NCBI GenBank assembly: GCA_937916515.1 | Contig: CALFSX010000145.1 | Coordinates: 1 to 47,610, forward strand | DNA length: 47,610 nucleotides | Origin: an uncultured Planctomycetaceae bacterium | GTDB lineage: Bacteria > Planctomycetota > Planctomycetia > Planctomycetales > Planctomycetaceae | Direction of reading: 5' to 3' | Part shown: positions 1-47,610 of the stretch, in pieces | Layout of the letters: every line of letters starts with the position of its first letter | Numbering within the stretch: position 1 is the stretch's first letter | Translations under genes and position numbers: made by a program | Notes under the pieces: model-generated | Database searches by the model: none | The model's input: the letters and a program-made list of their open reading frames with translations, nothing else | What the model was told of the DNA's origin: nothing

Positions 1-1
1 A

Positions 2-1888
2 TTTCAGACGCCATTGGCAACAACAAAGAATGGCTTCCCGGACACGCTGCTAGGTGCCACTGACAGCAAAACCCAAACGGCAACCAGCAATCTATCTGGA
101 TTGCCAGTTGATGATTCCGGAATCGACGTCTACATTGTGGGAGCAACATGCGGCGGCACGGCCAGTGGCGCAATTGCAGACATTGGCCTGATGATTCGCA
201 GAATCATCTCAATAAAGAAATTGCAGAACGTTGAAATCCACGGTGTTCTGGTTCACGGAACCGGAGCCATGAGAAACGTCACGGACGTTCAGGAAGCCAA
301 CACAGCCTGCCTGCTGAAGGAACTCAGACACCTTGTCACACCCGGCCTTGGAACTTCTCGAGGTTTCCACAAGTCGCCCGACCTAAGCGGCAAGACACCG
401 TTCGACAACACGTTGTTTATGCATATTGGCAATGGACTGAATGCTCATTCCTTCGCAGCAAAGTCACGGTCAATCGCTAAGTTTCTGTTCAAGGGATCGG
501 CGACTGCTGCACAGTTTGATTTTCGAGAGTGGCGCAATAAGCACGAAGACGAGTTCACAGCAGCCGATCAACTGAGAATGATTGGTGTTGGCACTCAAGA
601 TGCCGAATCGTTTCAGTTTGCAACAGAGCAAAGCTCGCACTTATGTTCCGAACTGCTTCGACAGTGGTGCGATTTTCTCGCGCCCAAAAGCGAATCAGAA
701 TCTGCACAGTTGCCAGCCGAACTTAGTGACAGTGTCACTCTGTTATCCGATTTGCAACTAACAGACGAAACGCTGCCTCAGCAACTGATGACGGTACTTC
801 GAGGCAGCAAAGGCAAAGAAATCGAAGCGTTCGCATCAGAAGTGAATGCTCGCCTTAGTGCGACGATCAACCCTGAAACGATCACACGCGGAGAAGTGAT
901 GGATTTTCTATCGCAACAGCTTTCTGCTGTGTCAAATCCTGATCAAGGTCAAACATCGCTGCATCAGATTATATCCGGCGTTCAGTCATCCCTGGTGGGA
1001 AACACGCGAAACTGCGAACAGGCAATTAAAGATCACCTGAACCGGTTACTTGACATGCCTCACCGCATAGAAGCAGCAGTCGCCGCCGCAGGTTTCATTA
1101 GAGCCACTCTAAAACTCACTTCTCGAGGCTGCACGAACCTGCTTAAGGAAATCGAAGGCACCTTCAGCGAACTTGTACTTGAAGCCGATCCGGACGAACG
1201 CTTCTGTGACACAGGCAATGCATCGGTAGCAATCGCCACGTTCTGTCAACAGTACTGTGTGCTGCTGGCGTACCAAACGATCTATCAGTGTTTCCTGAAT
1301 CACGTTGCTGCCGTCGCGAATGCGACCAACGCTGAAATTGAAAAACTTACCGCGTTGCGAGCCCAACTTCTAACGGCTGCAACGGAACTGGCTCAGGAAG
1401 GCCTGCTTTCGGATTCCGTATCGCAGCAAACGATTGATGCATTCGACAGTCACGTCCGCAGTTCAGCCCCCGAATTTCTGGCACAGTATTCAAAGTCGCA
1501 TCGCAATTCGAAAGAACTGATCCACAAACTCGCCTCGTCTGCGACCCAATATCTCATCGACTCCGAGCAGGACCGGGATGGTATTGTCGCAAATGACACC
1601 ACCAGCTTTCCTGGAAATGCATGGCCCGAAATTACGGGCACTGGCGGGCGACGACGAGTTTTGGGACTTGTGCCTGAAGGAATTGAACGGGAAGTCTGGG
1701 AATCCAAACTGAAATTGGAATTCGGAGACTGCGTCGCCATGAGAAATGTAGCAGACCACGAAATGACCGTTGTCTGCGAAATCGCGGGAGTTCCACTGGA
1801 CGCCCTGTTTGGGTGTCTGACACACGAAAACCCTCACCTTGTAGACGTAGCCAGCAGAATCCACACGCGAACTGACATCGAATGGTAG
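2..1888 (+). CDS. Tubulin-like protein, 5' end cut by window edge
   Basis: The frame is open to the first base, and the first in-frame start-like codon (TTG at 14) leaves too little sequence before the nucleotide-binding loop, so the true start lies outside the window. Around residues 47-53 (counted from that TTG) it has a glycine-rich segment, CGGTASG, flanked by hydrophobic strand VYIVGA and helix AIADIGLMIR. This matches the layout of the FtsZ/tubulin signature loop (GGGTGSG) as seen in large bacterial 'tubulin-like' (Tubulin_2) proteins. The later part is mostly helical and not recognised. Inferred role: GTP-binding, possibly filament-forming protein; GTPase activity is uncertain because the loop reads GGTASG. 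The next gene (79 bp downstream, same strand) encodes a membrane protein that may be a partner. Family assignment moderate, coding status near certain. Confidence 0.75.
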   Translation, partial: FQTPLATTKNGFPDTLLGATDSKTQTATSNLSGLPVDDSGIDVYIVGATCGGTASGAIADIGLMIRRIISIKKLQNVEIHGVLVHGTGAMRNVTDVQEANTACLLKELRHLVTPGLGTSRGFHKSPDLSGKTPFDNTLFMHIGNGLNAHSFAAKSRSIAKFLFKGSATAAQFDFREWRNKHEDEFTAADQLRMIGVGTQDAESFQFATEQSSHLCSELLRQWCDFLAPKSESESAQLPAELSDSVTLLSDLQLTDETLPQQLMTVLRGSKGKEIEAFASEVNARLSATINPETITRGEVMDFLSQQLSAVSNPDQGQTSLHQIISGVQSSLVGNTRNCEQAIKDHLNRLLDMPHRIEAAVAAAGFIRATLKLTSRGCTNLLKEIEGTFSELVLEADPDERFCDTGNASVAIATFCQQYCVLLAYQTIYQCFLNHVAAVANATNAEIEKLTALRAQLLTAATELAQEGLLSDSVSQQTIDAFDSHVRSSAPEFLAQYSKSHRNSKELIHKLASSATQYLIDSEQDRDGIVANDTTSFPGNAWPEITGTGGRRRVLGLVPEGIEREVWESKLKLEFGDCVAMRNVADHEMTVVCEIAGVPLDALFGCLTHENPHLVDVASRIHTRTDIEW

Positions 1889-1967
1889 ACACTCCGGCAA
1901 AAAATGGGGCAACCAGGAAGCTTAGAGAATCGGGAAACATGCGTTTAGTGCCGGTTCCCCAATTTCC

Positions 1968-3638
1968 GTGACCGAGGAAAATGGTCTGGATTTAGAGCGT
2001 TTACGATCTGATCTTGTCCAATTCTGCAGATCACCGATAGAACACCACCTGTCTGATCAAGTTTTCTCCGGCGATCGCAGGCCCATGTGGTGTCCTCATT
2101 GCAATTCTGAAACAACTCCCGTCCCCTCTAAGACGGTCGATGGTTCCTGCTGCGCTTTGTGCGGCGAACGTGTTTTTGGAAGCAAACCAAGCGATCAGTC
2201 GATCCGCCAGGCAAGGGACATAATCGCCAAATGGTCAGCCAGCGATCTGCTGGACCAAATTTCGACTTTACCAGACATCCCGGCGATGCCAGCGCCACAC
2301 ATTCCGGTTACGTCCAGAGTTGAAAAAACAGAACCGAACTTGCCAGAAACGAACATTCAGCCGCCCGCGCCTGCGACTGCATTCGAAGCTCACGAACCTG
2401 CAATGCTTCAGCCCCCACATATGCGGGACAAGCTCAGCAGCGAACTTAACGACAAAGACATACACCGCGAAGACGTTCCCGCCAACGAAATTCATCACGA
2501 AGCAACCGCCGCCGAAGTCGTTTCGCCTGACGCCTTGCGGGAACCTGCCACCAATCCTCAAACAACAGCGATCGGTCCGGAACCACGTAAGAATAGTTCC
2601 CAACCACCGGCACCAAAGATCGTAGTTGCGACTGAACAGCCATCGGAACCAGAAGCCGAACGCCGGCAACCGCAACGACAATCGGAAGTTGAAGTCAGCC
2701 GAACAACATCGGATGCCGCAACGAATTCTTCCAAACAGGTCGTTGCTGAGCGACAAGACACGAACGCAACGAACAAAAACGAGAAGACTTTTGAACGCCC
2801 GGACGACCGGATAGTCTCAGAAGCATCAACTGACGCCACAAAGCCAATCGCTGTCGATTCGTCATACGGACGAAAAGAACAACCACGCCAACCGCTGATG
2901 CGGAAACAACGTGAACGGACGCGCCCTGAGGCCGAACTGAACAAAGGATTGAACACCGTGAACCGCAAGTTTCGTATCGATAGCCCCGGTGGTGCTGACA
3001 ACGAATCTAATCCTCCCGAACAAATGGACGTTGAGTCAGGCAACGAAACCAACGTTGCAGGAGGACGCATCCAAAGCAACTCCTCAAAAACAGGCAAACG
3101 CCACAGAATCGACGACGGACAACCGGTTAGCGAACTACTTGGCACAGGAGACAATCGAGGGCGAACTCACGGACGTCCTCGCCGACGCTACATCGACGAA
3201 GCTCATCCGGCGACCGCTCGGGGCCCGCATTTTCAGGTGACACCGCAGCGGCGTTCCAACTTCACTTCGATGACCGGACAGTTTCTGGCATACCTCGGAG
3301 TGCTCGGGCTGACAATCGGCACCGCCATGGTGATCTACGGTCACTTCGGCGGCTATTCCGATTACACACCAACCGGCTGGCTGGTCACCACGGTCGCTCA
3401 AATGATGCTGTTTCTTGGCGTCATCAACCTGGTTTCAGGCGGCATGGAACAAACCAACGACGAAGTTTCTCAGAGAATCAACACGCTGGGCGAACAGCTG
3501 TTTCGCATCGAACAAGTCACAGAAGAGGTTCTGCGAGGCCCAAAAATCAATCCGCGACGATACGCCAACCCAGACGAAGAATACGAAGATTACGAAGATT
3601 CTCAACGAGAAGTCGCCTCAGTTCGCGACCGCGAATAA
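1968..3638 (+). CDS. Zinc-ribbon, disordered, two-helix membrane protein
   Basis: 556 residues from a GTG start. The nearby ATG at 1939 is in another frame and hits TGA at once, so it cannot be the start. Residues 42-65 hold a Cys-x2-Cys ... Cys-Cys-x2-Cys zinc-ribbon-like cluster (C42, C45, C61/C62, C65). Residues about 100-430 are low-complexity, rich in Pro, Glu, Arg, Thr and Asn, and expected to be disordered. Two hydrophobic helices follow (about 438-460 and 468-490), separated by a short Gly/Tyr-rich turn, then a predicted coiled coil (NTLGEQLFRIEQVTEEVL) and an acidic Glu/Asp/Tyr tail. No enzymatic motif. It follows the tubulin-like gene, so an inferred role is a membrane anchor or adaptor for that protein. 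Function otherwise unknown. Confidence 0.8.
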   Translation: MTEENGLDLERLRSDLVQFCRSPIEHHLSDQVFSGDRRPMWCPHCNSETTPVPSKTVDGSCCALCGERVFGSKPSDQSIRQARDIIAKWSASDLLDQISTLPDIPAMPAPHIPVTSRVEKTEPNLPETNIQPPAPATAFEAHEPAMLQPPHMRDKLSSELNDKDIHREDVPANEIHHEATAAEVVSPDALREPATNPQTTAIGPEPRKNSSQPPAPKIVVATEQPSEPEAERRQPQRQSEVEVSRTTSDAATNSSKQVVAERQDTNATNKNEKTFERPDDRIVSEASTDATKPIAVDSSYGRKEQPRQPLMRKQRERTRPEAELNKGLNTVNRKFRIDSPGGADNESNPPEQMDVESGNETNVAGGRIQSNSSKTGKRHRIDDGQPVSELLGTGDNRGRTHGRPRRRYIDEAHPATARGPHFQVTPQRRSNFTSMTGQFLAYLGVLGLTIGTAMVIYGHFGGYSDYTPTGWLVTTVAQMMLFLGVINLVSGGMEQTNDEVSQRINTLGEQLFRIEQVTEEVLRGPKINPRRYANPDEEYEDYEDSQREVASVRDRE

Positions 3639-3988
3639 AACGTCACGTCCAGTCGGAGAACGGGCAAACATAAGCTCAGTGGCAGATTTTCAGGAATCTC
3701 TCTCCAATTAACGCTGCGCGATTTTCAAAAGTGCCTCTGTTTCACGCAGGATGCCGCTGAACCAAAAGCCATCCAGACTCAAAAACCGTCTCCAACGACC
3801 GCCGTGGATACGCCCCCGAAACGGAAAACTCTCCTGGGCAAATGAATCCGGCCTGATCGACATAACTTTACTCAGCCCAACATTCTTTCCGCCTTTCAGG
3901 CTGAAAAAACAGACAAGCCTCGGTTGCTTGTTCCGCCGCTTGGTTTTGCGACAATATCGCCGAACATTCAAAGCCTGAAGCTTCATTC
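3639..3988. other. Intergenic stretch, no gene seen
   Basis: About 350 bp between the zinc-ribbon membrane protein and the dnaE leader. Open frames on both strands here are short, lack ribosome-binding sites and have compositions unlike neighbouring proteins. It probably holds the dnaE promoter, but no clear -35/-10 pair was recognised. Confidence 0.5.
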
Positions 3989-4060
3989 ATGGCGGAAACC
4001 GAGTCCGGTCTGCCAGAAGCAACTCAAAAACGCACTAAGCAGCAGCTTGATTCGTTATGA
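3989..4060 (+). CDS. Possible 23-codon upstream ORF before dnaE
   Basis: ATG at 3989 opens a 23-codon frame (starts MAETESGLPEATQ) ending at TGA 4058-4060. The stop abuts a perfect hairpin (4061-4077), which is followed by a GGGAG box and the dnaE ATG. A stop directly against a hairpin is the layout of a translated leader, but no regulatory residues stand out and no homology is known. It may be chance. Confidence 0.25.
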   Translation: MAETESGLPEATQKRTKQQLDSL

Positions 4061-4077
4061 AAGGGGCGAGGCCCCTT
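4061..4077 (+). promoter_or_regulatory. Leader hairpin before dnaE
   Basis: Perfect inverted repeat AAGGGGC-GAG-GCCCCTT: 7-bp stem with a 3-nt loop. It ends 16 nt before the dnaE ATG and 3 nt before the GGGAG ribosome-binding site. In sequence it closely resembles the terminal hairpin of the R repeats when those are read on the minus strand (AAGGGC-GAA-GCCCTT), so it may be a solo remnant of the same element. A regulatory effect is inferred only from position. Confidence 0.45.
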
Positions 4078-4093
4078 GTTGGGAGCGATCACA

Positions 4094-7000
4094 ATGATCG
4101 ATATAAATACAGACACCAAACCAGTAACATCTCCACGCCCATTTGCACATCTGCATTGCCACACGCATTTCAGCCTGCTGGACGGCGTTAACCGCATTCC
4201 CGAACTGGTAACGCGAGTCAAAAGCCTGGGAATGAATTCCGTCGCCATGACCGACCACGGCAACCTGGGCGGGGCGATGGAATTTTATAACACGTGCAAG
4301 AAACACGAAATCAAGCCGATCATTGGCTACGAAGCTTACGTCGCTCCCGGACGTCGTACAGACCGCAGCGCTACTCGGCAAAAGGAAGCTCAATCGCACC
4401 TGACGTTGCTGGCCATGAATCAAAAGGGCTTCGACAATCTCATCAAGATGTCGTCGACGGCGTACCTGGAAGGCTTCCACTATAAGCCGCGCATCGACCG
4501 CGAACTTCTGGAACATCACAACGAAGGCATCATCTGCCTTTCCGGATGCGCATCCAGCGAACTATCCAAAATGCTGCTCGCCGAAAAAGACGACGAAGCT
4601 CGGCAACTGGTCGAATGGTATTGCCGAGTCTTCGGTGACCGCTTCTATATGGAAATTCAGGATGCCGGATTTGAGATCCAAAAGCAATGCCTGGACCTGA
4701 CGGTAGATCTGGCAAACAAAATGGGACTGCCGCTGGTCGCCACCAACGACGCTCACTACCTGACCCGTGACGACGCGCGCGTGCAGGACGTTTTGTTGTG
4801 CGTGAATACTCGCACAACTCGCGACGACCCGAACCGGATGCGGATGAGCAACGACGGTCTGTTCGTCTGCAGTCCGGAAGAAATGTACGAAACATTTTCC
4901 GGGCTTGAACACGCCGTTGCGATGTCGCAGGAAATCGCCGACCGAGTCGACATCGAAATGCACGATCGCAAGCTGTATCCGGTGTATCGGCCACCAGAAG
5001 GCAAGTCAGATATCGACTTTCTGCGCGACCTGTGCAACGAACGCATGTACGAACGGTACGGCGATGAACTCACAGACGCACACTGGAGTCGCCTGAAGTA
5101 CGAACTTAGCATCATCGAAGACAAGGGCTACGCTAGTTACTTTTTGATCGTCTGGGACTTCGTCGAATTTTCCCGGCGCAACGGAATTCCCTGCGGAGCG
5201 AGAGGTTCCGCTTGCGGTGCGATCGTGGCCTTTCTGCTGCGATTGGGAGACGTTTGCCCGCTGAAATACGACCTGCTGTTCGAACGATTTCTTGACCCCA
5301 GTCGTAACGAGCCGCCGGATATCGATATCGACTTCTGCCGCGATCGACGGCAGATGGTTATCGACTATACCAAACAAACATATGGCGAAATGAACGTCGC
5401 CCAGATCGGTACCTATGGAACACTGAAAGCGAAAAACGCCATTCGTGACGTTGGTCGAGCACTCAACGTGCCTTTGCCTCGCGTCAACGAACTGGCAAAG
5501 ATGATTCCCGAAGAACTGAACATCAAGCTGAAAGATGCTCTGGCAAAAAGCCCCGATCTGAAAGCCGCCTACGACGGCGACCCAGTTGCCAAAGAACTGC
5601 TGGACTACGCGATTTCCGTCGAAGGCCTTGCTCGCAGTATGGGAACTCACGCAGCGGGTGTCGTGGTGGCAGACGTTCCGTTGGACACTGTCGTTCCACT
5701 GCAGAAGATCACCGGCAAGACAGATATCATCACCCAATGGGATGGCCCCACAATCGAATCCATCGGTCTGCTGAAGATGGACTTTCTGGGCCTGCGGAAC
5801 CTCACAATTCTGGATAAGGCGGTTAAGAATGTTCAAAGAAAGCACCCTGAGTTCACGCTGCAGGATGTCCAAAACAACCTGACAGACAAAAAGACGTTCG
5901 CATTGCTTCAACGCGGCGAAACAAAGGGCGTTTTTCAGCTTGAGTCCGGCGGAATGCGCGACCTGCTGACCAAAATGAAGCCCGACTGCTTTGAAGACAT
6001 CATCGCAACATCGGCCTTGTATCGTCCCGGTCCGCTGGAAGGCGGGATGGTGATGGAATATGTCGACGTTAAAAACAAACGCAAGCAACCACGAAAGGTT
6101 CACCCGGTTGTCGATGAGGTCCTAAAAGAAACCTACGGCGTCATGGTTTACCAGGAACAGGTGATGCGGATTCTGAACCGTGTCGGCAACGTCGAACTGG
6201 CAAGTGCGTACAAATGTATTAAGGCGATTAGTAAAAAGAAGCAGTCCATCATCGACAGCTTCCACGGCGAGTACATTGCAGGAGCCGAAAAGAACGGCAT
6301 CTCGACTCAGCTTGCCGACGAACTATGGAACCTGATCGTGGCATTCGCCGGCTACGGTTTCAACAAGTCGCATTCCACCGCCTATGGATTAATCGCTTAC
6401 GAAACAGCCTATCTGAAAGCTCACTATCCCGTCGAATTCATGGCCGCCCTGCTAAGTTGCGGAATGGAAAGCAGCGAACGAATCGCCGAGCACGTTGATG
6501 ATTCACGACGACAGGACATCGCCGTGCTTCCGCCAGATGTGAATACTTCCGAAGTTGAATTCGCCGTTGTAGGCGACAGCATTTCATTCGGCATGGGAGC
6601 CATCAAAGGCGTTGGCGAAGCTGCCCTGGAATCAATGGTGGCCGAACGAAACGCCAACGGTCCATTTAAGGACATTTTTGACCTGACTGAGCGAATCGAT
6701 CCGAAAGCTTTAAACAAGAGTGCGCTTGAAACACTTATCAAAGTTGGCGCGCTCGATAGCCTGCCCGGTAATCGAGCTCAACAATTGGAAGTCGTCGAAA
6801 GAGCCGTTCAATCCGCCGTGTCAAAGGCGAAAGACAAAGCAAGCGGGCAGATGAATCTGTTCGGAGGTGACGATGAAGACGAACTGGACGACAAGGGCCA
6901 GGTACAGATTAACCTGCCGGATGTTCCCGATTGGCCGAAGTCTCAGAAACTCGCCATCGAAAAAGAATGCCTTGGATTCTATCTGACGTCACACCCTTTG

Positions 7001-7720
7001 GCTCAGCACTCAAAACGCATTGAACGTTACGCGCAAACCAAAAACAAGGGCGTCGCCGACATGGACGATGGTGCTCCTGTCACAATTGCGGGCATGGTTG
7101 GAGCCATTAAAATCGCGACGGCGAAAAAAACAAACGCCAACGGGCTCAACAAGTATGCAAACTTCGATCTGGAAGACGCGACAGGAATTCTCAGGTGCAT
7201 TGCATGGCCGTCAGACTACGATCGTTTTAAAGAACTAATCAAAACAGAAAACGTGGTAATCGTTCAGGGCAAGGTCGATCGTCGTGGCCGCGAACCCAAC
7301 ATTGTAGCCAACCGAATCATGACGTTGGATCAGGCCGACAAGGAATTCACTTCTCAAGTGGCCATCAAATTTGATCGCAGCGTGCATTCACTTGATATCG
7401 TCGAAAGCGTTCGCAAAATCTTAAGTCGCTATCCGGGATCGACGGACGTCGTCCTTGTAGTTGACAGCCCAAACGATAACGGTAATCGCCAGTCAACCAA
7501 CGGCGAGGAATCGGCGGAGTCAATGGCCGTTGCTGAATCAGAAAGTGACACAGCAACAGCAACCAACCGGATTCGCTATATTCTGACCACAGGAAAAGAC
7601 TGCCAGGTCAGTGTCGGCCCCGAATTTCAACAAGCACTGAAAGACACAATCGGCGAAGGCTACTACGAACTCAAGGCCGCTGCATCGTCCAACGGTAGTG
7701 GGGGATCCATCGGAAGATAA
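4094..7720 (+). CDS. dnaE: DNA polymerase III subunit alpha
   Basis: Replicative polymerase of the Pol III holoenzyme, 1208 residues (E. coli DnaE has 1160). The start is set at ATG 4094, preceded by GGGAG at 4081-4085; TTG 4076 would add six residues and overlaps the hairpin. The N-terminal PHP domain begins HLHCHTHFSLLDG (H19-H25). The palm carries PDIDIDF with catalytic D409 and D411; the third aspartate is D563 in LLKMDFLG. Residues 919-923, QMNLF, fit the internal beta-clamp-binding motif. An OB-fold follows at about 995-1080 (VTIAGMVGAI ... GILRCIAWP). DnaE1 type, not PolC, as there is no exonuclease insert. All key motifs are intact. Confidence 0.97.
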   Translation: MIDINTDTKPVTSPRPFAHLHCHTHFSLLDGVNRIPELVTRVKSLGMNSVAMTDHGNLGGAMEFYNTCKKHEIKPIIGYEAYVAPGRRTDRSATRQKEAQSHLTLLAMNQKGFDNLIKMSSTAYLEGFHYKPRIDRELLEHHNEGIICLSGCASSELSKMLLAEKDDEARQLVEWYCRVFGDRFYMEIQDAGFEIQKQCLDLTVDLANKMGLPLVATNDAHYLTRDDARVQDVLLCVNTRTTRDDPNRMRMSNDGLFVCSPEEMYETFSGLEHAVAMSQEIADRVDIEMHDRKLYPVYRPPEGKSDIDFLRDLCNERMYERYGDELTDAHWSRLKYELSIIEDKGYASYFLIVWDFVEFSRRNGIPCGARGSACGAIVAFLLRLGDVCPLKYDLLFERFLDPSRNEPPDIDIDFCRDRRQMVIDYTKQTYGEMNVAQIGTYGTLKAKNAIRDVGRALNVPLPRVNELAKMIPEELNIKLKDALAKSPDLKAAYDGDPVAKELLDYAISVEGLARSMGTHAAGVVVADVPLDTVVPLQKITGKTDIITQWDGPTIESIGLLKMDFLGLRNLTILDKAVKNVQRKHPEFTLQDVQNNLTDKKTFALLQRGETKGVFQLESGGMRDLLTKMKPDCFEDIIATSALYRPGPLEGGMVMEYVDVKNKRKQPRKVHPVVDEVLKETYGVMVYQEQVMRILNRVGNVELASAYKCIKAISKKKQSIIDSFHGEYIAGAEKNGISTQLADELWNLIVAFAGYGFNKSHSTAYGLIAYETAYLKAHYPVEFMAALLSCGMESSERIAEHVDDSRRQDIAVLPPDVNTSEVEFAVVGDSISFGMGAIKGVGEAALESMVAERNANGPFKDIFDLTERIDPKALNKSALETLIKVGALDSLPGNRAQQLEVVERAVQSAVSKAKDKASGQMNLFGGDDEDELDDKGQVQINLPDVPDWPKSQKLAIEKECLGFYLTSHPLAQHSKRIERYAQTKNKGVADMDDGAPVTIAGMVGAIKIATAKKTNANGLNKYANFDLEDATGILRCIAWPSDYDRFKELIKTENVVIVQGKVDRRGREPNIVANRIMTLDQADKEFTSQVAIKFDRSVHSLDIVESVRKILSRYPGSTDVVLVVDSPNDNGNRQSTNGEESAESMAVAESESDTATATNRIRYILTTGKDCQVSVGPEFQQALKDTIGEGYYELKAAASSNGSGGSIGR

Positions 7721-7757
7721 ACAGTTTGCCCAATTCTGATTCCTTCATGGCAACTTG

Positions 7758-7783
7758 TTCCTTCATGGCACACCGTGAAGGAA
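7758..7783. terminator. Hairpin between convergent genes
   Basis: TTCCTTCATGG-caca-CCGTGAAGGAA forms an 11-bp stem with one G-T pair and a 4-nt loop, between the ends of dnaE (plus) and the broken secreted-protein gene (minus). No T-tract follows on either strand, so it may be a weak bidirectional terminator. The left arm is also directly repeated just upstream (TTCCTTCATGGCA). Confidence 0.5.
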
Positions 7784-7790
7784 CCAGCAA

Positions 7791-8705
7791 CTATTCCGGA
7801 ATTGCCAGGTTAAGAATCGACGAACTCGATACAGGAGCAGAACTGCGACCTGTCGATTCATACGATCTCAGAACCTGAGGCTGCAGCGCTCTGCTTGTCC
7901 GCGAATCGCTATTCCGAATCAGCTCCAGATCGCGAGCCGAAGCAGGCACATACTGTTCTGATGTGCTTCGAAAAATGCCGGCCGGAAGTCGAGTTCCACG
8001 AGAAGCAGAAACCAGATTAACGCTGGAAGCCCAAGTGGGAGTCTGAACCCATTGCAAGTCCGTAATACGAGTACTGTTTTCCAGACTCACGGTGGCCTGA
8101 TAGAACCTGCCAGACGCTTGATAAGCTGGTCGCTTGAACAGCACAGAAACGATTCCGGTCTCATCGTCGCGAGAAATCCAGGCCGACTTGGTGTTTGCGG
8201 TACGATCAATCTGCCAGACATACTCGTACGGATGTCCGGTTGCCGTGGAGGACACAATTCGTCTGTGGCCTGAACCATCAACTTCCACAATTCCCGCCGC
8301 CTGCAGCAACTTCCATCGACTTCCGTCACTCGCAACATAGCCTCTTGACGAAGTGCCAGCAGCATCATCCCAATTGTAGTACTGCCCGGGTGGTAAACTG
8401 TCAACGGCGCTCACACTTGGCCGGTATTCACTGGAATACTGCCTGTTGCCATAACTTCGCTGAACCGTGTATGGGCGCGAATAAGTGCGAGCCTGAGACT
8501 GCCAACCTGCCGCAGGATAGCCGGGCTGAAAATAACCAGAGTGTTGAACCGGAACATAGCTCTGCTGTGCCGGATATGAATATTGCGAATAAGTCTGAGC
8601 CGGAATTCCCTAGCTGCGTCCTGCGGTGTACTGGGCACTGCATTCCACACTATAAATGGCCAGCAGACTCAACACTAACAAAGCACGTGCGCAAATTGGT
8701 TGCAT
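7791..8705 (-). pseudogene. Secreted protein gene interrupted by an in-frame TAG
   Basis: A 305-codon reading unit with a proper start and one internal stop. ATG 8705-8703 follows AGGAG (8718-8714) with 8-nt spacing and begins a signal peptide (ARALLVLSLLAIYSVECSA, likely cleaved after A24). Codon 32 is TAG (8612-8610). The same frame then stays open without interruption to 7791: a Tyr/Gln/Pro/Ser-rich stretch (about codons 33-97), then a folded-looking region starting YYNWDDAAG. Starting downstream, for example at GTG 8414, would give a product with no signal peptide or ribosome-binding site. The TAG is one base from CAG or TGG. Either the gene is recently inactivated, the stop is read through, or there is a base error. 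Protein family not recognised. Confidence 0.7.
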
Positions 8706-9204
8706 TAAAATCGCTCCTGAAGCTTGGCCCGCAACCTTAGCAAAACGGGAAAAATGGTCTGGATGCTTTAACCTGAAAGCAACGGTTGTGCCAATTCTTC
8801 CACAATGTTGCCACACTGCCACACAAAGGGCCGGAGCCTCGCGTTCCGAAGTCTTGTCTACGCAAAGACTTGAATCATTTTTGCAGGGGGCCCCGTTTTT
8901 CGACTAATCCAACAGCGAACGCGGATCAAGTTCGTCGATGTACCGGATAGCAGTCTCCACATTGTTGCGAATAGACGCATGAGCCTAAGGCAATCTGCCA
9001 CGCTCAAACTGTGTATAGCAGCTAAACGGCAACAGCAGCGACCAATAAACGCGATGCCGCGCTATAAAAACGCATCTGCCGTGATCAGGAGCGTTGAAAA
9101 CACCACGGCTATCACGTAATCACAGACACCTGCAACAACACAGAGCGGCCCGAATTCAAGGGCGAACCCATGGCACAAGGGACGCACAACATCTGCATCA
9201 CCGG
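8706..9204. other. Intergenic stretch with a possible gene remnant
   Basis: About 500 bp without a convincing gene. On the minus strand, 8984-8904 reads ASIRNNVETAIRYIDELDP then RSLLD and stop, with a natural-looking helical composition, but an in-frame TAG lies directly upstream (8987-8985) and no good start exists. This may be the 3' tail of a decayed gene. Otherwise nothing was seen; the promoter of the minus-strand secreted-protein gene should lie near 8720-8800. Confidence 0.35.
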
Positions 9205-10311
9205 CTATCCGGCCAGAATGCGAAACGCTTCGTCTGCTGAAAGAAAATTCATCACCAATGGCTGAGACAAGTCATGCTGAGACTGCTGCCAGGTTGCGTA
9301 AAACCCATCTTTCGTTGACAAGACATCAACATAACGACTACAGCCGGTTCCCGTTGGGCTAATGAACATCGGCACTAAATCCGAAAGCCGTTTCGCGGCT
9401 GCGATGTCGTCATTTTCAAAGTAGGCGGCTCCACCAATTTCTTCGCAACTGTAACCGCGAGGCCGCTTGACCGCCGTGGAATGCTCTTCCATTGGCCTCA
9501 AACATTCGCCGCCACAATAGAACAACAGGCTGATGCTTGAATCTGCAAATGGCCCCACCTGCGGAACGGGCAAAACGCACGTTCCTCGAGTCATCGCTAC
9601 GTCCCAGGTTGTGCCTCTGGGAAACACGGAATGCTGCGGATTCCCCACTAACTGACCCTCAGCAGGAATATCGGCCACGCCCGTGTTTGAACTGGACCAG
9701 CCGAATGGATGGCTGCAATAACCAAGTCGATCTCCGTTTTCGGTATGCCAGAAAAACGGATCCTTCACGTGCAAATGGCTGGGACAGTCGCTCACAAAAG
9801 CCGGAACAACCGAGGCGGCACGCAGCCCGTCAATTGATTCAGCTCGTAACACGTCAATCGACCAGACTCCAGCGCCTGGTTTCAGAAAATCGGAAACGGA
9901 ATCTGGATAGGCGACGCCATTCTTTTCGGTGGATACAAACAGTTCGACGCCGCCATCGGTAAATCGCAGGCAACTGCCTTCAATCGATAGCGTCTGCCCG
10001 GTCGAACTGTCTAAAGCTGGCTTGTCCCAACTAACAACCTTATTAAACGTAAAGCCTTGATCCTGAGACTCGAAAATCGCCAGTTCCAGTCCGCGAGTTC
10101 CCGCCGCGACTCCCGTGCGTGAATCACCGGCATTTCTATAGCGTCCAACGACATACAAATTGCCATCTGGGCCGGCTACCATGTTGCCACCGCCGAACCA
10201 GAATCCGGAGGAACAGTCCTGAGGCGCAACGATCACGCGAGCAGCCTGCTGATCCACAAGTGCTTGACAGAAGGCGGTTAGTCGAGAACGAATTTCGAAC
10301 GATTCAGTCAT
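9205..10311 (-). CDS. Sialidase-like beta-propeller protein (Asp-box)
   Basis: 368 residues from ATG 10311; an earlier in-frame start at 10395 would add 28 residues without resemblance to a signal peptide. Residues 82-89, SQDQGFTF, fit the Asp-box (S/T-x-D-x-G-x-T-W/F) of sialidase/BNR propellers, preceded by a strand typical of such blades (GPDGNLYVVGRYR). Several later segments also look like blades (WSIDVLRAES, SISLLFYCGGE). No secretion signal is visible, so it would be cytoplasmic unless the start differs. A full sialidase active site (Arg triad, Tyr) cannot be confirmed by eye. It could be a glycoside hydrolase of the GH33/GH43/GH117 type or a non-catalytic propeller. No obvious operon partner. 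Confidence 0.7.
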   Translation of the reverse strand: MTESFEIRSRLTAFCQALVDQQAARVIVAPQDCSSGFWFGGGNMVAGPDGNLYVVGRYRNAGDSRTGVAAGTRGLELAIFESQDQGFTFNKVVSWDKPALDSSTGQTLSIEGSCLRFTDGGVELFVSTEKNGVAYPDSVSDFLKPGAGVWSIDVLRAESIDGLRAASVVPAFVSDCPSHLHVKDPFFWHTENGDRLGYCSHPFGWSSSNTGVADIPAEGQLVGNPQHSVFPRGTTWDVAMTRGTCVLPVPQVGPFADSSISLLFYCGGECLRPMEEHSTAVKRPRGYSCEEIGGAAYFENDDIAAAKRLSDLVPMFISPTGTGCSRYVDVLSTKDGFYATWQQSQHDLSQPLVMNFLSADEAFRILAG

Positions 10312-10674
10312 AGCGTAGGGCTTAAATTTTCGAATCAAATTCGGCGGAACAACACTCAAACAGCAAAGAAACACATCAACAGATAACGCCTGCAATGTTA
10401 CAGACTCTCTCTATGCAGCAAGTTCTCTGGAAGAACGTGAATCCACCTCCAAAGGAACGGATTCTATAAAAAACCGTTTAAATGGGCATTTCGGTTGCTC
10501 GGCAAATTGCAGTGAAGCGTAGAATTTCCGGACTGACTGAAATGCGGCCAAACGCAGAAACGTGACTTATCCATCTGCTGCCGCACTTGTTCAGCTCCCC
10601 AAACGCAGGCGTCTAAACCAAATGAATCAAAAACGGCAAGAAGTTAGACTTCGTCAGGCTAAGTAAACTGGTTA
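10312..10674. other. Intergenic stretch between divergent genes
   Basis: About 360 bp between the Asp-box gene (minus) and the small secreted protein (plus), so it should carry two promoters; none could be assigned. It contains a 14-codon ORF (10622-10666, product MNQKRQEVRLRQAK, strongly basic) ending 8 nt before the next ATG. Whether that ORF is translated is unknown. Confidence 0.4.
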
Positions 10675-11103
10675 ATGATTTCATCTCGCACATTTTCAAA
10701 GCCACTATTCGCGATTTTCGCGACGGTGTGCCTGTGCGCTGTGGCTCAACCGGGATTCGCTTCCTGTGGAGACTATCTTCACACTCGTTACAATAAGCCC
10801 ACACAGACATCGCTGCACGACGCTTCAATGTCGATTGGAAGCGAAACGGCACCAACGCACGCCGATCTGGAAAGCAACCAGCGTCTGCCTAACCGCCCAT
10901 GCAACGGGCCAGCCTGCCGCAACGGAAATTCGCCGGACGCTCCATTGATGCCAGCATCGTCAGAATTGCGAATGCCGACGGATCCGTGCTGCAACCAGGC
11001 ATCCACAGTCACAAATCCGGACAATAACCGTCACACCCCGCCAGAACGGCGAGTGCGAAAAGCTGACGGCTTTCCCGGAACAATCGATCACCCACCCAAG
11101 TAA
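10675..11103 (+). CDS. Small Cys/Pro-rich secreted protein
   Basis: 142 residues from ATG 10675. It starts with a classic signal peptide (SSRTFSKPLFAIFATVCLCAV, cleavage likely near AQPGFA-S). The mature part begins SCGDYLHTRY and has cysteines in the pattern RPCNGPACRNG and DPCCNQ, in an Asn/Pro/Ser-rich, probably unstructured chain. I recall similar short secreted proteins (SCGDY ... C-x-GP-x-C) from planctomycetes, with no known function. It has no recognised enzymatic motif. The ribosome-binding site is weak. It could be a cell-surface or extracellular protein with disulfides. Confidence 0.65.
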   Translation: MISSRTFSKPLFAIFATVCLCAVAQPGFASCGDYLHTRYNKPTQTSLHDASMSIGSETAPTHADLESNQRLPNRPCNGPACRNGNSPDAPLMPASSELRMPTDPCCNQASTVTNPDNNRHTPPERRVRKADGFPGTIDHPPK

Positions 11104-11191
11104 GCGAATGCCCTTGTCCGCGAAGGCACACACCCAACGTGCGCCGACCCGCATTTTTCGAGCACGAACTCGAACGGACTAAGGGGCTTCC

Positions 11192-11210
11192 GCGTTCGAC
11201 GATCGAACGC
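11192..11210 (+). promoter_or_regulatory. Perfect hairpin upstream of the cytochrome gene
   Basis: GCGTTCGA-CGA-TCGAACGC is an 8-bp perfect stem with a 3-nt loop, 88 nt before the cytochrome start. Function not known. It is not followed by a T-tract, so it is not an obvious terminator for the small upstream gene. It could be a palindromic operator or an RNA hairpin. Confidence 0.4.
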
Positions 11211-11298
11211 CAAATTCAGTGCGACAGTCGGCCTTTGCTGACATCGTCGCCTTCGCTTACTTTGCTTAGAGCCACGTCTCGATTCCGGGTGATTTTCA

Positions 11299-14142
11299 AT
11301 GAACAACCTTACTGTGGATGATGCTGCTGCGTCGTCCAAAAAGACCGTGCGCAAGGCGATCGGTCCGCGATTGCGTATCGTCTTTAATACGATGCTGGTC
11401 CTGCTGGCGCTGATCGGTGCCAACAGTGCTTACCTTGTTGGCGTGAAAGCACTGGAATGGTGGACTGAGCAAACCTATCAGGACTACTTCTACATCTGCA
11501 TGTTTCTGATGCACATCGTCGTCGGCGTTTTGATTGTCGTTCCGTTTTTGGTATTCGGCATTCTGCACATGCGGAACACGAAAGACCGAAAGATTCGGCG
11601 AACAGTCAACATTGGTTACGCACTGTTCGCGATGTGTATCGTCATTCTGGTATCCGGTTTCGCACTGGTGCGAATTGAAGGATTACTGGATCTAAAACAC
11701 CCGACAGCCCGCAGCGCCGTATACTGGGCTCATGTGGCCTGTCCAATGATTGGCCTGTGGCTGTATTGGCTGCATCGCCTGGTCGGGCCGAAAATGCGCT
11801 GGAAGCAGGGAATGGCATACGCTGGCCTTGCCGGCGCCGCAGCCATTGCAATGATTGCACTTCAGTCGCAGGATCCTCGACAATGGAATGCCGTTGGCCC
11901 CAAAGAAGGTGCTCAGTACTTTGAGCCGTCGCTGACACGCACATCGACGGGTAACTTCATTCCCGCAAAGACTCTGGATATGAATCAGTACTGCCTGAAG
12001 TGCCACCAGGATTCTCACAAGGAATGGGCAGACAGTGCTCATCACTTCAGTTCGTTCAACAACCCCACCTACCTTGCCAGTGTCGCGGAAACTCGCGAAG
12101 TGGGTATGCAGCGAGACGGCAACGTCAAGGGGTCTCGTTTCTGTGCTGGCTGTCATGATCCGGTTCCATTCTTCAGTGGAGCATTCGATGATCCGGACTT
12201 TGACATGCTGAAACATCCGACATCCCAATCGGGAATCACATGCACGGTGTGTCATGCAATTACTCACGTCAACAGCAACGTCGGCAACGCTGACTTTACG
12301 ATTGAAGAACCACAACACTATCCGTTTGCTCACAGCGACAATCAGCTGCTGCAATGGGTCAACAATCAACTGGTGAAGGCAAAACCATCCTTCCACAAGA
12401 AGACGTTCCTGAAACCACTGCACAGCACGGCTGAATTCTGCAGTAGCTGCCATAAGGTCAATCTGCCGTTTGAGCTGAATCATTATCGCGATTGGCTGCG
12501 AGGCCAGAATCACTACGACAGCTGGTTGCTGAGTGGCGTTTCAGGACATGGAGCTCGAAGCTTCTATTATCCGCCCGTCGCTCAAACCAACTGCAACGAA
12601 TGCCACATGCCGACGCATGAGTCCAATGACTTTGGAGCTCAGGTGTTTGACGATTCAGGAAAGCTTAAAATCCATAATCACATGTTTCCTTCAGCGAACA
12701 CCGGCATTGCCTGGCTGCGTGATCGTGAAGACGTGGTCACGGCACATCAGGAATACCTGAACGGCGTAATGCGAGTCGATATTTTTGGAGTACGAGAGGG
12801 TGGCACAATTGATGGCCAATTAACGGCTCCGCTGCGACCCGAAGTTCCTGAATTGAAACGCGGAAACAGGTATCTGCTTGAAACCGTCATTCGCACGGTC
12901 AAGATGGGACATCACTTCACTCAGGGAACATCAGATTCCAATGAAGTCTGGCTGGAAGTGACCGCCACATCCGGAGATCGGCAATTGGGGAACAGCGGCC
13001 TGATGCAGGACGACAACAGCGTCGATCCATGGTCGCACTTTGTGAACAGTTTCATGCTGGACCGCAACGGAAACCGAATCGATCGCCGCAACGCTCAGGA
13101 TATTTTTGTACCGCTTTACAACCACCAGATTCCTCCTGGGGCAGGGCAGACAGTTCATTATTCCCTGAATGTGCCAGAGGATGTTTCAGCTCCAATCAGC
13201 GTTCAAGTCCGGTTGCTTTATCGCAAGTTTGATTCAACCTACATGAAATTCGTTGACAAAAAACTCGGACAAATGAACGCACCTCCGATGCGAGGCCATC
13301 AACCGGGACAGGACTATCGAAACGAACTGCCCATCACAGTGCTCGCGGAAGACTCAATCACGTTTGCCGTTGAAGGAATCTCAACTGATGTCAGCAACAA
13401 AGACAGAGACATCCCGGCATGGCAGCGATGGAACGACTACGGCATTGGAATGCTGCTGAAAGGCAAGGCGGAACTCAAACAGGCGGCCGAGGCATTCCGC
13501 GAAGTCGAAAAGCTTAACCGCTACGATGGTCCACTTAACCTCGCTCGCACGCTGCTGGTCGAAGCCGGAGCAGGGCAGTTAAGCGAAGCTGGCGACGCCG
13601 TCGCACGAGCAGCCGAATATACAGATCCGCCCGCTCCTCCGTGGACGTTGGCTTGGTTAAGCGGAGAACTTAATCGGCAGCAGGGCTTCCTGAAAGAGGC
13701 TGAAGAAAACTTCCGACAGGTTCTGGAATACCGCACCGAAGAGACTGTCCGGCGAAAATTTGATTTCAGTCGAGACTATTTCGTGAACAATCTTCTGGGC
13801 CAGACAATCTTCGACCGAGCTCTGCAAATCCGCGGCAACACTCGTTCAGAAGAACGTGAACAGCGGCTTCAGGAAGCTGCAGAAGTGTTCCGTCGCACAC
13901 TGGAACTGGATTCAGAAAACGTCGACGCGCACTACAACCTCGCCCAGCTGTATTCGTATCTTGGCGATGCCGAATTCGCGTCGAAGCATCAGCAACTACA
14001 CGCGAAGTATAAGCCTGACGACACAGCTCGCGGACAGGCCGTTGGGGCCGCAAGAAAGCAATATCCCGCTGCCAACGCTGCTGCCGAACCGTTGGTGATT
14101 TACGATCTGAACAGAAACGCTTCCAATGAAAACAAGCCTTAG
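11299..14142 (+). CDS. Membrane-anchored pentaheme cytochrome c with TPR domain
   Basis: 947 residues. The N-terminal third carries about five hydrophobic helices (near 29-50, 64-90, 104-123, 138-158 and 168-186), resembling a small membrane cytochrome b or quinol-interacting module. Five CxxCH heme c sites follow: CLKCH (C232), CAGCH (C282), CTVCH (C315), CSSCH (C381) and CNECH (C432), in a cytochrome c554-like region. Residues about 500-690 look like beta-rich domains, and about 720-910 contain TPR-like helices (LLKGKAELKQAAEAF, VDAHYNLAQLYSYLGDAEF). Inferred role: electron transfer from the membrane quinone pool to periplasmic partners, with TPRs docking another protein. The FG-GAP/UnbV gene 70 bp downstream is a likely operon partner. 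The substrate cannot be told from sequence. Confidence 0.9.
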   Translation: MNNLTVDDAAASSKKTVRKAIGPRLRIVFNTMLVLLALIGANSAYLVGVKALEWWTEQTYQDYFYICMFLMHIVVGVLIVVPFLVFGILHMRNTKDRKIRRTVNIGYALFAMCIVILVSGFALVRIEGLLDLKHPTARSAVYWAHVACPMIGLWLYWLHRLVGPKMRWKQGMAYAGLAGAAAIAMIALQSQDPRQWNAVGPKEGAQYFEPSLTRTSTGNFIPAKTLDMNQYCLKCHQDSHKEWADSAHHFSSFNNPTYLASVAETREVGMQRDGNVKGSRFCAGCHDPVPFFSGAFDDPDFDMLKHPTSQSGITCTVCHAITHVNSNVGNADFTIEEPQHYPFAHSDNQLLQWVNNQLVKAKPSFHKKTFLKPLHSTAEFCSSCHKVNLPFELNHYRDWLRGQNHYDSWLLSGVSGHGARSFYYPPVAQTNCNECHMPTHESNDFGAQVFDDSGKLKIHNHMFPSANTGIAWLRDREDVVTAHQEYLNGVMRVDIFGVREGGTIDGQLTAPLRPEVPELKRGNRYLLETVIRTVKMGHHFTQGTSDSNEVWLEVTATSGDRQLGNSGLMQDDNSVDPWSHFVNSFMLDRNGNRIDRRNAQDIFVPLYNHQIPPGAGQTVHYSLNVPEDVSAPISVQVRLLYRKFDSTYMKFVDKKLGQMNAPPMRGHQPGQDYRNELPITVLAEDSITFAVEGISTDVSNKDRDIPAWQRWNDYGIGMLLKGKAELKQAAEAFREVEKLNRYDGPLNLARTLLVEAGAGQLSEAGDAVARAAEYTDPPAPPWTLAWLSGELNRQQGFLKEAEENFRQVLEYRTEETVRRKFDFSRDYFVNNLLGQTIFDRALQIRGNTRSEEREQRLQEAAEVFRRTLELDSENVDAHYNLAQLYSYLGDAEFASKHQQLHAKYKPDDTARGQAVGAARKQYPAANAAAEPLVIYDLNRNASNENKP

Positions 14143-14212
14143 ACAGCGTTTCTTCGAAATCGTAACACACTCCACCGCTTCCAAAATATCGCTCTGACGA
14201 AAGCAGTTTGAA

Positions 14213-16054
14213 ATGTCTACAGAAGACGAAACTCCAGATAACGACGACGTCGTCGGCAAAGCCATGAAGATTTCCGTGTGCCTTGTGGCGGTCGTTGCAG
14301 CCATCGGCGGAATTCTGTTTGTCGTGCAACAGGAAGAGGAAATCGCTGCTCCTAAAGAAGAGACGCAAACCGCTCTGCCTCAGGAACGCGACACAACGTT
14401 ACTGGAAGTGCCATCGCTGCCGTTCGCCGACATTAGCGAGGCTGCCGGTATCGACTTTGTTCACGAAAACGGAGCTGCCGGAGAAAAACTTTTGCCCGAA
14501 ACAATGGGCGGAGGCGGCGCCTTTCTGGACTTTGATGGTGACGGCGATCAGGACATTCTGTGCGTCAACTCAAACAACTGGGCATGGACTACCCCCGCTC
14601 CCCAACCAGCACCAACATCAGCATTGTATGAAAATGATGGTTCCGGAAACTTCAAAAACATCACGGCCGGATCCGGCCTTGACGTGCCATTTTATGGCAA
14701 CGGAATCGCCTGCGGCGACTACGATAACGACGGCAGAGTTGATGTCTACATTTCCGCCGTTGGAGCAAACCACCTGTTTCACAATGATGGAAATGGCAAA
14801 TTTTCGGATGTCACCGGAGCGGCCGGTGTTGCTGGCACTCCCGATACATGGAGCACCAGTTGCGGATGGTTCGACTACGACCTTGACGGCGATCTGGACC
14901 TGATGATCTGCAACTATATCGAGTGGTCTCGCGAGAAAGACCTTTCCATGGAATTCACCCTGGATGGCACGTTACGGGCCTATGGCCGACCAACAGACTT
15001 CCGAGGTGTGTTTCCGATTTTGTATCGCAACGACGCCAACGGAAAATTCACCGATGTTTCCGCCGAAGCGGGAATTCAAACGACGAACCCAAACACAGGA
15101 GAACCGCTTGCGAAGTCACTGGGAATCACATTTTCAGACATCAACGCGGACGGATGGCCCGACGTCATGATTGCTAATGACACTGTTCAGAATCTCTTGT
15201 TCATCAACCAGAAAAACGGAACGTTTACCGAAAGCGGAGCCAGTTCCGGCGTCGCCTTTGACAACAGCGGCAATACTCGAGGTGCCATGGGCATTGATGC
15301 GGCCTGCTTTCGAAACTCCGACGCTGTCGGCATCACAATCGGCAACTTCGCCAACGAAATGACGGCCCTGTACGTTTGCCAGACACCGGGCATGGCCGAG
15401 CCAGTGTTTCGTGATGAAGCCGTCAGCAATGGAATCGGGCCGGTGACTCGAACTGAGTTAACATTCGGAGTCCTGTTCGCAGATTTTGACCTCGACAGCC
15501 GATTGGACATCCTTGCCTGCAACGGACACCTTGAGGAAGACATTCAAAAAGTACAAAGCAGCCAGCATTACGAACAGCCACCTCAACTGCTGTGGAATTG
15601 TGGATCCGACTATGACAGCGAATTCATGGTCGCCAGCGAAGACAAGACGGGATCTGCCTTCACAAAACGCATGGTCGGACGTGGGGCCGCTCGAGCTGAC
15701 ATTGATGGCGATGGCGACATCGACGTGCTGCTGTTTTCATCCGGCGGAAAGCCTCGACTGCTTCGCAACGATCAGAAACTCGGAAACCACTGGTTGCGTT
15801 TCAAACTAACAGGCACAAAAACCAACAAGGACGCCATCGGCGCAGCAGTTCAGGTTGTTCTGCCGGATGATTCTGTCCTGACAAGAACCGTGATGCCCAC
15901 ATGCAGCTATCAGTCGCAGTCTGAACTTCCGCTGACATTCGGCCTTGGCGAGGCTAATGAAATCAAATCCGCCAAAGTCATCTGGCCGAGAGGAAGTGAA
16001 TCAACGATCGACGTCCCAAACGTCGACACGACAATCACTGTCACTGAAAAGTGA
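14213..16054 (+). CDS. Membrane-anchored FG-GAP / ASPIC-UnbV (CRTAC-like) protein
   Basis: 613 residues. A single N-terminal helix (about 20-42) after an acidic start suggests a signal anchor with the rest outside the cytoplasm. At least six calcium-loop motifs of the FG-GAP/VCBS type are visible (DFDGDGDQD, DYDNDGRVD, DYDLDGDLD, DINADGWPD, DFDLDSRLD, DIDGDGDID), giving an integrin-alpha-like propeller. The C-terminal 100 residues match the ASPIC/UnbV layout (HWLRFKLTG ... DAIGAAVQVV ... QSQSELPLTFGLG ... VIWPRG). Such genes often accompany TPR or cytochrome genes in planctomycetes; the function is unknown, with adhesion or an enzyme-accessory role proposed. It lies 70 bp after the pentaheme cytochrome gene and is probably cotranscribed. 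Confidence 0.92.
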   Translation: MSTEDETPDNDDVVGKAMKISVCLVAVVAAIGGILFVVQQEEEIAAPKEETQTALPQERDTTLLEVPSLPFADISEAAGIDFVHENGAAGEKLLPETMGGGGAFLDFDGDGDQDILCVNSNNWAWTTPAPQPAPTSALYENDGSGNFKNITAGSGLDVPFYGNGIACGDYDNDGRVDVYISAVGANHLFHNDGNGKFSDVTGAAGVAGTPDTWSTSCGWFDYDLDGDLDLMICNYIEWSREKDLSMEFTLDGTLRAYGRPTDFRGVFPILYRNDANGKFTDVSAEAGIQTTNPNTGEPLAKSLGITFSDINADGWPDVMIANDTVQNLLFINQKNGTFTESGASSGVAFDNSGNTRGAMGIDAACFRNSDAVGITIGNFANEMTALYVCQTPGMAEPVFRDEAVSNGIGPVTRTELTFGVLFADFDLDSRLDILACNGHLEEDIQKVQSSQHYEQPPQLLWNCGSDYDSEFMVASEDKTGSAFTKRMVGRGAARADIDGDGDIDVLLFSSGGKPRLLRNDQKLGNHWLRFKLTGTKTNKDAIGAAVQVVLPDDSVLTRTVMPTCSYQSQSELPLTFGLGEANEIKSAKVIWPRGSESTIDVPNVDTTITVTEK

Positions 16055-16073
16055 GTCCTGTTGCCAACAAAAA

Positions 16074-17234
16074 TCAGCCAAACGCTCGTTGCTGGCGTCG
16101 ATAGTCACTGGCCGTAATCCCCTCGCTGCGACGGAACGCAACCGATAGATATTCGGTGTGCCGAAATCCGGTTGCAACAGCAATTTCCTCAAGCGACAAG
16201 TCTGTTTCCATCAGCAGTTGCTTCACGCGACCAATTCGAAGTCGAATAATCTCGGCATGAGGCGTGCGCCCGATTAACGCCCGAAAGCGTGCTTCCAAAG
16301 CTCGCCGAGAAAGTGGCACATGCTTCAGAACATCATTCACGTTTATTCCGGTGCATACTCTGTCGCGAATAAATCGCAACGCCGCAACGACGTCCGGGTC
16401 ATCGACGGCCATAACATCTGTGGACTGGCGAGTCTCAACACCCAGCGGAGCAATCAGATTCATTGCCTGTGGCAATTTCCTGCCATTCATCATTCGATCC
16501 AGCATGACGGCCGCCTGAAACCCGGTCTTCGCGGTATTGGGGATCACGCTGGATAACGGAGGATCGCATAGTTCACACAAGCGACGGTCGTTGTCCACGC
16601 CAATGACGGCCACTTCTTCGGGCACGACGACACCTTCATCGCGGCAGATCGCCAACAGTTGCTGAGCTTTGATGTCGTAGCACGCCATGATGCCGATTGG
16701 GCGAGGCAATTTGCGGAGCCAGCGAGTCATCTGCTGGCGGTCTCTATTCCATGAATAATCCGGGGAATGCCGAGGAATCGATTGATGAACAAAGTACTTC
16801 GCGTTCGCCGCATTCACAACTTTCGAAAACTGCTGCTCCCGCCACTGTGACCAATTGAAAGCGGGATCTCCGCAAAACGCCAGATTGGTGAAGCCTCTGG
16901 AAATCAGATGATCTGCAGCCAGTTGAGCGATCGCCGAATCGTCCGTTTCGATCCAGGGAATATTGGGCACGTGTCTGGCGGCACTGACATCCACGACAGG
17001 CAGTTTTGTACGTCGCACGGCGTTGGCGATGTCTTTGGTTTCAATGCGAGCAATAATGCCGTCTCCCTTCCAGTTCTTCAGCCAGTCAGGTGGAGCAGCT
17101 CCGCGCTCACGTTCAGGCAGATACACTGACCATGCGCCATGCTGCTGCACAAAAGCAATAATTCCATCCAAAAGTCCGCGGGAATACGCGTTGGACGTTT
17201 CAATGAGCAGCGCGACGGACTTTCTTGGAGACAT
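16074..17234 (-). CDS. XylR-type AraC-family transcriptional regulator
   Basis: 386 residues from ATG 17234; a GTG at 17252 would add six residues. The N-terminal two thirds is a LacI/periplasmic-binding-protein-like sugar-sensing domain (KSVALLIETSNAYSRGLLDG at the start, VAVIGVDND-type core). The C-terminal about 100 residues hold two helix-turn-helix units of the AraC type (LSRRALEARFRALIGRTPH; LSLEEIAVATGFRHTEYLSVAF). This combination is that of the xylose operon regulator XylR, and planctomycetes carry many paralogues, so the effector here is unknown. It is transcribed divergently from a Gfo/Idh/MocA oxidoreductase, its probable target. Tail-to-tail with the UnbV gene (19 bp gap). Confidence 0.92.
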   Translation of the reverse strand: MSPRKSVALLIETSNAYSRGLLDGIIAFVQQHGAWSVYLPERERGAAPPDWLKNWKGDGIIARIETKDIANAVRRTKLPVVDVSAARHVPNIPWIETDDSAIAQLAADHLISRGFTNLAFCGDPAFNWSQWREQQFSKVVNAANAKYFVHQSIPRHSPDYSWNRDRQQMTRWLRKLPRPIGIMACYDIKAQQLLAICRDEGVVVPEEVAVIGVDNDRRLCELCDPPLSSVIPNTAKTGFQAAVMLDRMMNGRKLPQAMNLIAPLGVETRQSTDVMAVDDPDVVAALRFIRDRVCTGINVNDVLKHVPLSRRALEARFRALIGRTPHAEIIRLRIGRVKQLLMETDLSLEEIAVATGFRHTEYLSVAFRRSEGITASDYRRQQRAFG

Positions 17235-17490
17235 CGAGTAAACTCTCGGCACAACAGAACGGACAGAAACTGCAAATTGAATGCAGACGTGTCACACCCA
17301 ATGGTGAATTGCCTACAGAAGAGGCTCTGCACCCGTCGTGGGTATTTTCAATACTGACCGTTCCGGTAAAATATCACAAGTCTTTTGCGCAATTTCTCAT
17401 GGTAGCCGACTCGATTGCGGTAGAACATATTAAGAATAGTTAGCAAATTGCTCGCACCTTCGTTCATCAGCTGGCAAGAGGAGCCAAAAC
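17235..17490. promoter_or_regulatory. Divergent control region, XylR-like gene / oxidoreductase
   Basis: 256 bp between two divergent starts. It should hold both promoters and the regulator's operator. It contains a perfect 8-bp palindrome TTGCGCAA and nearby TTGC-type repeats, but no confident binding site or -35/-10 pair could be chosen. The plus-strand gene has a strong AAGAGGAG box at 17476-17483. Confidence 0.4.
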
Positions 17491-18606
17491 GTGAGTCAAG
17501 TCAATATCGCCATGATTGGTCTGGGGTTCGGTTCTGAGTTCATTCCGATTTATCAGGCTCACCCGAACGCCAACGTCGCTGCCATCTGCCGCCGTAATGT
17601 CGACGAAATGAACAAGGTCGGTGATCAGTTCGGCATTGAAAAACGATACACAGACTACGACGCAGTGCTGGCCGACCCGAACATTGACTACGTCCACATC
17701 AACAGCCCGATCCCTGATCACGCATGGATGTCGCTTAAGGCTTTGGATGCTGGCAAGCACGTGATGTGCACCGTGCCGATGGCAACCACGATCGAAGACT
17801 GCCGAAAGATCGTTGAGAAGGTCAAAGAAACCGGGCTGAAATACATGATGGCCGAAACGGTCGTCTATAGCCGAGAATACCTGTTCATCAAAGAGATGTA
17901 CGACAAGGGCGAACTGGGCAAGATCCAGCATCTGGCCGCTTCGCACCCTCAGGACATGGACGGCTGGCCGAGCTACTGGGAAGAAATGATTCCCATGCAC
18001 TATGCGACTCACGTGGTCAGCCCATGTCTGGGACTGGTCGACGGCCTGGCCGAGTACGTCAGTTGCTTTGGTTCCGGAACCGTGCGAGACGATATTGCAA
18101 AGAAGTCTGGCAACAAGTTCGCTGTCGAAACCTGTCATATCAAGATTAAAGACACCGATCTGACAGCTCATATCTGGCGATTCCTGTACGATGTTGCTCG
18201 CCAGTATCGCGAAAGCTTTGACGTGTACGGCACGAAAAAGAGCTTCGAATGGACGCTGATCGAAAACGAACCTCACGTTATTCACACAGCCAAGAAGCCG
18301 GAACACGAGATCGCAGAAAAGATAGAAGTACCAGACTTTGCTCATCTGCTGCCATCGGAAATTCAGCGGTTTACTCAACCTGCAGAAATTCACGATACGG
18401 GACACCTAAGCTTCATTCAGGGCGGCGGCCACGGCGGATCGCATCCTCACCTGGTTCACGAAATGATCAGCGCGATCCTGGAAGACCGCGATCCAAAACC
18501 AAATGCCGTCACATCCGCCAACTGGACGTGCGTGGGCATCTGTGCTCATGAATCAGCCATGAAGGGCGGCGAGATTGTGAAGCTGCCTGAATTTACACTG
18601 GGGTAA
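17491..18606 (+). CDS. Gfo/Idh/MocA family oxidoreductase (EKP motif altered)
   Basis: 371 residues from a GTG start with AAGAGGAG 7 nt upstream. The N-terminal Rossmann fold is clear (IAMIGLGFGSEF). Family members act as NAD(P)-dependent dehydrogenases on sugars, inositols or related polyols. The usual catalytic E-K-P motif is here T94-V95-P96 (HVMCTVPMATT), so the lysine is missing; some planctomycete and bacterial subfamilies share such changes. The C-terminal region holds HATHVVSP- and GGHGGSHPHLV-like segments, the latter with histidines that could bind metal. Divergent from the XylR-type regulator, which suggests sugar-responsive expression. Substrate unknown; the missing Lys makes classical dehydrogenase chemistry doubtful. 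Confidence 0.9.
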   Translation: MSQVNIAMIGLGFGSEFIPIYQAHPNANVAAICRRNVDEMNKVGDQFGIEKRYTDYDAVLADPNIDYVHINSPIPDHAWMSLKALDAGKHVMCTVPMATTIEDCRKIVEKVKETGLKYMMAETVVYSREYLFIKEMYDKGELGKIQHLAASHPQDMDGWPSYWEEMIPMHYATHVVSPCLGLVDGLAEYVSCFGSGTVRDDIAKKSGNKFAVETCHIKIKDTDLTAHIWRFLYDVARQYRESFDVYGTKKSFEWTLIENEPHVIHTAKKPEHEIAEKIEVPDFAHLLPSEIQRFTQPAEIHDTGHLSFIQGGGHGGSHPHLVHEMISAILEDRDPKPNAVTSANWTCVGICAHESAMKGGEIVKLPEFTLG

Positions 18607-18632
18607 TTTCACTGCGGTGAATCAGACGGGCC

Positions 18633-18649
18633 CGAGGATTTGTTCCTCG
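18633..18649 (+). terminator. Small hairpin after the oxidoreductase gene
   Basis: CGAGGA-TTTGT-TCCTCG, a 6-bp perfect stem with a 5-nt loop, 27 nt after the stop of the Gfo/Idh gene and 37 nt before the antitoxin-like start. No T-run follows, so terminator function is weakly supported. Confidence 0.3.
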
Positions 18650-18685
18650 AGCTTTCAGAACAGGAATCCAAGAGCAACCAGAATC

Positions 18686-18901
18686 ATGGGCCTTAAGCAG
18701 ATTGAAGTTGTCAGCGACGACATGGTGGCCATTCTGCGGGGAAAGACTCCCGCAGAACGCCTCGCTATGACTCACACGCTGTGGCGGACAGCTCGCAAAA
18801 GGCTCTACTATTCAATTAAGAGCCTGAACCCCAATTGGGATGAAGATCGGGTTTTGATGGAGACGGCTCGACGAATGCAAGGCTCGGAGCGAGCTGAATG
18901 A
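18686..18901 (+). CDS. MenA / Rv0078B-like antitoxin
   Basis: 71 residues from ATG 18686; an in-frame upstream start at 18617 would add a non-conserved Arg/Asn/Ser-rich leader. The protein is helical and basic, with IEVVSDDMVAILRGKTPAER near the start and NPNWDEDRVLMETARRM near the end. This layout resembles small proteins annotated as Rv0078B-related (MenA1) antitoxins. Its stop overlaps the next start by ATGA (18898-18901), a typical toxin-antitoxin arrangement, and the next gene is a MenT/AbiEii-like nucleotidyltransferase. In the intact Mycobacterium system the partner modifies tRNA 3' ends. Here the toxin is broken, so this may be an orphan antitoxin. Assignment from memory of the family; moderate confidence. 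Confidence 0.65.
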   Translation: MGLKQIEVVSDDMVAILRGKTPAERLAMTHTLWRTARKRLYYSIKSLNPNWDEDRVLMETARRMQGSERAE

Positions 18902-19481
18902 GCGGAACGTTTCCGGATGACCAGCACGATCTTTTGGAAGATGTCGCGAAACGGCTACATCAGATTGGCATCCGGTACTTCGTGACCGGTTCGCAGGCTT
19001 CAACACTGTACGGGGAGCCAAGGTTTACTCTGGATATCGACATCGTAATCGAACTGGCGAAGGAAAACGTTTCGCAGCTCATAGAGTTGTTTCGGTCGGA
19101 CGAATTCTACCGAAGTGAATCTGAAGTCAGTGATGCGGTTGAGCGGTGAGGAATGTTCAATTTGCTTCAACCAACAACTGGCGGCAAAGTTGATTTCGTC
19201 GTTAATAAAGACAGTGAGTTCGACCGATCGCGGATGCTGCGAGCCCGATCAATCCCAATTGGAGAATTGGCGTTAGTGCAACGTTTGCTTCAGCTGAGGA
19301 TGTGATTCTAAAGAAACTGCAGTGGTATCAACACGATAATTCAGACCGACACATCAGGGATATTGTTGGCGTTCTCAGAGTACAGGGGGACGCCATCGAC
19401 ACAATCTATGTTCAAGACTGGATACGTCAACTTGACGTGTCCGACGTCTGGAGCACCGTACTCGACACACTTTCAAGCTGA
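18898..19481 (+). pseudogene. Decayed MenT/AbiEii-like nucleotidyltransferase toxin
   Basis: The first 83 codons are intact and show the nucleotidyltransferase core: G31-S32-Q-A-S then PRFTLDIDIVIE with the metal-binding pair D46 and D48. An in-frame TGA (19147-19149) follows ...DAVER, yet the same frame continues with GMFNLLQPTTGGKVDFVV and SEFDRSRMLRARSIPI, which belongs to the same fold. Between about 19245 and 19272 the frame shifts by one base, and the new frame reads FASAEDVILKKLQWYQHDNS, then SDRHIRDIVGVLRVQGDAID, to TGA 19479-19481, the expected C-terminus. So two separate lesions, one stop and one single-base shift, inactivate an otherwise full-length gene. The overlap with the antitoxin start and the short distance (17 bp) to the next gene are preserved. 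Confidence 0.85.
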
Positions 19482-19498
19482 CCTCGGAAGACTGCCCC

Positions 19499-22400
19499 AT
19501 GACATTCAGAACTCAAATACTTAGCCTGTTGCTTTTCACGTCAGCATTCTGCACGCACCTAAGCGCCGCCGACCTGAACCTGCTTTTCATGGGCGACAAC
19601 GGACATCATCGGCCTGAGTCACGGTTTCAGGAACTGGCTCCGGCGCTGGAAGCTCGCGGGATTCAGATGAAGTACACCGACCGCATGGAAGATCTCACGC
19701 CGGAAACCCTGGCGAAGTTCGACGGCTTAGTGCTGTATGCCAACATCGATCGCATTGAGGATGCTCAGGCGAAGGCTGTGTTGGATTATGTCGCCAGCGG
19801 AAAGGGGTTTATTCCTCTGCATTGCGCCACGTTTTGCTGGCGGAACAACAAGGACATCGTCGCTTTGATGGGTGGCCAGTTTCAACGACATGGCGGGCAG
19901 GTGTTTACCACCGTCATCGCCGAACCCAACCATCCAATCATGAAAGGTTACGGCAGCTTCACCAGCTGGGATGAAACCTACATCCATCATCTGCACAACA
20001 CAAAAAACCGAACGGTACTGGAATACCGAATCGAAGGAGATCAGGCCGAAGGCAACGATCGCGAACCGTGGACGTGGGTGAGAACTCATGGCAAAGGTCG
20101 AGTCTTCTATACTGCCTGGGGGCACGATGAACGAACCTTCAATCAACCGGGTTATCACAACCTTGCTGAACGAGGCATTCGCTGGGCGTGCGGCGACGAT
20201 CCATCCGTCGTGCCGGCCTTCATAGATGCAGACTCATTTGCGGTTCCGAAGATGACAGAGCTCACTAAAGATGTGACTCCCTTCGAATTCATCGACGTTG
20301 GTCCGAAGATTCCCAACTACACACCCGGTCGACAATGGGGCGTGCAGGGCAAACCCAAGACAACCATGCAATTGCCATTGTCGCCCGAAGAAAGCATGAA
20401 GCACTTTGTCACGCCCGAAGGCATGGCCGTGCGACTGTACGCCGACGAACGCAGCTTTCTGGCAAAACCAATTGCCATGAGCTGGGACGAACGCGGTCGT
20501 CTGTGGATTTGCGAAACCGTTGACTATCCCAACGAACTGGGCGGCAATCGAGACCGCATCCGCATTTGCGAAGATACAGACCACGACGGCAAAGCAGACA
20601 AGTTCACGGTGTTTGCGGAAGGACTCAGCATTCCCACGGCGATCGTCATCGTGCGAGGCGGAGCTGTCGTGCAAAACGGCACCGAAACCATTTATCTAAA
20701 AGACAGCGATGGAGATGATGTCAGCGACCAAAAGACAACGCTGATCACCGGCTGGGCTTTGGGGGATACTCACGGCGGAGTCAGTAACTTCCGCTACGGC
20801 CTGGACAACTGGATCTGGGCGATGCAGGGTTACAACAATAGCACGCCGCAGTACGACGGCAAGACGGCTCAGTCGTTCCGTCAGGGTTTCTGGAGATTCA
20901 AACTATCTCAGACAGATCCACCAAAAGTTACCGACCTGGAATTTGTTCGTTCCAGCAACAACAACACGTGGGGTCTGGGTATCAGCGAAGACGGTCTAAT
21001 CTTTGGATCGACAGCCAACCGCAATCCCAGCATGTTTGTGCCAATCCCGAATCGTTATTACGAAGGTGTTAAAGGCTGGAGCCCATCAACTCTGGGATCC
21101 ATCGCCGACACATTCCTGTTTGATCCGATCACCGAAAACGTGCGGCAGGTGGACCAGTTTGGTGGCTACACAGCCGGAGCCGGGCATGCTCTTTACACGG
21201 CCCGCACGTTTCCTCAGCAATGGTGGAACAAAACGGCGTTCGTCTGCGGGCCGACCGGCCATCTGGTCGGCACCTTCGTGCTGCGACGCGATGGAGCTGA
21301 CTACAAATCCACCAGCCCCATCAACCTGTTGGCCAGCAACGATGAGTGGAGTGCTCCGATTATGGCCGAAGTTGGCCCGGATGGAGCCGTCTGGGTTCTG
21401 GATTGGTACAACTACATCATCCAACACAATCCAACTCCACAGGGTTTCGAAAACGGCAAAGGCAATGCTTACGAAAGCGACCTGCGCGACAAAAAGCACG
21501 GACGCATCTATCGAGTCGTGCCAACTGGCGACGAAGGCGATACGGTTCACCAATTCAGCAGCCTTGCCGACGCCACCAACGAACAGCTTGTCGAAGCCCT
21601 GAAGCACCCGTCGTTTATGTGGAGACTGCAAGCTCAGCGATTGCTGATTGAACGCGGGGCGAAGGATGTCGTGCCGCAACTGCTGGCGTTGCTGGCTGAT
21701 GACTCTGTGGATGCGGTTGGTCTAAACGTTGGTGCCATCCATGCGTTGCACACATTGAAAGAGCTCGGAGTTATCGACGGCGACAAAACGGTTGCGGCCG
21801 CTGATCTCCATCGACCCCGTGTCGGTGGGATCCAGACTTCCCAGCTACAGCCAGCAATCCTCACAAACGGCAGACTCCACCGACCTCGTGTCGGTGGTGA
21901 AACGACTCATCGTTCAAAGGCGGAAGCCCGCCGTTCCACCGACACAGGGGCGGTGGAGACGTCAACAGCAGACGTAAACCACAGTAGCCATCAGTCGATC
22001 GACCACCGACGCGAGGTCGGTGGAGCAATCCTGACGTCTCTTCCGACCGCGTTGCATGCGGACGAGGCTGTACAATCGGCACTCGACAAGGCCCTGGCTC
22101 ACGCATCGCCTGGTGTTCGACGCAATGCGATCGCTGTGTTGCCGAGTGACGAGCATGGTCTGGCAATGTTGCTGAAGCACCAGAACCTTTTCACCGACAA
22201 GGACGCTCAGGTTCAGTTGCAGGCGTTTCTGACTTTGTCAGACATGCCAGTGGGGAAAGATTCTGCCGCACCAGTCTTCAGCGTCGGCCCGGATGCCACA
22301 GACCCGTCGTTAATCGACGCAGTCACCGCAGCCGCAGCCGTTCATGCAGCAACAAACCTGAGTCGATTGACTCAGATCACAGAACAGCCGGGTGGCGTGG

Positions 22401-24181
22401 TGATGACGATGACATCTGATGCCAGCAAAAAGATTGCCGGGCGAGTTGCCGAACATGTGGCTCGTAGCCGCCCCGACGCCGCAACGCTGACCGCGGTAGT
22501 GAACGATCTTCGTCAGGCAGACGCGGCTCTTCGTAATTCGATTCTGGACGGACTGACCGCAGGGCTGCCGGCGAACTTCGAATTCACAACAACCGATGCC
22601 TTCGACGCCGCTTTAGTGAAGGCATTGAAAGAAGCAGACAGCGTTTCGAAAAGCAAGCTGGTTCGCTTGGGAGCTCAATGCGGCACCAAAGCACTGGATG
22701 CGTTTGCGGAAGAGATCGTCAAAACGCTGATGGCCGTTGTTGGCGACAATAATGCCAGCGATCAGAATCGAATCGCGGCCGCGCGGGATCTGGTCGGCTT
22801 CCGTCCGGACGACGCGGCCATCGTTGGCGAAGTCGTCGGACAATTGAATGCTCAAACGGCTCCGCCACTGGGCGCCGCTTTGTTGCAGGCCATTCAGGGC
22901 AGCAAGTCTGCGGCCGCCGGTGAAGGCATCGTCGAAGCCATGCCAACTCTGACGCCTCAACTGAAGTCCGCGGCCATTAGCACTTTGTTAAGTCGACCGG
23001 ACTGGGCGAAGTCGCTGCTGGCTGGTATCGAACGTCGGGCCATCGATCTGTCCGATCTTTCGCTGGATCAAAAGCAGTCGCTGAGATCCTTCCCAGACAA
23101 AGCCATCAAAGAACAGGCCGAAAAACTGCTCGCCATGGGCGGTGGATTGCCAGATGCCAACCGTGATAAGGTGCTGCAGGCGTTGATGCATCTGTGCGAA
23201 GAAGAAGGCAACGTGGATGCTGGTCGCGAGATGTTCAAGAAGCACTGCATGAAGTGTCACAAACACGGCGAATTGGGCGACAAAAACATCGGTCCTAACC
23301 TGACCGGCATGGCCGTTCATCCCAAGGAAGAATTGTTAACGCACATCATCGATCCATCGCGCAGCGTCGAAGGCAACTTTCGTATCTACACCGTGGTTGA
23401 TATTGATGGGCGAGTCCTGAACGGAATGCTGGCATCAGAAACAAAAACCAGCATTACACTGATCGACACCGAAGCCAAAGAAACCAGCATCCAGCGAGAA
23501 GACATTGACGAACTTGTGGCGTCAAAGAAGTCTGTCATGCCGGAAGGTTTCGAAAAGCAAATGACAGAAGCAGAACTGTCCAACCTGTTGGAATTTCTCA
23601 CCAACAAAGGCAAGTACGTTCCTGTACCGCTGGATCGCTACGCCACCGCCATCAGCACAAAGGGACTGTTCAGCAACGGTGACAACGGTCCGGACCGCAT
23701 GGTGTTCAGCGATTGGTCACCGAAGATGTTTGGCGAGATTCCGTTTCTGCTGACTGACCCAATGGGCAAGAGCAAGCCGAACATCATTCTGCTGTACGGC
23801 CCGAATGCAGCTCTGCCCGCCACCATGCCAAAATCGGTAACGTTGCCGTGTAACACAGCGGCGAAGACGATTCACCTGCTGGGTGGAGTCGGCGGTTGGA
23901 ATTACCCGTTTAACAGCGACGAAACGGTTTCGATGATTGTCCGCCTGCACTACGCGGATGGCACTCACGAAGACCACGAACTGAAGAACGCCGTGCACAT
24001 TGCCGACTACATCCGCAAAGTCGACGTGCCCGGCAGCGACTTCGCTTTCATGCTGGGCGACCAACAAGTGCGTCACGTCGCGGTCACTCCAAAGAAGGCC
24101 GACAAGATCGCCACGATTGAGTTGGTCAAAGGCCCGGATCGTTCGGCTCCGATTGTGATGGGGGTGACGATCGAACGGTAA
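19499..24181 (+). CDS. Giant secreted ThuA / PVC-type dehydrogenase / HEAT / cytochrome c protein
   Basis: 1560 residues with a signal peptide (LSLLLFTSAFCTHLSAA). Domain order: ThuA-like glutamine-amidotransferase fold (about 26-235, ending in THGKGRVFYTAWGHDE); a sorbosone/glucose-dehydrogenase-like propeller of the planctomycete 'membrane-bound dehydrogenase' type (about 300-690, e.g. MSWDERGRLWICETVDYPNE); HEAT-like helices (about 700-1200); one heme c site C1250-MKC-H in the TIGR02603-like region; and a C-terminal beta-rich domain (about 1400-1560), perhaps carbohydrate-binding. Such proteins are thought to act in periplasmic carbohydrate oxidation. Odd: residues about 770-844 do not fit HEAT repeats and are encoded by in-frame palindromic repeats (separate entry). 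Start follows a GGAAG box, 17 bp after the toxin pseudogene. Confidence 0.93.
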   Translation: MTFRTQILSLLLFTSAFCTHLSAADLNLLFMGDNGHHRPESRFQELAPALEARGIQMKYTDRMEDLTPETLAKFDGLVLYANIDRIEDAQAKAVLDYVASGKGFIPLHCATFCWRNNKDIVALMGGQFQRHGGQVFTTVIAEPNHPIMKGYGSFTSWDETYIHHLHNTKNRTVLEYRIEGDQAEGNDREPWTWVRTHGKGRVFYTAWGHDERTFNQPGYHNLAERGIRWACGDDPSVVPAFIDADSFAVPKMTELTKDVTPFEFIDVGPKIPNYTPGRQWGVQGKPKTTMQLPLSPEESMKHFVTPEGMAVRLYADERSFLAKPIAMSWDERGRLWICETVDYPNELGGNRDRIRICEDTDHDGKADKFTVFAEGLSIPTAIVIVRGGAVVQNGTETIYLKDSDGDDVSDQKTTLITGWALGDTHGGVSNFRYGLDNWIWAMQGYNNSTPQYDGKTAQSFRQGFWRFKLSQTDPPKVTDLEFVRSSNNNTWGLGISEDGLIFGSTANRNPSMFVPIPNRYYEGVKGWSPSTLGSIADTFLFDPITENVRQVDQFGGYTAGAGHALYTARTFPQQWWNKTAFVCGPTGHLVGTFVLRRDGADYKSTSPINLLASNDEWSAPIMAEVGPDGAVWVLDWYNYIIQHNPTPQGFENGKGNAYESDLRDKKHGRIYRVVPTGDEGDTVHQFSSLADATNEQLVEALKHPSFMWRLQAQRLLIERGAKDVVPQLLALLADDSVDAVGLNVGAIHALHTLKELGVIDGDKTVAAADLHRPRVGGIQTSQLQPAILTNGRLHRPRVGGETTHRSKAEARRSTDTGAVETSTADVNHSSHQSIDHRREVGGAILTSLPTALHADEAVQSALDKALAHASPGVRRNAIAVLPSDEHGLAMLLKHQNLFTDKDAQVQLQAFLTLSDMPVGKDSAAPVFSVGPDATDPSLIDAVTAAAAVHAATNLSRLTQITEQPGGVVMTMTSDASKKIAGRVAEHVARSRPDAATLTAVVNDLRQADAALRNSILDGLTAGLPANFEFTTTDAFDAALVKALKEADSVSKSKLVRLGAQCGTKALDAFAEEIVKTLMAVVGDNNASDQNRIAAARDLVGFRPDDAAIVGEVVGQLNAQTAPPLGAALLQAIQGSKSAAAGEGIVEAMPTLTPQLKSAAISTLLSRPDWAKSLLAGIERRAIDLSDLSLDQKQSLRSFPDKAIKEQAEKLLAMGGGLPDANRDKVLQALMHLCEEEGNVDAGREMFKKHCMKCHKHGELGDKNIGPNLTGMAVHPKEELLTHIIDPSRSVEGNFRIYTVVDIDGRVLNGMLASETKTSITLIDTEAKETSIQREDIDELVASKKSVMPEGFEKQMTEAELSNLLEFLTNKGKYVPVPLDRYATAISTKGLFSNGDNGPDRMVFSDWSPKMFGEIPFLLTDPMGKSKPNIILLYGPNAALPATMPKSVTLPCNTAAKTIHLLGGVGGWNYPFNSDETVSMIVRLHYADGTHEDHELKNAVHIADYIRKVDVPGSDFAFMLGDQQVRHVAVTPKKADKIATIELVKGPDRSAPIVMGVTIER
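21806..22025. repeat. Four palindromic repeat units in frame inside the ThuA gene
   Basis: Units at 21806-21830, 21875-21900, 21934-21959 and 22003-22025 share an 8-bp stem around a 5-nt loop: CCACCGAC-ctcgt-GTCGGTGG (unit 2) and CCACCGAC-gcgag-GTCGGTGG (unit 4) are perfect; units 1 and 3 have one imperfect pair each. Unit loops of opposite sense (ctcgt against gcgag) show both orientations. A GGCGG-aagc-CCGCC palindrome lies between units 2 and 3. The units sit within coding sequence and keep the frame, adding residues such as LHRPRVGG twice and HRREVGG. Looks like a REP-like element inserted into a protein gene. Confidence 0.85.
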
Positions 24182-24197
24182 CAAGGTAAGGTCAGAA

Positions 24198-24280
24198 CTC
24201 ACGCAACGGCTCCAAGAAGCAAAGTAGCAGCAGTAACGACGACAATCCGATTTCTTCGTCACTCTGCGCCGTTGCGTGAG
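24198..24280. repeat. 13-bp perfect inverted repeat, 83-bp unit
   Basis: CTCACGCAACGGC at 24198-24210 and its exact reverse complement at 24268-24280 enclose 57 bp. It lies 17 bp after the giant ThuA gene. It could be a long-loop terminator, a tiny mobile-element relic with terminal repeats, or a structured RNA. A second, shorter pair CCACGC/GCGTGG follows at 24296-24317. No T-tract and no obvious target-site duplication. Confidence 0.6.
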
Positions 24281-24343
24281 AATCCGTTCAGCGGACCACG
24301 CTTTTCGACATGCGTGGAAACTAGCAGTCAGGAATAGAGTTGG

Positions 24344-24694
24344 ATGAACATCCTTCACTCCGGCGCCGCAACACGATGTAAGACTGGCTGGGGTCGAGGA
24401 GGCGCAATTGGCGGGAAGTTCACTGTCACAAACGATACGCTTCTGTTTGAACCCAATCAAATTTCCGGTGGTTCTGAAAAGTTCAGGGTTGAGATCGCTC
24501 AGCAGAACGTGCGAGACATCCATTGTTTCGATTTCTGCAAATTCCGGTGGCCAAGATGGCTCAGCTTTGCGAGCCCAAAGATCCAGGGAATCGTTATTGA
24601 GAGCATCGATGAAACCCAGCTGCACATGATCTCGCTGGATGTGCCCGTCGATCTGTTGGTTCAAAAGCTGAACGATATTCAAAAAAGGGTCTAA
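24344..24694 (+). CDS. Small GRAM/PH-like domain protein
   Basis: 116 residues from ATG 24344. The segment GGAIGGKFTVTNDTLLFEPN has the pattern of a GRAM or bacterial PH domain (GG-K-hydrophobic-T-N-x-x-L-x-F-x-P-N), and the C-terminal helix (VPVDLLVQKLNDIQKR) is the usual closing helix. There is no signal peptide or membrane segment, so it is likely cytoplasmic. Composition is normal for the region and the length suits a single domain. Function unknown; such domains bind lipids or proteins. Sits between the ThuA gene and the permease, same strand, with no clear operon link. Confidence 0.65.
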   Translation: MNILHSGAATRCKTGWGRGGAIGGKFTVTNDTLLFEPNQISGGSEKFRVEIAQQNVRDIHCFDFCKFRWPRWLSFASPKIQGIVIESIDETQLHMISLDVPVDLLVQKLNDIQKRV

Positions 24695-24778
24695 TTCCGC
24701 GCCCTCACATCTCGATTCGCAGTTGTCACAGGGTTCGCTACACTGTGCGGTAGTTACTTCCCACTATCTTCCGCTTGT

Positions 24779-24791
24779 GGGCTTTGAGCCC
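24779..24791 (+). promoter_or_regulatory. Hairpin just upstream of the permease start
   Basis: GGGCT-TTG-AGCCC, a 5-bp perfect stem with 3-nt loop, 11 nt before ATG 24803. It resembles in layout the hairpins in front of dnaE and ugd. There is no clear ribosome-binding site between it and the ATG. Confidence 0.3.
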
Positions 24792-24802
24792 AGTTGAATT
24801 CC

Positions 24803-25699
24803 ATGTTCGAATGGACTCTGACATCCGCACTGTTCGCCGCGATTGTGGGTGGCGGCGTTGGTTTTCTTTCCGGCCTGTTTGGAGTCGGCGGCGGTTTTCT
24901 GCTGGTGCCGGTGCTAAACGCTGTTTTGGGAGTTCCCATGTCAATCGCGGTTGGTTCGACCGCGTGCTACACCATCGGACCGGCAACTGTGGCGCTGCTG
25001 TCAAGAAAACCGAAAGCAGGTTTCATTGAATTGCCTCTGATTTTATCGGGAGGCTTGTTTGCTGGAGTCTGGCTGGGCACTCGCACAGTGGCGAACCTGT
25101 CTGCCGCGAAAACGATTGATATCGGGGGGCATTCCATGCCAGCCCTGGATCTGATGGTGCTGCTAAGTTACGCGGTGTTGATGTCCGCAATTTCAGCCAC
25201 TTCGCTGCTTGACGCCCTCAAGCCAACCCCCAGCGGCGGTGTGCGACGTCGAGGACTTTTAACGTCCGTTCAACTGCGACCGATGGCCAAAATCCCAGAT
25301 CTCCGGCCCGGAATTTATTCCATTCCGCTGCTGGCGTGGACGGGCATGATGGTCGGTTTTTTATCGGGTTTTCTGGGGATGAGCGGTGGGCTGGTGCTGA
25401 TTCCGGCGGCAATCTACCTACTGGGGCTGCGAGTTCACGACGCCACAACAGTGACGATTGTGATTGTCTGGATTGTGTCCATTCAATCAACAACGATGCA
25501 CGCCTGGAACGGCAATGTTCAGCGTTCGCTGGTTGTAGCGTTGCTGGTTTGCGGCACAATAGGAGCAGCCATTGGGTCACAGGTGGCCGTTAAACTCAAG
25601 AGTTCACAGCTGAAACTCGGATTTGGGTTGCTTGTGCTGGTATCGGCCCTGATTGTGTTTGCTAAACTGGCGCTGCTGTGGAGCAATTCGTCGAATTAA
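24803..25699 (+). CDS. TauE/SafE-family sulfite/anion permease
   Basis: 298 residues from ATG 24803; a TTG nine bases earlier would add three residues. Multi-pass membrane protein (about 8 helices) with the two family half-repeats: VGFLSGLFGVGGGFLLVPVL near the N-terminus and VGFLSGFLGMSGGLVLIPAA in the second half. The duplicated G-x-x-S-G-x-x-G-x-x-G-G motif identifies the family, which exports or imports sulfite, sulfoacetate and related anions. Nothing nearby (no sulfur or taurine genes) identifies the substrate. Standard length for the family. Confidence 0.93.
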   Translation: MFEWTLTSALFAAIVGGGVGFLSGLFGVGGGFLLVPVLNAVLGVPMSIAVGSTACYTIGPATVALLSRKPKAGFIELPLILSGGLFAGVWLGTRTVANLSAAKTIDIGGHSMPALDLMVLLSYAVLMSAISATSLLDALKPTPSGGVRRRGLLTSVQLRPMAKIPDLRPGIYSIPLLAWTGMMVGFLSGFLGMSGGLVLIPAAIYLLGLRVHDATTVTIVIVWIVSIQSTTMHAWNGNVQRSLVVALLVCGTIGAAIGSQVAVKLKSSQLKLGFGLLVLVSALIVFAKLALLWSNSSN

Positions 25700-25911
25700 G
25701 GGGCCTCAAGTGAAGGGGCCGCCAGTTGATGAAATGCTGCATAAAAGATCCTTAAGACTAATTCGCATACCAAGAACACGTTCGCCGCCAACCGCTGAGA
25801 GCGCAAGCCTGTGCCGATTGGCCTGTCCCCCCTGCTTCCGCAGACACGGCAAACGTGCTCCAAACATTTCCCTGGTATTCCCACGATTCCATTCGTGAAC
25901 AAAGCAAGCTC

Positions 25912-26367
25912 ATGCCTATCGATTTTCAGGACTGCCTGGTCCGCTATTCAAACCATGGAATTCAGTTCGACTATCCCGACATCTGGGCGATTGAAGAACA
26001 GGCGGCAGACGGAGACGTTTTAATTACCGTTTCCGGCAGTGAAACGTGTTTCTGGACTGTGCGGATCATGTCTTCTTGCCCGCCACCGCCGCAGGTTGTG
26101 GAATCGTGCGTCACGGCATTTGAAGAAGAATACGAAGACGCTGAAGTCGAACAAATCGAGGGGAAGCTTGCAGAAATGCCAGCTGTTGCCAGACATGTCA
26201 CATTTTTCTGCATGGATCTGATGAACGCGGCCAACCTCCGCAGTGTCAGAACATCGGAATTTACATTGCTGGTCTGGTGGCAGGGAACTCACCATGAACT
26301 GGCTGAAAACCAGCCAATTCTGGATCACCTGACGCATTCTCTGCGATCGCAGCAGTTGTTGGACTGA
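25912..26367 (+). CDS. Hypothetical small cytoplasmic protein
   Basis: 151 residues from ATG 25912; an upstream in-frame ATG at 25855 would add 19 residues of doubtful composition. Alternating beta strands (FQDCLVRYSNHGIQFDYPDIW, cut here) and a helix (VVESCVTAFEEEYEDAEVEQ) suggest a DcrB/PsbP-like alpha-beta fold: 'stretch + FDYP-x-x-W' near the start is typical of that group. No signal peptide is seen. It contains two cysteine-bearing loops (MSSCPPPP; FFCMDLMN). Function unknown. It lies 102 bp before trpE and may or may not be cotranscribed with it. Confidence 0.65.
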   Translation: MPIDFQDCLVRYSNHGIQFDYPDIWAIEEQAADGDVLITVSGSETCFWTVRIMSSCPPPPQVVESCVTAFEEEYEDAEVEQIEGKLAEMPAVARHVTFFCMDLMNAANLRSVRTSEFTLLVWWQGTHHELAENQPILDHLTHSLRSQQLLD

Positions 26368-26469
26368 CAAGATCAGTTGCAACTACCATACAGCAGCCTC
26401 AAACTAACCAGCGTTACCGCTAAGCAGCGACACCGAAACTTCCATTCCTGAAAACCAGCTCAGACTTTC

Positions 26470-27972
<1,503 letters not shown>

Positions 27973-28044
27973 ACAATTAGCGACAAAGAAACTGCCAATC
28001 GAAACGAACACGGCTTTCACGTATAGACTTCTTAAAGCAGCAAA

Positions 28045-28130
28045 CTTGTTCACGTTGAGTCAAGTTTTTTGGGCGACGTAGTCGCGTTTCTGAGCGGTAG
28101 CTCAAATGGTCTGAGGCACAGCCTCGTTAG
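28045..28130 (-). repeat. Q repeat, copy 1
   Basis: Read on the minus strand this stretch matches copy 2 (35361-35448) at roughly 85% by eye. Three short hairpins occur in order: GAGGC-tgt-GCCTC, GAGC-tacc-GCTC and GCGAC-tac-GTCGC, followed by ACTTGACTCAACGTGAACA. It occupies the trpE-holB gap and ends 15 bp before the holB start. Confidence 0.8.
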
Positions 28131-28144
28131 AATATTCGAAACCG

Positions 28145-29197
28145 ATGCTTTCATCATGGGATCAACTTAAAGGCCACAGTGAACAGCGCGAGCTGTTTCG
28201 GCGATCTCTGGAACTGGGCCGCCTGTCGCACGCATACGTTTTGGCCGGACCAGAAGGCATCGGAAAGCGTCAGTTCGCTCGCCTGCTGGCACAATCCGTT
28301 TTCTGCCGAAATCACGAACTGGCAGAACTTCAGATCTGTGGCGATTGTCGAGCGTGCCGAGCGTTCGCTGTAAACGCGTGGCCGGATTACATTGAAATCG
28401 GTGTTCCGGAAGGCAAGAACACCATCCCCATCGCACTCATCGCTGGCGAAGACGGCAAGCGTGGTCGAGAAGGTTTGTGCTACGAACTTTCAATGGCACC
28501 ACAGGCGTCCGATCGACGCGTGGCCGTAATTAACGACGCTGGCCTGATGAATACAGAGAGCGCCAATGCCCTGTTGAAAACTCTGGAGGAGCCTCCAGCC
28601 GATTCACTGATACTTCTGGTTTGCGACAACCCGGATACACTGCTGCCAACCATTCGCTCTCGCTGCCAGATCATCCGATTCTTCCCGATGTCTGCCGATG
28701 ACGTGAAGCAGATTCTGTTGCAGGAGGAAATCGTTGACAGCGAAGAAGAAGCTGCTTCCATAGCTGCATTGTGCGAAGGCAGTCTGGAAATCGCTCGTCA
28801 GTTGCTCAACCCTGATTTACGAAAACTGAAGTCGTCCGTCGCAAAACACCTCAGCCAAATGGAAGCAATGAAGCCGCTGAAAATCGCGGCGTCTGTGATT
28901 GAGGGGATTGAGGAAATGTCGTCCAGCACCGCAGAACAGCGTCAAAACGCTCAATGGCTGTTGCGATTTGTTGCCGATGCGATTCAGGATCGCCTGAAGG
29001 GGCTGGCTCACGGCGACCTGGCCGATCCGTTGACGCAAAAATTGGGGGCACGCAGTGGAGTCGATTTGCTTGCACCAATGCTGGAACGCACAATTGCAGC
29101 ATCGCGGCAGATCGACGGTTCGTCACCCGTAAAACTGGTGCTGGAAGCACTCTTCGACGACCTCGCAAAACTATTCCGAGTGGCAGCGAAACGATAG
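28145..29197 (+). CDS. holB: DNA polymerase III subunit delta'
   Basis: 350 residues. AAA+ clamp-loader subunit that helps open and load the beta clamp. P-loop G35-PEGIGK41-R; zinc-binding cysteines C54, C65, C68 and C71 (ICGDCRAC); sensor/SRC-like region with LLKTLEEPP and IRSRCQIIRF. The degenerate Walker features and the SRC motif support delta'/gamma-type. The last third is the collar domain. It begins 15 bp after a Q repeat and leads a cluster with ricT and a Minf_1886-family gene, a grouping seen in other planctomycetes and in many bacteria (holB-ricT). Confidence 0.92.
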   Translation: MLSSWDQLKGHSEQRELFRRSLELGRLSHAYVLAGPEGIGKRQFARLLAQSVFCRNHELAELQICGDCRACRAFAVNAWPDYIEIGVPEGKNTIPIALIAGEDGKRGREGLCYELSMAPQASDRRVAVINDAGLMNTESANALLKTLEEPPADSLILLVCDNPDTLLPTIRSRCQIIRFFPMSADDVKQILLQEEIVDSEEEAASIAALCEGSLEIARQLLNPDLRKLKSSVAKHLSQMEAMKPLKIAASVIEGIEEMSSSTAEQRQNAQWLLRFVADAIQDRLKGLAHGDLADPLTQKLGARSGVDLLAPMLERTIAASRQIDGSSPVKLVLEALFDDLAKLFRVAAKR

Positions 29198-29340
29198 AGC
29201 AGGGCGGAAAACAGAAAAACGGCGTTGCAGAAAAACCGGGCTGTGCAATTGGCCGTTGCTGCAAGTTCCTTCCCATCGCGGCTTTCTGATGGCTATACTG
29301 GCAACCCAACGCATTCCCTTCTTCAGTAGTTCGCGCCCCA

Positions 29341-30255
29341 ATGTCCATTGATACTCAGGAATTCTCCTCAGCCAACGAAACTTCCGACACGATGAAATTC
29401 GTCGTGCGGTATGGTTCCATGCGACATCTGGGCGAATTCATTGCCAAACGCCAGCATTCCATTCGACGAGGCGACGACGTCATAGTCAGGTCCGATCGCG
29501 GTGCTGAATTTGGCATAGTACTTTGTGAATCGACAGAGAAAACCAACAGCTATTTGGGAGACAACGTCCGTACCGGCAGAATTCTGCGACTGGCGTCCGA
29601 CGAAGATCGCCGCTCACTGGATGAAGTTGCCAGTCGAGAAAAGATATTCTTCACCGAAAGTCAAAACATGATCAACGATCGCAAACTGCAAATGCAGCTT
29701 GTGGACGTTGAACAGGTTTTTGGCGGTGAACGAATTATCTTCTATTACCTCGCGGAGAAGCGAGTCGACTTTCGCGAACTGGTCAAAGGCATGTCGCGAG
29801 AATTTAATACTCGCATCGAAATGCGGCAGATCGGCGTTCGCGACGAAGCGCGACTTCTTGCGGATTACGGAGACTGCGGCAAACCGGTATGCTGTAACAC
29901 GCACCTGCAGGAGATGCCTCCGGTCTCCATGAAGATGGCCAAGCTGCAAAAGGCAACGCTGGATCCAAACAAGATTTCCGGCCGCTGCGGACGCCTGAAA
30001 TGCTGTCTTCGCTACGAATACGACACTTACGAAGCTCACCGTAAAGAACTGCCGAAGATCGGCGCCACTGTCATTACTCGCGAAGGGCAGGGCCGTGTAA
30101 TCGCGCAGGAGTTGCTGGTTCGTAAGCTGTTGGTAAGTTTTGACGACGGTCGACGCGTTATGACCGATGAGTCCGAAATCGTCACTGTCGTTTCTCGCGG
30201 AAATCGCGGCAGAAAAGACACGTCAACAACCGAACCAGATGAAAATAAAGAATAG
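29341..30255 (+). CDS. ricT: PSP1/RicT-family regulatory iron-sulfur protein
   Basis: 304 residues. PSP1 C-terminal domain protein, homologous to RicT (YaaT) of Bacillus, which with RicA and RicF forms the Y-complex that guides RNase Y processing and binds [4Fe-4S] clusters. Conserved cysteines are present: C179, C184-C185, C216, C221-C222 in GDCGKPVCCNTHL and GRCGRLKCCLRYEYD. The N-terminal half contains the PSP1 fold (VVRYGSMRHLGEF; DVIVRSDRGAEFG). No ricA or ricF near. Adjacent to holB, as in many genomes. Terminal 20 residues are charged and probably disordered. Confidence 0.92.
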   Translation: MSIDTQEFSSANETSDTMKFVVRYGSMRHLGEFIAKRQHSIRRGDDVIVRSDRGAEFGIVLCESTEKTNSYLGDNVRTGRILRLASDEDRRSLDEVASREKIFFTESQNMINDRKLQMQLVDVEQVFGGERIIFYYLAEKRVDFRELVKGMSREFNTRIEMRQIGVRDEARLLADYGDCGKPVCCNTHLQEMPPVSMKMAKLQKATLDPNKISGRCGRLKCCLRYEYDTYEAHRKELPKIGATVITREGQGRVIAQELLVRKLLVSFDDGRRVMTDESEIVTVVSRGNRGRKDTSTTEPDENKE

Positions 30256-30344
30256 ACACTTCTGTCTGACGTCGGCTCGCGGTAAGATGTCGACACTTGA
30301 TGCAATTTCGCCTCAGATTCTTCCCCGGGCTGAGACTTCCCAGA

Positions 30345-30734
30345 ATGACTACTGCACGCAAAACAGCGTTGTCGCGTACTTATCATAAGAACGCCTACCA
30401 ATTCGTTTTCGCAGCGCTTCGCCATGCTCAGGAAAATCTTGGCAGAGACCGCAATAATAACAGCACCGGCCATGTTTCCGGACGTGAATTGCTTGAAGGC
30501 GTTCGAGAACTCGCTCAACAGCACTACGGTCTGATGACAGTGTCAGTCTTCGCCAAATGGGGAATTCACTGCACTGAAGACTTCGGTAAGATCGTGTTCG
30601 AACTAATCGAATCCGGTGAAATGAAAAAGACAGACGACGATCACCTGGAAGATTTCGTCGACCTGTACGATTTCAAAAAGGCATTTGTCGAAGACTACAT
30701 CGTCGATACCGCAAAAGCCTTCAACAAGGCTTAG
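30345..30734 (+). CDS. Minf_1886-family protein
   Basis: 129 residues from ATG 30345; the in-frame upstream ATG at 30297 would add a hydrophobic/basic 16-residue leader with no support. The helical region with HKNAYQFVFAALRHAQENL, GHVSGRELLEGVRELAQQHYG and VFAKWGIHCTEDFGKIVFEL matches the conserved small protein family named Minf_1886, found mainly in the PVC group and related phyla. Function unknown. It lies 89 bp after ricT on the same strand. Ends with an acidic and a Lys-rich segment. Confidence 0.88.
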   Translation: MTTARKTALSRTYHKNAYQFVFAALRHAQENLGRDRNNNSTGHVSGRELLEGVRELAQQHYGLMTVSVFAKWGIHCTEDFGKIVFELIESGEMKKTDDDHLEDFVDLYDFKKAFVEDYIVDTAKAFNKA

Positions 30735-31118
30735 TGGATCAGGCGGAGCCTCTTTGACCAGTGCCACTCAGACCGGTCGAAGGCTTCCTCCGTGTCGCCC
30801 GTTTTACACGCAGCCAATGGCTGCGCTCTCCCCGACAGCGCAGCTGACCGAATTCTTGTTCGACCTGAATTTCCACTGGCAAGATCCTTCGCGTTTGAGC
30901 CGAAACAGTCAGCATTGCCCTGTGTCAAAACTCGCAGCTTTGCGTGAATATCCGGCCTCAAAATTGCTCAATCAAGAGCAAAAAAAAACAGTGTGCGTGC
31001 GAATAGTTTTTTCGCAAAAGCGTCCAATTGCTGACACCTCGCATGAATTCAGATAGACTTTGCACATTCGCACAAGCACTGAATTCTTTTATTTGCGTCA
31101 ACTCGTCGAGGGTCACAG
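30735..31118. other. Intergenic stretch with hairpins
   Basis: About 380 bp before the ThuA gene. It holds a perfect hairpin CGCAGCC-AAT-GGCTGCG (30809-30825, 7-bp stem, 3-nt loop) and, right after the Minf_1886 stop, a weaker AGGC-gga-GCCT stem. An A9 tract sits near 30982. No coding sequence convincing on either strand. Confidence 0.5.
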
Positions 31119-31997
31119 ATGAACTTCCGTACTTCGCTTGCCGTGTTCTTCACAGCAGTCGCATTTTCAGCAACAACTGCCGCTGACAAGGTTGAACCTC
31201 TAAAGGGGCTGCTGATAACCGGTGGTTGCTGCCACGATTACGAAAATCAAAAGCGAATTATCACTGAAGGACTTAGCCAACGAGTCAACATTGTTTGGGA
31301 TGTTGTGCATGAAGGCGGAAGCGGCAAAGACCACAAGGTGTCCGTTTATGGCGACACCGGTTGGGCGAAGAAGTACGATGTCATTTTTCACAACGAATGT
31401 TTCGGTGGTGTGACCGACGACAAGTTTGTCGAATCCATCGCCGCTGCCCATCACGAAGGTGTGCCCGCAATTTTTGTGCATTGCAGCTTGCACAGCTATA
31501 GAAACGCAGCCGTGGGAGCTGACGCCTGGCGAGAACTAATCGGAGTTACGTCACGCAGCCACGAAGCAAAGCGGTCCGTGAAGGCAATTACAGTTAACGG
31601 CGAACATCCGGTAATGACTGGCTTTCCTGCGGAGTGGCAGTCACCAAACGGTGAACTTTATAAAATTGAAAAGGTGTGGCCAAACTGTATTCCATTAGCA
31701 GAAGCGTATGGCGAAGACACAAAGAAAAACCACATCGTGATCTGGTTGAACACGTTCGGGAAAGCTCGAATTTTCGGCACATCGTTGGGCCATCACAACG
31801 AAACGATGAACAACGAAGTTTGGTTGGATCTTGTTTCTCGCGGACTGCTTTGGAGCGTTGATCGACTTCAACCAAACGGCAAGCCGTTACCAGGGTTCGA
31901 AGGTTCTGGCGTAAAACCCATCGTAATCGAAACAGTTGACGCATCAAAACCGACTCCTGACCCGAAGTTTTCGAACCCCGCCAAGAAACAAAAATAA
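31119..31997 (+). CDS. Secreted ThuA-domain protein
   Basis: 292 residues with an N-terminal signal peptide (SLAVFFTAVAFSATTAA). The whole mature protein is a ThuA-like domain: LKGLLITGGCCHDYENQKRI at the start, YDVIFHNECF, GVPAIFVHCSLHSYR and FGKARIFGTSLGHHNETM. ThuA/trehalose-utilization-type domains have an amidotransferase-like fold and are abundant in planctomycetes with uncertain sugar-related roles. Unlike the 1560-residue paralogue it lacks dehydrogenase and cytochrome domains. Ribosome-binding site GAGGG before ATG. The last about 35 residues are Pro/Lys-rich and disordered. Confidence 0.92.
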   Translation: MNFRTSLAVFFTAVAFSATTAADKVEPLKGLLITGGCCHDYENQKRIITEGLSQRVNIVWDVVHEGGSGKDHKVSVYGDTGWAKKYDVIFHNECFGGVTDDKFVESIAAAHHEGVPAIFVHCSLHSYRNAAVGADAWRELIGVTSRSHEAKRSVKAITVNGEHPVMTGFPAEWQSPNGELYKIEKVWPNCIPLAEAYGEDTKKNHIVIWLNTFGKARIFGTSLGHHNETMNNEVWLDLVSRGLLWSVDRLQPNGKPLPGFEGSGVKPIVIETVDASKPTPDPKFSNPAKKQK

Positions 31998-32027
31998 CGT
32001 TTCTGCATCGCAGATGACGGAAGAACG

Positions 32028-33635
32028 ATGAACTGGCCCCTTGTTTCGAAAATGCTCGGACATCTGTCACTGCTGATCGGCGGTGCCATGATTGTTGCAT
32101 TACCATGGTCGTTTCCGATGTTCGGGCAGGCGGTCTCGTTTGAACGTCAGTCATTCATCGGCGTGCTGGAATCGATCGGCATTTCTGTTGTTGTCGGGTT
32201 GATGCTTCAGTTCGTTGGTCGCAACGCAAAAGATTCGTTGCTTCGAAAAGAAGCACTTGCGGTGGTTGGTTTGGGTTGGGTGTTGTCCGGAATTCTTGGC
32301 GGGCTACCCTATTTACTGACGCCAACATATCGTGTTGAAGGTGTCAGCCTTAGCGTCCCCGATGCCATGTTTGAATCCGTCTCCGGATTCACCACCACGG
32401 GTGCATCAATCCTGACTCAATTGGAAGTTCCCTTGGGTATTGCCGATTGCGAAGCTGCCGCGAATGATGGACTGATCGCCTACATTCCCCGAAGCGTGCT
32501 GTTTTGGAGAAGCTTCACCCACTGGTTGGGCGGAATGGGCATCATTGTTTTGTTCGTTGCCATTCTTGGTCAACTGGGAGCTGGCGGCAAAGCTTTGATG
32601 CGACGTGAAGTTCCAGGCCCTATTGCAGACAGCGTGAGACCACGAATTCGCGAAACCGCGATGTTGATGTGGACCATCTATCTAAGCTTCACGGTGCTGA
32701 TGACAATCGTCCTGTGCGGGCAGGGAATGAGTGTTTTTGATTCGCTGTGTCATACCTTCGGAACTTTGGCAACAGGCGGCTTTAGTACTCGGAATGCCAG
32801 TGTTGGAGCATTCAACAACGTTGGCATGGAAGTGACCATTACCATCTTCATGATTGCGGCTGGCACAAACTTCAACCTGTATTACCTGCTGCTGCGAAAA
32901 AAGGAAAGGCAGGGCGGCAAACCGATAACTCGCCTGGGTGCGTTTTTTTCCGACCCGGAATTCAGAGCCTATCTGTGTATCATCGCAGTGACCACCATTG
33001 GACTTTCAGCAATATTGCTGATGGAAAAAACGTACGCAACAGCCGGAGCCAGCCTGCGACATTCACTATTCAATGTGGTTGCCGTAATGACAACAACTGG
33101 ATTTGGCACAGAGGATTTTGCAAAGTGGCCGGAATTCAGCCGTGCGATTCTTCTGCTGCTGATGTTTGTCGGCGGTTGCAGTGGTTCAACAGGAGGTGGA
33201 GTGAAGGTGATTCGCTTTCTGGTGTTGTGGCAGGTATTAAAGTTGGAAGCGGATCGAGCATTTCGACCAAACCTGGTGAGACCGCTGCGGCTGGCTGGCA
33301 GCCGTATGGACGAATCAGTCGGACGTGACGTACTGGTTTATTTCTGCCTGATCGCAATGATCTTTTCCACCAGCTGGGCAGGACTTATAGCCATGGAACC
33401 CGCGGATCAATGGGCGGGAGAAACGTCGGCCGAAAAACTTACAGACTGTGCAGGAGCTGTCGCCGCCACACTTAACAACATCGGCCCAGGCTTGGGTATT
33501 TGCGGCCCGCACGGAAACTACACGGCGTTTTCGGAGTGCAGCAAGTTGCTGCTGACTCTGCTGATGTTACTTGGCCGACTGGAACTGTTTGCCATCATCG
33601 TCTTGTTCATGCCCGGATTCTGGAAGAACCAATAA
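32028..33635 (+). CDS. trkH: Potassium uptake protein, TrkH/KtrB family
   Basis: 535 residues, membrane channel-like K+ (or Na+-driven K+) uptake subunit. The four pore segments are visible: SGFTTTGAS, GTLATGGFSTRN, MTTTGFGTED, and NNIGPGLG, each carrying the selectivity glycine. GGAAG ribosome-binding site before the start. It starts 30 bp after the ThuA gene. No trkA or ktrA regulatory subunit in the window, so the partner must be elsewhere. Length is typical of TrkH. Confidence 0.94.
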   Translation: MNWPLVSKMLGHLSLLIGGAMIVALPWSFPMFGQAVSFERQSFIGVLESIGISVVVGLMLQFVGRNAKDSLLRKEALAVVGLGWVLSGILGGLPYLLTPTYRVEGVSLSVPDAMFESVSGFTTTGASILTQLEVPLGIADCEAAANDGLIAYIPRSVLFWRSFTHWLGGMGIIVLFVAILGQLGAGGKALMRREVPGPIADSVRPRIRETAMLMWTIYLSFTVLMTIVLCGQGMSVFDSLCHTFGTLATGGFSTRNASVGAFNNVGMEVTITIFMIAAGTNFNLYYLLLRKKERQGGKPITRLGAFFSDPEFRAYLCIIAVTTIGLSAILLMEKTYATAGASLRHSLFNVVAVMTTTGFGTEDFAKWPEFSRAILLLLMFVGGCSGSTGGGVKVIRFLVLWQVLKLEADRAFRPNLVRPLRLAGSRMDESVGRDVLVYFCLIAMIFSTSWAGLIAMEPADQWAGETSAEKLTDCAGAVAATLNNIGPGLGICGPHGNYTAFSECSKLLLTLLMLLGRLELFAIIVLFMPGFWKNQ

Positions 33636-33803
33636 GGCAGACTGCGAAATGACTGCAGCAGCCCCTTTGGCATTGTTGCTCCGGCAGGAAGAAACTGTTT
33701 CCGGCCAATTGCAATGAAAGCTTGCAGTGACGACCTTTTAAAACCAGCAGACCACCACACTCCCAAAACGAATTTGTAAGCGAACAAACCGGGCAGCGAG
33801 CTC

Positions 33804-34631
33804 ATGACCTCCAGGCCAGAACTTTCCACCACTGACGATGCACGGCCAAATGGAACACAGCGAGTGATCCTGCTGGGTGCCAGCAATATCACTTTGGCGT
33901 GGCCCCGAATCATGGCGCTTATCCAATCAGGTTTTTCCAGGTCGGTGGAAGTCTACACCGCACATGGCATGGGCCGATCGTATTGTGCAGAACGTAGTGG
34001 ATTCGCATTTCGTCAGCTTCCGGGCATACTGCGTTCTGATCTGTGGAATGTACTGCCGCAAGGTAACAACAACGATCCGCCGCCGACTGCACTGATTACG
34101 GACCTGGGAAACGATCTCGTCTATGGCAGTTCTCCCGAAGAAGTGGCCGCAGCAACGGTTGAAACGGTGGAGCGAATACGATCGTGGAACAGCGAATGCC
34201 GCATCGCCATGACGCGTCCACCAGTTCATTCCGTTAACACATTGGGCAGCATTCGATTCATGGTTTGCAAAGCGGCCTTGTTTCCGTTTTCCGGCTTAAG
34301 ACTGCCTGCCGTAAAAACTGCGACATTGGAATTGGATCGCAAAATTGTCGAACTCGCGGATCGGCTTAGCATTCCACTTACAGCTACAAATTCTGACTGG
34401 TATGGTCTTGACCCAATTCACGTGAAGCGAAGTCGTCAGACCGAAGCATTCAGCAAATACTTCGAACCGTGGAGCCTGCCTGAAAACAACGACAGCAATC
34501 CCCCAAACAGGCGCCCGCTTAATGGCCTGACTTTCAGACCAACCGCCAGGTTACGTTGGGTATGGGGAACAGAAAAGCAAACTCAGCAACCCGTTTTAAC
34601 GGACGGCGGCTTCTCAGTCTTTGCCTTTTGA
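33804..34631 (+). CDS. SGNH-hydrolase-like protein
   Basis: 275 residues. Three of four SGNH blocks are visible: LGASNI (S27 as candidate nucleophile, in a block-I position although GDS is replaced by GAS), DLGNDLVYG (G102-N103-D104, block III), and DPIHVKRS (D203, H206; block V). The spacing suits an SGNH/GDSL esterase, though the identity of the glycine in block II could not be fixed. There is no signal peptide. The C-terminal 50 residues are Pro/Arg/Thr-rich. Possible role: O-acyl esterase or similar. Could be a catalytically changed homologue. Confidence 0.65.
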   Translation: MTSRPELSTTDDARPNGTQRVILLGASNITLAWPRIMALIQSGFSRSVEVYTAHGMGRSYCAERSGFAFRQLPGILRSDLWNVLPQGNNNDPPPTALITDLGNDLVYGSSPEEVAAATVETVERIRSWNSECRIAMTRPPVHSVNTLGSIRFMVCKAALFPFSGLRLPAVKTATLELDRKIVELADRLSIPLTATNSDWYGLDPIHVKRSRQTEAFSKYFEPWSLPENNDSNPPNRRPLNGLTFRPTARLRWVWGTEKQTQQPVLTDGGFSVFAF

Positions 34632-34670
34632 CTTTGCAAAGCGGCAGAGCAAGAGTTCCGTTTGTCTTAA

Positions 34671-35204
34671 TCAGCAGCTTGAATTGCCTTCCCGGTGTTC
34701 AAAACCGGTGTTCAAAACGGTCACGCACCAATCTGCAATATGGACGTCATTCTTTACATCAAACAAGACGCTGTCGATGCCCGCTTCCATCATTGTTGGC
34801 AGCAGCGTTTCGTGCTTTGCAGAACAAATCGCCAACAGCGCCGGACGCTGCGGCCAGCGAGCAAGCCGCGCCAGCATATTGAAGCATTCTCGCTCGACAC
34901 CCGAAAAAAACAGGATCGCTCCAACGGTGTAACGAGCCTCACAAAGCATTAAGGCATCACGAGCCGTCTGGCACGATTCGAATACTGGCGAACCGGCATT
35001 GCTCAATTTGCGCCGCGTGATCACATCGTGAACCTGAACCCCAATCGCGGGTGCCCATCGTCCTGACGGATCAAGTACGACGAACCTCCGCTCAGTCCAG
35101 TTGGGCAAAAATTCTTCTGCCGTCGGTATGTGAACTTTCACGTCTGACACGTCAAACCTTATGTCGAATTCTCTGAAACGTGTAAGTATGTTACTATCCG
35201 CCAA
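34671..35204 (-). CDS. Hypothetical protein, receiver-like fold
   Basis: 177 residues if started at TTG 35204 (ADSNILTRFREFDIRFDVSD after it). An in-frame ATG lies at 35270, but that would place the start inside an R repeat, so it is unlikely. The alternating beta/alpha pattern with WAPAIGVQVHDVI, VGAILFFSGVE and PALLAICSAKHETLLPTMME resembles response-regulator receiver domains, but the usual Asp/Asp/Lys residues are not found. Function unknown. The start choice is uncertain; the C-terminus is certain. Confidence 0.6.
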   Translation of the reverse strand: MADSNILTRFREFDIRFDVSDVKVHIPTAEEFLPNWTERRFVVLDPSGRWAPAIGVQVHDVITRRKLSNAGSPVFESCQTARDALMLCEARYTVGAILFFSGVERECFNMLARLARWPQRPALLAICSAKHETLLPTMMEAGIDSVLFDVKNDVHIADWCVTVLNTGFEHREGNSSC

Positions 35205-35238
35205 CAGTAAGTCACAGACAAATGCAAAGACATTTGCC

Positions 35239-35360
35239 TGACAATGGTTTCGACCTTGCCCCAATGGCATGGCATGCGAAAGAACGTGGAGAGTTCTAAT
35301 CGCCGAGCCGCTCCGTTGTCACTACGGCCAACATGCGAGGATTTTTTTTTAAGTAAGACC
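35239..35360 (-). repeat. R repeat, copy 1
   Basis: About 120 bp. Its hairpin end is degenerate here; the shared core (AGAAC-gtggaga-GTTCT, then CGCCGAGCCGCTCCGTTGTC) is well kept, and it finishes AAGTAAGACCCT after a T10 run. It lies 35 nt upstream of the minus-strand start at 35204 and abuts Q copy 2. Orientation is the same as the other R copies. Confidence 0.8.
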
Positions 35361-35448
35361 CTAACGAGGCAGTGCCTCAGACCATTCGAGCTACAGCTCG
35401 GAAACGCGGCTACGTCGCTCAGAAAACTTGACTCAACGTGAACATGTT
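35361..35448 (+). repeat. Q repeat, copy 2
   Basis: Matches the reverse complement of 28045-28130. Hairpins: GAGGC-agt-GCCTC, GAGCT-ac-AGCTC, GCGGC-tac-GTCGC (one G-T pair), then ACTTGACTCAACGTGAACA. Sits directly after R copy 1 and before the site-2 protease gene. Confidence 0.8.
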
Positions 35449-35612
35449 CACTGCGATAAGGAGCCTAATATTTCTTTTTGCACGAATCGTCATCGACCGC
35501 GACTTTGCAATGAGGTGATGACGGACACCAAAGGGTAAACTCAGTTGTAAAGTTTCCCCCATTCCAACACACCACGTCACTCAAGCTGCCAAACTTTCCC
35601 CACTCTGATCTT

Positions 35613-36869
35613 ATGTCCGAAGCCTCAAACCAACAGAAATCGGACACCCAGCAAACGGGAGAAATGGCCTCGTCGTCTCCTCCTGCCAACAAACCGGCTG
35701 CCGCCGCCATCGATGCCGGCACACCGGTTACCAGCACTTTGTCCGTTCCTGTTGATGAAGCACAACTGGCTTTGGCGCAGTTGGAAATCGACATTGCGAA
35801 CCGCATGACGTGGGAAGCGGAACGTCGCAGAAAACGAAGGCGTTTAAGAACCTGTCTGATTCTGTTTTTGTTAACGTTCGCCAGTACGACAATTGTGGGA
35901 GCCGACTTTTGGCCTGTGGAAATCATTTCAGGCTTCTTCAACGCCAAGTCAGAAGCTCGCATCCTGAAAAACCTGGATTACATCTGGCCCGTCGCAACCA
36001 ACGGCACGTCAACTCTGGCAGATCGATTTTGGCAGTCTATTAAACTGGGCTGTACTTACAGTTGTCCGCTTATGCTGATCCTTGTGTCTCACGAAATGGG
36101 CCATTACCTGCAGGCCGTGCGTTATCGAGTTCCCGCTTCACTTCCGTTTTTTATCCCTTTACCTTTGCCACCGCTCGGAACCATGGGAGCTGTCATTTTG
36201 CAGGGTAAAGGAGCGGCGGATCGGAAGAAAATGTTCGATATCGCTGTCAGCGGACCGATCGCCGGACTGGTGGTTACATTTCCAATTCTGTACTTCGGCA
36301 TCAAGACGTCGCAATATGCGTACCCCGGCTACTTTATTGAATACGAATTTGGTCAACCGATCCTTCTGAAATGGCTGATTACGGCCATTCACGGCCCCGC
36401 TCCGGCAGGCATGGTGTTCGAATGGAACGGATACGCCAAAGCCGGTTGGGTGGGCGTATTTATTACAGCGATGAACCTGCTGCCAATCGGACAACTGGAC
36501 GGCGGACACCTGATGTACACATTGGTCGGTCGCATCGCTCACTGGATTGCGTGGGGGCTGATCTTGTTTGCGGTTGCAGCAATGATCTACGGAGAACATT
36601 ACTCATACGTACTGCTGCTGATTCTGCTGACACTTACCGGTCCACGTCACCCACCGACTGCCGACGATTCTGTGCCGATCGGCTGGAGACGCCATTTGCT
36701 GGGCTGGTTGACTCTAAGTTTCCTAATCATCGGCTTCACACCTCAGCCAATTATCATTCAGGATCGACGCCCAGACCCAGCAGCGATTTCCAACGCAATT
36801 GAAGCCGTTGAAAACTGGGACTGGGCCGATTGGGAATCTCTGCAACCCGACGAACCAAACCCCGAATAG
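35613..36869 (+). CDS. Site-2 protease family membrane metalloprotease
   Basis: 418 residues. A disordered Ser/Pro/Ala-rich and then charged N-terminus (about 1-85, with ERRRKRRRLR) precedes a first membrane helix (about 90-105). Zinc site H160-E-M-G-H164 lies in a hydrophobic segment, and the second motif NLLPIGQLDGGH (D296) completes the active site; both are those of S2P (RseP/SpoIVFB-like) intramembrane proteases. No PDZ domain is apparent. The C-terminus has two further helices. Tail-to-tail with the next gene with one base between stops. Substrate unknown; regulation of a membrane-bound transcription factor is typical but not shown. Confidence 0.94.
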   Translation: MSEASNQQKSDTQQTGEMASSSPPANKPAAAAIDAGTPVTSTLSVPVDEAQLALAQLEIDIANRMTWEAERRRKRRRLRTCLILFLLTFASTTIVGADFWPVEIISGFFNAKSEARILKNLDYIWPVATNGTSTLADRFWQSIKLGCTYSCPLMLILVSHEMGHYLQAVRYRVPASLPFFIPLPLPPLGTMGAVILQGKGAADRKKMFDIAVSGPIAGLVVTFPILYFGIKTSQYAYPGYFIEYEFGQPILLKWLITAIHGPAPAGMVFEWNGYAKAGWVGVFITAMNLLPIGQLDGGHLMYTLVGRIAHWIAWGLILFAVAAMIYGEHYSYVLLLILLTLTGPRHPPTADDSVPIGWRRHLLGWLTLSFLIIGFTPQPIIIQDRRPDPAAISNAIEAVENWDWADWESLQPDEPNPE

Positions 36870-36870
36870 G

Positions 36871-37251
36871 CTATCGATCGAAGATCTGTCCAGCAGCACC
36901 CATTTGTTCTCCACAGTACATGCAATTTGGTCGGCGAGAGTTCACAGGCCGATTGCACTTACCGCACTCCACGATGGTGGCCCTTAGTCGACCATCCAGC
37001 TTTCCATCACGCAAGTCAATTTCCTGCATGCGTTCAACGATGTCATCCTGAGTCAGAGTGGTGGTTTCACAAAGCAATTCCCAAAGTGACTGACACCCCA
37101 AAGCCAACCCATCAATCCGCGATTCCAATCGACGAACATCGTGTTCCAGTGGTCGAGTTCTGCGATCAACCGCATTTGCCGTGCGCTCAGCAGACTGAGC
37201 GTGTCGCGCCGCATTGGTGATGGCCGACATCTGATACATTTCCCAAAACAT
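36871..37251 (-). CDS. Small coiled-coil zinc-ribbon protein
   Basis: 126 residues from ATG 37251, preceded by AGGAG. A longer open frame to 37401 would run into an R repeat and is rejected. Long helical region with heptad-like Leu spacing (TRPLEHDVRRLESRIDGLAL) and an acidic segment, then a C-terminal Cys4 zinc ribbon: C-x2-C (ECGKCNR) and C-x2-C (NCMYCGE). Probably a cytoplasmic protein of unknown function, possibly DNA-, RNA- or protein-binding. Similar small zinc-ribbon helical proteins are common in planctomycetes, as far as I recall. Confidence 0.75.
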   Translation of the reverse strand: MFWEMYQMSAITNAARHAQSAERTANAVDRRTRPLEHDVRRLESRIDGLALGCQSLWELLCETTTLTQDDIVERMQEIDLRDGKLDGRLRATIVECGKCNRPVNSRRPNCMYCGEQMGAAGQIFDR

Positions 37252-37271
37252 GCTGATCTCCTGACAACAAA

Positions 37272-37393
37272 CTGACAAGGGCTTCACCCTTGCCCCAATG
37301 GCGTGGCACGTAGAAAGACGTGGGGCGTTCGAACCGCAAAAACGCTCCTTTGTCGCTTCCACCAATGTGCGCATGCAAATTAAGTAAGACCCT
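37272..37393 (-). repeat. R repeat, copy 2
   Basis: About 120 bp starting with CAAGGG-cttca-CCCTTG, then CCAATGGCGTGGC. The inner hairpin is ACG-tgggg-CGT (37318-37328). Ends AAGTAAGACCCTAA. Hairpin end lies 24 nt upstream of the minus-strand start at 37251. Confidence 0.8.
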
Positions 37394-37447
37394 AAAGCCA
37401 ACGAAACGGAGTCATCAGCGGATCACGCAACTCGGCAAGAATCGACC

Positions 37448-39043
37448 TTACGATCGCGAATGTCGAGCCTGCCTTGAAGGCAGTAACTTCTCAACATCTG
37501 CAACTTCGTGCGGAGCAGCAAGTTCGAACGGTCGCAAAAAAGCGGGCTTGTCTTTTCTGCCGCCAAGAACATAGTCAGACCAGATGGCGACAGCAACGCG
37601 TTGCCCATCGCAATGCAATTCGTCCGTCAGGAACGTGAATAAAATCTCAGCCAATTTTCCGAGTGGAATACCATGAGTTTTCTGCTCGCGTGCGAACAGC
37701 CAATCACTGAACTGCAAAAAACGACCAAATGCAGAATGACCATCCGCCCACATCAAAGGGTATGTCCTGGAAAAGTTTCCACTGTTTGCAACCAGATCCC
37801 AGTACCGAGCGAATCTGCGGAGCCGATGGACCGTATCAAAATCAAGCAATCGGTTGCTAAGAATTTCAAACGGAGGATGACCACTGTAGACCATTTGCCA
37901 TTCCTGATCATGGCGGGTTATCGGCGTGCCCTTGAGTCGTTTCAAGATTCCTACCTGAATTTCCTGAGGTTGCAGTGCCTCCAGACGATCAAAGCCTAAG
38001 GCGAGACTTTCAATCGATTCTCCAGGCAGACCGATAATTAAATCCGCATGAATATGAACGCCTGTCTGCTGTTTCAAGAATCGAAAATTATTTTCCAGCT
38101 GCTGGTTATCCTGTCGCCGACTGATCAGCTCACCAACATCGTCGTTGAAAGTCTGAACACCAATTTCGAACTGCAGAACGCCTTCAGGAAACTTCGCAAT
38201 CAACTCTCGCAGTGATTCGGGTAGCCGATCCGGTATCATTTCGAAGTGCAGAAACAATCCCGGTCGCATTCGCTCCAGAAAATACTGCAGGATTGCAGTG
38301 CTGACACGCATGTTAAGATTGAACGTTCGATCCACAAATTTGAACTGCTTTGCTCCACGATCAAGCAGCCCCTGCATCGCATCCAGAAACTCATTCAGAT
38401 CAAACATCCGCACCGGAATGTCGAGCGCAGACAGACAAAACTCACAAGTGAAGGGGCAGCCGCGAGAAACCTCTACATAGATAACTCGTTGAGCAATGTC
38501 TTCATCAGAATACAAATGGTAAGGCAACGCAACGCTGTCCAACGCTGGCACGCCTCCGTGAATCACCATTGGCCCCGCGGTTGAATCTGGATCGCAGACA
38601 AGTTCGTCAGCTGCCATCAACAATGAAGTTGAATTGCTGGCAATATTGTTATTCTGCCGCAACAGCTTGCCGCACAATTCAGGAAATGCACGATCCGCCT
38701 CGCCCGTGACAACAAAGTCGGACAGTTGCACAATCGGCTGCCCATCGATTTCGTAACTAACTTCCGGGCCACCCAGTACGATCACAATATCGGGCCGAAC
38801 TCGCTTCAAGTCGGCGACTAACTGAGTTGCGGGTTCCACATTCCAAATGTAGACACCAACACCAACGATTCTGGGATTGTGTGAAAGGATCTCAGCAATC
38901 ATATCGACAGACCGATCGCCGATACCGAACTCCAGCATGACCGTGGAGCCCTGAAGTTCGCCCATATTCGCCATTAAGTAGCGCAGCCCAAAGGAACTGT
39001 GCCAGTATCGAGCATTCAGAGTTGTCAGGACGATGTCTGGCAT
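37448..39043 (-). CDS. B12-binding radical SAM protein
   Basis: 531 residues from ATG 39043. N-terminal cobalamin-binding-like domain (about 1-150, with [18 protein letters not shown] and [14 protein letters not shown]), then the radical SAM core with cluster cysteines C196-x3-C200-x2-C203 ([10 protein letters not shown]) at the expected place, followed by the TIM-barrel ([20 protein letters not shown]) and a C-terminal DUF4080-like part. Uses SAM and a 4Fe-4S cluster to make a 5'-deoxyadenosyl radical; many such proteins act as methyltransferases. The B12 base contact motif could not be found, so cobalamin use is inferred. No operon partner shows the substrate. Confidence 0.9.
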
Positions 39044-39164
39044 AAAACCAGCGGTCAGTTCTTAAAGGATTAGATGCGAGTCAAAAACAGTCCTCGCAAA
39101 GCTTGCGTCTCTTTTGTGGTAGGCAGTCAACAGCGTGCGAGCCCTGCGACAACCCGGTACCGGA

Positions 39165-39199
39165 CACAAAAAAAACTCTGCGTGAAACACGCAGAGTTT
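39165..39199 (-). terminator. Rho-independent terminator of the ugd gene
   Basis: Minus strand: AAACTCTGCGTG-ttt-CACGCAGAGTTT, a perfect 12-bp stem with 3-nt loop, then a run of T (8 in all, 3 of them in the stem). It lies 65 nt after the ugd stop (39264), the best terminator in the window. Confidence 0.9.
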
Positions 39200-39263
39200 A
39201 TCATTCATCTTGAACAGGTCTCTGGCGAAATCACCTGCAACCTGGTTTTCGTCGTGATCCGCG

Positions 39264-40598
39264 TCACGATTCGGAAGCAACTGTCGGAACCGGCAGAGCA
39301 CTCAGGCCAATGCCCGAATAGTGAAATCCGCGTTTCGCCATTTTCTTGCGGTCATACAGGTTGCGTCCGTCGAAGATTACCGGTGACTTCATTTTCAACT
39401 TGATGTAGTCGAAATCGGGATTTCGGAATTCATTCCACTCAGTAACAATCGCCAACGCGTCGGCTCCATCGCAGGCGTCGTAATGGTGATCACAGAAAGT
39501 CACCTGATCGCCTAGTTCGGCTTTAACATTTTCCATGGCGACAGGATCAGACGCCTTCACCAATGCACCAGCCTTCAGCAGACTGCGAATCAGTACCAGC
39601 GATGGAGCTTCACGAATATCGTCGGTTCGAGGCTTGAACGACAGCCCCCAAACGGCAACCGTCTTTCCGGATAGATCACCACCAAAGAAGTCATTCAGCT
39701 TGTTAAATAAAACGTTCTTTTGCTGATCATTTGTTTCGTCAACGGTGCGAAGAATACGAGGACTGACTCCATTGTCCGAAGCCACAGCCGCAAGTGCTCG
39801 TACGTCTTTGGGAAAACACGATCCGCCATACCCAACGCCTGGAAACAAAAACGAAAAGCCAATACGAGCGTCGTGTCCTATGCCTTTTCGCACTTCATTG
39901 ATATCAGCATTCACTTTTTCACAGATGTTCGCAATCTCGTTGATAAAGCTGATCTTTGTCGCCAGCATGCAGTTGGCCGCGTACTTGACCATTTCCGCGC
40001 TTTCAATCCCCATGGAAATGAAAGGCTTTTCCGTTCGCAGAAACGGCTTGTAAAGTTCCTGAACGACATCAGCCGCTTCTTCATCGTCAACTCCCACGAC
40101 AACTCGGTCGGGCTTTGTGAAGTCATCAATCGCGGCACCTTCCTTCAGGAATTCCGGATTGGACGCCGAATAAAACGGAGTGTCTGTTTTCGCCTGAATC
40201 CATTCTCGCACTCGCCGATTCGTTCCGACTGGCACGGTGCTTTTGCAAATCACAACGGCGCTAGGCTCAAGGTACGGAGCCATAGACTCCGCAGCACTTT
40301 GAACGTACTTCAAATCGGCAGCACCGTTGTCATCCTGAGGAGTACCCACGCAAATGAAGACGCACTTCGCTCCCGTGATGGCTTCTTCATAGCTGGTCGA
40401 AAACGTCAGACGTCCGGAAGCGGAGTTGCGTTTTACCAACTCAGTCAGACCTGGTTCGTAAATCGGTATACCACCATTATTCAGTAGATCAACTTTCTTC
40501 TGATCTACGTCCAGGCACGTTACTTCGTTGCCACTTTCAGCAAAGCAGGTCCCGGTCACGAGCCCAACATAGCCCGTGCCAATCATTGTGACTTTCAT
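39264..40598 (-). CDS. ugd: UDP-glucose 6-dehydrogenase
   Basis: 444 residues from ATG 40598. Oxidises UDP-glucose to UDP-glucuronate with NAD+, supplying cell-surface polysaccharides. N-terminal NAD fold [17 protein letters not shown], central NPEFLKEG motif (about 147-154), catalytic Cys261 in [10 protein letters not shown], and the usual [18 protein letters not shown] helix. The C-terminal domain carries the [14 protein letters not shown] segment. Family also includes GDP-mannose dehydrogenase, but motifs fit UDP-glucose better. R repeat copy 3 lies 12 nt upstream, so the leader is structured; AGGA precedes the ATG. Followed by a strong terminator. Downstream of the GT2/methyltransferase pair on the same strand. 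Confidence 0.94.
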
Positions 40599-40608
40599 CT
40601 GCAATCCT

Positions 40609-40740
40609 AACAAGGGCTTCGCCCTTGACCCAATGGCGTGGCATGCGAGAGAACGTGGAAAGTTCTAATCGCCGAGCCGCTCCGTTGTCGCTACGAGAAA
40701 GATGCGTGCACCGTGCCCACATCATTTTAAGGAAGACTCA
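40609..40740 (-). repeat. R repeat, copy 3
   Basis: 132 bp. Begins with CAAGGGC-ttc-GCCCTTG (40611-40627), inner hairpin AGAAC-gtggaaa-GTTCT, and ends with a partial tail. Directly followed by copy 4. Closest R copy to a start codon: 12 nt from the ugd ATG on the minus strand. Confidence 0.85.
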
Positions 40741-40872
40741 AACAAGGGCTTCGCCCTTGCCCCAATGGCGTGGCATGCGAAAGAACGTGGAAGGTTCCAA
40801 TCGCCGAGCCGCTCAGTTGTCGCTACGAGAAAGTTGCGTGCACCGTGCCCGCATTGTCCGGAATAAGACACT
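40741..40872 (-). repeat. R repeat, copy 4
   Basis: 132 bp, tandem with copy 3 and about 90% identical by eye. Terminal hairpin CAAGGGC-ttc-GCCCTTG; inner hairpin GAAC-gtggaag-GTTC. Ends CCGGAATAAGACACT, 45 nt from the GT2 stop. Confidence 0.85.
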
Positions 40873-40916
40873 CATCAGCGTCTATCAACATTAGTAAAAC
40901 AGTATCCACTTACCTG

Positions 40917-41987
40917 TCAGCGATTTGAGTTCGAAGTGATCGTTCGGTTAAATTCGGCGTCCACATCAGACAGCACCTTATCAAGCTTAGGCAATCCACC
41001 ACGACGCAACTCCCTTTGGCCGGAATGATAGTTTCGAGTTGCCTCTTTCAGATAGACCGGTCGGCATCGAACCTGGTCGTAAATTCGAATTACGTATTCG
41101 CCAAGCACACTAATTCCAAATGCGTTTAACGCTCCAAAAAACGATGCCGTTATGATCATTGACGTCCAGCCCGGAATAGCCAACCCGGTCATCGTCTTGT
41201 GATACAACACAAACGCCACTGATGCACCGCACACCAGACATGACATGCCAGCAATGAAGTAGAACAGGGTTAATGGGAAAGATGAAAATGCAAAAATGGC
41301 GGTTTTGGCTAATCTAAACAAGCCTGACAGCGAAACTCGCGGTTGCTCATCATGGCGAGCCAGCCGCTCAACCGGAACGCCTTCCTGTCGAAATCCCGTC
41401 CAACTACGAAGCCCCGGAAAGTAGCGTTCGCGTTCTCCCAGACTCAGCAATGCCGTCACAACACGTCGATCCATCAAGCCAAAATTCCCAGCATCAGCTG
41501 GCATGGCGCTATCTGCGACGGCGTTTAGAATTCGATAAAAACCATAGAACAAGAATCGCTTCGGCAGCGATTCTTTCCGATTGAAGCGTTGAGCGTACAC
41601 GACGTCGCAACCGATTTCCCACTTATCCAGAAACTGCACAATCGCTTGCGGATCGTCCTGTAAATCAGAATCCATCACGACCACAACGTCGCCGGAAGCG
41701 TGTTCCATCCCGGCATGCAACGCTGGTTGATGCCCAAAATTTCTAGCCAGATGAACAACGACAATCCGCTCATCCTGAGCGGCCAGCTGATCCAGCATTT
41801 CACGACTGCCATCTGACGAGCCGTCGTTGACATAAACGATTTCAAACGATGCCGCCGCAACGTCAAGCACGGCTTTCAGCTTGTCGGTAAGTTCCTGCAA
41901 TACTGCCCCTTCGTTATACACGGGCAGCACGGCCGAAACACAAATCGAAGACCGACTTCTAATTGACTCGTCAATGGCCGTAATCAT
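40917..41987 (-). CDS. GT2 glycosyltransferase, dolichol-phosphate-mannose-synthase type
   Basis: 356 residues from ATG 41987. Family 2 GT-A catalytic domain with VSAVLPVYNEGAVLQELTDKL, the sugar-nucleotide motif VYVNDGSSDGS and the acidic VMDSDLQDDP. Followed by two C-terminal membrane helices (FSSFPLTLFYFIAGMSCLVC; the next near 290-315). This is the layout of GtrB/ArnC-like enzymes that charge polyprenyl-phosphate with a sugar. ATG overlaps the methyltransferase stop (ATGA at 41987-41984), implying translational coupling. Likely partner: GT-C protein at 43148. Donor unknown. Confidence 0.92.
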   Translation of the reverse strand: MITAIDESIRSRSSICVSAVLPVYNEGAVLQELTDKLKAVLDVAAASFEIVYVNDGSSDGSREMLDQLAAQDERIVVVHLARNFGHQPALHAGMEHASGDVVVVMDSDLQDDPQAIVQFLDKWEIGCDVVYAQRFNRKESLPKRFLFYGFYRILNAVADSAMPADAGNFGLMDRRVVTALLSLGERERYFPGLRSWTGFRQEGVPVERLARHDEQPRVSLSGLFRLAKTAIFAFSSFPLTLFYFIAGMSCLVCGASVAFVLYHKTMTGLAIPGWTSMIITASFFGALNAFGISVLGEYVIRIYDQVRCRPVYLKEATRNYHSGQRELRRGGLPKLDKVLSDVDAEFNRTITSNSNR

Positions 41988-42709
41988 TTGCGAAGTACTC
42001 CAGCCAGCGATAGTCCCGCTGGAACCGGCAACTTGTTCATGCACCAACGTTCAGCTTTGGCGGCGTTGATCAATGCGTTGTTTGTGAACGAAGAGACTTC
42101 CGGAAAATCCGGGTGTTCGCGTTTTGGAAAGATCTTCTCCCAACTGCGAACGGCGACTGCGGCTGGCAGGGTAAAGCTGTTCCAGTGATTCATCCACTGA
42201 ACTCGAAAACCGGCGCCCGCTGCCTGCTTACGAAATTCGCGAGTCGTATATCTTCGAAAATGCCCCAGCTGTTCGTCCCAACGACTGTACAGCCATGGAC
42301 AGGCTGGCACCGTTAAAACAACGACACCACCATCCATCAACGCATTGTGCATGTGCTGTAATGCCAGAACCGGATGTTCTATGTGTTCCAGAACATCCAG
42401 CAGTACAATCGCATTGACACTGTTATTCTCGACTGGCCACGGCTGTTCAAGGTCATGCACGTGAACATCATCAATGCCACGCCCACGCACATGAGCGACT
42501 GATTCGGGCATAAGGTCCAACCCGGTAACTTCGTAACCGAGCTTCTGAAACTCAATCAAGTTGCGACCAGAACCAATGCCACCTTCCACAAGTCTGCCAG
42601 GAGCAGGACAGTACTTGTTAAGCAGCCTCACCGCCAGTTCACGCTTTGCCACGTGCCACCAGTAAGTTTCTTCCAGGTCAACAAGTTGTTGCAAATGACT
42701 GGCGTCCAT
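41984..42709 (-). CDS. Class I SAM-dependent methyltransferase
   Basis: 241 residues. Methyltransferase of the Methyltransf_11/12 type: LVEGGIGSGRNLIEFQKLGYEVTG, cut here, contains motif I (EGGIGSGRN) and the acidic residue after strand 2 (GLDLMP). Motifs for strands 4-5 appear as AIVLLDVLEHIEHP. The C-terminal part ends in a hydrophobic helix (VPAGLSLAGVLRK). Together with the coupled GT2 gene it suggests modification of a glycan or lipid carrier. Substrate unknown. Confidence 0.92.
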   Translation of the reverse strand: MDASHLQQLVDLEETYWWHVAKRELAVRLLNKYCPAPGRLVEGGIGSGRNLIEFQKLGYEVTGLDLMPESVAHVRGRGIDDVHVHDLEQPWPVENNSVNAIVLLDVLEHIEHPVLALQHMHNALMDGGVVVLTVPACPWLYSRWDEQLGHFRRYTTREFRKQAAGAGFRVQWMNHWNSFTLPAAVAVRSWEKIFPKREHPDFPEVSSFTNNALINAAKAERWCMNKLPVPAGLSLAGVLRK

Positions 42710-42855
42710 AAGCCGAGCGTTTCCAGGGTTATTCCGTCACGACAAGCGGCGAACAGAATTGGGAGGGAATCGAATTTATGTATTGCTGCAGGATCGTGCA
42801 ATGTGCACGCGTTGCCCGCATATTTTTCATGAAGACAACGAAGCGTTATTAAGAA

Positions 42856-43113
42856 TCAGTTAGAACCAACGGCGAACCTTCCGCTTTGATGGCTGCAGAA
42901 ACCTATCACGAAAACCGGATGAAGGTCTGCGAAGTCTGCGTCGACGAATCGGCTGGTAGCGATTGTCTGGAATTTGTGTCGATACTGACGATCGTGTTGA
43001 TTTTTCGAAACGTCCTGCACATCCGATACGGCTGCCAGCAGCTCAGCAGAAACGATAAGCTGCTCAGGTTGTGCGTTCGTAGCACCTGCATATTCAATAC
43101 AAACGTACTTCAC
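42856..43113 (-). CDS. Possible small protein
   Basis: 85 residues from GTG 43113; the 5' neighbour is the GT-C gene on the other strand. The reading frame has codon usage biased to G at first position and the protein-like composition of real genes (KYVCIEYAGATNAQPEQLIV, AELLAAVSDVQDVSKNQHD). No homologue recognised. The gap from 42710 to 43147 otherwise has nothing definite. Could be a gene fragment. Confidence 0.35.
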   Translation of the reverse strand: MKYVCIEYAGATNAQPEQLIVSAELLAAVSDVQDVSKNQHDRQYRHKFQTIATSRFVDADFADLHPVFVIGFCSHQSGRFAVGSN

Positions 43114-43147
43114 TGAATCAACGATCAGTGGCAGATCGCAAACTTTG

Positions 43148-44878
43148 ATGCGCTATTCCACCGCCAGTCAGCCGGCGACTGATACTAAAACCACAGTACA
43201 CAACAACCACAGTGCAAAACTTCTTCCGCCAGGAACCCATTCCTTGTCGAGCGTTGGAAACACAAAAATTCTGCACTCACCAGCCGAAGCCGCTCACTTC
43301 GACGCGGAAGACATTCGTCCGCTGTTGCCAGCGTGGTTAAGTGTGGTCGCAACGATTGTTTTAGCGGCGATACTTCTGCCGTTGTTTATATGTGCTCCCG
43401 TCACCAGCGACACTTCGTTGTTCGACGTTCAGGCGATGACGGTTTTGAAAGGCGGAGTCCTGTATCGCGATATCGTCGAACCCAATCTTCCAGGAATCGT
43501 CTGGGTTCACCTTGGACTGCGCACGCTTATCGGCTGGTCATCAGAAGCCATTCGAATCGCGGATTTCTGCATCTTCACCGCAACTATGCTTCTGCTCGCG
43601 AATCTTGTAGTGTCGTCTGGATCAGCCAAACATCGCAACAGTCGTGCTGGAATGTTCATATTCACAAGCAGTCTGTTTTACCTCACGCGTAATGAGTGGT
43701 GCCATTGCCAGCGTGATATCTGGATGTTGCTGCCAGTAAGTTGTGCTATCTGGCTGCGGTCAACGCGTAGTGATCAGTTTCGCCATTTGCCCTATTGCAA
43801 TGTCATCGAAGGAATTTTCTGGGGCATCGCGTTCTGGATCAAACCGCACGTCGCTATCCCTGCAATCTCTGTTATCTTGATTGACGCGGTCTGCCTGAAG
43901 AACTGGAAGCTGCGAGCCACCGACACAGGCGGAATAATTTTGGGTGGAGTGTTGGCCGCAATACCAGGGATCGTGTGGTTGATCTCAACCGGCGCATGGG
44001 AACACTTCTGGACCATGATGCTGCAATGGAACCCGGAATATCTTGAAGCCGGCCGCAACCGTCGCGACTGGAATCGAGTTTATTTGCTGCTGCAAAGATT
44101 TCATCCCTGGTGGGCGATCCACGTTGTCGCCGTGCCTTTAGCCGTTCAAACAATCGTGGCTGCGTTTCGCGCCACGGTCGACACAGAACAAACTCAGCGG
44201 TCAATCCGCAGCATGTTCAGTGCCTGCTACCTGTCATGGCTGCTGCAGGCGTTTCTGCTGCAACACGCGATGGACTATATCCACGTTCCTGAAGTTCTTC
44301 TGGCCATCTGCGTTATTGCCGCACATCCGTGGCAACTTGACCTGCAGTTACGAAGAGTGGCCACTGCTGCGCTGCTTGGGCTGGCACTTCTGGCGACGCC
44401 TCAATTTCACAACGGACGCATGACCGCGTGGGCACACTGTTTTACGGAAGGCAGTTCACCAGAAATTCGAGGTCTGCTGGCTCAAGGAAACTATCCGGAC
44501 TGGAATCACATCCACCAGGTGGAAGATTTCCTGCATTCACGCAACGTCGCAGACGGTGAAGTGGCTTGCCTGAACGTCCACTGTATTCATCTGCATCAGG
44601 AACTGGCCATACTTCCCGCGACACGATACTGGAGCATCAACTGCCTGCTGACCATGTTCCCGAAACGATATGATGAAATCATGGCGACAGTGGCTGCAGG
44701 AAAACATCGTTTTGTTGTTGTGGAAGCAAACGAATCGAATCAAAAAGACCAGATTCTGCCAAAGTCACTTCCAGGCAACCTGCCCGTCGTGTTCGAATCC
44801 GGGACTTATCGAGTCTACGAAACCCGAGTCCAAGAAGTGCCACCCACCAATAACGCAATATCTACGGCACAGAAATAG
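43148..44878 (+). CDS. GT-C type membrane glycosyltransferase-like protein
   Basis: 576 residues from ATG 43148 (a TTG at 43145 is next to it). Disordered 60-residue N-terminus, then about 9-10 membrane helices. The first periplasmic loop carries APVTSDTSLFDVQAMTVLKG with aspartates placed like the catalytic Asp of GT39/ArnT-family enzymes. The C-terminal soluble part ends KSLPGNLPVVFESGTYRVYE. Inferred role: transfers a sugar from a polyprenyl-phosphate donor, which the coupled GT2 would make. It is followed by R repeat copy 5. The family link is structural, not confirmed by motif. Confidence 0.75.
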   Translation: MRYSTASQPATDTKTTVHNNHSAKLLPPGTHSLSSVGNTKILHSPAEAAHFDAEDIRPLLPAWLSVVATIVLAAILLPLFICAPVTSDTSLFDVQAMTVLKGGVLYRDIVEPNLPGIVWVHLGLRTLIGWSSEAIRIADFCIFTATMLLLANLVVSSGSAKHRNSRAGMFIFTSSLFYLTRNEWCHCQRDIWMLLPVSCAIWLRSTRSDQFRHLPYCNVIEGIFWGIAFWIKPHVAIPAISVILIDAVCLKNWKLRATDTGGIILGGVLAAIPGIVWLISTGAWEHFWTMMLQWNPEYLEAGRNRRDWNRVYLLLQRFHPWWAIHVVAVPLAVQTIVAAFRATVDTEQTQRSIRSMFSACYLSWLLQAFLLQHAMDYIHVPEVLLAICVIAAHPWQLDLQLRRVATAALLGLALLATPQFHNGRMTAWAHCFTEGSSPEIRGLLAQGNYPDWNHIHQVEDFLHSRNVADGEVACLNVHCIHLHQELAILPATRYWSINCLLTMFPKRYDEIMATVAAGKHRFVVVEANESNQKDQILPKSLPGNLPVVFESGTYRVYETRVQEVPPTNNAISTAQK

Positions 44879-44906
44879 ACTGCTGCCAACAGCACCGCAA
44901 GATCCC

Positions 44907-45054
44907 AACAAGGGCTTCGCCGTTGACCGATTGGCGTGGATAGCCGGAAAACGTGGACGTTCGAACCGCCGAGCCTCTCCGTTGTCGCTGTGAGAAGTCG
45001 CTGTGAGAATCAGGCGATCTCCGTGCACGCATCTTTTTGATGCAAGACACTGAC
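44907..45054 (-). repeat. R repeat, copy 5
   Basis: About 148 bp, the most divergent and longest copy. Terminal hairpin AAGGGC-ttc-GCCGTT is imperfect; the inner hairpin is AACGT-gg-ACGTT, a different sequence but still fully paired. An internal duplication GTCGCTGTGAGAA x2 accounts for the extra length. Ends GCAAGACACTGAC. Lies between the ends of two convergent genes. Confidence 0.75.
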
Positions 45055-45071
45055 GGGCATTCGGCAAACGG

Positions 45072-46121
45072 TTAGCTTCGGCAAATAACAGGCCAAACGT
45101 CCAATAACTCGTCGCCTCGATAAACGTGAATCTGTCTGTGCATCAGAACCGTTCGATTGGAAATCGCCACTGCAAGCTGCACCTGCTGGCCGATCTTCAC
45201 GTCACGTGAATCACCCTCCAACAATAACACAGTGTGCTCGTCGTACATCGCCGCAACGCCAGCACCATCAATTCCGACAACTCTCGGAATGGCTGCTGAA
45301 GTATCAATTGTGTTCAGACCGACATTCAAAACAGCTTGCTCCAGCGACGGCCGGGAGATCACATCAGCAACAACGATTAATACGCTATTGCCTCCCAAAA
45401 GCTCACTGCCGTGCGGATCTGTAAATTCACGGAAGGCCAGACAATCGGCCTGAATTTCGGTCACCACCGAATGCTCCGCAGCCACTTCAAAAACGCCAGT
45501 CGCGCCGGCACTGACAATTTCACATTCCAGCCCAACAGACAGCATAGCTTCGCGTGTTTGCTGCAGAGTTCCCATCGCCTCGAAAACCGCGTTTCGCTTC
45601 TTCCGGTAATCACCAATCGACGCCAGATGAGCTTCATTCCCAATGATGCCCGCAAACTGCAGACCCGGAAGTCTGCCGGCGGCTTGAGCTAGCTGGCTGG
45701 CATCTACGCGTGGCCGACAGCCAGTTCGGTTCATACCAACGTTCACTTCAACAAGAAATCTAAACTGGCAGGTATGCTGCAAGGCGGCCCTTGAATAAAA
45801 TTCGGCCTGCACAAAATGATCGACAATCAGAATCACTTCCGAAGTTCTGGCGGCGATTGCCAATCGCCGCAACTGATCCTCAGCAACTGCTACGTGAGCA
45901 AACAAAATCGACGGTATGCCTGCCTCGGCCAACGCTTCAACCTGACCAACAGTTTCAGTCGTGATTCCAATTGCTCCAGACTTTAACAACAACTTTGCAA
46001 TGTCTGGCTGACAGGCGGCCTTCACCTGAGGACGCCACTGCTTACCAAACGCTGCAACACACTCAGCCATTTGCCTGGCATTCGACTCCAGCAGGTCAAG
46101 ATTCAGTCGAAGTTCAGACAT
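45072..46121 (-). CDS. Fold-III PLP enzyme (D-threonine aldolase / DSD-like)
   Basis: 349 residues from ATG 46121; longer in-frame starts add Arg-rich leaders. N-terminal alanine-racemase-like barrel with the PLP lysine K34 in WRPQVKAAC (family consensus RPH-x-K-T). Later motifs: GAIGITTETVGQVEALAEAG, EVNVGMNRTGC, AGIIGNEAH and SAGATGVFEV; a small C-terminal beta-domain with YDEHTVLLLEG replaces the second racemase domain. These traits fit the D-threonine aldolase/D-serine dehydratase group. The typical C-terminal metal-binding His-x-Cys pair was not found, so metal use is doubtful. Substrate unknown. Transcribed opposite to the next gene. Confidence 0.85.
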   Translation of the reverse strand: MSELRLNLDLLESNARQMAECVAAFGKQWRPQVKAACQPDIAKLLLKSGAIGITTETVGQVEALAEAGIPSILFAHVAVAEDQLRRLAIAARTSEVILIVDHFVQAEFYSRAALQHTCQFRFLVEVNVGMNRTGCRPRVDASQLAQAAGRLPGLQFAGIIGNEAHLASIGDYRKKRNAVFEAMGTLQQTREAMLSVGLECEIVSAGATGVFEVAAEHSVVTEIQADCLAFREFTDPHGSELLGGNSVLIVVADVISRPSLEQAVLNVGLNTIDTSAAIPRVVGIDGAGVAAMYDEHTVLLLEGDSRDVKIGQQVQLAVAISNRTVLMHRQIHVYRGDELLDVWPVICRS

Positions 46122-46410
46122 CAAAAAGGATCTACGTTCTAAGTTAACAGAAATTGGAAAAACGTGACGCGCAACTGATCTGCTTTCTAGCGAGCGGGCA
46201 CCGCAGATTCTACACCTCTGCATTCACTGAACGCCGTTTCTTCAGAAGTCCGTTGGATGATTGCTGCCTGGTCGATCGAAAACGACTGACAAGTCGCTAA
46301 AGTTTGCGTATGCAAGTTGCGTTTTAACTTTCGGCGAGCCGCTGCTTCTGAAAAATCCGGCAATTGCCGCTCGCGTTTATCATTGTTTCTGCGATCTGAA
46401 ATTTTCTGAC

Positions 46411-47583
46411 ATGACCACAACAAATCAAACTTCCAAACTACGCATGGCTCTGATCGGCGGCGGCGGAGCGGGCTTTATTGGCAAAGTTCATGCAACGGCC
46501 GCTACGCTGGACAGAGAAGCAGATCTTGTTGCGGGAGCATTTTCTTCCAACCCGGAACGCTCCAAAGCCGCCGCATCAGAATTTGGCGTCCCCGCAGATC
46601 GTGCCTACGGAACCTACCAGGAACTACTTGAACGCGAAAGCCAACTTCCGGCCGATCAGCGAGTTCACTTTGTGTCGATCGCTACCCCAAACTTCACTCA
46701 CTGCGAAATTGCGTGTGCCGCTATGGAAGCGGGCTTCCACGTTGTCTGCGACAAGCCGATGACTACCAATCTGGATGACGCCGCAAAGATGGTGGCAACG
46801 GCCGAGCAAACCGGCCGAGTGTTCGCACTGACACACAACTATTCCGGCTATCCGATGATGCGTCAGGTTCGAGACATGGTTGCCAACCGCGAACTCGGCG
46901 ACATCATTGCTGTACGAGCAACCTATGTGCAGGGCTGGATGCACGGTATGGAACCCGGAGCTGATCAGGCTCGCGGGGCATGGAAGTCCGACCCGCTAAA
47001 GAACGGGCGAGCTGGTTCTTTGGGAGACGTCGGTACGCACGCCTTTCATCTGGCAAGCTTCGCGACCGGACTGCAGCCAGAATCTTTGCTTAGCCACATG
47101 CAATCGTATTCGAAGCACCATGAACTCGATGACTATGGTCATGCCATGATCCGCTTCAATAACGGCGCCACGGGCATGGTTACGTGGAGCCAAATGACTC
47201 ATGGTCGCCTAAACGATCTGGCAATCGAAATTGATGGCACCAAAGCCGCTGTCACGTGGCGTCAGGAAGAACCAAATCAGCTGTTCGTGCGATCGCTGGG
47301 CCAACCGACCAAAGTCTATGAACGCAATCCCGGTGCGAACTACATGACGGCCACTGCCTCCGCAGCCTGCCGGATTCCCGGCGGACACCCCGAAGCTTTC
47401 TTTGAAGCATTCGCCAACGTGTATCGAAACGCATTTGCAGACATGCGCAAAGTTAACGCTGGCGAAACTTTGGATCGAGCAGCTTCCATCTATCCAAACG
47501 TGTACGACGGTCAGAAAGGAGTCCGCTTTATGACGCGTTGCCTGGAAAGTGCGGACAACGCGTCGTCATGGAAATCGTGGTAG
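46411..47583 (+). CDS. Gfo/Idh/MocA family oxidoreductase
   Basis: 390 residues from ATG 46411; upstream in-frame sequence back to 46261 is not protein-like. Rossmann motif ALIGGGGAGFIG, then VVCDKPMTT with the catalytic K115 of the (E/D)KP motif. The C-terminal domain carries GSLGDVGTHAFHLASF with the histidines expected near the active site. NAD(P)-dependent sugar or cyclitol dehydrogenase; the exact substrate is not predictable. Weak ribosome-binding site. Unlike the gene at 17491, the motif is complete. Confidence 0.95.
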   Translation: MTTTNQTSKLRMALIGGGGAGFIGKVHATAATLDREADLVAGAFSSNPERSKAAASEFGVPADRAYGTYQELLERESQLPADQRVHFVSIATPNFTHCEIACAAMEAGFHVVCDKPMTTNLDDAAKMVATAEQTGRVFALTHNYSGYPMMRQVRDMVANRELGDIIAVRATYVQGWMHGMEPGADQARGAWKSDPLKNGRAGSLGDVGTHAFHLASFATGLQPESLLSHMQSYSKHHELDDYGHAMIRFNNGATGMVTWSQMTHGRLNDLAIEIDGTKAAVTWRQEEPNQLFVRSLGQPTKVYERNPGANYMTATASAACRIPGGHPEAFFEAFANVYRNAFADMRKVNAGETLDRAASIYPNVYDGQKGVRFMTRCLESADNASSWKSW

Positions 47584-47586
47584 AGC

Positions 47587-47610
47587 GGGGTTCGGGGTTC
47601 GGGGTTCGGG
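47587..47610. repeat. 7-nt tandem repeat at window edge
   Basis: GGGGTTC repeated three times plus GGG, running off the window end, 3 nt after the oxidoreductase stop. Heptanucleotide simple repeat; total length unknown. Confidence 0.9.

Follow-up and report, generated by a model that had tools for sequence, protein, structure and literature searches.

A kinase-tubulin fusion gene split by an insertion sequence in a planctomycete assembly, and the signalling genes found beside its intact relatives

The window (the whole stretch of 47,610 nucleotides analysed, from an uncultured Planctomycetaceae bacterium) opens with a tubulin-like reading frame followed by the frame of a zinc-ribbon membrane protein. 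The locus raises the question of whether, as the sequence-only reading had proposed, a tubulin relative with a dedicated membrane partner forms an alternative cytoskeletal or membrane-shaping system in planctomycetes that lack FtsZ.

Pfam analysis showed that the first frame matched Tubulin_2 (E 1.9e-13), only over profile positions 151-312 of 356. Its score of 50.9 bits was above the curated cut-off of 27; the best matches in the other genomes with one scored 70.9-183.9 bits, except for genome G001 at 41. NCBIfam gave weak matches only on the locus, far under cut-off, and sequence comparison found no solved relative among the matches listed, just helical and coiled-coil ones. An open frame does run from 2 to 1888 with GGTASG, as first described, but bases 1-53 are the end of an insertion sequence (IS) and not tubulin. 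Positions 50-1888 (plus strand) belong to a fusion gene for a Ser/Thr kinase and an FtsZ-like 1 (Tubulin_2) protein and form its 3' part, as assigned from the Pfam match, an in-frame join with contig C110, the homologues and the model of homologue L130. This part comprises the latter half of the GTP-binding domain (T4 loop GGTASG), a helical insert (about 662-1645, bounds mapped over from a homologue), a C-terminal beta segment and the conserved end HTRTDIEW. The T4 loop of GGGTG(S/T)G type is present in relaxed form (CGGTASG). The alanine had been read correctly but is not unique: an intact relative also has GGTASG, and the variable position in 56 aligned sequences, window included, was G in 47, A in 4, S in 4 and C in 1, that is, A, S or C in 9/56. 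As judged from this alignment, GGTASG is recurrent drift.

The IS end (positions 1-53, minus strand) consists of the terminal inverted repeat CCGGACACGCTG and then the target CTAG at 50-53. It was found in at least 23 further places in the same genome, and every copy listed, 18 for this end and 8 for the opposite end, terminates in CTAG. An IS end of 83% identity in G001 adjoins a DUF772/DDE transposase. The missing N-terminus of the tubulin-like protein was retrieved on C110, which carries a protein kinase domain and terminates in the opposite end of the same IS. The C110 piece showed Pkinase (E 9.8e-32) and then Tubulin_2 (28.8 bits, also above the cut-off), and the Tubulin_2 matches above cut-off in this genome were these two complementary pieces, with no third. 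Joining the C110 and window flanks with a single CTAG restored frame and length, giving a protein of 1082 residues that is 49-54% identical to its homologues in G002, G003, G004 and G012. The distance from CDH to the next strand is 36 residues here and in G004 and G002, those counted by hand, and by-hand reasoning on the sequences found no target duplication besides CTAG that fitted both flanks.

In this 343-contig assembly, the kinase-Tubulin_2 gene is thus cut at CTAG by a transposase-type IS, with the kinase and T1-T3 in one part and T4 in the other; no intact PK-FtsZl1 fusion gene was found in the genome, the gene being IS-split. Beyond the IS on the C110 side lie GGDEF, FHA-EAL and AAA genes, the last with an in-frame stop. 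Because the gene is IS-split and the AAA gene carries that stop, the kinase-tubulin system has very probably lost its function in this genome. It is quite improbable that an assembly artefact accounts for the split, the IS end at the contig edge belonging elsewhere and the gene being whole in the organism. Such IS ends do sit at contig edges, where assemblers break, and the coding sequence is otherwise unbroken across 1082 codons; yet the two pieces enter opposite ends of one element precisely at CTAG and the one-CTAG join restores both frame and length, while the stop in the neighbouring AAA gene is a separate lesion and the kinase-tubulin locus of G001 is also degraded.

The kinase domain is a regular part of the family. 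It was present at 78 of the 80 tubulin loci, the remaining two being cut by a contig edge, and the 78 fusions retained HxDxKxxN (75), DFG (73) and [AV][VIL]K (70). The catalytic T7 motif of FtsZ and tubulin is NxDxxD/E. After helix H7 this motif is not conserved in the 56 sequences, which makes GTP hydrolysis by the kinase-tubulin fusions doubtful. The alignment (A4) comprised 55 of the 70 long fusions and the window, near-copies, cut sequences and those with odd domain starts being omitted; the tree of fusions excluded L055 and L056, which are broken.

Structure prediction was performed on L130, the closest intact homologue, with the window's piece present in its alignment only, and a tubulin fold was obtained for L130 rather than for the broken gene itself. 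The tubulin part of L130 aligned with the archaeal tubulin-like CetZ (3zid) over 302 residues (VIA Z 26.6, 3.8 A, 14% identity), the closest solved fold, and Foldseek listed CetZ2 at E 2.3e-6, with FtsZ chains matching too. The Tubulin_2 match and this fold agree with the tubulin/FtsZ-superfamily membership originally claimed. A coiled-coil and then mostly helical part follows the FtsZ-like domain (helices 348-645) and folds alone with a pLDDT of 87. The model suggests that the tubulin core is complete in L130 and is completed only after this helical insert of about 330 residues, the C-terminal beta segment being predicted to complete the fold. When the insert was folded alone, Foldseek found nothing matching it at E 0.001. 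Its low-Z rows had cohesin as the best (8.3) and also included syntaxin and the MxA/MxB stalks; these rows were taken to reflect a common helical arrangement. For the whole model, the dynamin-like BDLP was weakly listed (Foldseek E 3.7e-3, probability 0.44).

The zinc-ribbon neighbour has the architecture described in the sequence-only reading. Its GTG-started frame (1968-3638, plus strand) encodes a CxxC...CxxC ribbon, a long low-complexity, disordered stretch and a pair of hydrophobic helices, followed by a coiled-coil-like tail (helices and coiled coil assigned by eye), and Pfam gave no match up to E 1. Translation probably starts at ATG 2085 (MWCPHC), in line with the start of the homologues, and the intergenic gap is then about 196 bp. 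Conserved adjacency, whose lack had been set beforehand as refuting a dedicated membrane partner, was absent: profile search found the zinc-ribbon protein at 0/80 tubulin loci and at 0/20 further fetched Tubulin_2 loci, 7 of the latter being contigs already in the 80-locus set. Among the genomes of the family that were searched, 15/16 tubulin-less ones carried a homologue, and the same search gave no match in any of the 9 genomes from other families that bear a tubulin. In G002, G003 and G012 the homologue lies well within a contig other than that of the fusion gene, and in the single contig of G004 it lies about 1.28 Mb away from it. The zinc-ribbon protein adjoins the tubulin gene in position only; across the family it occurs widely and independently. 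Next in the downstream direction is an unrelated gene, that of DNA polymerase III alpha (DnaE; 4076-7720, plus strand; Pfam DNA_pol3_alpha, PHP, finger), and no DnaE match was found at 13 loci of the zinc-ribbon protein.

The absence of FtsZ was borne out, with no PF00091 match in 16/16 planctomycete genomes searched (the source genome, G000, included) and matches in 13/14 controls. A general alternative to FtsZ is nevertheless unlikely, because Tubulin_2 matched in only 9/36 genomes of the family and the gene is broken here. A membrane-shaping system replacing FtsZ, made of the tubulin relative and a dedicated zinc-ribbon membrane partner, is accordingly far-fetched, even though the two frames are adjacent on one strand, the neighbour combines two hydrophobic helices with a family-conserved tail, and FtsZ was not found; the neighbour is missing from both sets of tubulin loci and common where tubulin is lacking, its likely start leaves a wide gap, and the tubulin gene itself is split.

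Other genes do recur beside the fusion. In a search of stop-to-stop frames, an FHA-EAL protein was found at 48/51 well-flanked loci and an AAA ATPase at 40/51, against 0/13 control loci for each; they lay within 3 kb of the fusion at 47/51 and 39/51 loci, respectively. An earlier ORF-based count with a looser flank rule (51/59 and 43/59 loci) was an undercount from wrong-strand frames. GGDEF genes were near 11/51 loci and 2/13 control loci, so this linkage is supported for the closest relatives only, and GG(D/E)(D/E)F was missing by regular expression in 10/18 GGDEF neighbours. The fusion aside, only the FHA-EAL, AAA and GGDEF clusters were near more than 15/80 loci. Five clusters occurred at 11-15/80 loci (methyltransferase, RecJ, deoxyhypusine-synthase-like, uracil-DNA glycosylase and one unmatched in Pfam), and with one member sampled from each cluster at 11 or more of the 80 loci, none was a vWA, divergent GTPase or OmpA-like neighbour.

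Pfam scanning of FHA-EAL neighbours preselected by a home-made FHA-EAL profile showed FHA in 60/60 and EAL in 59/60. In the alignment of 60 of the 61 frames (A5; the second frame of L169 omitted), the FHA residues R, S and H were each kept in 59/60 and N in 60/60. The EAL catalytic positions were kept as E 53, N 45, E 52, D 50, D 45, K 51 and E 44 (n=60), catalytic residues being lost in some copies. Presence of AAA alone says little, because 53/58 genomes match at E 1e-20; the best 12 AAA matches across these 58 genomes were all in genomes with a Tubulin_2 match. AAA and FHA-EAL relatives are also common in genomes without the fusion, and a second group of kinase-tubulin fusions is without the FHA-EAL/AAA module, a division also visible in the tree of fusions. 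No FHA-EAL was found at 9 of the 20 further stretches (one of the 9 contig-cut, one a remnant), which were fetched from 37 Tubulin_2 matches, the unfetched being mostly of family f3; the six f3 genomes with Tubulin_2 had no strong FHA-EAL match genome-wide (best E 4.7e-12). Membership in anti-phage defence was rejected, since the PADLOC matches shown were kinase-containing models and that of the AAA protein was to its P-loop stretch.

Planctomycete protein-kinase fusions of FtsZ-like 1 (FtsZl1, PF13809 Tubulin_2) have been noted since 2010 (Makarova and Koonin 2010, PMC2875224), and share Tubulin_2, the N-terminal Ser/Thr kinase and a long helical part past the GTP-binding domain; none of the papers searched gives these fusions a tested role. 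Here the gene is IS-broken, and the locus of its relatives has FHA-EAL and AAA genes, whereas that paper stresses vWA, GTPase and OmpA-like genes. Its authors could not place T6-H7 and the C-terminal domain and left their existence open; the L130 model suggests that these elements exist, with the insert between them. Compared with CetZ, the fusion has an N-terminal kinase, the insert and an unconserved T7 motif. Like FtsZ, it has the T1 and T4 loops in a GTP-binding core, but it has no PF00091 match, is patchy in the family and shows no indication of a division role. In the conflict systems described in PMC7159879, which are tubulin/GTPase-centred and include vWA and HSP70, a tubulin-family protein likewise has regulatory partners; the recurrent ones here are FHA-EAL and AAA.

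Taken as a whole, the proposal that the window holds the 3' remnant of an IS-split kinase-Tubulin_2 gene whose intact relatives form a GTP-binding filament or cluster wired to phosphorylation and cyclic di-GMP signalling stands at about an even chance. The tubulin-like part of the relatives would bind GTP and assemble through its complete, insert-split core; the resulting cytoplasmic filament or cluster would concentrate the N-terminal Ser/Thr kinases. Phosphothreonines made at the assembly could be read by the FHA domain of FHA-EAL, which would lower local cyclic di-GMP, degenerate copies sensing it instead; a neighbouring GGDEF cyclase, where present, would oppose it. The AAA protein may remodel the assembly, and the output would be a polarity or lifestyle switch under phosphorylation and cyclic di-GMP control, rather than division.

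Two other functions were weighed against such an assembly. A phosphorylation and cyclic di-GMP signalling scaffold, with the tubulin-like part as a non-polymerising GTP switch or docking platform, is rather doubtful: a module of kinase, FHA and EAL domains (plus GGDEF in the closest relatives) and the unconserved T7 motif agree with it, but the core is predicted to be complete, C-terminal sheet included, which a pure switch would not need. Membrane or vesicle remodelling was proposed in 2010 for the whole FtsZ-like 1 family from the vWA, GTPase and OmpA-like context (PMC2875224), and it is unlikely that the kinase fusion of planctomycetes represents a regulated version of such machinery. Besides that context, the weak BDLP listing and the MxA/MxB stalks in the insert's low-Z rows point that way; helical matches at Z 6-8, however, may just reflect a common arrangement, and the only clusters found near more than 15/80 loci are the signalling and AAA ones.

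On its own the locus is modest, because the family is known and this member of it is broken. The kinase-tubulin fusion is already published; the literature searched mentioned neither the split fold nor the wide linkage to FHA-EAL and AAA, although the Additional Files of PMC2875224 may list the linkage. That paper's published review has a reviewer noting, for Pirellula staleyi, a c-di-GMP phosphodiesterase beside such a gene; the authors discounted neighbours of this kind as limited to a single organism or a few close ones. Here FHA-EAL is seen at 48/51 loci and AAA at 40/51, and for the T6-H7 and C-terminal question of the same paper the model favours presence, split by the insert. It is a tentative possibility that in FtsZ-less planctomycetes the kinase-tubulin, the FHA-EAL phosphodiesterase and the AAA ATPase form one conserved machine, in which a polymerising tubulin with its own kinase, its core completed across a large helical insert, would be linked by phosphothreonine to cyclic di-GMP turnover. 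Both the linkage and the split core are testable in cultured strains that bear the module, namely Lacipirellula limnantheis I41, Adhaeretor mobilis HG15A2 and Botrimarina colliarenosi Pla108.

Pfam analysis of the window showed a Tubulin_2 match (E 1.9e-13) in the frame at 2-1888, which agrees with the sequence-only reading of a tubulin relative at this end, and the match covered profile positions 151-312 of 356 only. The extent proposed for the gene did not hold, as bases 1-53 are the end of an insertion sequence (IS) and the rest is a piece of a fusion gene. The missing N-terminus was retrieved on contig C110 of the same genome, where a protein kinase domain (E 9.8e-32) opens the piece and leads into Tubulin_2. 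This match (C110 58-426, minus strand, profile positions 1-141) is the one further Tubulin_2 match above cut-off in this genome. Bases 1-53 were repeated at at least 23 other places in the genome (343 contigs, 8.33 Mb), a lower bound from scoring 40 of 98 candidates, and the copies were located at a contig end wherever the end was visible. C110 terminates in a second repeat, found at at least 33 other places. All displayed copies, 18 of the first end and 8 of the second, end in CCGGACACGCTG followed by CTAG. Joining the C110 and window flanks with one CTAG gave a single stop-free frame of 1082 residues, and the stretch from CDH to the next strand was 36 residues by hand count, the same as in related genomes G002 and G004. 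Based on the shared ends finishing in CTAG, the in-frame join and this spacing, the break is read as a putative IS, known here from its ends, inserted at CTAG with CTAG duplication. A related end (83%) adjoins a 451-aa DUF772/DDE transposase in G001, a genome of the same genus. The far end of C110 is the same kind of IS end, so the signalling operon sits between two copies. This high-copy, CTAG-target IS breaks the genome assembly.

Homologues of the joined protein occur in G002, G003, G004 and G012, with 49-54% identity across alignments of about 970-1095 positions; the G012 homologue is cut by its contig. Upstream of the fusion on C110 are AAA, FHA-EAL and GGDEF genes, and the same arrangement was found in these four genomes. 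In the AAA gene (locus L012 on C110, 1461-2816, minus strand), codon 127 is an in-frame stop, a position with no stop in the four homologues; it adds a further lesion to the operon. The fusion gene in this genome is a broken member of a known family. Other genomes of the genus show decay too. The G001 fusion lacks its first 141 residues and has several frame changes, and the three upstream genes are absent from the locus. The G005 fusion has two frame changes on a 3.1-kb contig, while in G006 the upstream genes run to the contig end and Tubulin_2 was not found; sequencing error can imitate part of the decay in these three genomes. FHA-EAL and AAA paralogues are present elsewhere in the window's genome (C328:34848-35927, C328:2491-3549 and C166:34263-35522).

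AlphaFold prediction on L130, the nearest intact homologue that shares the loop, used an alignment of 56 sequences including the window piece and gave a model of 750 residues with mean pLDDT 88.2 and pTM 0.79. Foldseek placed CetZ2 (E 2.3e-6) and FtsZ chains as the top PDB matches, and VIA-align 2 aligned 302 residues with CetZ 3zid (Z 26.6, 3.8 A) and 275 with B. subtilis FtsZ 2vxy (4.0 A), the predicted fold therefore being that of tubulin/FtsZ. In the latter alignment, model residues 9-720 lie on chain residues 11-316; since this FtsZ chain of 306 residues spans so much of the model, the final part of the FtsZ domain falls on the model strand 709-720. Together with the predicted order of elements (strand 307-317, helix to 340, helices 348-645, and strand-helix-strand-strand 672-720), this suggests that a helical domain of about 330 residues interrupts the tubulin C-terminal domain. 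Folded alone, the helical domain gave pLDDT 87.2 and pTM 0.84, and structure comparison produced no convincing known relative. The tubulin core appears complete in the model.

The GGTASG loop, earlier singled out as departing from GGTGSG, is real here but not unique: the fourth T4 position was A, S or C in 9 of 56 sequences (G 47, A 4, S 4, C 1). Conservation of the FtsZ T7 motif was not found in the same alignment. The kinase motifs HxDxKxxN, DFG and the lysine motif were present in 75, 73 and 70 of 78 sequences, respectively. Pfam on 60 aligned FHA-EAL neighbours showed FHA in 60 and EAL in 59. The FHA binding residues were almost invariant, and the EAL positions checked, which we take to be the catalytic residues, were retained in 44-53 of the 60; judged by sequence, most EAL copies appear catalytically competent and others appear not to be.

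An alignment covering the tubulin part (A2) served as query against a species-genome collection, and the best 80 of 96 relatives were kept, a set biased to close relatives of the query. The kinase was seen at 78 of the 80 loci, the remaining two beginning at a contig edge; FHA-EAL was found at 68, AAA at 59, and both at 53. Among the 51 loci whose flanks reach 4 kb or more upstream and 3 kb or more downstream, 48 had FHA-EAL, 40 AAA, 40 both and 11 GGDEF (47, 39 and 9 for FHA-EAL, AAA and GGDEF within 3 kb of the fusion). Three flanked loci had neither FHA-EAL nor AAA: L139 (the G001 remnant), L164 and L195. GGDEF showed no clear excess over 13 control loci around homologues of the window's zinc-ribbon protein (11/51 versus 2/13), the controls being 9-14 kb and shorter than most of the 80 (up to about 20 kb); its linkage is therefore claimed for the closest relatives only. 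Other neighbour clusters occurred at 15 of the 80 loci at most, and five of these, sampled by one member each, were housekeeping-like or without match. The fusion frame at L174:6499-10998 is unusually long (1500 aa, reaching the limit of the stretch retrieved), and its tubulin match sits at about residue 827.

In 20 stretches from a plain Tubulin_2 search, FHA-EAL was present at 11 and AAA at 12; those without FHA-EAL include L055, cut by its contig, and L056, the G001 remnant. A quick unrooted tree of 20 proteins had one branch (SH-aLRT 99) dividing 12 with the module from 8 without, and on this single branch the kinase-tubulins seem to form two groups, the module belonging to one. FHA-EAL and AAA neighbours are absent from the second fusion group (L057, L063-L068), which lies opposite the module carriers in the tree and has three Tubulin_2 matches per genome in family f3. 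Tubulin_2 matches outside the 20 stretches were mostly from f3, where FHA-EAL matches were absent or weak.

Like the frame at 2-1888, the zinc-ribbon/two-TM/coiled-coil frame at 1968-3638 was confirmed; put forward as a dedicated membrane partner of the tubulin, it gave no Pfam match up to E 1. Homologues were found in 23 of 39 genomes searched (23/24 of the same family and 0/15 of other families), including 15 of 16 same-family genomes without a Tubulin_2 match; in 9 of the 15 from other families, Tubulin_2 occurs without a zinc-ribbon match. The homologue lies inside a contig other than that of the fusion in G002, G003 and G012, and about 1.28 Mb from it in G004. None of the 13 zinc-ribbon loci carried Tubulin_2, FHA-EAL or AAA. 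Conversely, the zinc-ribbon profile had no match at the 80 collection loci or at the 20 stretches of the plain Tubulin_2 search (7 of these 20 being, by length, contigs already among the 80). The adjacency is absent at both sets and the partnership is not supported. The C-terminal region of the zinc-ribbon protein (L112-L124) is strongly conserved around YTPTGW and RIEQ.

FtsZ-like 1 (FtsZl1) was described in PMC2875224 with four planctomycete kinase fusions, and its T6-H7 could not be identified there. A reviewer of that paper pointed out that FtsZl1 of Pirellula staleyi has a diguanylate phosphodiesterase as its neighbour, and the authors considered the distribution too narrow; the whole words EAL, FHA and GGDEF have no occurrence in its main text. 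The kinase was noted in planctomycetes in PMC9871819, and the tubulin-like domain was the commonest of the domains exclusive to cytoplasmic kinases in the set of PMC11032199. The module is not described in the sections covered of PMC10936438 and PMC7159879, and no description of the FHA-EAL/AAA linkage was recognised among the open-licence PMC papers listed. What is surprising lies in the relatives, namely a kinase-tubulin, FHA-EAL and AAA module that recurs in bacteria where FtsZ was not found and, also there, an apparently complete tubulin core. The mechanism favoured here, inferred from the domains and neighbourhood, is a phospho- and c-di-GMP-coupled tubulin scaffold.
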